A DNA stretch of 37,207 bases from Streptomyces sp. NRRL WC-3618 (lineage in GTDB: Bacteria > Actinomycetota > Actinomycetes > Streptomycetales > Streptomycetaceae). The notes beneath the pieces were generated by a model. That model was not told where the DNA came from, made no database searches, and was given only the letters and a program-made list of their open reading frames with translations. Positions 1-37,207 of this stretch are shown here, piece after piece (positions within the stretch are counted from its first letter, which is position 1; each line of letters starts with the position of its first letter). Location: the NCBI RefSeq assembly GCF_001280005.1, contig NZ_LGDW01000475.1, positions 1 through 37,207 on the forward strand, in the 5' to 3' direction. The position numbers were made by a program, and so were the translations under genes.

Positions 1-589
1 CGACGTCGACGATCAGCTTGTCGAAGTCGGTGCGCTGCTCGACACGCGTGGCCTCGACCTTGTACGTGACCTTGAGGACCGGCGAGTAGATCGAGTCGAT
101 CGGAATACGCCCGATCTCCTGACCCACCTGCTTGTTCTGCACCGCGGAGACATAACCGCGACCGCGCTCGACGGTCAGCTCCATCTCCAGCTTGCCCTTG
201 CCGTTGAGCGTGGCGAGGACGAGGTCGGGGTTGTGCACCTCGACACCGGCCGGCGGCGCGATGTCGGCGGCGGTGACGAGACCCGGACCCTGCTTGCGCA
301 GGTACATGACGACCGGCTCGTCCTGCTCGCTGCTCACCACGAGCTGCTTGATGTTGAGGATGAGGTCGGTGACGTCTTCCTTGACACCCGGCACGGTGGT
401 GAACTCGTGCAGCACGCCGTCGATACGGATGCTGGTGACAGCGGCACCCGGAATCGAGGAGAGAAGGGTCCGGCGAAGTGAGTTACCGAGGGTGTAGCCG
501 AATCCCGGCTCCAGCGGCTCGATGACGAACCGGGAGCGGAACTCGTCGACGACCTCTTCGGCCAACGAGGGGCGCTGAGCAATCAGCAT
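1..589 (-). CDS. rpoA: RNA polymerase alpha subunit (5' part, cut by window start)
   Basis: The alpha subunit nucleates RNA polymerase assembly. The N-terminal domain dimerises and holds beta and beta'; the C-terminal domain, which lies outside the window, contacts UP elements and activators. About 196 residues are visible, opening [17 protein letters not shown] and containing the family blocks [20 protein letters not shown] and [19 protein letters not shown] of the alpha-NTD. The ATG at 587-589 is the start that matches actinobacterial RpoA. It is the last gene of the superoperon in this window, 130 nt after rpsK; rplQ would be expected next, outside. No internal stop is seen. The identification is secure. 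Confidence 0.97.
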
Positions 590-649
590 GGTGTGATCCT
601 TCAGTCATGGGCACCCGCTATTTGATGCCCGACCAGTACTACAAGGGTA

Positions 650-683
650 CGGGCGATACGCCTCCGAAGAGCCGTACCGCCCG
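650..683 (-). terminator. Hairpin between rpsK and rpoA
   Basis: An 11-bp inverted repeat (arms 650-660 and 673-683) lies in the rpsK-rpoA gap. The one non-Watson-Crick position becomes a G-U pair only in minus-strand RNA, so the structure fits the operon transcript. There is no U-run after it, so an attenuator or processing site is more likely than a full terminator. Confidence 0.4.
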
Positions 684-719
684 AATCCTCAAACCGCCAA
701 GCTGCAGCCGAACGTCAGA

Positions 720-1124
720 TCAGACGCGGCGGCGCTTGGGCGGACGGCAACCGTTGTGCGGAGTCGGCGTGACGTCCTGGATGGAGCCGACCTCGAGACC
801 GGTCGCCTGAAGCGAACGGATGGCCGTCTCGCGACCCGAACCCGGGCCCTTGACGAAGACGTCAACCTTGCGCATGCCGTGCTCCTGCGCGCGGCGGGCG
901 GCCGACTCGGCAGCCATCTGCGCGGCGAAGGGGGTGGACTTGCGCGAGCCCTTGAAGCCGACGTGGCCGGCGGAGGCCCAGGAGATCACGTTGCCCGCGG
1001 GGTCCGTGATCGAGACGATGGTGTTGTTGAACGTGCTCTTGATGTGAGCGTGCCCATGAGCGACGTTCTTCTTTTCCTTGCGGCGCACCTTCTTGGCAGC
1101 GCCCTGACGACCCTTGGGGGGCAT
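720..1124 (-). CDS. rpsK: 30S ribosomal protein S11
   Basis: S11 (134 aa) lies on the platform of the 30S subunit and helps shape the mRNA exit site. The protein opens with [20 protein letters not shown], typical of actinobacterial S11. It carries the conserved segments [16 protein letters not shown] and [20 protein letters not shown], and ends in the basic [12 protein letters not shown] tail. The ATG start is preceded by GGAGA. It sits between rpsM and rpoA in the usual alpha-operon order. Confidence 0.98.
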
Positions 1125-1193
1125 CTAAATCTCCTACAGGGAGGTGGTCGGTCCTACAGCGAAGACCGCTGATGAAGCGTTGTCCGCTGAGGA

Positions 1194-1574
1194 CTACTTC
1201 TTGCCCGGCTTCTTCTTGCCGGCGATGGCGCGACGCGGGCCCTTGCGGGTACGAGCGTTCGTGCTGGTGCGCTGACCGTGGACGGGCAGGCCACGGCGGT
1301 GGCGAATACCCTGGTAGCAGCCGATCTCGATCTTGCGGCGAATGTCGCCCTGGATCTCGCGACGGAGGTCACCCTCAGTCTTGATGTTGGCGTCCACGTA
1401 CTCGCGGATCGCGACGAGCTGCTCCTCGGAGAGGTCTCGAACACGGGTGTTCGGGTCCACCCCAGTCTCCGCCAGCGTCAGCTGGGAGAGGGTCCGGCCG
1501 ATGCCGAACACGTAGGTGAGGGCGACCTCCACGCGCTTTTCGCGCGGGATGTCAACACCGGAAACGCGTGCCAT
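1194..1574 (-). CDS. rpsM: 30S ribosomal protein S13
   Basis: S13 (126 aa) is in the 30S head. It contacts L5 and L31 across the inter-subunit bridge, and its C-terminal tail touches P-site tRNA. Visible hallmarks are [20 protein letters not shown] at the N-terminus, the helix-hairpin-helix region, and the [20 protein letters not shown] segment before a lysine-rich tail (AGKKKPGKK). The ATG at 1574 has GGAG about 7 nt upstream. It is the first alpha-operon gene after rpmJ, with a 194-nt gap before it. Confidence 0.98.
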
Positions 1575-1768
1575 TCAATGGCTCCAGTTGTCGTTCGGAG
1601 GTCTTCCACAAGGCCGTTTCCCAGCCGCCGTATGAGGTACGAACTGGGTCCCCGGCCTCCGACCGGGGGTATCAGGTCTCTTGGAACTCCAGACCTGGGC
1701 CCTGCGTATGAACATGTACTACTGCTCGCGTCGCGCGAAGTTCTGCGGGTGCAGAAGGGGGTCGTGCG

Positions 1769-1882
1769 TCAGCCCTGGCGCTGCTTGTGGCGCGGGTTCT
1801 CGCAGATGACCATGACCCGACCATGACGGCGGATCACCCTGCACTTGTCGCAGATCTTCTTGACGCTCGGCTTGACCTTCAT
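1769..1882 (-). CDS. rpmJ: 50S ribosomal protein L36, zinc-binding form
   Basis: This 37-aa gene encodes L36, a small 23S rRNA-binding protein. Translation gives [14 protein letters not shown] at the start and [10 protein letters not shown] at the end. Cys11, Cys14, Cys27 and His32 form the zinc ribbon, so this is the zinc-dependent (C+) version. Actinomycetes often carry a zinc-independent paralogue under Zur control elsewhere; none is in this window. The start ATG at 1880-1882 has GGAGAA about 11 nt upstream. It lies in the expected slot between infA and rpsM. Confidence 0.95.
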
Positions 1883-1942
1883 GGGGTGAGGTTCTCCGGG
1901 TCAGTTGCCGGCGGTCCCGCTAGCACGGGACGTGGGCAAGAT

Positions 1943-2164
1943 CTACTTGTATCGGTAGACGATGCGGCCACGCGTCAGGTCGTACGGAGACAGCTCCACC
2001 ACGACCCGGTCGTCAGGGAGGATGCGGATGTAGTGCATACGCATCTTGCCGCTGATGTGTGCCAGGACCTGGTGGCCGTTCTGGAGCTCAACCTTGAACA
2101 TGGCGTTCGGAAGAGACTCGACGACAGTGCCCTCGATCTCGATGGCACCTTGCTTCTTGGCCAC
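1943..2164 (-). CDS. infA: Translation initiation factor IF-1
   Basis: IF-1 (73 aa) occupies the 30S A site during initiation and assists IF-2 and IF-3. It is a single S1/OB-fold domain. The sequence opens [20 protein letters not shown], continues with [19 protein letters not shown], and ends with the conserved [10 protein letters not shown]. Translation starts at a GTG (2162-2164) with a GAAGGG-type ribosome binding site. A 799-nt gap separates its start from map, and most of that gap is a repeat array, so the gene may use its own promoter; none is obvious in the about 80 nt immediately upstream. Confidence 0.98.
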
Positions 2165-2382
2165 GCTTCGCCCTTCGAATCGACTACCTTGATCGACTCC
2201 CTTGCGTCCCCCCAGAGGGGCCGCATGCGGACATGCGGGTGCACGAGAGCCGACGAGTCAGTCTACGTCAGCACCCCCGGAAAGACGAATCGAGGAAGAG
2301 TGCCCCACCGGAATGATCCTTAACCGGCCCCAGCGAACGCACCCGCCACCAGATCCCCCGAAACCCACCCCGACCGGGACCC

Positions 2383-2935
2383 AGGGGCCCCAGTCCCCGC
2401 AAGGCATGGAGCGGACGCAGTCCCCGCCAAAAACCCCCGAACTCCCCCGCGAGGGGTGCAAGGGACCCAGTCCCCACGAGGGGCCCAGCACACGCACTCC
2501 CCACGAGGGGCCCAGGGGACGCAGTCCCCGCCAGGGGTGCGGCGCACGCACTCCCCGCCAGGGGCCCGGAACCCATCCCCGAGCGGGGTGCAGCGCACGT
2601 ACTCCCCCGCCAGGGGCCCGGAACCCACCCCCGAGCGGGGTGCAGCGCACGTACTCTCCGCGAGGGGCCCAGCGCACGCAGTCCCCGCCAGGGGGACAGC
2701 GCACGCACTCCCCGCCAGAGCCCCGGAACCCACCCCCGAGCGGGGTGCAGCGCACGTACTCTCCGCGAGGGGCCCAGCGCACGTACTCCCCGCCAGGGGG
2801 ACAGCGCACGCACTCCCCGCCAGGGCCCGGAACCCATCCCCGCGAGGGGTGCAGGGGACGCAGTCCCCGCCGGGGGTCCAGGGGGCCTGCCCCCTCGTCG
2901 GGGTCGAAGGGGCGGAGCCCCTGGGGATGGGACGG
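2383..2935. repeat. GC-rich tandem repeat array between map and infA
   Basis: The 799-nt gap between map and infA has no credible gene. It is filled by a hierarchical repeat of about 26-bp units (GCGCACGCACTCCCCGCCAG plus GGGCCC and variants). These are organised into about 52-bp pairs and near-identical units of about 105 bp starting at 2619 and 2724, with a partial third copy at 2828. Each unit can fold, for example GGGGACGCAGTCCCC (6-bp stem, 3-nt loop). The map-proximal edge (about 2870-2960) contains AAGGGGCGGAGCCCCTGG and GATGGGACGGGTAGGGGCGG, a hairpin-type block I recognise as dispersed in Streptomyces genomes. Open frames across the array on both strands give only low-complexity Pro/Arg/Gly peptides and are artefacts. 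Confidence 0.85.
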
Positions 2936-2963
2936 GTAGGGGCGGCGGGGGCGAAGAAAACCC

Positions 2964-3800
2964 CTACGCCAGCGGATCCGGCGCCGCAGTCACCCCAAGC
3001 TCCGCCAACTTCGCCGCCCCCCCGTCGGGAGACGTAAGCACCAACGGCCCCGCCTCAGTCAACGCCACCGAGTGCTCCCAGTGCGACGACCACGTCCCGT
3101 CCGTCGTGATGACAGTCCAGTCGTCCGCAAGGACCTCCGTACGCGGCGTCCCCAACGACACCATCGGCTCGATGGCAAGACAGAACCCAGGGACCAGCTT
3201 CGGCCCCTTCCCCCGCTTGCGCTCGACGTAGTTCAGCAGATGCGGGTCCATGTGCATCTCGGTCCCGATGCCATGCCCGCCGTAGTCCTCGATGATCCCG
3301 TACCGACCGCCCCCCGCCTTCGGCTGACGACGGATGTACGTCTCGATCGCACGCGAGACATCCACCAGCCGGTTCCCCAGCTTCATCGCGGCGATCCCCG
3401 CCCACATCGACTCCTCCGTGACCCGGGACAACTCCACCAGCTCCGGAGCATGCCCCGACCCCACGAACGCCGTGTACGCCGCGTCCCCGTGCCAGCCGTC
3501 GACGATCGCGCCGCAGTCGATGGAGATGATGTCCCCGTCCTTCAGCACGACCTCGTCGGAGGGGATGCCGTGGACGACGACCTCGTTGACGGAGGTGCAG
3601 ATGGTGGCCGGGAACCCGCCGTACCCGAGGAAGTTCGGCTTGGCGTTGTGCTCCGCGAGCACCTTCCGCGCGACCAGGTCCAGATCCTTCGTACTGGCGC
3701 CCGGCACGGCCGCCTCACGAGTGGCCGCGTGGATGGCGGCGACGACAAGCCCCGCCTCGCGCATCTTGGCGATCTGCTCGGGGGTCTTAATCTGCACCAT
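2964..3800 (-). CDS. map: Methionine aminopeptidase, type I
   Basis: This metalloenzyme (278 aa) removes the initiator methionine from nascent proteins with a small second residue. The chosen start MVQIKTPEQIAKMREAG at 3800 has AGGAGG 11 nt upstream; a longer frame to 3938 lacks support. Pita-bread-fold metal ligands are visible in ISIDCGAIVDGWHGDAAYT (two Asp), GGHGIGTEMHMDP (His), AIEPMV (Glu) and WEHSVALTE (Glu). The length fits the type Ia family, with no N-terminal zinc-finger extension. It follows adk in the spc part of the superoperon. A strong hairpin precedes it and the repeat array follows it. Confidence 0.97.
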   Translation of the reverse strand: MVQIKTPEQIAKMREAGLVVAAIHAATREAAVPGASTKDLDLVARKVLAEHNAKPNFLGYGGFPATICTSVNEVVVHGIPSDEVVLKDGDIISIDCGAIVDGWHGDAAYTAFVGSGHAPELVELSRVTEESMWAGIAAMKLGNRLVDVSRAIETYIRRQPKAGGGRYGIIEDYGGHGIGTEMHMDPHLLNYVERKRGKGPKLVPGFCLAIEPMVSLGTPRTEVLADDWTVITTDGTWSSHWEHSVALTEAGPLVLTSPDGGAAKLAELGVTAAPDPLA

Positions 3801-3913
3801 TATGAATTGCGCCTCCTGGCCACTGATACCGCGGCGCTCCAGGATACGTGCACGTACGGACGCACACCGAAACGGTCGCCCACCGGCGACGAAGACCGCA
3901 GCAGAGACCGCAA

Positions 3914-3958
3914 CAGAGAAGCCCCCGTCGTCCACCACGGACGACGAGGGCTTCTCTG
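3914..3958 (-). terminator. Long hairpin between adk and map
   Basis: A 20-bp stem (arms 3914-3933 and 3939-3958) with a 5-nt loop sits 31 nt after the adk stop. The only mismatch becomes a U-G pair in minus-strand RNA. There is no clean U-tract, so partial termination or mRNA end protection is likely. This would separate secY-adk expression from map. Confidence 0.6.
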
Positions 3959-3989
3959 CGGGATTCCGAACGCTTCTACCAGCTACCTG

Positions 3990-4652
3990 CTAGCTACCAT
4001 CCTCGTCGCGCCGAAGCGCGCCCATGGAACGAGCCGTGACCTCTTCGACCTTGCCCAACGCGGAGATGGTGACGACCAGTCCCTGCGTCTTGTAGTAGTC
4101 GATGATCGGCTCGGTCTGGGTGTGGTAGACCTCCAGCCGCTTGCGGACCGTCTCCTCGGAGTCGTCGTCCCGCTGGTACAGCTCGCCACCGCAGGTGTCA
4201 CAGACACCCTCGGTCTTCGGCGCCTGGTACGTGACGTGGAAGACGTGCGCCGAGTCGTTACGGCAGATGCGGCGGCCGGCGATGCGCTTGACCACCTCGT
4301 CCTCGGGGACCTCCAGGTCGAGAACCGCGTCCAGCTTCATGGACTCGGCCTTGAGCATCTCGTCCAGCGCCTCGGCCTGCGAGACGTTCCGCGGGAAGCC
4401 GTCCAGCAGGAAGCCGTTCACCGCGTCGGGCTGCTCCATGCGGTCCTTGGCCATCGCGATCGTGACCTCGTCCGGCACCAGGTTGCCCGCGTCCATGTAG
4501 GACTTCGCGAGCTTCCCGAGTTCCGTCTGCTTGCTGATATTGGCCCGGAAGAGGTCGCCCGTGGAGATGTGCGGGATCGACAGGTTCTTGGCGAGGAACG
4601 CGGCCTGCGTTCCCTTCCCGGCACCAGGCGGCCCGACGAGGACGATACGCAT
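3990..4652 (-). CDS. adk: Adenylate kinase
   Basis: Adenylate kinase (220 aa) interconverts ATP + AMP and 2 ADP. The P-loop GPPGAGKGTQ is at residues 8-17, followed by the AMP-binding STGDLFRANI and the DGFPRN motif. The lid is the long form, with CRNDS...CDTCGG cysteines plus a histidine that could form a zinc site. The ATG at 4650-4652 overlaps the secY stop in TGATG, so translation is probably coupled. The order secY-adk-map-infA is standard for this family of operons. Confidence 0.98.
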   Translation of the reverse strand: MRIVLVGPPGAGKGTQAAFLAKNLSIPHISTGDLFRANISKQTELGKLAKSYMDAGNLVPDEVTIAMAKDRMEQPDAVNGFLLDGFPRNVSQAEALDEMLKAESMKLDAVLDLEVPEDEVVKRIAGRRICRNDSAHVFHVTYQAPKTEGVCDTCGGELYQRDDDSEETVRKRLEVYHTQTEPIIDYYKTQGLVVTISALGKVEEVTARSMGALRRDEDGS

Positions 4653-5971
4653 CAGCGGAGGAACCCTTCGTAATTGCGCTGCTGGAGCTGGCTCTCAATC
4701 TGCTTCACGGTCTCGAGACCGACACCCACGATGATGAGGATGCTGGTCCCGCCGAACGGGAAGTTCTGGTTTGCATTGAAACCAACCAACGCCATCGTCG
4801 GTACGAGAGCGATCAGACCCAGGTACAGCGAACCCGGCCAGGTGATCCGGTTGAGTACGTAGCTCAGGTACTCAGCAGTCGGCCGACCAGCCCGGATGCC
4901 CGGGATGAAGCCACCATACTTCTTCATGTTGTCGGCTACTTCTTCGGGGTTGAAGGAGATGGCGACATAGAAGAACGCGAAGAAAACGATCAGCAAGAAG
5001 TAGGTGGCGATGTAGACCGGGTGGCTTCCCTTGGTCAGGTTCTGCTCGATCCACGTCTTCCAACCGGAGTTGCCGCCGGCGAACTGGGCGACCAGCGCGG
5101 GGATGTAGAGCAGCGACGAGGCAAAGATCACAGGGATGATGCCGGCCTGGTTGACCTTGAGCGGAATGTACGTCGACGTACCGCCGTAGGACCGGCGGCC
5201 GATCATGCGCTTCGCGTACTGGACCGGGATACGGCGCTGAGCCTGCTCGACGAAGACCACCAGTCCGACCATGACGAGGCCGACGACGATGACCGTACCG
5301 AACTCGATCCAGCCGTCCGCCAGCTTGCCCTGGGTCTTGATGGACCACAGCGCGGCCGGGAAGGTGGCGGCGATCGAGATGAACATCAGGATCGACATGC
5401 CATTGCCGATGCCACGGTCGGTGATGAGCTCACCGAGCCACATGACCACGGCCGTACCGGCGGTCATGGTGATGACCATGGTGATGGTCACGAAGATCGA
5501 CTGGTCCGGGACAATCTCGTTGGCGACCGTGCAGCCGCTGAAGAGCGCACCGCTGCGCGCGGTGGCGACGAGACCAGTGCCCTGGAGGATGGCGAGAGCC
5601 ACTGTCAGGTAACGGGTGTACTGCGTGATCTTCGTTGTGCCCGCCTGGCCCTCCTTCTTGAGGGCTTCCAGACGCGGGATCACCACCGTCAGCAGCTGCA
5701 GGATGATGCTCGCCGTGATGTACGGCATGATGCCCAGCGCGAAGATCGTGATCTGCAGCAGCGCCCCGCCGCTGAACATGTTCACCAGACCGAACAGGCC
5801 CTGGTTTCCGCCCTTCGCGGCGACGTCGATACACGTCTGGACGTTCCGATAGTCGACACCTGGGATCGGGATGTGCGTGCCCACCCGATAGACCACGATG
5901 ATGCCGAGCGTGAAGAGCAGCTTCTTGCGCAGGTCGGGCGTCTTGAACGCCCGGGCGAACGCGGTGAGCAC
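4652..5971 (-). CDS. secY: Preprotein translocase subunit SecY
   Basis: SecY (439 aa) is the ten-helix channel of the Sec translocon in the plasma membrane, working with SecE, SecG and SecA. The sequence starts MLTAFARAFKTPDLRKKLLF, has the plug region GGALLQITIFALGIMPYITA and several further hydrophobic helices, and a short cytosolic C-terminus. Translation starts at GTG (5971) with GCAGGAGG 5-10 nt upstream. The 243-nt gap from rplO, with a perfect hairpin, suggests that secY-adk is at least partly a separate transcriptional segment. Confidence 0.98.
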   Translation of the reverse strand: MLTAFARAFKTPDLRKKLLFTLGIIVVYRVGTHIPIPGVDYRNVQTCIDVAAKGGNQGLFGLVNMFSGGALLQITIFALGIMPYITASIILQLLTVVIPRLEALKKEGQAGTTKITQYTRYLTVALAILQGTGLVATARSGALFSGCTVANEIVPDQSIFVTITMVITMTAGTAVVMWLGELITDRGIGNGMSILMFISIAATFPAALWSIKTQGKLADGWIEFGTVIVVGLVMVGLVVFVEQAQRRIPVQYAKRMIGRRSYGGTSTYIPLKVNQAGIIPVIFASSLLYIPALVAQFAGGNSGWKTWIEQNLTKGSHPVYIATYFLLIVFFAFFYVAISFNPEEVADNMKKYGGFIPGIRAGRPTAEYLSYVLNRITWPGSLYLGLIALVPTMALVGFNANQNFPFGGTSILIIVGVGLETVKQIESQLQQRNYEGFLR

Positions 5972-6146
5972 GGTGCCTCCTGCGACCCCCGCGCTACTGC
6001 GTAGAGGTGACGGTTTTGAGGTTCGACGAATACGTTGACAGATAACTAACAGCCGAGAGGCGTCCGGAGTTCCTCAGGAACACAGCGGACTCAGCTTGAC
6101 AGTGCTGGCCACCTTACCGGCGACCATGCGTCCTAGGAACGACCAA

Positions 6147-6178
6147 CCGGGGATACCCCATTTGTGGGGTATCCCCGG
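6147..6178 (-). terminator. Perfect 14-bp hairpin between rplO and secY
   Basis: Arms CCGGGGATACCCCA (6147-6160) and its exact complement (6165-6178) flank a 4-nt loop. In the minus direction the stem is followed by TTGGTCGTTCC, only moderately T-rich. It is probably a leaky terminator or attenuator that tunes secY relative to the ribosomal genes. Confidence 0.65.
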
Positions 6179-6214
6179 CAGGGATCGCTCAGGTCATCGA
6201 GACGCCTGTGATTC

Positions 6215-6670
6215 TCAGACGAGCTCGGTGACGGTACCGCCGGCGGCGGTGATCTTCTCCTTGGCGGAGCCGGAGACGGCGTCGACCGTCACCTGCAGCG
6301 CCACGGAGATCTCGCCCTGGCCGAGGACCTTGACGAGGCTGTTCTTGCGAACGGCACCCTTGGCGACGAGACCCTCGACGGTGACCTCGCCACCCTCCGG
6401 GTACAGCGCGCCCAGCTTGTCGAGGTTCACGACCTGGAACTCGGTCTTGAACGGGTTCTTGAAGCCCTTGAGCTTCGGGAGACGCATGTGGAGGGGCATC
6501 TGGCCACCCTCGAAGCGCTCCGGAACCTGGTAACGAGCCTTCGTGCCCTTGGTACCACGTCCAGCCGTCTTACCCTTCGACGCCTCACCACGACCCACAC
6601 GGGTCTTGGCGGTTTTGGCGCCCGGGGCGGGACGGAGGTTGTGGATCTTGAGCGGGTTGTTCTCCGCCAT
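6215..6670 (-). CDS. rplO: 50S ribosomal protein L15
   Basis: L15 (151 aa) is a late-assembly 50S protein. The N-terminal glycine/lysine-rich extension that threads into 23S rRNA is visible ([20 protein letters not shown] and [11 protein letters not shown]), followed by the globular [20 protein letters not shown] core. The start ATG at 6670 has AGGAGGT 10 nt upstream, lying within the end of rpmD (gap 2 nt). The gene is followed by a strong hairpin before secY. Confidence 0.98.
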
Positions 6671-6672
6671 GA

Positions 6673-6855
6673 TCAGTCGACCTCCTCAACCGTCACGAGG
6701 TGGCGGACGGTGTGAACCATTCCGCGGAACTCGGGGCGGTCCTCCTTGACGACCACGGTGTTGATTCCCTTGAGACCAAGGGACCGCAGCGTGTCACGGT
6801 GGTTCTGCTTGCTGCCGATGTACGACTTCGTCTGCGTGACCTTGAGGCGAGCCAT
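6673..6855 (-). CDS. rpmD: 50S ribosomal protein L30
   Basis: L30 is a small (60 aa) two-helix, three-strand 50S protein. The sequence [37 protein letters not shown] and [13 protein letters not shown] fits the family throughout. The start at 6855 overlaps the rpsE stop by one base (TAATG). A longer frame to 7044 is only a read-through into rpsE sequence in another frame and is not the gene. Confidence 0.97.
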
Positions 6856-7460
6856 TACGCACCCGCTCCCGCACGCGCACGGAGCAGAGCCGCGGGGGCG
6901 ACGTCCTCGAGGGGCAGACCACGGCGAGCCGCGATCTCCTCGGGACGCTGCAGGCCCTTGAGGGCCGCCACGGTCGCGTGCACGATGTTGATCGCGTTGG
7001 ACGAGCCGAGCGACTTCGACAGGATGTCGTGAACGCCGGCGCACTCCAGGACAGCACGCACCGGGCCACCGGCGATAACGCCGGTACCGGGGGAAGCAGG
7101 CTTGAGCAGGACGACGCCCGCGGCCTTCTCGCCCGTGATCGGGTGCGGGATGGTGCCCTGGATACGGGGGACCTTGAAGAAGTGCTTCTTGGCCTCTTCA
7201 ACACCCTTGGCGATCGCGGCCGGCACCTCCTTGGCCTTGCCGTAACCGACACCGACGGTGCCATCGCCATCGCCCACTACGACGAGCGCAGTGAAGCTGA
7301 AGCGACGACCACCCTTCACAACCTTGGCGACGCGGTTGATCGCGACAACGCGCTCAACGTACGCGGTCTTCTCGGCGGCAGCAGCGCCGCCGTCACGGCC
7401 CTTCCGGTCCCGCCGCTCGCCGCCACCGGCACCGCTTCCGCGGCGCTGGGGTCCAGCCAT
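6855..7460 (-). CDS. rpsE: 30S ribosomal protein S5
   Basis: S5 (201 aa) sits at the mRNA entry side of the 30S subunit and influences decoding accuracy. The N-terminus is an actinobacterial low-complexity stretch (Gly/Arg/Asp, residues 1-30). It is followed by the double-stranded-RNA-binding-like block [20 protein letters not shown] and the C-terminal block [23 protein letters not shown] at 7460. Spectinomycin-loop residues look like wild type (KVVKGGRR). It is coupled to rpmD by TAATG. Confidence 0.98.
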
Positions 7461-7530
7461 TGGATTACCTCTCTCTTTTTCCGCTAGCTACGCTGCGCCG
7501 CGGCACAAGGCCGCAAGCGCGACGGGCGGC

Positions 7531-7917
7531 TCAGAACTTGAGCCCGGCTTCGCGGGCGGCGTCGGCCAGGGCGGCGATGCGACCGGCGTACCGGCTGCCA
7601 CCACGGTCGAACACAACGGCCTCGACACCTGCGGCCTTGGCGCGCTCGGCGACGAGTGCGCCGACCTTGCCCGCCTGCGCCGACTTGTCTTCGCCCTCGT
7701 TACCGCGGATCGAGGCGTCCAGGGTCGACGCCGACGCCAGGGTGTGACCCTGGATGTCGTCGATGACCTGGGCCACGATGTGGCGGTTAGAGCGGGTGAC
7801 AACCAGGCGGGGACGCTCAGCCGTTCCGTTGACCTTCTTACGGATCCGGATGTGACGCCGCTTGATGGCAGCACGCTTGTAAGCGTCGCCCTTAGCGATC
7901 TTCGTACCGTATGCCAT
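7531..7917 (-). CDS. rplR: 50S ribosomal protein L18
   Basis: L18 (128 aa) binds 5S rRNA with L5 and L25. Recognised from [20 protein letters not shown] at the N-terminus, [20 protein letters not shown] in the core and the C-terminal [14 protein letters not shown]. The start ATG lies 3 nt after the rplF stop, which favours translational coupling since the upstream purine tract is weak. Confidence 0.98.
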
Positions 7918-7920
7918 GGC

Positions 7921-8460
7921 TTACTTACCCGCCTTTCCGACCTTGCGGCGGATGACTTCGCCCTCGTACTTGACGCCCTTGGCCTTGTACGGGTCAGGCT
8001 TGCGCAGCTTGCGGATGTTGGCCGCAACCTCGCCGACCTTCTGCTTGTCGATTCCCTCGACAGAGAAGCGGGTCGGGTTCTCGACCTTGAACGAGATGCC
8101 CTCGGGCGCCTCGACCGTGATCGGGTGGCTGTAGCCGAGCGCGAACTCGAGGCTCGAGCCCTTCGCCGCCACGCGGTAACCGACACCGCTGATTTCGAGC
8201 TTCTTCACGTAACCCGCGGTCACGCCGGTGATCATGTTCGCCACCAGCGTGCGGGACAGGCCGTGCAGGGCCTTGTTCTGACGCTCGTCGTTGGGGCGGG
8301 TGACGTTGAGAACGCCGTCCTCACCCTTGGCGATGTCGATCGGCGCAGCGACGGTGTGGGAGAGAGTGCCCTTGGGGCCCTTCACCTGGACCGTACGGCC
8401 GTCGATGGTGACGTCCACGCCGGCGGGAACCGTGATGGGGAGCTTGCCAATACGCGACAT
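7921..8460 (-). CDS. rplF: 50S ribosomal protein L6
   Basis: L6 (179 aa) lies near the sarcin-ricin loop and the factor-binding site. It opens [20 protein letters not shown] and shows two homologous halves. The second half carries the family signature [22 protein letters not shown] at 8460 with GGAGGA 9 nt upstream. It follows rpsH directly in spc order. Confidence 0.98.
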
Positions 8461-8481
8461 AGCTGTTTCCTCCGTTCCCTT

Positions 8482-8880
8482 CTACCAGACGTAGGCGAGG
8501 ACTTCTCCGCCTACGCCTTTCTTGCCGGCCTGCTTGTCGGTGAGGAGACCGTGCGACGTGGAGATGATCGCCACGCCCAGGCCGCCGAGCACCTTCGGCA
8601 GGTTGGTGGACTTCGCGTAAACCCGGAGACCGGGCTTGGAGATCCGCTTGATGCCCGCGATGGAGCGCTCACGGTTCGGACCGAACTTCAGCTCGAGGAC
8701 GAGCTTCTTGCCGACCTCGGCGTCCTCGACCTTCCAGCCCGTGATGAAGCCCTCCTGCTGGAGGATCTCCGCGATGTGAGACTTGATCTTGCTGTGCGGC
8801 ATCGCGACGTCGTCGTGGTATGCCGAGTTCGCGTTACGCAGACGAGTCAGCATGTCCGCGATCGGATCAGTCATGGTCAT
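8482..8880 (-). CDS. rpsH: 30S ribosomal protein S8
   Basis: S8 (132 aa) binds 16S rRNA helix 21 and is the classic translational repressor of the spc operon in enterobacteria; the same role here is inference. Visible: [32 protein letters not shown] and the C-terminal [20 protein letters not shown] signature. Two in-frame ATGs (8878-8880 and 8872-8874, MTMTDP) are possible starts; the second matches the more usual MTMTDP/MTDP variation. The gene is preceded by a 273-nt gap with hairpins, the largest gap between r-protein genes of this cluster. Confidence 0.97.
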
Positions 8881-9003
8881 GAATTGGCCTTCGGCCTCTC
8901 TCGCCGGGGTTTCCTGAATGCGCCATCCCTCTCCCCACTCACTCAGTGGCGGGACGGGTGCGGTGCGGGGGACCTACGGCGTAGTAAGTCGTACGGGCGG
9001 CAA

Positions 9004-9129
9004 TCAGGCGCCCAACCCCCCAAGCCTAAGCCATGAAGGGGAGGGCGCCTGACACGCCCATTGCTTACCGAGAGCTTCGGGAATCCCAATCCAGCCAGTC
9101 GGCCCGGAAGGGCCGCCCTTGAGGGGCGG
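9004..9129 (-). other. Two hairpins in the rpsN-rpsH gap
   Basis: The 273-nt gap 8881-9153 holds no gene. It contains a perfect 10-bp inverted repeat (9004-9013 with 9043-9052) whose interior CCCC/GGGG runs can extend the stem, and a 6-bp hairpin CCGCCC/GGGCGG (9113-9129) with a 5-nt loop. Position in front of rpsH makes an attenuator, processing site or r-protein binding site plausible; I cannot tell which. Confidence 0.45.
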
Positions 9130-9153
9130 TGGTCGGGCGACGGGAGGGAGGGA

Positions 9154-9339
9154 TTACCAGGAGCTCTTGGTCACGCCCGGCAGCTCGCCACGGTGAGCCA
9201 TCTCACGAAGGCACACGCGGCAGAGGCCGAACTTGCGGTACACGGAGTGCGGACGGCCGCAGCGCTGGCAGCGCGTGTAGCCACGTACACCGAACTTGGG
9301 CTTACGAGCAGCCTTGGCAATCAGAGCCTTCTTCGCCAT
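9154..9339 (-). CDS. rpsN: 30S ribosomal protein S14, type Z (zinc-binding)
   Basis: This 61-aa S14 is the short zinc form: Cys24-x2-Cys27 and Cys40-x2-Cys43 make the zinc ribbon ([12 protein letters not shown] and [12 protein letters not shown]). It packs in the 30S head with S3 and S10. AGGAGG lies about 10 nt before the ATG. Actinobacteria often keep a zinc-independent, Zur-repressed S14 elsewhere; not seen here. Spaced 5 nt after rplE. Confidence 0.98.
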
Positions 9340-9344
9340 CTCGC

Positions 9345-9902
9345 TTACGCCTCCTTGAAGGGGAAGCCGAGGTGACGGAGAAGCGCGCGGCCCTCAGCGT
9401 CGTTGGTCGCCGTGGTCACCACGGTGATGTCCATACCCCGGGTGCGGTCGATCTTGTCCTGGTCGATCTCGTGGAACATGACCTGCTCGGTGAGACCGAA
9501 GGTGTAGTTGCCACGACCGTCGAACTGCTTGGGAGACAGACCACGGAAGTCGCGGATGCGCGGAAGCGCGAGCGACAGGGTGCGGTCCAGGAACTCCCAC
9601 ATGCGGTCGCCACGAAGCGTGACGTGGGCACCGATCGGCTGGCCCTCACGCAGCTTGAACTGCGCGATGGACTTGCGGGCCTTGGTGACGGCCGGCTTCT
9701 GACCGGTGATCGTGGTCAGGTCACGGACGGCACCGTCCATGAGCTTGGAGTCACGGGCGGCGTCGCCGACACCCATGTTCACCACGATCTTGACGAGACC
9801 GGGGATCTGCATGACGTTCTCGTACTTGAACTCGTCACGCAGCTTGCCCGCGATCTCCTCGCGGTACTTCGTCTTGAGACGCGGAGTGGTGGTGGTAGTC
9901 AT
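9345..9902 (-). CDS. rplE: 50S ribosomal protein L5
   Basis: L5 (185 aa) is a 5S rRNA-binding protein of the central protuberance and forms a bridge to S13. The core motifs [57 protein letters not shown] and DIDVVTTA-like [13 protein letters not shown] all match. A short Thr-rich leader ([15 protein letters not shown]) is typical of actinomycetes. ATG at 9902 overlaps the rplX stop (TGATG). Confidence 0.98.
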
Positions 9903-10225
9903 CAGATGTCCTCACCCGTCCGCTTGGCAACGCGGATCTTGTTGCCCTCGTCGTCGAAGCGGTAACCGACACGCGTGACAACCTTGTTGCCGTCCTTCTC
10001 AACGACCAGCTGGACGTTGGAGACGTGGACGGGCGCCTCGGTCGTGACGATGCCGCCGGCCTGCGAACCGCGAGCGGTCGGGCCGGCCTTGGTGTGCTTC
10101 TTGACCCGGTTGACACCCTCGACCAGGACACGGTCCTCGCGGGGGAAGGCCGCGATGACCTTGCCCTGCTTGCCCTTGTCCTTACCGGTGATGACCTGAA
10201 CCAGGTCGCCCTTCTTGATCTTCAT
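9902..10225 (-). CDS. rplX: 50S ribosomal protein L24
   Basis: L24 (107 aa) is an assembly initiator at the 50S exit-tunnel rim. The KOW motif is at the N-terminus ([20 protein letters not shown]), followed by [12 protein letters not shown] and the [11 protein letters not shown] strand. The ATG is 2 nt after rplN, whose last codons carry the GGAGGTGCTG ribosome binding site. Coupled to rplE by a TGATG overlap. Confidence 0.98.
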
Positions 10226-10227
10226 GC

Positions 10228-10596
10228 TTACAGCACCTCCGGCGCGAGCGAGATGATCTTCATGAACTTCTTCTCGCGCAGCTCCCGGCCGACCGGGCCG
10301 AAGATACGGGTGCCACGAGGGTCGCCGTCGTTCTTCAGAACAACAGCGGCGTTCTCGTCAAAACGGATGTACGAGCCGTCCGGACGGCGGCGCTCCTTGA
10401 CGGTGCGAACGATGACGGCCTTGATGACGTCACCCTTCTTCACGTTGCCACCGGGGATCGCGTCCTTGACGGTGGCGACGATGACGTCGCCGATGCCCGC
10501 GTAGCGGCGACCGGAGCCACCGAGGACACGGATGCAAAGGATTTCCTTCGCACCAGTGTTGTCGGCGACACGCAGTCGCGACTCCTGCTGGATCAC
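10228..10596 (-). CDS. rplN: 50S ribosomal protein L14
   Basis: L14 (122 aa) lies at the subunit interface near the GTPase site and contacts helix 44 of 16S rRNA. Starts at GTG (10594-10596) as [20 protein letters not shown], with the hallmark [19 protein letters not shown] and the C-terminal [27 protein letters not shown] precedes the start. A 104-nt gap with two hairpins separates it from rpsQ. Confidence 0.98.
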
Positions 10597-10628
10597 GTCT
10601 ATCTCCTGATTGTCTGCCGGTTCCCGGC

Positions 10629-10695
10629 GAGCTCCGCAGGTGTTCTACGGAGCTCACCGAGCCTGGCGGAACTTCCCTGCGAGGATGCCCGCAGG
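10629..10695 (-). other. Paired hairpins between rpsQ and rplN
   Basis: Two perfect short stems lie in the 104-nt gap: CCTGCG/CGCAGG (10676-10695, just after the rpsQ stop) and GAGCTCCG/CGGAGCTC (10629-10655). The rpsQ-rplN junction is the S10/spc operon border in E. coli. These may mark an internal attenuation or processing point; there is no U-tract. Confidence 0.45.
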
Positions 10696-10700
10696 AGGAC

Positions 10701-10988
10701 TTACTTGGCCTTCTCGAGGATCTCGACGATGCGCCAGCGCTTCGTCGAAGACAGCGGACGGGTCTCCATGATGATGACCCGGTCGCCGACGCCGGCGGCG
10801 TTCTGCTCGTCGTGAGCCTTGAGCTTGTTCGTACGGCGGATGACCTTGCCGTACAGCGCGTGCTTGACGCGGTCCTCGACGGCGACGACGACGGTCTTGT
10901 CCATCTTGTCGCTGACGACCAGACCCTCACGGGTCTTGCGGAAACCGCGGCTCGTGTTGGTCTCTTCAGTCACGTTGCTCTCGCTCAT
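10701..10988 (-). CDS. rpsQ: 30S ribosomal protein S17
   Basis: S17 (95 aa) is an early 16S-binding OB-fold protein. After a short acidic leader ([15 protein letters not shown]) come [20 protein letters not shown] and [20 protein letters not shown], both diagnostic. The ATG at 10988 overlaps the rpmC stop (TGATG), so it is translationally coupled within the S10 part of the cluster. Confidence 0.98.
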
Positions 10989-11212
10989 CAGGCGCTCTCC
11001 ACCGTTTCGATGCCCAGCTCGCGCTCACGCATCAGGGTGTAGATCCGCGCGATGTCCTTACGGACGGCCTTGAGCCGACCGTGGTTCTCGAGCTGACCGG
11101 TCGCCGCCTGGAAGCGGAGGTTGAACAGCTCTTCCTTGGCTTCGCGGAGCTTGTTGAGAAGCTCCTCGTCACCCAGTTCGCGCAGCTCGGACGCCTTGGT
11201 ACCGGCCGACAT
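10988..11212 (-). CDS. rpmC: 50S ribosomal protein L29
   Basis: L29 (74 aa) is a helical hairpin at the tunnel exit, next to L23 and part of the docking surface for SRP and trigger factor. Sequence: [40 protein letters not shown], then [16 protein letters not shown] take the ATG at 11212, which forms TGATG with the rplP stop; a GTG one codon earlier is also in frame. Coupled to rpsQ downstream. Confidence 0.97.
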
Positions 11213-11631
11213 CACGCTTCACCTGCCTCGCGCTTGACGATCCGGCACTTCATCGGCAGCTTGTGGGCTGCGCGAGTGAGGGCCTCACGAGCGATCTTCT
11301 CGTTGGGGTATGACAGTTCGAACATGACCCGACCCGGGTGCACGTTCGCGATCCACCACTCGGGAGAACCCTTACCGGAACCCATGCGGGTCTCGGCAGG
11401 CTTCTTCGTCAGGGGGCGGTCCGGGTAGATGTTGATCCAGACCTTGCCGCCACGCTTGATGTGGCGGGTCATCGCGATACGGGCAGCCTCGATCTGGCGG
11501 TTGGTCACGTAAGCCGGCGTGACGGCCTGGATGCCGTACTCGCCGAACGAGACCGTGGTGCCGCCCTTGGACATGCCCCGACGCTTCGGGTGGTGCTGCT
11601 TGCGGTGCTTGACCCTACGGGGGATCAGCAT
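11212..11631 (-). CDS. rplP: 50S ribosomal protein L16
   Basis: L16 (139 aa) sits beside the A-site tRNA elbow and is needed for late 50S maturation. Starts [19 protein letters not shown] and contains the signature [13 protein letters not shown] block ([20 protein letters not shown]) and [25 protein letters not shown] within the end of rpsC serves the ATG at 11631. L16 is a target of orthosomycins (evernimicin); no resistance change can be judged here. Confidence 0.98.
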
Positions 11632-11636
11632 TTCGG

Positions 11637-12485
11637 TCAGGCCTCCGTTCCGGTGCTTTCAGCAGCCGGAGCGGCAGCCGCCGGAGCCTCGGCCTTGGGG
11701 GCCTCGGCAGCGGGAGCCTGCTGCGGCTTGCGGCCGCGGCCGCCACGCTCGCCACCACGGCCACCACCACGGGCCGGACGGTCGCTGCCGCCACCGGCAC
11801 CGCCGCGGGCCGGGCGGTTACCCGCACGGGCAGCAGCGTTCTCGGCGCGGACCTCGGCGATGTTCTTGACGTCGCCCTTGTAGATCCAGACCTTCACACC
11901 GATACGGCCGAAGGTCGTCTTGGCCTCGAAGAAGCCGTAGTCGACGTTCGCGCGGAGCGTGTGCAGGGGCACACGGCCCTCGCGGTAGAACTCCGAGCGG
12001 GACATCTCGGCGCCGCCGAGACGGCCACCACACTGGATCTTGATGCCCTTGGCGCCGGCCTTCATCGTCGACTGCATGCTCTTACGCATAGCCCGACGGA
12101 AGGAGACGCGGGAGGACAGCTGCTCAGCGACAGCCTGAGCCACCAGCTGGGCGTCGAGCTCGGGGTTCTTGACCTCGAGGATGTTGAGCTGGACCTGCTT
12201 CTTGGTCAGCTTCTCCAGGTCGCCACGAATACGGTCGGCCTCGGCGCCGCGGCGACCGATGACGATGCCCGGACGCGCGGTGTGGATGTCGACGCGGACG
12301 CGGTCACGGGTGCGCTCGATCTCAACCTTCGAGATGCCGGCGCGCTCCATGCCGGACGTCATCATCCGACGGATGGCGACGTCTTCACCGACGTAGTCCT
12401 TGTACAGCTTGTCGGCGTACCAACGCGACTTGAAGTCGGTGGTGATGCCGAGTCGGAACCCGTGCGGGTTTACCTTCTGGCCCAT
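11637..12485 (-). CDS. rpsC: 30S ribosomal protein S3 with Ala/Arg-rich tail
   Basis: S3 (282 aa) forms the mRNA entry tunnel with S4 and S5 and has helicase-like activity. The KH domain is visible around [20 protein letters not shown], and the C-terminal domain around [20 protein letters not shown]. Beyond residue about 215 it has a Gly/Arg-rich stretch ([15 protein letters not shown]) and an Ala/Pro/Glu tail ending ESTGTEA, the extension usual in Streptomyces S3. ATG at 12485 overlaps the rplV stop as TAATG. Confidence 0.98.
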
Positions 12486-12832
12486 TACCGGGAACCTTCC
12501 TTGCTGCTGACGACCACGGTGATGTGGCTGGTCCGCTTGCGGATCCGGTAGGCGCGGCCCTGGGCACGCGGACGGAACCGCTTCAGGGTCGGACCCTCGT
12601 CGACGTACGCCTCAGTGATGACGAGGCTGTCGGCGTCGGTGTGGTCGTAGTTGTGTGCGGCGTTGGCAATGGCGCTGTCAAGCACCTTGCCGACCGGCAC
12701 GCTCGCGGCCTGCGGGGCGAAACGCAGGACCGCCTGAGCCTCCGTGGCATCCATGCCACGGATAAGGTCCACCACGCGGCGGGCCTTCATGGGCGTGACG
12801 CGGATGTACCGCGCCTGGGCCCTGGCTTCCAT
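12485..12832 (-). CDS. rplV: 50S ribosomal protein L22
   Basis: L22 (115 aa) lines the exit tunnel; its beta-hairpin contributes to macrolide sensitivity. Sequence [20 protein letters not shown], then [20 protein letters not shown] and the C-terminal [21 protein letters not shown] chose the ATG at 12832, which has GGAAGGA 6 nt upstream. An in-frame ATG at 12856 ([12 protein letters not shown]) would add 8 residues and has a weaker site, so the exact start is open. The hairpin tip [12 protein letters not shown] shows no obvious deletion. Confidence 0.96.
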
Positions 12833-12874
12833 GGTTGTCCTTCCAGTGTCTGTCATGGTCGATTCCACCCCGCG

Positions 12875-13156
12875 TTAGCGGCGCTTCGACTTCCGGTCGT
12901 CCTTGACGTGACCCCGGAAGGTGCGCGTCGGCGAGAACTCGCCGAGCTTGTGGCCGACCATCGACTCGGTGACAAACACCGGAATGTGGGTCTTGCCGTT
13001 GTGCACCGCGATCGTGTGGCCGAGCATGGCCGGGATGATCATCGAGCGACGGGACCAGGTCTTGATGACGTTCTTGGAACCGGCTTCGTTCTGTACGTCC
13101 ACCTTCTTGATGAGGTGGTCGTCGACGAAGGGCCCCTTCTTGAGACTACGCGGCAT
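12875..13156 (-). CDS. rpsS: 30S ribosomal protein S19
   Basis: S19 (93 aa) is in the 30S head beside S13 and contacts tRNA. Sequence [39 protein letters not shown] and the conserved [16 protein letters not shown] all match, with a basic KDDRKSKRR end. ATG at 13156 with AGGAGCGGG upstream. Standard position between rplB and rplV. Confidence 0.98.
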
Positions 13157-13168
13157 CTAAACCCGCTC

Positions 13169-14005
13169 CTAGCGCTTCTTGTTCGTCTTGCGGCGGCGGA
13201 CGATGTACTTGTTCGAAGCCTTCTTCGGCGAACGAGTACGACCCTCCTTCTGACCCCACGGCGAGACCGGGTGACGTCCACCGGAGGTCTTGCCTTCACC
13301 ACCACCGTGCGGGTGGTCAACCGGGTTCATCGCCACACCGCGAACGGTCGGACGGACGCCAAGCCAGCGCTTGCGGCCGGCCTTGCCCCAGTTGATGTTG
13401 CTCTGCTCGGCGTTGCCGACCTCGCCGACCGTGGCGCGGCAGCGCTGGTCGACCAGGCGGATCTCACCGGAGGGCATACGAAGGTGGGCCATCGTGCCCT
13501 CCTTCGCCAGCAGCTGCACCGAGGCACCGGCGGAGCGGGCGAACTTGGCGCCGCCACCGGGACGGATCTCGATCGCGTGGATCGTGGTACCGACCGGGAT
13601 GTTGCGGAGCGCCAGGTTGTTGCCCGGCTTGATGTCGGCCCCAGGACCGTTCTCGACGCGGTCACCCTGCGACAGGTTGCGGGGGGCGAGGATGTAGCGC
13701 TTCTCGCCGTCCGCGTAGTGCAGCAGCGCGATGCGCGCGGTGCGGTTGGGGTCGTACTCGATGTGCGCGACCTTCGCCGGCACGCCGTCCTTGTCGTGAC
13801 GACGGAAGTCGATCACGCGGTAGGCGCGCTTGTGTCCGCCACCCTGGTGGCGAACGGTCACACGACCGGAATTGTTACGGCCGCCCTTGCTGTGCAGGGG
13901 GCGAACCAGCGACTTCTCCGGCGTGGACCGCGTGACCTCGACGAAGTCGGCGACGCTGGAGCCACGGCGGCCCGGCGTAGTCGGCTTGTACTTGCGGATT
14001 CCCAT
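13169..14005 (-). CDS. rplB: 50S ribosomal protein L2
   Basis: L2 (278 aa) is essential for subunit association and lies close to the peptidyl-transferase centre. Family landmarks: [40 protein letters not shown], and the C-terminal active-region sequence [20 protein letters not shown], with the conserved histidines. A basic tail ([13 protein letters not shown]) ends it. ATG at 14005, GAGGA upstream, 12 nt before rpsS. Confidence 0.98.
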
Positions 14006-14017
14006 TTCTCAGTCCTC

Positions 14018-14031
14018 GTCCGATATCGGAC
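14018..14031. other. 14-bp palindrome in the rplW-rplB gap
   Basis: GTCCGATATCGGAC is a perfect palindrome in the 38-nt gap between rplW and rplB. As RNA it could only form a hairpin with a tight loop, so it may be a coincidence or a protein site. I assign no function. Confidence 0.25.
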
Positions 14032-14043
14032 GATCCGACCCGC

Positions 14044-14463
14044 TTACGCGGCCGGACCGCCGAAGATGTCGATACGGTCGCCCTCGGCGAGGGTCACGAT
14101 CGCGCGCTTGGTGTCAGCGCGCTTACCGAAACCGCTCTTGGTGCGCTTGCGCTTGCCGATGCGGTTGATCGTGTTGACCCCGGTGACCTTGACCGAGAAG
14201 ACCGCCTGGACGGCCTGCTTGATCTGGGTCTTGTTGCTGCCGGGAGCGACGATGAACGTGTACTTGTTCTCGTCGATGAGCGCGTAGCTCTTCTCCGACA
14301 CGACCGGCTTCAGCAGGACGTCACGGTGGTCCGTGAACGACTTGCTGATCGGCGTGACGACGGTGTTCTTGCCCTCGGCCTCGTGGCGCTTCGCCTTGGC
14401 GACGCGCGCGGCCTTGGCGACCTTGGCCGCCTTGGAGGCAATGGCGGGGTGACGGATGGCCAT
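14044..14463 (-). CDS. rplW: 50S ribosomal protein L23 (N-terminally extended)
   Basis: L23 (139 aa) forms the tunnel-exit platform that docks trigger factor and SRP. The canonical domain begins near residue 48 ([20 protein letters not shown]) and continues [20 protein letters not shown]. The first about 45 residues are an Ala/Lys-rich extension ([20 protein letters not shown]) seen in Streptomyces L23 but absent from E. coli L23. ATG overlaps the rplD stop (TGATG). Confidence 0.98.
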
Positions 14464-15119
14464 CAGACCTCGCTCCCTTCGGTGTCAGTGGCCTTGGGGC
14501 CGGACACGAAGGACTCGAAAGCGGCCTGGGTGAAGACCACGTCGTCCGAGACGAGAACGTCGTACGTGTTCAGCTGGCCCGGCTCCAGGATGTGCACCTG
14601 GGGCAGGTTGCGGGCGGAAAGCAGCCCGGCCTCGTCGGAGCGCTCGATGACCAGGAGCACGTTCTTGCGCTCGCTGACCTTGCCGAGGAAGCTCTTCGCG
14701 GCCTTGGTGGAGGGGGTGTCGCCGTCGATCACGCCGGTGATGACGTGGATACGAGCGTTGCGGGCCCGGTCGGTGAGGGCGTGGCGCAGGGCCGCAGCCT
14801 TCATCTTCTTCGGGGTCCGCTGCGAGTAGTCACGCGGGGTGGGGCCGTGAACGACGCCACCGCCCGCGAACTGCGGCGCACGGGTCGAACCCTGACGGGC
14901 GCGGCCGGTGCCCTTCTGACGGTAGGGCTTCCTACCGCCACCACGGACCTCGGCGCGGGTCTTGGTCTTGTGCGTGCCCTGACGGGCAGCGGCCAGCTGT
15001 GCGACGACGACCTGGTGAAGCAGCGGGATGCTGATCTTCTCTACGTCGAAGATCTCCGCGGGGAGCTCGACGCTTCCGGCCTTCTCGCCAGCGGGCGAAA
15101 GGATGTCAACAGTGCTCAT
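14463..15119 (-). CDS. rplD: 50S ribosomal protein L4
   Basis: L4 (218 aa) reaches into the exit tunnel with its extended loop, here [20 protein letters not shown] followed by [19 protein letters not shown]; this region is also where macrolide-resistance changes occur. In E. coli L4 autoregulates the S10 operon; for this organism that is inference. I start at [15 protein letters not shown] (15119), which has GAGGT 4 nt ahead, overlapping the rplC stop; a 34-residue upstream extension of the frame is spurious. Confidence 0.98.
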
Positions 15120-15126
15120 CGGTACC

Positions 15127-15771
15127 TCAGGCCCCCTTGGCCGCGGTGCGGACCAGGACGAGGCCGCCGTTCGGACCAGGAATCGCGCCCTTGATGAGCA
15201 GCAGACCCTTCTCCGCGTCAACGGCGTGGACGGTCAGGTTCTGGGTGGTGACCCGCTCGTTGCCCATGCGGCCCGCCATGCGGACGCCCTTGAACACACG
15301 GCCGGGGGTGGCACAGCCACCGATCGAGCCGGGGGAGCGGTGCTTGCGCTGGACACCGTGGCCGGCGCCGAGTCCCTTGAAGTTGTGACGCTTCATGACA
15401 CCGGCGAAGCCCTTGCCCTTGCTGTTGCCGGTCACGTCCACCTTGACGCCGGCCTCGAAGGTCTCGGCGGTGATCTCCTGGCCGAGGGTGTACTCGCTGG
15501 CGTCAGCGGTACGGATCTCGACGAGGTGGCGGCGGGGGGTGACGTCAGCCTTGGCGAAGTGACCCTTGAGGGGCTTGTTCACCTTGCGAGGGTCGATCTC
15601 GCCGAAGGCGATCTGGACCGACTCGTAGCCGTCGGAGTCATTCGTACGGACCTGGGTCACGACGTTCGGACCGGCCTTGACGACGGTGACGGGAACAACA
15701 CGGTTGTTCTCGTCCCACACCTGCGTCATGCCGAGCTTCTCGCCCAGGATGCCCTTGATCTGCTTAGCCAT
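15127..15771 (-). CDS. rplC: 50S ribosomal protein L3
   Basis: L3 (214 aa) is an early 50S assembly protein whose extended loop approaches the peptidyl-transferase centre. Opening [20 protein letters not shown], then [40 protein letters not shown] and GRMGNERVT, the last two being the loop region. ATG at 15771, 17 nt after rpsJ. Second gene of the S10 operon. Confidence 0.98.
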
Positions 15772-15788
15772 TCTCAGATCACCGTCCC

Positions 15789-16097
15789 CTAGAGCTTGAT
15801 CTCGATGTCGACACCGGCCGGGAGGTCGAGTCGCATCAGAGAGTCAACGGTCTTGGGCGTCGGGTCGAGAATGTCGATCAGGCGCTTGTGGGTGCGCATC
15901 TCGAAGTGCTCGCGCGAGTCCTTGTACTTGTGCGGCGACTTGATGACGCAGTACACGTTCTTCTCAGTGGGCAGCGGCACCGGGCCCGCGACCGACGCAC
16001 CAGTTCGCGTCACCGTCTCGACGATCTTCTTCGCCGAGGAATCGATGACCTCGTGGTCGTAGGCCTTGAGCCGGATGCGGATCTTCTGTCCCGCCAT
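15789..16097 (-). CDS. rpsJ: 30S ribosomal protein S10 (first gene of the superoperon)
   Basis: S10 (102 aa) is a 30S head protein that doubles as NusE in antitermination with NusB. Sequence [40 protein letters not shown], the [13 protein letters not shown] signature and the end [11 protein letters not shown] fit perfectly. ATG at 16097 with AAAGGA placed rather far (about 13 nt). It is preceded by a 440-nt gene-free region containing the operon promoter and leader. Confidence 0.98.
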
Positions 16098-16481
16098 GGC
16101 TACTCAGTAGTCCTTTGTCTAGTGAAACGCTCTGGAACCCTGGGGTTCGCGTCCCGTCCTCCGACCCACGCGGTCGGGTGTGTCGCGCTCCTGCCGCATG
16201 GATATCCGTTACGGATTTCCCTACGAGGGACGCGGCCCGCCCGAAAGCAACCGCAGGACCGGGGGCTGAAACACCCACCGGGTGCCTGATCTGCACCCCG
16301 CTGACACTTCCCGAAAGATTCCCGTACGTCCGCCCCAGCGCTGCCTTACGGCAGTTGAGGCGACGAGTACTGTGGGACTCGCTTCCGGTCCTCCCGACGG
16401 GAGGCGCGCAGCATCGGCGCTCGACCGAGCAACTCCGACAGTCTGCCATACGGGGCAGGCCCTCCGCCAATCGAGCCGGAG
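16098..16481 (-). promoter_or_regulatory. S10 operon leader with hairpins
   Basis: This gene-free leader between the candidate promoter and rpsJ is almost 400 nt long. It contains the 25-nt element at 16161-16185 that is repeated exactly in the str leader. In minus-strand RNA the element forms CCGACC/GGTCGG with a 5-nt loop, and CGACACAC stands at its 5' side. A second hairpin lies just upstream (16200-16220; GGA-ATCCG paired with CGGAT-TCC, one mismatch). Long open frames crossing it are shadows. A leader of this size in front of rpsJ suggests mRNA-level control by a ribosomal protein or antitermination, but the mechanism is inferred. Confidence 0.55.
16161..16185 (-). repeat. Leader element copy 1 (S10 operon)
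   Basis: A 25-nt sequence identical to 31402-31426 in the str leader. In minus-strand RNA it starts CGACACACCCGACC and folds into a 6-bp stem-loop. It lies 64 nt before the rpsJ start codon. Only the two r-protein operon leaders in this window carry it. Confidence 0.8.
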
Positions 16482-16509
16482 ACAATACCCGCAGGGTGAC
16501 GAAGGTCAA
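16482..16509 (-). promoter_or_regulatory. Candidate promoter of the S10 superoperon
   Basis: On the minus strand TTGACC (16509-16504) and TATTGT (16487-16482) are separated by 16 nt, a fair sigma-70/HrdB-type match. It begins 29 nt after the stop of the DnaA-like gene and about 385 nt before rpsJ. The str promoter candidate has the same TTGACC -35 hexamer. The start site is not verified. Confidence 0.5.
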
Positions 16510-16537
16510 ACCCGACGCCGCCGCTCGGCACCTCGAA

Positions 16538-18319
16538 TCAGGCAGGACTGTCGACAGCGGCCTTGACGCGGATGGTCAGCTCGGCGATCTGGTTGTAGAC
16601 GGAGCGGCGCTGGGACATCAGCGACCGGATCTTCGTGTACGCGTGTTCGGCGGCGGTGTGCTCACGCCCCCCGAACAGCGAGCCGATCTCGGACACCGAC
16701 AGGTCGGTGAGTTCATGGCAGAGATACATGGCGATCTGCCGCGCCGTGACCAGTGCCCGACCGCGAAACGTACCGCACAGATCTTCCGATGTCAGCCCGA
16801 AGTACGCGGCCGTCTCACGAAGGATCAGGTGACCGACTTCCTCACCCCGTACGGGCCCCCGGTCCGGCACCAGGTTGTTCATGATCGCTTCGGTGAGGGC
16901 CAGGTCCACCGGCTGCCGGTTCAGCGAGGCGAAGGCGGTCACGCGGACGAGGGCGCCTTCCAGCTCGCGGGTGTTCCGCTCCACCTTCGTGGCGATGAGT
17001 TCCAGGACCTCCCGCGGGAGTCTGACCCCGTCCCGGTCCGCCAGCTGCCGGAGGATCGCGATACGCGTCTGCAGCGCGGGCGGCTGAATCTCAGTGACAA
17101 GACTCGACTCGATCCGGTTGCGCAGGCGGGAGTCGAGGAACTGCAGCTGCCCGGGAGGCCGGTCCGAGGCCAGCACGATCTGCCGGCCCGTGCTGTGGAG
17201 GGCGTTGAAGATGCGCAGGAACTCGTCCTGAGCCGCCCCCTCCCCCTTGGCCGGCGGCAGGAACTGGAGGTCGTCGAGCAGCAGGAGGTCCACGTCACGG
17301 TAGCCCCGGCGGAACTCTTCGAGCCGGTCCGCGAGGTGGGCATGCTCAAACTCGTAGGCGAATCCCTCCGAGGTCACGTACCGCACTCGCAGGCCCGGCT
17401 GAAGTACACGCGCACGGTTCCCGACGGCGTGCAGCAGATGCGTCTTGCCCATCGCTGAACCGCCGTGGAGGGTCAGTGGGTTGTACCTGTTGGCGAGCTG
17501 CCCGGCGACGGCGACCGCGGCCGCGTACGGGAATCTGTTGGAGTCGCTGACGGCGAAGGTCTCGAAGAGGTGGTGTGGGTTCAGCTGCTCTGCCGACGCT
17601 TCGCCGTCCGACACCGACAGCGTCGCGTTCGCTGGGGTTGGGACGTCCTCCCGCTCGTACTCCTCCTCCGCCGCAACCAGCTGCCGCTCCAGTTCCTCAC
17701 AGCGTTGCTCGGCCTGGATCCGCCGCCCATGGGCGTCCTTCAGTTGCTCGCCGAGGGCATCGACCTGGTCGACGAGGGACTGCCGTTCCCTGCGCAGCCC
17801 GGCGAGCTGGTCCTCGTACACCTGGAGGGCCCGGTCCGTCTCCGCCGCCTTCCGCTCCTCGTACACGCGCAGCTGTCCCATTTGCCGTTCAAGGTCCGCT
17901 GCGCGGTGTTGCGCGTCGACCAACGCGTTCTCCAGTGCCCGTACGAGCGCCTTGGAGTGAACGGTCTCCCGGTCGGCGTCGGCCAGTTGGTCCTCCAGCA
18001 CCTGTACGCGGTGGTGCGCGGAGCCGCTTTTGTCGAGCGCCGTGCGGTGCAGGCGACGCAGCAGTTCGGTGGTCTCGGGGGTGGGGGCGCTCCCTTGCTG
18101 CTCGGCCACGTCACTGAGCAGATCGTGGACGAACTCCCAGGTCGGAATGCGGGTGCCGTTGAGGAAGCGGGAGATGGACCCGGCATCGCGGTTCCGCCGG
18201 GCCGCGTACCGGCGGACGCTGACTTCCAGCCCGACGAAGAGACTGCGCAGAGTCTCGGCGAATGCCCTCGACTCGTCGGGCAGACCGCCGTCCAGCGGTA
18301 CAAGGCTGCTCGTCCCCAC
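16538..18319 (-). CDS. DnaA paralogue: XRE-like HTH + coiled coil + DnaA AAA+ and DNA-binding domains
   Basis: Protein of 593 aa. Residues about 20-70 form an XRE-like helix-turn-helix (SVRRYAARRNRDAGSISRFL then NGTRIPTWEFV). Residues about 100-222 are a heptad-rich coiled coil. From about 246 it is DnaA-like: NPHHLFETFAV, Walker A GGSAMGKT (286-293), Walker B LLLLDD (345-350), sensor I IVLASDRPP (381-389), Arg-finger box RLRNRIESS with Arg402, sensor II RELEGAL (451-457), and domain IV (about 497-590) with RALVTARQIAMYLCHELTDL and GREHTAAEH. The end (RRSVYNQIAELTIRVK) closely resembles Streptomyces DnaA. Domain I, which recruits DnaB in true DnaA, is absent. Start: GTG at 18319 with GGGAGG 7 nt upstream; a frame to 18466 lacks a good site. 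It is likely an ATP-dependent, oligomerising DNA-binding regulator rather than the initiator. The function is unknown. Confidence 0.85.
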   Translation of the reverse strand: MGTSSLVPLDGGLPDESRAFAETLRSLFVGLEVSVRRYAARRNRDAGSISRFLNGTRIPTWEFVHDLLSDVAEQQGSAPTPETTELLRRLHRTALDKSGSAHHRVQVLEDQLADADRETVHSKALVRALENALVDAQHRAADLERQMGQLRVYEERKAAETDRALQVYEDQLAGLRRERQSLVDQVDALGEQLKDAHGRRIQAEQRCEELERQLVAAEEEYEREDVPTPANATLSVSDGEASAEQLNPHHLFETFAVSDSNRFPYAAAVAVAGQLANRYNPLTLHGGSAMGKTHLLHAVGNRARVLQPGLRVRYVTSEGFAYEFEHAHLADRLEEFRRGYRDVDLLLLDDLQFLPPAKGEGAAQDEFLRIFNALHSTGRQIVLASDRPPGQLQFLDSRLRNRIESSLVTEIQPPALQTRIAILRQLADRDGVRLPREVLELIATKVERNTRELEGALVRVTAFASLNRQPVDLALTEAIMNNLVPDRGPVRGEEVGHLILRETAAYFGLTSEDLCGTFRGRALVTARQIAMYLCHELTDLSVSEIGSLFGGREHTAAEHAYTKIRSLMSQRRSVYNQIAELTIRVKAAVDSPA

Positions 18320-18479
18320 GCCTGGTCCTCCCTCGTTTCCCGCACTTCTCGACCGTTGCGGGCAAGTGGCAACTGTGCCGACTTCCGCAACACCTTGCAG
18401 CCCCAACAGCCTTATTTCCGCAAGGCACTTGAAGGGCACGCACTTGAGCGGAAGTCCCGAAGGCAAGAAAGGCCAGTCG
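18320..18479. promoter_or_regulatory. Divergent control region with direct repeats
   Basis: This region lies between the DnaA paralogue (minus) and the 55-aa membrane peptide (plus). It carries two copies of TTCCGCAA 33 bp apart (18383-18390 and 18416-18423) and two copies of GCACTTGA 15 bp apart (18425-18432 and 18440-18447). These are candidate operator half-sites, perhaps for the paralogue's own HTH. No TTGTCCACA-type DnaA box is visible. Confidence 0.35.
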
Positions 18480-18647
18480 ATGCATCACCCACAGCGGCGA
18501 GCGGACCTCGTCGTTTTCCTCGCGGTCCTGCTGACCGGAGTCGTCCTCGTTCTGTGCGGGGTCCGGCCGGAGACGGTGTCGACCATCGCGATCGGACTGT
18601 CGACACTCTACGCGGCGTGGCATCGCAGGGACGAGGACTCCAAGTAG
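18480..18647 (+). CDS. Small membrane protein (55 aa)
   Basis: ATG at 18480 follows AAGAAAGG by about 8 nt. The peptide has a basic N-terminus (MHHPQRRAD), a strong hydrophobic helix LVVFLAVLLTGVVLVLCGV, a second apolar stretch VSTIAIGLSTLYAAW and a charged HRRDEDSK end, so one or two membrane helices. It is divergent from the DnaA paralogue and shares its control region. No family recognised. It is part of a longer open frame from 18030, but only this 3' part looks coding. Confidence 0.6.
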   Translation: MHHPQRRADLVVFLAVLLTGVVLVLCGVRPETVSTIAIGLSTLYAAWHRRDEDSK

Positions 18648-18679
18648 GGGGTAGGGGCTGGAGGTTGAGCGCTCGGAGG

Positions 18680-19015
18680 TCAGCTCGGGATGTCTTCCGG
18701 GTGGTACTCCACGAGCTGGAGTTCGGTGCCATTCGCATCCATGACCATGTCCAGACTGGAGTGACCGAACAGCGCTTCGACCGAGCTCAGCGCCAGAACC
18801 TCGATCCGAGAACAGCCGCACGGGTTCCGCTGCACGAGAGGCGGCTCGGCATCCGGAGCCTGAGCCGCTGCAAAAGATTCGGCGGTTTTTCGCTGTGCCG
18901 GCGTGAGGGAGTCCAGCGGAATGAAGTCGGGAGGTTTGACCAGATACCGAGCGAGCCGGTCTCGGCTCACCCTGTTCAGCCTGCACCGTGAACCGTCGAC
19001 GAAGACAATCTTCAT
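18680..19015 (-). CDS. Hypothetical protein (111 aa), last gene of the T7SS-like run
   Basis: No family recognised. The protein starts MKIVFVDGSRCRLNRVSR, is mixed alpha/beta in appearance, and has a central Pro-rich turn and a CGC motif (VQRNPCGCSRIEVL), ending ELQLVEYHPEDIPS. There is no signal peptide or membrane segment. The ATG overlaps the upstream small ORF stop (ATGA), suggesting coupling. As the distal gene in an operon with a WXG100-like protein it could be an accessory or immunity-type protein; that is a guess from position only. Confidence 0.6.
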   Translation of the reverse strand: MKIVFVDGSRCRLNRVSRDRLARYLVKPPDFIPLDSLTPAQRKTAESFAAAQAPDAEPPLVQRNPCGCSRIEVLALSSVEALFGHSSLDMVMDANGTELQLVEYHPEDIPS

Positions 19016-19158
19016 GTCTTGCTCGAATTTGAAGTCCCGCAGTTCAACTCTCTCGATGGTGGACCGCGGAGCCTCCCAGAGAATTTCGTCGTCAATGCGA
19101 TAGCGACCGGAGCACCCGCGAGGAGGACCTCATCCGCGTCAGGCTCCCAGACGCCCAT
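19012..19158 (-). CDS. Small ORF (48 aa), possible truncated paralogue of its upstream neighbour
   Basis: Starts MGVWEPDADEVLLAGAPVAI only 1 nt after the upstream stop (TGATATG) and ends in an ATGA overlap with the next gene. The spacing is typical of a coupled gene, but no good ribosome binding site is visible. The opening W-x-P-x-ADE-x-LL pattern resembles the start of the upstream 296-aa protein (DWYPAADEDLLLRS), so this may be the stump of a duplicated gene. The last third has poorer codon bias. Confidence 0.4.
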   Translation of the reverse strand: MGVWEPDADEVLLAGAPVAIALTTKFSGRLRGPPSRELNCGTSNSSKT

Positions 19159-19159
19159 A

Positions 19160-20050
19160 TCAAAGATCGCCCGGCTTCGGCTGCGCGGGAGCACCGGAGT
19201 CGTCCATGAGGATCGAATGCGTCTCGAAGATGTCCTTCCCGACTTTCGCGGGGACACGGGCCTCGACGAGCACGATCCCGCTGGGCAGCCGGGTGTACAC
19301 GGGCGGCTGTGCCGTGTCCGGGAGGTCGGCCATGAAACGGGACACCCGTTGGCGTTGCGCGTCGCTCAGGGCGCTTTCGGAGAGTCCCTGTGCGCTTCCC
19401 GAAAGGAACTCGGCGAGGCGGTCGGCCGTGTCGGGGCTACCCGTGAAGAGGCGAATCCAGGACTGGTCGGCGAACGTGACGCGCACATCCGCGCCTACCT
19501 CGCTGAACATCATTCGGCGGGCCCCAGCGATCGACTCCCGCGGATACTCAGCCAGCACGTCGGCCTTGTCGAGGGTGCCGCTGCGGGTGCCGAGAAAGAG
19601 AAGCCTCCGGCTCGTCAGGGCAAGATCCGTGATGTATCCCTCCGGACGACGCCCGGGATCCAGCTGCCACGGCACCGTACGCGCGAGGGTTCCGGAGGCA
19701 GCCCACATCACGGGGAAGTCGTGGACCTCGTTGTCGGGTTCCTCCGGCTTTCCTCGTACGGGTACGTCCCCGAAGGGTGAGCCGGAGGCTCCTCCGATGT
19801 TGGCGATGAGGTTCGCGATCAACGGAATACCGACGAGGAAGGCTCGGCCCGCCCGGCGAGCGGCCTGGTCACCCACCGCGTGCAGGCTGAAGGCGGGTCC
19901 TGACGGCCAACCCGCCAACTCGCTTTGGATGTCGCTGCGCTCGGGGCCCCGGAACCATCTGCTGCCGGAGACGGCGGGAGCCACACCGGTGGCGAACTTG
20001 GCCGTGCTGCGGAGAAGTAGGTCTTCGTCGGCTGCGGGATACCAGTCCAT
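19160..20050 (-). CDS. Hypothetical protein with PH/GRAM-like segment (296 aa)
   Basis: The protein begins MDWYPAADEDLLLRSTAKFA. A hydrophobic patch is at about 70-86 (AFLVGIPLIANLIANIGG). Residues about 138-210 (TDLALTSRRLLFLGTR followed by EYPRESIAGAR and DVRVTFADQSWIRLF) follow the strand pattern of bacterial PH-like domains, a weak call. ATG at 20050 with AGGAGA about 13 nt upstream. It lies in a run of co-oriented genes after a WXG100-like pair, so an accessory role in that secretion-related cluster is inferred. The C-terminus is Pro-rich and hydrophilic. Confidence 0.65.
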   Translation of the reverse strand: MDWYPAADEDLLLRSTAKFATGVAPAVSGSRWFRGPERSDIQSELAGWPSGPAFSLHAVGDQAARRAGRAFLVGIPLIANLIANIGGASGSPFGDVPVRGKPEEPDNEVHDFPVMWAASGTLARTVPWQLDPGRRPEGYITDLALTSRRLLFLGTRSGTLDKADVLAEYPRESIAGARRMMFSEVGADVRVTFADQSWIRLFTGSPDTADRLAEFLSGSAQGLSESALSDAQRQRVSRFMADLPDTAQPPVYTRLPSGIVLVEARVPAKVGKDIFETHSILMDDSGAPAQPKPGDL

Positions 20051-20106
20051 CAGTACGTCTCTCTCCTACGTTCCTAGGTTGCCCCCGTGAGCGAATTTCG
20101 GACGAA

Positions 20107-20775
20107 TCAGTCGGACCGGCCGCTCCGGGAGGGCAATACGGGGAATTCCAGTGACCCGACGATTCCTGCAATGGCGTGCGTGAACTCGTCCCATTGCTCT
20201 ACAGAAGCCGTATCCAAAGTGATCACGGCAGTAAACGGGCCCGTCGAAAACGGCACGTGCACCTGAATCTGCCCCATCGCCAGTTCTTCGTCATTGCCGC
20301 TTTTCGTGTACTGGCCGTCCACCACGAGCTTGCGGAAGGAGATCACCGAGACCGCTGGACCACAGGGCAGATCGAGCCACGTCACATCACGCATGGGGTC
20401 AGGACCCATGATCGCGAAGATACCCTGGGCCACGGTGTCAGGGTCCGTCTCGCCGGACTCGAACACCGCCACGGTGAGTGAACAGTGCGCCACACCGCCA
20501 CCGTCTCCGATGTCGTACAGGCCGATACCGAAGAACGAGACACCGCCGGCCAGCATCTCCTGTGCTGTCGCGCTGTACAGGCCACTCATGGCTTCCCAGA
20601 GAGGCTCTTCGCCTCTCGGGTAGATGTCCTGGACCAACTTCTTTACGGCTGCGGCCCGTTCGGTCTCGTCCAGGGAGACCTCGATCGCATGCATACCTTC
20701 GGGAAGGCGGATGGCCATGGGAGGCAGCTCCATGCCTTCCACACTCAGGACTTGGCGCTCTTCGGACTTGTCCAT
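20107..20775 (-). CDS. Hypothetical protein of the T7SS-like run (222 aa)
   Basis: Unrecognised protein beginning MDKSEERQVLSVEGMELPPM. It looks like a soluble alpha/beta protein with repeated strand-like segments (SFFGIGLYDIG, AHCSLTVAVFESG, PAVSVISFRKLVVDGQY, FTAVITLDTASVEQWDEF) and no signal peptide or membrane helix. I start at the ATG at 20775; the open frame extends to 21474 but that part is antisense-frame noise over the preceding gene. It sits directly after the T7SS-signal protein, the usual slot for an immunity or chaperone gene, but nothing in the sequence proves either. Confidence 0.65.
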   Translation of the reverse strand: MDKSEERQVLSVEGMELPPMAIRLPEGMHAIEVSLDETERAAAVKKLVQDIYPRGEEPLWEAMSGLYSATAQEMLAGGVSFFGIGLYDIGDGGGVAHCSLTVAVFESGETDPDTVAQGIFAIMGPDPMRDVTWLDLPCGPAVSVISFRKLVVDGQYTKSGNDEELAMGQIQVHVPFSTGPFTAVITLDTASVEQWDEFTHAIAGIVGSLEFPVLPSRSGRSD

Positions 20776-20825
20776 ACTGTGACTGTTTCTTCTCACGAGT
20801 CGGCGGCGATCACGTACGGACGTGT

Positions 20826-22028
20826 TCAGTTCCCGTAATCGTTGTTGGCGATGGTGTGGGCCTTGTTCCCGGTGAGCCCCGCCTTGATGGTGGCGTCCAG
20901 GGCACGACCGGCGTTCCCCAAGGGCGCGATCACTTCGGCGCTCTTGATGAACGGTAGCTTGGACCCGACGAGGTTGATTCCCTGGGTGCCGAGCCATTGC
21001 CCTTGACGGACGTTCTGCAGTCCGCTCTCGACGGCGAGAGCCATACGGCTGCCGCCCTCGCCGAGTTTGACCACAGGCGTGGCCTTCAAAGGGCCGAAAA
21101 GAATGAACGTCTTGCCGATGTCCGTCGCCCCGCGATAACCCGAACCGAGCTTGGCAGCTCGCGCGGTGGCATTGGTGCCCTTGGCGAGCGCGGCAGTCCC
21201 GCTGAGCCCCTTCACCCCCGGCAGAATCCCCAGCGCGTCGAACCCGATATCGGCCCAGCTGACGTCCGCACCGGCCGCTTTGGCCACCACGTGGGTCAAG
21301 AGGGCCGCCCCGCTGGTGATCATCGCCGCAGCCGCGAAGATCGCGCCGATCGGTTCGAAGGGGGCCGTGATGATGGCCAGGACACCCAGGGCGCTGCTGA
21401 CCAGGCTCAGTACGTCGCCGATCTCCTTGATCAGATCCGCGTGCTCCTTGAGCCAGTCGCCCGTGGCCCCCCACGCGTCGGCGATTCCCGTGCCCAGCTT
21501 GTCCCAGAAGCCTGGCTCGTCGGGGGCGATGTCGGCGGCCTTGTCCAGCTCTCTGCTGATGTGGCCGGCGGCCCGGCGGTAGCGGTCCTCGAGTTCGTGG
21601 ACCTTGCGGATGACGTCGTCCACCGCGCCGGAGGCCTTGCCGAGTTCGTCGCTGCCCTTGCCGGCCGCCTTTCCCTCGGCGTCCGACTTCGCGTCGAGCT
21701 TCTCCTTGGCGGCCTTGTCCAGGCGGTCCGTCTCATCCTGGAAGTCCTGGAGTTCGCCCGCCCACTTGTGCAGCGCGCGCGAGGCCTTGTCGAAGGAGTC
21801 ATGGCTCTTGCGGATGAGCGGGGTGACGTCCTCGCCTATGTACTCGGTGAAGGCGACCGCGGTCTTGCCCTTCCAGGCGCCGCACTCGATCCGCTCCAAC
21901 TCCCCGAGCGCCGTGCCCAGTTCGCTCGCCAGCTTGCCGATCCGTCTGGCGAGTTCCCGGGTGTCCTCGACGTCTCCCGGGGTGGGGTCCCAACCTATGC
22001 TCGGCGGGACGATCCGCTGGCCGGCCAC
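20826..22028 (-). CDS. WXG100/T7SS-signal protein without recognised toxin domain (400 aa)
   Basis: The N-terminal about 110 residues (IGWDPTPGDVEDTRELARRI, then CGAWKGKTAVAFTEYIGED) match the putative type VII secretion signal domain of actinobacteria, with a WxG turn at Trp52-Lys-Gly54 between two helices. A Lys/Glu/Ala-rich coiled coil follows (about 95-165). Next is a hydrophobic block (about 204-248, VLSLVSSALGVLAIITAPFE and IFAAAAMITSGAALLTHVV), as in membrane-translocating effectors. The remaining about 150 residues end ANNDYGN and match no toxin fold I know. GTG start at 22028, GAAGGG upstream, 1 nt after the WXG-like gene. Probably exported or membrane-acting. No ESX core genes (eccC and others) are in the window. 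Confidence 0.75.
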   Translation of the reverse strand: MAGQRIVPPSIGWDPTPGDVEDTRELARRIGKLASELGTALGELERIECGAWKGKTAVAFTEYIGEDVTPLIRKSHDSFDKASRALHKWAGELQDFQDETDRLDKAAKEKLDAKSDAEGKAAGKGSDELGKASGAVDDVIRKVHELEDRYRRAAGHISRELDKAADIAPDEPGFWDKLGTGIADAWGATGDWLKEHADLIKEIGDVLSLVSSALGVLAIITAPFEPIGAIFAAAAMITSGAALLTHVVAKAAGADVSWADIGFDALGILPGVKGLSGTAALAKGTNATARAAKLGSGYRGATDIGKTFILFGPLKATPVVKLGEGGSRMALAVESGLQNVRQGQWLGTQGINLVGSKLPFIKSAEVIAPLGNAGRALDATIKAGLTGNKAHTIANNDYGN

Positions 22029-22029
22029 G

Positions 22030-22338
22030 TCACTTGCCCTTCTTGGCGGCCTTGGCGGCCTTGAGGGACTCGGCCAGCTCCAGGTCGAGCCCGTCGAACG
22101 TCTCGGCGATCTTATTGATCATCTTCACGGCACCCTGGGTGTGCTTGCCGAGCTGCTTGATGCCGTAGCCCCAGTCGTCGGCGAAGTCCTGGACGTCCTC
22201 GACCAGTCCGCTCTCCCCGACGCACGAGGCGTCCGCGCTGCGCAGGCTGCGCCGGGTCGCCTCCATGCGGTCGCTTATGGAGGAGAAGGTCTTCTTCAGG
22301 TCCGCGAATATCGTGTCGTCGAGACGCAGGTCACTCAC
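22030..22338 (-). CDS. WXG100-like small helical protein (102 aa)
   Basis: First gene of the run; GTG start (MSDLRLDDTIFADLKKTFSS). The size, all-helical composition and a central Trp-Gly turn (DFADDWGYGIKQL, Trp56) are ESAT-6/WXG100-like, though the strict W-x-G triplet is not present. The C-terminus is Lys-rich (LKAAKAAKKGK). Likely the heterodimer partner or export chaperone of the next protein, from which it is separated by 1 nt. An AT-richer patch lies upstream at about 22446-22480 but I see no convincing promoter hexamers. Confidence 0.7.
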   Translation of the reverse strand: MSDLRLDDTIFADLKKTFSSISDRMEATRRSLRSADASCVGESGLVEDVQDFADDWGYGIKQLGKHTQGAVKMINKIAETFDGLDLELAESLKAAKAAKKGK

Positions 22339-22581
22339 AAGAACCGCGCTTCACAGTTGCTCCCCGTAAGACATCAGTGCGATCAAGAGACCGAAGGTAT
22401 CCGTGGGATCGACGTGCCCGCCACACGGAACCGGTTTCAAAGGGAGGGACTTTGTGAATTGTTGTCGGCAAATTTGTAGTGGCGTGTGCGGGGAGGGGGG
22501 CGGGCACTCGCCCGGGACGGAACAGCCTCGCCCCCCTCACCCGGCAGTCGTCAGCCTGCAGTCGTCAGTCGGTAGGCGGCA

Positions 22582-22597
22582 GCTGGCAGTCGCCAGC
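22582..22597 (-). terminator. Short hairpin after the GH10 gene
   Basis: GCTGGC/GCCAGC with a 4-nt loop begins 3 nt after the xylanase stop. Just beyond it are short 14-bp-spaced repeats of GCAGTCGTCAG (22544 and 22558). No U-run. The rest of the 261-nt gap to the WXG-like gene shows only the AT-richer patch near 22446-22480. Confidence 0.35.
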
Positions 22598-22599
22598 CG

Positions 22600-23667
22600 T
22601 CACTGCCCCGCCCCCAACCCCTCCCCCACCGCCGCGAACGCCGGCTTCCGTCCGTACGCCTCGTCCATCAGCGTCGCCGCCCCCTGCCCCTCGAACGCCC
22701 CGGGCACCCACGAGTACTTGTCGCTGAACCCCCACACCGTGAACGAGGCGCACCGCCGCGCCTGTACGCACGCGTCCAACAGGCCCCGGAAGTACGCGGC
22801 CTGCGTCGCCAGCTTCGTCGCGTCCGCCGGCATGATCATGCGTACGTCGACCTCCGTGAACGCCGTCTGCATGCCCAGCTTCTCGAAGCGGGCGAGGTTC
22901 TCGGGGACCTGGCCCGGGAAGCCGTACTGGATGGCCAGGTGGCCCTGGATGCCGAAGCCCTGGACCGGGACCTTCTTCGCCCGTAGCCGCTTCGCCAGGT
23001 CGTAGTAGGCCGTCGACTTCGCGTTGACGCCCTCCACGTTGTAGTCGTTCAGGAACAGCTTGGCCTTCGGGTCGGCCGCGTGGGCCCAGCGGAAGGCGTC
23101 CTCGATGTACGAGGGCCCCAATTTCTGCAACCAGATCGAGTTCCGCAGCGAGCCGTCGTCCTCGAAGACCTCGTTCACCACGTCCCACTGGTAGATCCGG
23201 CCCTTGTACCGCTTCACCTCCTTGGTGATGTGGTCCCTGAGGATCCCGCGCAGCTCGGCCGCCCCGATCGAGCCGTCCGCCACCCCCGCCGTCAGCCATG
23301 CCGGCAGCTGGTTGTGCCACACCAGCGTGTGGCCCCGTACCGCCTGCCCGTGTGCCCGCGCGAAGCGGACCAGGTCGTCCGCCTGCCGCCAGTCGTACGT
23401 CCCCCGGCTCGGCTCCACCGACTCCCACTTCATGGCGTTCTCGGCGGTCACGGAATTGAACTCCCGTGCGGTCGTGCTGCGGTACGTGGTGTCGTCGGCC
23501 AGCACCGCCAGGTCCACGGCCGTGCCGATGCGTACGCCGGTCCCGGCCGCCAGCGTCCGCAGCGGGACGGGACCGGCGTGAGCCGACGCCGGCTGCGCGC
23601 CCGCGCCGGTGATCATCAGCGTCGCGCCCAGTGCCGCCACGGAAACGGGCATGCGGAAGACGTTCAT
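22600..23667 (-). CDS. Secreted GH10 endo-1,4-beta-xylanase
   Basis: Endo-xylanase (355 aa) that cleaves the beta-1,4-xylan backbone. A Sec signal peptide spans about 1-29 (cleavage after PASA). The GH10 barrel follows with NSVTAENAMKWESVEP, RGHTLVWHNQLPAW, the acid/base Glu166 in WDVVNE and the nucleophile Glu272 in TEVDVRM. It ends shortly after the barrel, with no carbohydrate-binding module, so it is a single-domain form. ATG at 23667 with GAGGGGA about 7 nt upstream. It starts 38 nt after the GH115 gene stop, so the two form an operon for glucuronoxylan breakdown. Confidence 0.95.
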   Translation of the reverse strand: MNVFRMPVSVAALGATLMITGAGAQPASAHAGPVPLRTLAAGTGVRIGTAVDLAVLADDTTYRSTTAREFNSVTAENAMKWESVEPSRGTYDWRQADDLVRFARAHGQAVRGHTLVWHNQLPAWLTAGVADGSIGAAELRGILRDHITKEVKRYKGRIYQWDVVNEVFEDDGSLRNSIWLQKLGPSYIEDAFRWAHAADPKAKLFLNDYNVEGVNAKSTAYYDLAKRLRAKKVPVQGFGIQGHLAIQYGFPGQVPENLARFEKLGMQTAFTEVDVRMIMPADATKLATQAAYFRGLLDACVQARRCASFTVWGFSDKYSWVPGAFEGQGAATLMDEAYGRKPAFAAVGEGLGAGQ

Positions 23668-23705
23668 GTACAGTCCCCTCACTCGGTGTAATGACCTGCT
23701 CGTGC

Positions 23706-26700
23706 TCAGCGGACGCGCCGGCTCTCCAGCGGCCCCAGATACGTCGGTGTCAGCCCGCCCGTGTCGATCACCAGCCGCTGCACCACCACCGTCGGGTCGA
23801 CCACCCAGAACTTCAGCCGGTGGACCCCAGCCGCCGTCACCGCGTGCCTGGTCGCCGTCACGTTCACGTTGTCGGAGGTGTGGCGGGCCCACTGCTTGTT
23901 CATCAGGCCGTCGTCCGCCCCCGTGACGGCATGGATGTCGACCTGCTGCGGCTCGGCCTCGTCGAACGAGACCGCGTAGCGCAGCCCGCCCGTGGGCAGC
24001 GTCGGGTTGCGCGGCGACAGATACGCCCACACCGTCACCTCACCCGCCGACAGCAGGCTGACCTCGTACTCCAGCCGCGCCGAAGCCCCGCCCGGCGTGC
24101 GGCGCGGAGCCGTCACCGGCCACGAGGTCATCCCCGCGCCGGTGCGGCCGATGCGGTCCAGCCGCCGCCAACCACCCACCGCTCGCGCGTAGTTGTCGGC
24201 GTCGATCGCGACGTAGCCGCCCGCCTCCACAAACCCCCGCAGCCCCCGCCGCTGCCGACGCGACGGCTTCTCCACGACGCACCCCACGCGTACCGACGCC
24301 CCCGCACCCGACACCGTCAACGAGGCGTCCGTACGCCCGTCCGGCACCCGGGCCCAGTCCACCGTCACCCGCAGCCGCACCTGCTGCTCGACCCGCCCCC
24401 TCGGCCGGTCCACCACCAGCCACGGCACCGACGAGCTCACCCGGTACTCGAACGGCGTACGCCCCCGGTTGAACACCTCGACGTACTGGTCGGGCCGCGT
24501 CTGGTACGGGCTGAACACCGGCAGGGCGGCCGGACCGGAGGATCCCCCCGGCCACCACTCCCCCGAGTCCTCGGACCCGTCGACCGCCACCCCCAACTCC
24601 CCGGCCACCGGCAGCTCCACCCGCCGCACGGCCGGGAACAGCACATCCGGGATCGCCACGTTGTCCTTCTCGGGCTGCTGCCAGGGGGCGTTGGGCCCGT
24701 ACCGTGCCACGTCCCCGTAGTCGATGTGCGGCTGGGTCTGGAAGCCCTCCCACTTGCCGCCCGCCACCTGGTGGTTGAAGCGGTCGGCGAGCGCGAAGTC
24801 GCGTTCCAGGCCGGCTTCCGCCTCCGCCGCGCGGTCGTTGGTCGCCGCGCGCCCCTGGGCCGCGTACAGGAGGTTCCTGAACTCGGCCTCGCGCAGCCCG
24901 TAGAGGTTGGCGGTCGCCTCCACCTCGTACCCGACGAGTTCGTACCAGGCGTCCTGCGAGTGGGCCGGCAGCCGCCTGCGTACCCGCTCCGCCTCCTTCG
25001 CCAGCCTCTGCCAGTCCTCCGTCGCCCGTTCCAACTCCTGGTGGCCGAAGGCGAAGGGAGTCTCCTGGTCGTCGTACACGATCGCCGACTCGTCCTTCGT
25101 CGGGTCCTTCGCCGGGTTGAGCGTGATGCGACGGTTGAGGAGTTCCGGTTTGCGGCGGGCCTGTAGCTGCCCGTACTCGGCGAGCACCGCCGCGATGGCG
25201 CTCGCGTGTTCGGCGCCGAAGTTCTGGCGGGCGTATCGGCGTTCCCACTCCGTCAGGTTCGCGAGGTCCCAACGTGTCGGATCCCAGGCGTAGTTGAGGA
25301 AGAACTCGGCCGGCAGCTCGTTGCCCTTCAGGTCGCCGACGTTCGCCACCCACAGGCCGTGGTTCCCGTACGCGTGGGCCTGGTGGAGCTGGTCCCAGAG
25401 GTTGTGGAGGTTGGTGGTGTCCACCCACTTGTAGTTGCGGCCGACGCCCACGTAGTCGAAGTGGTAGTACAGGCCGAAGCCGCCGCTCCTCGCCGGCTCG
25501 GCCGGGTCCGGGTGCTTGCGGATGTTGCCCCAGTTGTCGTCCGTCAGGACGACGGTGACATCGCCGGGGACCCTCAGCCCGCGGTCCCAGTACCGCTGGA
25601 CCTCCTTGTACAGCGTCCACACCTGCGGGGTTTCCCCTACGGGCTTGCCGGTCACCTCCGCGATGATCCCGCGCTGCGTCTCGATGATCTCCCGCATCAG
25701 CTCGATGCCGTCGCCGTCCGGCAGGCTCGTGTCGCCGTTGCCGCGCATGCCCAGGGTGACGACGCCCTCGAAGTCCTGGTCGACCATCCGCCGGATGCCG
25801 TCGCGCCAGTACGCCCGGACGGCCGCCGCGTTCCGCCGGTACGACCACTCCCCGGTGCCCCCGTAGGGGTCGTGGCCGGGGGTCACGATGTTCCCCGCGC
25901 TGTCGCGTACGGCGGGTACCGCGTGCCGGTTCCACTCCTCGATGCCCCGCATCATGGGCGCCTCGTGGGACGTGCCCATGACGATGCCGTACGCCTTCGC
26001 GCGGGCGTGGTTGTCCGGGTCGTCCTCGGCGAACGCCCTGCCCCAGACGGCCGGCCAGAGATAGTTCGCCTTCAGGCGCAGCAGCACCTCGAAGACCCGC
26101 TCGAAGAAGGCGGCGTTGAAGCCTCCGGGGTGGCCCGGCGCCTTTCCGGGGCCGAAGAAGCGAGGAGCCCAGGTACCGAGGGCAGGGTTCTCGTCGTTGA
26201 CGAAGATCCCCCGGTACTTCACGGCCGGGGTGCCCTGGGTGTGCCTGCCCGGCAGCACGTACACCGCGTCCCGGTGGACCGGCGGCACGTCGTCCCACCA
26301 GTACCAGGGGGAGACCCCGATGCCGTACGAGACGTCGTACGCGCCGAAGATCGTGCCGCGCGGGTCGCTGCCCGCGATGACGAACGCCCGGTCGACGCCG
26401 GGCATCGGGCGCTCCACGACCGTCTGCAGCGAGGTCTCCCAGCGGCCGGCGATGCCCGTGACGTCCAGCTTGCCGGCGCGGACCAGACCGTCGATCAGCG
26501 GGCTGCGGCCGATCGTGCCGACCAGGATCACCTCGCGGGCGACGGTCGCGGCCGGACGTACGCCCGTGACGCGTTCGATGTCGTCCCGCAGGTCACCGGC
26601 GACCCGTACGACTCCTGGGTGGTCCTCGGCGCTGACGACGACCGGCGCCCCGACGATCGCGAACGCGCCGCCGGTGAACGAGATGTATGCCCCGGAGTCC

Positions 26701-26810
26701 GTGCGGCGCGCCGCCCCCTCTCCGGCCCGCGCGACCCCCGACAGCACCGGCACCGCCGCGAGACCGGCCCCCACACCGAGCACAGCCCTCCGGCTGACGG
26801 ACCCAGACAT
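23706..26810 (-). CDS. Secreted GH115 xylan alpha-glucuronidase
   Basis: GH115 enzyme (1034 aa), which removes (4-O-methyl-)glucuronic acid from internal or terminal xylose of xylan. A twin-arginine-type leader is visible (SRRAVLGVGAGLAAV, then a site near ARAG, about residue 29). Family landmarks in order: YGIGVSPWYWWDDVPP, KYRGIFVNDENPALGTW, LKANYLWPAVWGRAF, GTSHEAPMMRG, TLGMRGNGDTSLP, VLTDDNWGNIRK and ELPAEFFLNYAWDPTRW. The C-terminal about 250 residues (from about PWLVVDRPRGRVEQQ) form the beta-rich accessory domain of this family. I start at MSGSVSRRAV (26810), with GGAGAGG upstream. Acts with the GH10 product: debranching exposes backbone to the xylanase. Confidence 0.93.
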   Translation of the reverse strand: MSGSVSRRAVLGVGAGLAAVPVLSGVARAGEGAARRTDSGAYISFTGGAFAIVGAPVVVSAEDHPGVVRVAGDLRDDIERVTGVRPAATVAREVILVGTIGRSPLIDGLVRAGKLDVTGIAGRWETSLQTVVERPMPGVDRAFVIAGSDPRGTIFGAYDVSYGIGVSPWYWWDDVPPVHRDAVYVLPGRHTQGTPAVKYRGIFVNDENPALGTWAPRFFGPGKAPGHPGGFNAAFFERVFEVLLRLKANYLWPAVWGRAFAEDDPDNHARAKAYGIVMGTSHEAPMMRGIEEWNRHAVPAVRDSAGNIVTPGHDPYGGTGEWSYRRNAAAVRAYWRDGIRRMVDQDFEGVVTLGMRGNGDTSLPDGDGIELMREIIETQRGIIAEVTGKPVGETPQVWTLYKEVQRYWDRGLRVPGDVTVVLTDDNWGNIRKHPDPAEPARSGGFGLYYHFDYVGVGRNYKWVDTTNLHNLWDQLHQAHAYGNHGLWVANVGDLKGNELPAEFFLNYAWDPTRWDLANLTEWERRYARQNFGAEHASAIAAVLAEYGQLQARRKPELLNRRITLNPAKDPTKDESAIVYDDQETPFAFGHQELERATEDWQRLAKEAERVRRRLPAHSQDAWYELVGYEVEATANLYGLREAEFRNLLYAAQGRAATNDRAAEAEAGLERDFALADRFNHQVAGGKWEGFQTQPHIDYGDVARYGPNAPWQQPEKDNVAIPDVLFPAVRRVELPVAGELGVAVDGSEDSGEWWPGGSSGPAALPVFSPYQTRPDQYVEVFNRGRTPFEYRVSSSVPWLVVDRPRGRVEQQVRLRVTVDWARVPDGRTDASLTVSGAGASVRVGCVVEKPSRRQRRGLRGFVEAGGYVAIDADNYARAVGGWRRLDRIGRTGAGMTSWPVTAPRRTPGGASARLEYEVSLLSAGEVTVWAYLSPRNPTLPTGGLRYAVSFDEAEPQQVDIHAVTGADDGLMNKQWARHTSDNVNVTATRHAVTAAGVHRLKFWVVDPTVVVQRLVIDTGGLTPTYLGPLESRRVR

Positions 26811-26834
26811 GACGTACCCACCTCTCCGCCCGAA

Positions 26835-26856
26835 TTTGGTCAGTGGCATGACAAAT
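26835..26856. promoter_or_regulatory. Candidate operator upstream of GH115
   Basis: An AT-rich imperfect inverted repeat, TTTGGTCA-GTGGCA-TGACAAA, lies 25 nt upstream of the GH115 start. It stands out from the GC-rich surroundings and is placed where a repressor of xylan-inducible genes would bind. No regulator gene is adjacent. Confidence 0.3.
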
Positions 26857-26919
26857 AGTGAAGGGAGTGACCAGCGGGTGGAACGGGTCGTACGCGCCGA
26901 ATAGTTTCGAAAAACAAGA

Positions 26920-26949
26920 AGGCCCGTACGACCGAAGTCGTACGGGCCT
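26920..26949 (-). terminator. Intrinsic terminator of the str operon (after tuf)
   Basis: A perfect 13-bp stem (AGGCCCGTACGAC, 26937-26949 on the minus strand, with its complement at 26920-26932) is closed by a C(UUCG)G tetraloop in minus-strand RNA. It is followed by TCTTGTTTTT. A classic Rho-independent terminator 52 nt after the tuf stop. Confidence 0.92.
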
Positions 26950-27001
26950 CCTCAGGAAGCTCGTGAGAGCTGCCGAGGTCAGGCTGTCAAGCCAACAAGA
27001 A

Positions 27002-28195
<1,194 letters not shown>

Positions 28196-28267
28196 TGGGG
28201 TCCTCCTGCGGAGTGGTTCTGGTACGCCTTACTCATCGGCGCCAGGTGATCTTTGCTGGGATGCCGC

Positions 28268-28303
28268 CCGCCGGGGTTTACCCTCCCGGGTTCACCCCGG
28301 CGG
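28268..28303 (-). other. Hairpin in the fusA-tuf gap
   Basis: A perfect 10-bp stem, CCGCCGGGGT (28268-28277) with its complement (28294-28303), and a 16-nt loop that can fold further (ACCCTCCCGGGT). It lies between fusA and tuf with no U-tract after it; it could be an RNA processing or attenuation site, helping set the high EF-Tu to EF-G ratio. Confidence 0.5.
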
Positions 28304-28338
28304 TCGGTGTCAAGCCTAAAGCGTGTAAACGGGGTGTG

Positions 28339-30468
28339 TTACTCGCCCTTGGCCTTCGCGATGATCTCCTCGGCGACGTTCCGGGGAACCTCGGCGTAGG
28401 AGTCGAACTGCATCGAGTAGCTTGCGCGACCCGAGGTCTTGCTGCGGAGGTCGCCAACGTAGCCGAACATCTCCGAGAGGGGCACGAGGCCCTTCACGAC
28501 GCGGGCGCCGCTGCGCTCCTCCATGGCCTGGATCTGGCCACGGCGGGAGTTGAGGTCGCCGATGACATCACCCATCGACTCCTCGGGCGTGGTGACCTCG
28601 ACGGCCATCATCGGCTCCAGGAGCACGGGAGAAGCCTTGCGCGCGGCCTCCTTGAACGCCTGCGAACCGGCGATCTTGAACGCGAGTTCGGAGGAGTCGA
28701 CCTCGTGGTAGCCACCGTCGAGAAGAATGACGCGGACGCCCGTCATCTCGTAGCCGGCCAGGATGCCGAACTGCATGGCCTCCTGCGCACCCGCGTCCAC
28801 CGACGGGATGTACTCCCGGGGGATACGGCCACCGGTGACCTTGTTCACGAACTCGTACGCCGGGCCGTCGGACTCGGTGATGGGCTCGATCGCGATCTGC
28901 ACCTTGGCGAACTGACCGGTACCACCGGTCTGCTTCTTGTGGGTGTAGTCGTGACGCTCGACGGTCTTGCGGATCGTCTCGCGGTACGCGACCTGCGGCT
29001 TGCCGACGTTGGCCTCGACGCGGAACTCGCGCTTCATACGGTCGACCAGCACCTCGAGGTGCAGCTCGCCCATACCACCGAGGATCGTCTGACCGGTCTC
29101 CTCGTCCGAGTGAACGTGGAAGGAGGGGTCCTCCTCCGCGAGACGCTGGATGGCTACACCCAGCTTCTCCTGGTCACCCTTGGACTTGGGCTCGATCGCG
29201 ACCTGGATGACCGGCGCCGGGAAGTCCATGGACTCCAGGATCACCGGCTGCTTGTCGTCGCACAGCGTCTCACCGGTCGTGGTCTGCTTCAGACCCATCA
29301 CGGCGACGATGTCACCGGCGCCCACCGCCTCGATCTCCTCACGCTTGTTCGCGTGCATACGGTAGATCTTGCCGATGCGCTCCTTCTTGCCCTTGACCGA
29401 GTTCAGCACCGCGGTGCCGGTCTCGAGGCGGCCCGAGTAAACCCGGACGAAGGTGAGCTTGCCCAGGTGCGGGTCGCTCATGATCTTGAAGGCGAGCGCG
29501 GACAGCGGCTCGTCCTCGGAGGGCTTGCGCTTGACGACCAGCTCGGGGTCCTTCACGTCGTGGCCTTCGATGGCCTCGACGTCGAGCGGGGTCGGCAGGT
29601 AGCGCACGACCGCGTCGAGCAGGGGCTGGACGCCCTTGTTCTTGAACGCGGTGCCACAGAACACCGGGGTGACCGTGACGCCACCGGACTTGCCGGACGC
29701 GATGGTGACGCGACGGACCGCGGCGTACAGCTGCTCCTCGGTGGGCTCCTGGCCCTCCAGGAACAGCTCCATGATCTCGTCGTCGTGCTCCGCGACCGTC
29801 TCGACCAGCTGACCGCGGTACAGCTCGGCAGCCTCGGTGTGCGTGGCCGGGATGTCGACGACGTCGTACATCTCGCCCTTCGCCGCCTCGGCGGACCACA
29901 CGAGCGCCTTCATGCGGACCAGGTCCACAACGCCCTTGAAGTCCATCTCGGAGCCGATCGGCAGCTGCATGATGATCGGAACGGCACCGAGCCGGTCCTT
30001 GATCATGTCGACGCAGCGGTGGAACTCCGCACCGGTCCGGTCGAGCTTGTTGACGAAGCAGATGCGCGGCACGCCGTAACGGTCGGCCTGACGCCACACC
30101 GTCTCGGACTGCGGCTCGACACCCGCGACGCCGTCGAACACGGTGACGGCACCGTCGAGGACGCGCAGCGAGCGCTCTACCTCAACCGTGAAGTCGACGT
30201 GCCCGGGGGTGTCGATGATGTTGATGGTGTGGTCGACGTCTTCCAGCGGCCAGTGACAGGTGGTCGCAGCAGAGGTGATCGTGATGCCACGCTCCTGCTC
30301 CTGCTCCATCCAGTCCATGGTCGCGGCGCCGTCGTGGACCTCACCGATCTTGTAGCTGACGCCGGTGTAGAAGAGGATCCGCTCAGTGGTGGTCGTCTTG
30401 CCCGCGTCGATGTGGGCCATGATCCCGATGTTGCGGACCCTGGCCAGGTCAAGTGAAGTGGTAGCCAT
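28339..30468 (-). CDS. fusA: Elongation factor G
   Basis: EF-G (709 aa) drives tRNA-mRNA translocation and, with RRF, ribosome recycling. G1 AHIDAGKT (18-25), switch-2 DTPGHVDF and G4 [10 protein letters not shown] are present. Domain IV includes [20 protein letters not shown] and domain V ends with [16 protein letters not shown] at 30468 with only a weak purine tract (GAGAGAAG) upstream, 39 nt after the rpsG stop. Third gene of the str operon. Confidence 0.98.
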
Positions 30469-30507
30469 AAGGCTTCGGTCTTCTCTCGGTCTCGATGTGG
30501 GTTGCGA

Positions 30508-30978
30508 CTACCAGCGGTAGTGCGCGAAGGCCTTGTTGGACTCGGCCATCTTGTGGGTGTCCTCGCGCTTCTTCACGGCCGCACCGAGGCCGTTCGAAGC
30601 GTCGAGAAGCTCGTTGAGCAGACGCTCGGTCATGGTCTTCTCGCGACGGGCGCGGGAGTAACCGACCAGCCAGCGCAGCGCGAGCGTGTTGGCGCGACCG
30701 GGCTTGACCTCGATCGGAACCTGGTACGTCGCACCACCGACACGGCGGGACTTGACCTCGAGGGTCGGCTTGATGTTCTCCAGCGCGCGCTTCAGCGTGA
30801 TGACCGGGTCGTTGCTGGTCTTCTCGCGCAGGCCCTCCATGGCGCCGTACACGATGCGCTCGGCGGTGGAGCGCTTGCCGTTCAGCAGCACCTTGTTGAT
30901 CAGCGACGTGACAAGAGGAGAACCGTAGACCGGGTCGATGATGACCGGGCGCTTCGGGGCGGGGCCCTTACGAGGCAT
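30508..30978 (-). CDS. rpsG: 30S ribosomal protein S7
   Basis: S7 (156 aa) nucleates 30S head assembly and lies near the E and P sites. Sequence [40 protein letters not shown] and [20 protein letters not shown] are diagnostic. ATG at 30978, 2 nt after rpsL, with AAGGAG spanning the rpsL end, so coupling is likely. In E. coli S7 represses the str operon; here that is inference. Confidence 0.98.
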
Positions 30979-30980
30979 TC

Positions 30981-31352
30981 TTACTTCTCCTTCTTGGCGC
31001 CGTAGCGGCTGCGGGCCTGCTTGCGGTTCTTGACACCCTGGGTGTCGAGCGAACCGCGGATGATCTTGTAGCGAACACCGGGCAGGTCCTTCACACGGCC
31101 ACCACGCACGAGCACGATGGAGTGCTCCTGCAGGTTGTGTCCCTCACCCGGAATGTAAGCGGTGACTTCGATCCCGCTGGTCAGACGCACACGCGCGACC
31201 TTACGCAGGGCCGAGTTCGGCTTCTTCGGGGTGGTCGTGAACACACGCGTGCAGACACCACGGCGCTGGGGCGAACCCTCGAGCGCGGGCGTCTTGTTCT
31301 TCTCGACCTTGTCTTGCCGGCCCTTCCGGACCAGCTGCTGGATCGTAGGCAC
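30981..31352 (-). CDS. rpsL: 30S ribosomal protein S12
   Basis: S12 (123 aa) is part of the decoding centre and the target of streptomycin-resistance mutations. Lys43 ([17 protein letters not shown]), Lys88 and Pro91 ([12 protein letters not shown]) are the wild-type residues, so this locus gives no sign of ribosomal streptomycin resistance. Starts at GTG (31350-31352) with GGAGAA a few nt upstream. First gene of the str operon, preceded by a leader sharing an element with the S10 leader. Confidence 0.98.
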
Positions 31353-31401
31353 TACTTCTCCGGTTTCTGTGTGCCGATGGTGGAGCTAACCTGGAACGTC
31401 G

Positions 31402-31426
31402 CCGACCCACGCGGTCGGGTGTGTCG
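31402..31426 (-). repeat. Leader element copy 2 (str operon)
   Basis: Exact 25-nt copy of 16161-16185, in the same orientation relative to its operon, 49 nt before the rpsL start. It forms the same 6-bp hairpin in the transcript. The flanking sequence differs between the two leaders apart from a CGTC just outside, which argues for selection on the element itself. Confidence 0.8.
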
Positions 31427-31545
31427 AATACTGCAGATTCCCGCCGCGAGACGGAAAGGACGCAGATTGCGGCGGTCACTTACGGCTCCCCGCGCGGTTC
31501 GAAGGCACGCACGAGGGCCAGGGCACACCCCAGGCACAAGGTCTG

Positions 31546-31574
31546 AGCGTACCTACCTCAACGACTTCGGTCAA
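31546..31574 (-). promoter_or_regulatory. Candidate promoter of the str operon
   Basis: TTGACC (31574-31569) and TACGCT (31551-31546; a TANNNT -10) are spaced by 17 nt on the minus strand, about 190 nt before rpsL. The gene-free stretch 31353-31764 therefore holds this promoter, the leader with the shared hairpin, and an upstream terminator. Confidence 0.55.
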
Positions 31575-31583
31575 AACAAATGA

Positions 31584-31606
31584 AGCCCGGTACGACACGC
31601 CGGGCT
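31584..31606 (-). terminator. Intrinsic terminator just upstream of the str promoter
   Basis: AGCCCGG/CCGGGCT stem with a 9-nt loop, followed in the minus direction by TCATTTGTTTTG. The T-rich side shows it acts on minus-strand transcription entering from the right, although the genes on that side (block B) run on the plus strand. It insulates the str promoter. Confidence 0.6.
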
Positions 31607-31764
31607 CCGGACCACTCCCGAGCCTGCCTTTGACTGCTTGTGCCAGCTTGCGCCTGATTTTGGCCGCTTGCGAGCCAAGGTGGCTGAATCGCGCCCTTTA
31701 CAGCCCCGTCGGCCTGCCCGTTCAGTACCTTGATCCGTCCGCTGCGACAAATCGGGGGCTGAGC

Positions 31765-32493
31765 GTGATCAGGACGGCCGCTTACACACTGGACGACGGG
31801 GGCCTGGACGACCGGGTGCCCTTTCTCGCCCGCCTTGAACAGGAGGACCGCACCACCCTTCTGTCGCTGGGCCGCGAGCTGAATTTCGCCACCCGGGTGG
31901 CCCTGATCCACCAGAGCGAGCCCTCCTCGCACGTCCTCTTCCTCGTCCAGGGCTGGACAAAGGTCACCGCGTCCGCCGCCAACGGCTACGAGGCACTCCT
32001 CTCGCTGCGCGGCCCCGGCGACATAGTCGGCGAGTCGGCGGCGCTCACCGGACGCCCCCGCTCGGCCACGGTGACCGCGCTGGAGGCGGTGCGCGCGGTG
32101 GCGGTCGAGCACGAGCGGTTCAAAGACTTCCTGGGACGTTCACCGGCTGTTTCGTTCGCGCTGCTGGGCCTCACGGCCGACCGCACCCGGGCCGCGGACC
32201 GCCGCCGCCTGGAGTTCGCGTCCATGCACGTGCGGGAACGCTTCGCGATCCTCCTCCTCGACCTCGCCCGCACCCACGGCCGCCGCACCCCCGAGGGCAT
32301 CGAACTCTCCGTCCCCCTGAGCAAGCAGGAACTGGCGGGCTCGGTGGGCGCGTCGCGGGAGATGGTCCAGCGGCTGCTGCGGGAGCTGCGCGAGAAGGAG
32401 GCGGTGGAGACGGGGAGACGGGCACTGCTGATACGCCGGCCGGACATCTTGCGCAGGATCGCGGCGGCCGAGCTCAGCCCGTCCGGCGATTGA
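31765..32493 (+). CDS. CRP/FNR-family transcription regulator with cNMP-binding domain
   Basis: Regulator of 242 aa. The N-terminal cyclic-nucleotide-binding fold (about 18-125) keeps the phosphate-binding cassette: GDIVGE with Glu90 and RPRSATV with Arg99-Ser100, the equivalents of Glu72/Arg82/Ser83 in E. coli CRP. It can therefore plausibly bind cAMP or another cNMP. A dimer helix (about 125-160) leads to a winged helix (about 180-225; LSKQELAGSVGASREMVQRL). There are no FNR-type cysteines. I start at GTG 31765 (preceded by GGGGG); a longer frame to 31630 is unlikely. The C-terminal ELSPSGD is encoded by the start of a dispersed Streptomyces repeat. First gene of the plus-strand block with a cyclase-like gene. 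Confidence 0.9.
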   Translation: MIRTAAYTLDDGGLDDRVPFLARLEQEDRTTLLSLGRELNFATRVALIHQSEPSSHVLFLVQGWTKVTASAANGYEALLSLRGPGDIVGESAALTGRPRSATVTALEAVRAVAVEHERFKDFLGRSPAVSFALLGLTADRTRAADRRRLEFASMHVRERFAILLLDLARTHGRRTPEGIELSVPLSKQELAGSVGASREMVQRLLRELREKEAVETGRRALLIRRPDILRRIAAAELSPSGD

Positions 32494-32545
32494 GGACAAG
32501 GCCCGTTCAGGGCCGGAGCGGGGGCCTGGGGGCGGCAGCCCCCAG
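32478..32545 (+). repeat. Dispersed Streptomyces 3'-end repeat with hairpin
   Basis: Starting within the last codons of the CRP-like gene (CCCGTCCGGCGATTGAGGAC) and running through GGGCCGGAGCGGGGGCC to a perfect hairpin CTGGGGGC-GGCA-GCCCCCAG (32526-32545). I recognise this arrangement from many Streptomyces gene ends; that is memory, not a search. It probably acts as the 3' hairpin of the regulator transcript. The remaining about 150 nt to the next gene show nothing else. Confidence 0.6.
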
Positions 32546-32692
32546 TACGACGCCCACACCGACTCCCCCACGCCCCGCAGAGCGTTATGTGTACCCCGTC
32601 ACACTCCGACTGCGTCATCCGCCCTCACAACACACCGCCCCCACCCGCCACGCTGCTGCAAGCAACAACCCCCACACTGGCGAAGGGCGACC

Positions 32693-33577
32693 ATGACCGA
32701 CCCCGTGAGCCGCACGATCCTGCTGCTGGACATAGAGAGGTTCAGCGACCGGGACGACGTCGAGCAGGCGTACCTGCGGCGCATGCTCTACGACATCACC
32801 GACCGCGTCCTGGAATGCGCCGGCATCGACGAGACCCGCCGTCTGCGCGCCGACCGCGGCGACTCCGTGATGGAGCTCATCGACGCGAACGCCCCCGTCA
32901 CCGCCCTGCTCCGGGCCCTCCTGACGGACGCCCCCGCGCAGTTGCGCACCGTCAACCGCATGGCGTCCAGCTCGGCCCAGATCAGGCTGCGCGGAGTCCT
33001 CGCCACCGGTTACGTGGCCGTGGACCGGCACGACGGCTGGGTCGGCACCGACCTGAACGACGCCTGCCGGCTGCTGGACGCCCAGCTGCTGCGGGCCGCC
33101 CTACGCGAACGCCCCCACGACTTCGCGCTGATGGTCTCGAACGCCCTGTACACCGGCGTCGTACGGCACGACCATCCCGGCATCCCGGCCGGCGAGTTCC
33201 ACCCGGTCGGGGTGGACACCAAGAACGGCCCGATGAGGGCCTGGCTGCACGGCCCGCTGCCCAGCGGCCACCAGGCAGCCCCGGCCGGTACGGCCGACCA
33301 GGACCACCGTGACACGGGGGCGGGGGAGGGGCCGGGCGGTTCGGGGGACCGCCCGGCGCCGCCGACTCCGCCGGCACCGGAAGCGGCGCAGGCACCGAGA
33401 GTCCCCGCGCAGGGCACCTCCCCCGAGAGCCGTCCCGCCCCGGGCGCCGTCTTCAACTTCAACGGTGGCGTGAACGTCGGCGGCAATGTGGTGGCCGGTG
33501 ACCAGCACGGCGTCAGCGGCGGCCAGGTCACCGGGGACGTCAACCTGGGCGGTCACAACGGGGGTGACGGCTCATGA
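32693..33577 (+). CDS. Class III nucleotidyl-cyclase-like protein with C-terminal glycine-rich motif
   Basis: Protein of 294 aa. Residues about 7-190 follow the class III cyclase homology domain: Asp13 in ILLLDIERFS and Asp57 in RGDSVMEL fit the two metal aspartates, and DLNDACRLLDA supplies the NxxxR pair (Asn122, Arg126). The substrate-selecting positions are not the classical adenylyl set (no Lys before GD), so the product cannot be predicted; a pyrimidine cNMP is possible. Residues about 190-250 are a Pro/Ala/Gly linker. The last about 40 (VFNFNGGVNVGGNVVAGDQH and onward) are a Gly/Val/Asn-rich beta-prone motif that recurs in the next protein. ATG at 32693; the stop overlaps the next start (ATGA). 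Confidence 0.75.
   Translation: MTDPVSRTILLLDIERFSDRDDVEQAYLRRMLYDITDRVLECAGIDETRRLRADRGDSVMELIDANAPVTALLRALLTDAPAQLRTVNRMASSSAQIRLRGVLATGYVAVDRHDGWVGTDLNDACRLLDAQLLRAALRERPHDFALMVSNALYTGVVRHDHPGIPAGEFHPVGVDTKNGPMRAWLHGPLPSGHQAAPAGTADQDHRDTGAGEGPGGSGDRPAPPTPPAPEAAQAPRVPAQGTSPESRPAPGAVFNFNGGVNVGGNVVAGDQHGVSGGQVTGDVNLGGHNGGDGS
33502..33540 (+). repeat. 39-nt exact direct repeat, copy 1 (end of cyclase-like gene)
   Basis: Begins CCAGCACGGCGTCAGCGGCG; identical in all 39 bases to 33840-33878 and read in the corresponding frame, coding QHGVSGGQVTGDV in both genes. Even synonymous positions are identical. Confidence 0.9.
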
Positions 33578-35856
33578 GCACCCCGGACTCCGGGCCCGAC
33601 GAGCCGTCCGCCTCCGACGACGGCAAGGACGGCAGAGACGGCAGAGACGGCGCCGCCAAGGACGCGAAGGAGTCCAAGGACGCCAAAGACGCCAAGGAGT
33701 CGGAGGGCTCCGAGGGGTCGGAGGAGCGCGAGCAGCCCCAGACCGCCTGGTCGGCGCGGCGCGACCTGATCGACCACAGCCCGCGGACGATGAACGTCGG
33801 CGACCGTACCCGCTTCGGCGGCAGCATGGTCGGCGGCAGCCAGCACGGCGTCAGCGGCGGCCAGGTCACCGGGGACGTGATCATGGGCAGCAAGACGGAG
33901 ATCCACCAGTGGGCGTTCCCCGGCCTCTCCGCGCCGTCCGCCTCCGTGTCCGGCGAGGTCCCGCAGACCACGCTGGACCGGCTCGCCGCCTCGTTCGTCG
34001 CCGCCGACGCGACCATCGAGACCCTGCTCGCCCGGCTGCGCCGGGACCGCGTCCTCGTCCTGTCGGGCGCCCGCTTCACCGGCAGGCACACGGCCGCCCT
34101 GATGCTGCTGCACCGGCTCGGGGCAGCCCCCGTACACACGCTCGACCGCGACACGAACCCGAGCACCCTGGCGGACGAGTTCACCGCACCGGACGCGGCC
34201 ACAGCCACAGCCGGAGCCGGAGGAACCGCGGCCCAGCCCCGCGGCTACGTCCTCGCCGACCTCGTCACCCGCCGCGACCGCCCCCTGCGCGAGCACCACC
34301 TCCTCGCCGCCTGCGACCGCCTCACCGCGCTCGACGCGTACCTCGTCGTCACCGTCGGCCCGACCGCCGTCCTGGAGGACGTACCGGTCGTCAGCTGGCA
34401 GCCGCCGCAGACGGCCGACGTCCTGGCCGCCCACCTGCGCATCCGCGTCGCCGACGACGAGACGGCGGCGAAGCTGCTCGAGCTGCCCGACGTCACCGAG
34501 TTCCTGAGCCGGAGCCACCAACTGCGCGAGGTGGCCGCGTTCGCACAGTTGCTCGGCCGGTACGCGGCCGGCGAGGTCGGCGAGCAGGCCGTCGCCCAGT
34601 TCTCCCTGATCTCCCTGGAGAACCAGGTCCAGGAGTGGTTCGAGGAGGACGAGGCGTCGATCCATCTGCGCGACAAGGCGTTCCTGGTGGCCCTGGCCGC
34701 GTTCGACGACGGCCCGTACGCCCTCACCGCCGAGCTCAGCGACCTGCTCTACCGCTTCCTCCAGCAGACCCAGAACCCGGTGGGCGTCCCCGAGGTCCCC
34801 GTCTTCGGCACGCACATAGGCAAGCGCCTCCAGCTGGCCCGCGCCGAGCGCTACGAGGACGACGAGCACACCGAGTGGGGCCCGGTGACCCAACAGAAGG
34901 CGCGCTTCGTCGACGACCGCGCCTCCCTCGTCCTCCTGCGCGAAGTCTGGACGGGCCACCCCTCCGCGCGCCCCGCGCTGATCGACTGGCTGCGTCGGCT
35001 GGCCGACGACGGCCGCCCCCTCGTCCGTACCCGGGCCGCGTCCACGGTGGCCGTCCTGGCCCGCACCGACCTGCCCTCGGCCATGGCGCTGGTCATCGAA
35101 CCCTGGGCCATCTCCAACCGCTTCCGGCACCGCCTGGTGGCCGTCAACGCGCTCACCCTCGCCCACCTCATCGACACGCCGAACATCCCGCGCATCCTCG
35201 ACGAGTGGTCCAAGGGCGATGACCGGCGGCTGCGCTGGGTGGCCGTACGGGCGTACGCGCTGATCGGCGCCGAACGCCCCGAGCAGGCCCTGGCCGCCCT
35301 GCGCACCGCCGCGCGCAGCCTGTACCGGGACCTCGCCGACCCGGACGACTTCGACCGCGAGATGGCCCGCGAACTCGGCGAGGCCGTCGCCCTGCTGCTC
35401 CTCTCCGAGGCCGGCGACCGGGTCCTCGCCGAACTGCGCCTGCACTTCACCGACGACCGGCTCGCGGTGCACGACCTGACCATCGGCGGCTTCGTCAGCG
35501 CCTGCCGCCACACCCAGGACGACGAGCGCTACGGCCATCCGCTGGTCCTCGGCTGGTACGCGCAGGCGGCCAACGAGGGGTCGGCCGCCGCCCACCACAT
35601 CCCGTTCCTGTGGCGGGAGGCGCTGGGCGACCCGAAGGCGACCCGGCACGCCCTGGACGTGCTGCGCGAGTGGGTCCTCATCGCCGACCGCTCGACGACC
35701 ACGGAATGGGCCCTGGCGCACCTGCTGCGCACCCTGGTCACCACCCCGGCGGAGCACCAGCGCCTGGGCCACCTCCTGCGCACGATGCCGGGCGAGGACG
35801 GCGCGGCCCCGCCCGCGGTGGCGGCCCGCCTCCTGACGGCGCTCCCCATCCGCTAA
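33574..35856 (+). CDS. STAND-like NTPase with N-terminal shared motif and helical-repeat C-terminus
   Basis: Protein of 760 aa. Residues 17-55 are a low-complexity Lys/Asp/Glu/Ser tract. Residues about 72-106 (MNVGDRTRFGGSMVGGSQHG and onward) repeat the glycine-rich motif of the preceding protein. A P-loop-like strand-loop follows, VLVLSGARFTGRHTAALMLL (160-179), where GxxxxGRH replaces GxxxxGK[ST]. A short Ala/Thr linker and GYVLADLVTRRD, in a Walker-B-like place, come next. From about 440 it is a long alpha-helical region of HEAT-like pairs (for example RTRAASTVAVLARTDLPSAM, RWVAVRAYALIGAERPEQAL), typical of STAND sensor halves. ATPase activity is doubtful; nucleotide binding is possible. 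Coupled to the cyclase-like gene by ATGA and followed after 36 nt by the SPFH-like gene. Confidence 0.65.
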   Translation: MSTPDSGPDEPSASDDGKDGRDGRDGAAKDAKESKDAKDAKESEGSEGSEEREQPQTAWSARRDLIDHSPRTMNVGDRTRFGGSMVGGSQHGVSGGQVTGDVIMGSKTEIHQWAFPGLSAPSASVSGEVPQTTLDRLAASFVAADATIETLLARLRRDRVLVLSGARFTGRHTAALMLLHRLGAAPVHTLDRDTNPSTLADEFTAPDAATATAGAGGTAAQPRGYVLADLVTRRDRPLREHHLLAACDRLTALDAYLVVTVGPTAVLEDVPVVSWQPPQTADVLAAHLRIRVADDETAAKLLELPDVTEFLSRSHQLREVAAFAQLLGRYAAGEVGEQAVAQFSLISLENQVQEWFEEDEASIHLRDKAFLVALAAFDDGPYALTAELSDLLYRFLQQTQNPVGVPEVPVFGTHIGKRLQLARAERYEDDEHTEWGPVTQQKARFVDDRASLVLLREVWTGHPSARPALIDWLRRLADDGRPLVRTRAASTVAVLARTDLPSAMALVIEPWAISNRFRHRLVAVNALTLAHLIDTPNIPRILDEWSKGDDRRLRWVAVRAYALIGAERPEQALAALRTAARSLYRDLADPDDFDREMARELGEAVALLLLSEAGDRVLAELRLHFTDDRLAVHDLTIGGFVSACRHTQDDERYGHPLVLGWYAQAANEGSAAAHHIPFLWREALGDPKATRHALDVLREWVLIADRSTTTEWALAHLLRTLVTTPAEHQRLGHLLRTMPGEDGAAPPAVAARLLTALPIR
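33840..33878 (+). repeat. 39-nt exact direct repeat, copy 2 (start of STAND-like gene)
   Basis: Second copy of the 33502-33540 sequence, 338 bp downstream, inside the N-terminal motif of the STAND-like protein. Recombination between the copies would delete 338 bp and fuse the two motifs; 338 is not a multiple of 3. Confidence 0.9.
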
Positions 35857-35892
35857 CCCGTCACGTCCCCGCCCACCGAGGAGCAACGCACG

Positions 35893-37207
35893 ATGTCCGC
35901 CTTCCACCGCCCGCCCGAGTGGCAGCAGTCCGCAGACCGGCACACCCAGCTGATCGACCCGGTCCTCACCGTGCGGCAGCTGTCGCGCTTCGAACTCTCC
36001 CTGAAGTCGACGGTCCGCATCGACCACGCGCTCGTCTTCGCGACCGCCAAGGGCGGCTACGAGGCGTACCTGCCGCCGCGCCGCCCGACGCGCAGCGAGA
36101 TCGCCGCCCGCCACTACATGGCGGTGTACGAGGTCGACATGGGCGTGCACCCGTTCTCCGGAACGCTCACGCTCCCCAGTGACAACGACGCGTTCGAGTT
36201 CTCGGCCGAGATCGACGTGTCGTGGCAGGTCGTCGACCCGGGCAGGTTCGTGGGCAGCGGCCACCGGGACGTACCCGGCCTGCTCATCGGCGAACTCCAG
36301 CGCGCCGCACGCCCGGTGAGCCGGCGCTTCACGATCGCGGACAGCGCGGCGGCGGAAGGGGAGCTCCTCCAGGCGATCAACGTCCTGGGCCCGCTGGGCG
36401 CACCGGCCGGCCTCCAGACCACCTGGACCCTGCGGCTGCGCCGCGACCAGGAGAACATCGACCACCAGCGCCGCCTCCAGGCGATCGACCACTCGGCGAC
36501 CGAGCAGGTACGGGCGGCCGAGCGGGGCGCCGAAGTCGACGTGGAGGTGGACCGCCGCAACCGTCAGCAGGACGCCCTCCAGATCGAGCGCTCGATGTCG
36601 TACGGCGTCCAGCAGCAGCACCTGGCCCTCCAGCAGCAGCGCTGGGACTACGAACAGGCGGCGCTGCAGAGCAGCCAGCAGCACCAGCTCTCCATCCAGC
36701 AGGGCCATCAGGAACTGGAGTTGCAGCAGATAGAGGCGCAGAAGATCGCCTTCTACCAGTGGCACCTGCAACAGGGCGGCGTCCAGGCCTGGGCCCTCCA
36801 CCTCGCCCAGCATCCCGAGGACTCCCGCATGGTCATGACGAGCATGCGGGACGACCAGCTCCGCATGATCCAGGCCCAGATGGACCTGGTGAAGGACCTG
36901 CTGCACGGCGACAACGCGGAGAAGTTCGAACTGGAGGGCCCCAAGCAACTGGCCCTGCGCACGGTCAGCGACATCCTCAACCAACGCCTGCCGGGCGTCC
37001 CCCAGACCCCTCCGCCCCTTCCGGGCGGCGACCCGGGCCCGGGCGACCCGTACGCGGCGTACGGCCAGGGGGCGCCCGGGGTTCCCGGCGCGCCGACGCA
37101 GCCGGGATTCGCACCGGGCGGGTCCGTCCCCGCCCCGTACGACCCCGCGTACGCGCGCCCCGGCCACGCCCCCGGCAAGGCCGAGCCCGCCGACCAGACC
37201 CCGACCG
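35893..37207 (+). CDS. SPFH/band-7-like protein with Gln-rich coiled coil (3' end outside window)
   Basis: At least 438 aa, open to the window end. ATG at 35893 with GAGGAG 9 nt upstream. Residues about 75-185 have the strand pattern of an SPFH (band 7) domain: MGVHPFSGTLTLPSDNDAFE, FSAEIDVSWQVVDPGRFV, then LLIGELQRAARPVSRRF. Residues about 185-345 are a long, Gln-rich coiled coil (QQQHLALQQQRWDYEQ, IEAQKIAFYQWHLQQGG). From about 368 it is Pro/Gly-rich and disordered. No transmembrane helix is seen in the visible part. I recognise the type from other streptomycetes, sometimes mislabelled as PE-PGRS protein. SPFH proteins assemble into membrane microdomain rings; a scaffold role for the neighbouring proteins is inferred from position. 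Confidence 0.75.
   Translation, partial: MSAFHRPPEWQQSADRHTQLIDPVLTVRQLSRFELSLKSTVRIDHALVFATAKGGYEAYLPPRRPTRSEIAARHYMAVYEVDMGVHPFSGTLTLPSDNDAFEFSAEIDVSWQVVDPGRFVGSGHRDVPGLLIGELQRAARPVSRRFTIADSAAAEGELLQAINVLGPLGAPAGLQTTWTLRLRRDQENIDHQRRLQAIDHSATEQVRAAERGAEVDVEVDRRNRQQDALQIERSMSYGVQQQHLALQQQRWDYEQAALQSSQQHQLSIQQGHQELELQQIEAQKIAFYQWHLQQGGVQAWALHLAQHPEDSRMVMTSMRDDQLRMIQAQMDLVKDLLHGDNAEKFELEGPKQLALRTVSDILNQRLPGVPQTPPPLPGGDPGPGDPYAAYGQGAPGVPGAPTQPGFAPGGSVPAPYDPAYARPGHAPGKAEPADQTPT

Follow-up and report, generated by a model that had tools for sequence, protein, structure and literature searches.

Four plus-strand genes at positions 31765–37207 of the window (the whole 37,207-nucleotide stretch of Streptomyces sp. 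NRRL WC-3618 DNA analysed here) open an operon conserved in Streptomyces that may be NLR-gated and Pycsar-like in its signalling, a reading that we judge to be evenly balanced between right and wrong. They encode, in order, a CRP-like regulator, a cyclase, a STAND-like protein and an SPFH-like protein, all present as the initial annotation had described them, and its view of the block as a nucleotide-signalling or conflict system is partly supported by what the sequence comparisons and structure models suggest.

Layout of the locus

The features of the locus, with their window coordinates, are as follows.

30981..31352, minus strand: rpsL, the divergent neighbour marking the locus (rpsL-rpsG-fusA-tuf)
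31765..32493, plus strand: CRP/FNR-family regulator of 242 amino acids, cNMP-binding domain and winged helix (GTG start; Pfam)
32693..33577, plus strand: class III nucleotide cyclase of 294 amino acids, catalytic domain in residues 1–190 (family profile and structure model)
33455..33550, plus strand: C-terminal Gly-rich motif of the cyclase, residues 255–286 (local alignment with the STAND N-terminus)
33574..35856, plus strand: STAND-like NTPase-fold protein with a HEAT-like repeat half, 760 amino acids (AF2, family nSTAND3 matches, VIA)
33793..33888, plus strand: N-terminal copy of the Gly-rich motif in the STAND protein, residues 74–105, ahead of the NTPase (local alignment)
33946..34983, plus strand: STAND protein, region with the NTPase and winged helix, about residues 125–470 (VIA ranges)
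34951..35853, plus strand: STAND protein, HEAT-like helical repeats, about residues 460–760 (profile matches, helix pairs in the model)
35893..37207, running off the contig, plus strand: SPFH/Band_7-like protein with a Gln-rich and Pro-rich C-terminal part (Band_7 in relatives)

The cyclase-like and STAND-like genes overlap at an ATGA (33574–33577). The SPFH-like gene continues past the end of the window: the contig ends there, the block does not. In relatives a PycTM gene and then an M48 peptidase gene follow, giving the order CRP–CYC–STA–SPFH–PycTM–M48, and the original delimitation of a four-gene block was thus too narrow.

Conservation and distribution

Orthologue counts rest on 80 loci, the best among 104 that were confirmed. 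The rpsL gene lies divergent beside the block at 75 of these 80; the five exceptions are short contigs. The CRP gene is found, encoded first, at 76, the remaining loci being contig ends. The scattering of the genes among relatives that would have spoken against a functional block was not seen.

An orthologue (54% identity or more) is present in 13 of 61 sampled Streptomyces genomes. Fourteen genomes free of it were fetched, and rpoC and rpsL lie 0.36–3.7 kb apart in 11 of them; at locus L123 the rpoC–rpsL interval measures 7.8 kb and is filled by the six genes. The block occupies a fixed core position between rpoC and rpsL and no defence island. A mobile island of the freely moving kind is disfavoured by this fixed place, even though 48 of the 61 genomes are without the orthologue.

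The STAND protein comes in two classes at this one site (cut at 52% identity), with median identities of 70.5% and 44.4% and FusA at 92% in both; on the fusA tree the class changes 15 times, against a shuffled mean of 20. At paralogous loci SPFH/M48 are replaced by DUF4407, vWA/Tubulin_2 or PP2C/vWA modules.

The regulator and the cyclase

The window CRP protein matches the Pfam families cNMP_binding (PF00027, E 1.2e-17) and HTH_Crp_2 (PF13545, E 1.1e-13), and its cNMP domain also matches the PADLOC PycTIR model (E 9.4e-13). Its closest solved relatives are CRP/FNR-family structures (3h3u first, E about 1e-19), and it combines a cNMP-binding domain carrying a phosphate-binding cassette with a Crp HTH. 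The cassette, rightly called intact at the outset, was defined as GE, 6–9 residues, R[SAT]A; this pattern is present in 74 of 76 CRP orthologues and fits 12 of 19 paralogues, some of the misses probably being wrong frames. A CRP-family frame is found in 18 of 20 paralogue stretches, whilst in L092 and L094 it lies kilobases off on the opposite strand. When the window protein is aligned to the nearest solved CRP, the C-helix T-N pair of the latter, which we take to contact adenine, is replaced by A-D, making plain cAMP binding doubtful.

The window cyclase alone has no Pfam, NCBIfam or PADLOC match. The family profile picks up solved class III cyclases (3et6, E 5.5e-5) and the predicted structure has the class III cyclase fold, so that the fold originally proposed for residues 7–190 survives structural prediction. 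The two metal aspartates (Asp13 and Asp57) and the NxxxR pair (N122/R126) with which the protein had been credited are kept in all 80 orthologues, and D13, R55, D57, N122, R126 and K177 are each found in 80/80. In many paralogues the catalytic Asn is substituted. The PADLOC PycC models, a limited library, do not match the window cyclase, and solved PycC structures are absent among the matches listed for its model, which excludes nothing. With regard to PycC clades A–E, two solved PycCs have Phe two residues before the first metal Asp (numbering of PMC11224242), and the Leu of the window cyclase at that position (L11) does not fit this aromatic residue. R55 stands two positions ahead of the second metal Asp (D57) and recalls K104 of AnPycC (D106).

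The STAND-like protein

By itself, the window STAND protein has no STAND match in Pfam, NCBIfam or PADLOC, and only weak repeat matches. Family-wide scans of 28 members, run at E up to 1 and then repeated at E 1e-3, placed nSTAND3 in 15 members at the looser cut and in 5 at the stricter one (best E 7.2e-6), and HEAT_2 in 14 and 2 respectively. The AF2 model (pLDDT 84) consists of an NTPase and helical repeats arranged as helix pairs. VIA relates residues 125–500 to ORC, NLR and CED-4 folds, with ordinary AAA+ ATPases scoring nearly as high as NLRs, and HEAT-type chains match residues 452–615 (profile search, best E 0.002); the protein has an NTPase-HD-WHD fold and then a repeat sensor region. 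The Foldseek matches include AVAST5 (E 3.3e-4) and SAMD9 (E 1e-5), each at a low TM-score, whilst in a search of viral structures 2 of 205 matches reached E 1e-3 or better, the matches listed being mostly ATPases or unnamed proteins.

The Walker A pattern GxxxxGK[ST] is broken in the window protein by an Arg in place of the Lys, as it is in 26 of the 28 members aligned, and ATP hydrolysis may thus be lost; the Lys is retained in the STAND proteins of L092, L094, L200 and L214. The description of an ATGA-coupled STAND-like NTPase with helical repeats therefore stands as regards the coupling, the model and the family matches to nSTAND3 and HEAT_2, but not as regards the Walker A motif, which is degenerate, or any STAND match of the window protein itself. 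No effector domain is seen within the STAND protein, whose action appears to pass through a partner enzyme.

A motif shared by cyclase and STAND protein

The C-terminus of the window cyclase aligns locally with the N-terminus of the STAND protein at z 14.6 (0/1000 shuffles), a likeness that had gone unremarked in the initial annotation. A z of 3.3 or more was obtained for this pair in 20 of 27 loci, in 17 of them with 0/1000 shuffles. The within-locus scores sum to 1722, against 955 ± 73 for permuted pairs (0/20,000), and with the window as sole type A locus (19 loci) to 989 against 598 ± 42 (0/20,000); in a control, cyclase against STAND C-terminus, the values are 631 and 619 ± 21 (1431/5000). 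Across 87 type A stretches the motif pattern occurs 64 times in STAND proteins and 59 times in cyclases; none of the operon's other proteins carries it, and the remaining 7 matches are unassigned frames. Of the five type B loci, four are without the motif and the fifth, L103, has low-complexity similarity only; L094, L096 and L219 also fail the test. In L105 similar Gly-rich units occur several times in tandem. Judged from sequence, the sharing of the motif suggests a coupling step between both proteins.

The SPFH-like, PycTM and M48 genes

Apart from one chance-level Pfam SPFH row (E 5.1), the window SPFH-like protein has no domain match. Among 22 relatives, 4 match Band_7 (best E 2.4e-5), a count unchanged at E 1e-3, and hhalign against true Band_7 proteins of related genomes gives a local probability of 32% (E 4.7e-4) and a global one of 4.8%; a PDB profile search with the alignment found no SPFH match. 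The assignment as an SPFH scaffold-like protein, drawn from members of the family, is tentative for the window protein.

In relatives PycTM is identified by PF18967 (E 2.5e-21) and PADLOC PycTM models (E about 1e-12), and M48 by Pfam (E 2.5e-17), the peptidase having a long Pro-rich N-terminus. Of the 60 loci that extend 2.5 kb or more past the SPFH-like gene, 56 have PycTM; all 59 that extend 4.5 kb or more have M48. In the assembly of the window's own genome, contig C462 begins with M48, then rpoC; the PycTM of the window locus was not found there, the C11 paralogue alone matching, and probably sits in the gap between C474 and C462. A Pfam search of the same assembly also lists a PycTM on C80. 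Of 54 PycTM matches across the 61 Streptomyces genomes, 27 have one of the 55 cyclase matches no more than 10 kb away, 26 of these 27 on the same strand and 22 at 3.3–5.2 kb downstream; the other 27 are not close to a cyclase of this family. Among 20 class-sample stretches the PycTM profile was positive in only two, both from Streptomyces.

Comparison with known systems

The initial annotation had likened the block to Pycsar and CBASS whilst finding no named system that it matched. The gene set does contain PycTM, part of the named Pycsar system, and because this effector gene follows in relatives the Pycsar comparison is better than could then be known; CBASS drops out, since what the four window proteins match in Pfam and PADLOC includes no CD-NTase. 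With Pycsar the locus shares the class III fold and two metal Asp of the cyclase, the PycTIR-like cNMP domain and, in relatives, an effector gene beside the cyclase (the window's own copy falling in the contig gap); it differs in having four extra genes, a STAND protein with a shared motif and a separate CRP regulator.

Like the NLR-associated bacterial amyloid signalling families BASS 1–10, the locus pairs a short N-terminal motif of an NLR/STAND protein with one at the C-terminus of a neighbour's product, the two matching locus by locus: the motif has a length in the expected range of about 20–40 residues and precedes the NTPase (residues 74–105 in the window protein), and its partner covaries in 20 of 27 loci, convincingly in none of the five type B loci. 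The partner here is a class III cyclase, whereas the BASS families, as far as the published account goes, are defined with Bell-domain proteins (PMC8086366).

Kaur et al. (PMC7159879, PMC8195603) described iSTAND, iSTAND2, VMAP and GAP1-N2 as conflict systems of multicellular bacteria, with parts that include cNMP cyclase, Band 7, inactive STAND, vWA and tubulin; the type B paralogue loci likewise carry vWA and Tubulin_2. In iSTAND2 the partner is an enzyme, in infrequent cases a cNMP cyclase, which these authors outline as sharing an adaptor domain with the iSTAND2 N-terminus. By analogy, and within the bounds of that outline, this is the nearest precedent for the coupling of cyclase and STAND, but the shared element here is a short Gly-rich motif and not a folded adaptor, and CRP, SPFH, PycTM and M48 are separate genes. 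A vWA-MoxR-iSTAND ternary system was rejected: the six genes take up the rpoC–rpsL interval at L123 and leave no room for MoxR/vWA.

Avs/AVAST and other STAND defence proteins have the same STAND NTPase fold and helical repeat sensor half, although no effector domain is seen in the window protein. Complexes of SPFH proteins with proteases are known (HflKC-FtsH, HtpX), and here too an SPFH-like protein is encoded beside a membrane metalloprotease, but within a nucleotide-signalling operon and with a long Pro-rich N-terminus on the M48.

A model and its rivals

In the mechanism that we propose, the STAND/HEAT protein would act as the sensor, assembling once its HEAT half meets a trigger, as the modelled fold suggests. 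The assembled protein would expose many copies of its N-terminal Gly-rich motif, which may template the C-terminal motif of the cyclase and so bring cyclase chains together as dimers; class III cyclases need dimers. The cyclase, with its catalytic residues in place, would make a 3′,5′-cyclic mononucleotide. This messenger may act on PycTM, leading to membrane damage or growth stop, and on the CRP-like regulator, leading to control of the operon or of other genes, whilst the SPFH-like protein and M48 protease may organise or clear a membrane platform. Such a cascade would most likely serve as a conflict response, for instance as abortive infection, in a bacterium that is multicellular. A bolder version, tentative and in our view unlikely, has an amyloid- or solenoid-forming motif templated from STAND onto cyclase as a prion-like switch, the resulting diffusible cyclic nucleotide opening a PycTM pore and resetting transcription via a dedicated CRP; CRP–cyclase–STAND would then be a plug-in platform with interchangeable outputs. 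The outputs named for such a platform are SPFH/PycTM/M48, SPFH/PycTM/vWA/tubulin, DUF4407 and PP2C/vWA.

The same genes could serve a housekeeping circuit for envelope stress or development, SPFH and M48 watching membrane protein quality, STAND integrating, the cyclase signalling to CRP and PycTM modulating the membrane without killing. An SPFH gene beside M48 does resemble HflKC/HtpX-type quality control, and the fixed core rpoC–rpsL position, the presence of M48 at 59/59 loci when PycTM is missing from 4/60, and the leading place of the regulator (76/80, the rest contig ends) all suit such a circuit. It fits poorly, however, with a patchy distribution (13/61, with a short rpoC–rpsL gap in 11 of 14 genomes without the orthologue), with sensor classes that swap at one site, with the strong linkage of PycTM to the cyclase family and with the exchange of SPFH/M48 for other modules at paralogous loci, and we consider it rather improbable.

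The Gly-rich tails might alternatively be a soluble beta-solenoid or oligomerisation clip holding a constitutive cyclase–STAND complex, with no signalling amyloid. Their Gly-rich composition and the tandem units of L105 are compatible with this, as is the single-chain model, in which 99 of the first 123 STAND residues fall below pLDDT 50 and which consequently cannot tell amyloid from solenoid or clip. The placement at enzyme C-terminus and NLR N-terminus, the length of 20–30 residues and the turnover of motif types with matching within pairs are, by contrast, those of the bacterial amyloid layout as outlined in print, and this alternative is unlikely on balance. That the cyclase domain is dead or only nucleotide-binding, with CRP answering cAMP from elsewhere and the block being a regulator next to an unrelated conflict module, is very doubtful: many paralogues lack the catalytic Asn and the core of the CRP pocket is intact, but the six cyclase residues listed above are invariant in orthologues, the A-D of the C-helix sits ill with plain cAMP, and the CRP-family frame accompanies 18 of 20 paralogue stretches (being distant and on the other strand in L092 and L094).

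Implications

Pycsar cyclases respond to phage, and the portions of the literature covered gave us no name for what switches them on. If the NLR-gated reading is true, an NLR-like sensor with a matching cyclase tag would offer, for this branch at least, an answer that can be tested, and since the motif pairs are short, cross-seeding could be tested with peptides. By joining a short templating motif to a Pycsar output, such a locus would exceed the prediction of Kaur et al., in which cyclases share folded adaptors with iSTAND2. NLR amyloid signalling, with its bacterial Bell-domain partners, would extend to second-messenger enzymes, and two separately studied parts of bacterial immunity would become linked.

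A six-gene operon at the rpoC–rpsL interval

The initial annotation proposed four plus-strand genes at the end of the window as a candidate nucleotide-signalling or conflict block, and all four are indeed present at these positions:

31765–32493, (+), CRP-family regulator
32693–33577, (+), cyclase-like protein
33574–35856, (+), STAND-like protein, its gene coupled to the cyclase-like gene by ATGA
35893 to the contig end, (+), SPFH-like protein, its gene extending past the end of the window

The window spans the whole of contig C474 from a 9.3 Mb genome, and the names of its best protein matches suggest a Streptomyces close to S. turgidiscabies. The divergent neighbours of the block are rpsL-rpsG-fusA-tuf. 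Another contig of the same genome, C462, begins with a gene for an M48 protease (92% identical to the M48 protein of L085, a reference locus from a relative) followed by rpoC on the opposite strand, from which it follows that the block fills the rpoC–rpsL interval and that the remainder of the operon lies in an assembly gap. A search of the genome's own assembly for an orthologous PycTM (the Pycsar membrane effector family, PF18967) found none, the one related copy being that of a paralogous locus on contig C11, besides a PycTM-family match at C80:1319-1579 (E 2.4e-13).

In one scan across named genomes, 104 cyclase relatives were confirmed, and the best 80, all from Streptomyces, were kept. 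The linkage of the block is conserved in these best 80 of 104 loci, with CRP, STAND and SPFH genes around the cyclase in 76, 74 and 73, respectively, and rpsL lies divergently next to the block in 75, the remaining five being short contigs. Five of the six STAND absences are contig ends and the sixth, L083, is an apparent loss of the middle genes: here, M48 lies directly 3′ of the cyclase, with STAND, SPFH and PycTM apparently deleted.

The product of the gene 3′ of SPFH is predicted to have three membrane segments and is a match to PycTM (PF18967, E 2.5e-21 in L085; PADLOC PycTM models, E ~1e-12); in 22 of 67 listed loci, this gene and SPFH share a four-base start–stop overlap. The sixth gene, after PycTM, encodes a proline-rich product that includes an M48 metalloprotease domain (E 2.5e-17). 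Where there is enough sequence, PycTM is found in 56/60 loci and M48 in 59/59. In four loci (L058, L063, L065 and L079) PycTM was sought between the flanking genes and not found; L124 and L127 likewise keep the other genes, with no PycTM found between SPFH and M48.

Linkage of PycTM to the cyclase

All PycTM matches in 61 Streptomyces genomes (54, of which 53 are above the family cut-off) were compared with all cyclase matches (55, one fragment removed). Twenty-seven of the 54 have a cyclase within 10 kb and 27 do not; a rough estimate, taking about one cyclase of this kind in each 8 Mb genome, puts the chance expectation well under one. All but one of the linked genes (26/27) are on the same strand as the cyclase, and 22 of these 26 lie 3.3–5.2 kb downstream, which leaves space for STAND, either alone or together with SPFH. 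Another four lie ~0.9 kb upstream and one is 8.7 kb away on the opposite strand. PycTM genes ~0.9 kb upstream accompany divergent cyclases on contigs of three sampled genomes (G045:C44, G010:C2 and both ends of G052:C1), which are perhaps canonical two-gene Pycsar systems.

Paralogous loci and their downstream modules

The C11 locus is of a second type (type B, as distinct from the window-like type A) and has no clear motif common to cyclase and STAND:

L005:5000-17001 (C11), CRP, cyclase, STAND, SPFH and PycTM (E 5.5e-17), then vWA and Tubulin_2 genes

In 20 further stretches, picked in other Streptomyces where a cyclase relative lies apart from rpsL, a CRP-family frame was found in 18, STAND in 13, PycTM in nine and SPFH in seven; the CRP frames of L092 and L094 are on the opposite strand, kilobases distant, and one stretch, L109, belongs to type A and is unlinked. 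Across the class (197 genomes, 90 genera), the cyclase family (E 1e-20 or better) occurs in 32 genomes and 12 genera, and 20 stretches from this sample contain a CRP frame in 12, STAND in nine, SPFH in five and PycTM in two, both Streptomyces. The downstream modules vary: SPFH/PycTM/M48, SPFH/PycTM/vWA/Tubulin_2, DUF4407 with or without PycTM, and SPFH with PP2C and vWA. Four membrane proteins of the DUF4407 family (best E 3.5e-67), two of which precede PycTM, are encoded downstream of STAND and are a candidate output module:

L104:13574-15151, DUF4407 membrane protein
L107:13145-14596, DUF4407 membrane protein
L205:13919-15310, DUF4407 membrane protein
L214:13302-14687, DUF4407 membrane protein

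A glycine-rich motif shared by cyclase and STAND

A glycine-rich stretch near the cyclase C-terminus (residues 255–286) recurs ahead of the NTPase in STAND (residues 74–105). For 27 loci of various types, chosen by hand, the last 50 cyclase residues were aligned to the STAND N-terminus: 20 gave z ≥ 3.3, 17 of them with 0 of 1000 shuffles, and in two of the 20 (L103 and L092) the similarity comes from low-complexity sequence. Four of five type B loci fail, the fifth (L103) passing on low complexity only, and L094, L096 and L219 failed also. The motif varies among loci and agrees within a locus: true pairing scores 1722 versus 955 ± 73 permuted (0 of 20,000), and 989 versus 598 ± 42 (0 of 20,000) when type A is represented by the window alone. 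Control pairing with the STAND C-terminus gave no within-locus signal (1431 of 5000). In 87 type A stretches the motif pattern has 64 matches in STAND, 59 in the cyclase and none in other operon proteins, seven further matches being in unassigned frames.

Distribution and exchange at the rpoC–rpsL site

Thirteen of the 61 sampled Streptomyces have an orthologue of the cyclase (≥54% identity), which by coordinates adjoins rpsL in 11; of the other two carriers, G017 is contig-broken and in G060 the two genes fall on separate contigs, the fetched locus having no rpsL nearby. The rpoC–rpsL distance is 6.2–9.9 kb in six carriers versus 0.36–3.7 kb in 11 of 14 fetched orthologue-free genomes, whereas in the remaining three the fetched sequence contains no rpoC. 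In L112 and L115, the regions upstream of rpsL from two additional Streptomyces, a long phage-tail-like or particle-like gene run, judged from translations only, replaces the operon, and rpoC is absent from the ~18 kb searched. This interval is possibly a hot spot for insertions.

Two STAND classes, split at 52% identity, occupy this one site, with median identities to the window of 70.5% (48 loci) and 44.4% (25 loci). SPFH (73.9 versus 42.7) and M48 (78.3 versus 51.6, reference L085) track the STAND class, whereas the cyclase (70.7 versus 67.8) and PycTM (73.1 versus 69.2, reference L085) do not, and FusA identity is 92 in both. On a quick cyclase tree (73 loci) the class changes at least eight times (shuffled mean 21.1, minimum 15); an equally quick fusA tree (68 loci), where poor resolution may inflate the count, requires 15 or more changes (mean of shuffles 20.0, lowest of 300 shuffles 14). 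Sensor and platform seem to have been swapped while the signalling core was retained, the pattern expected of a conflict locus.

Known systems and a proposed mechanism

Among the matches listed in the open-licence literature there is no Pycsar-like operon with a STAND protein, CRP regulator or SPFH protein, and no report of amyloid motifs on cyclases. In the conflict systems described by Kaur et al. (PMC7159879), components such as inactive STAND, Band 7, vWA, tubulin and cNMP cyclases appear in arrangements other than the present one. In iSTAND2 systems, a partner enzyme (infrequently a cNMP cyclase) bears the adaptor of the iSTAND2 N-terminus (PMC8195603), a logic similar to the motif sharing between cyclase and STAND. 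Bacterial amyloid signalling motifs are described as matched between the C-termini of Bell-domain proteins and the N-termini of adjoining NLRs (PMC8086366, PMC12261475); the layout is the same here, where amyloid formation is putative.

The present analysis shows the gene order, the folds, the catalytic and cNMP-pocket residues, the PycTM partner in relatives, the matched motifs and the class exchange. PycC and class III enzymes have catalytic motifs in common and PycTM disrupts membranes in response to cyclic pyrimidines, according to PMC11224242. In the mechanism that we propose, the HEAT region would sense a trigger and STAND, whose assembly may, given its degenerate Walker A, proceed without ATP hydrolysis, would template the cyclase through the shared motif. 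The cyclase would then produce a cyclic nucleotide acting on both PycTM and CRP, and the role of the operon would be one of defence.
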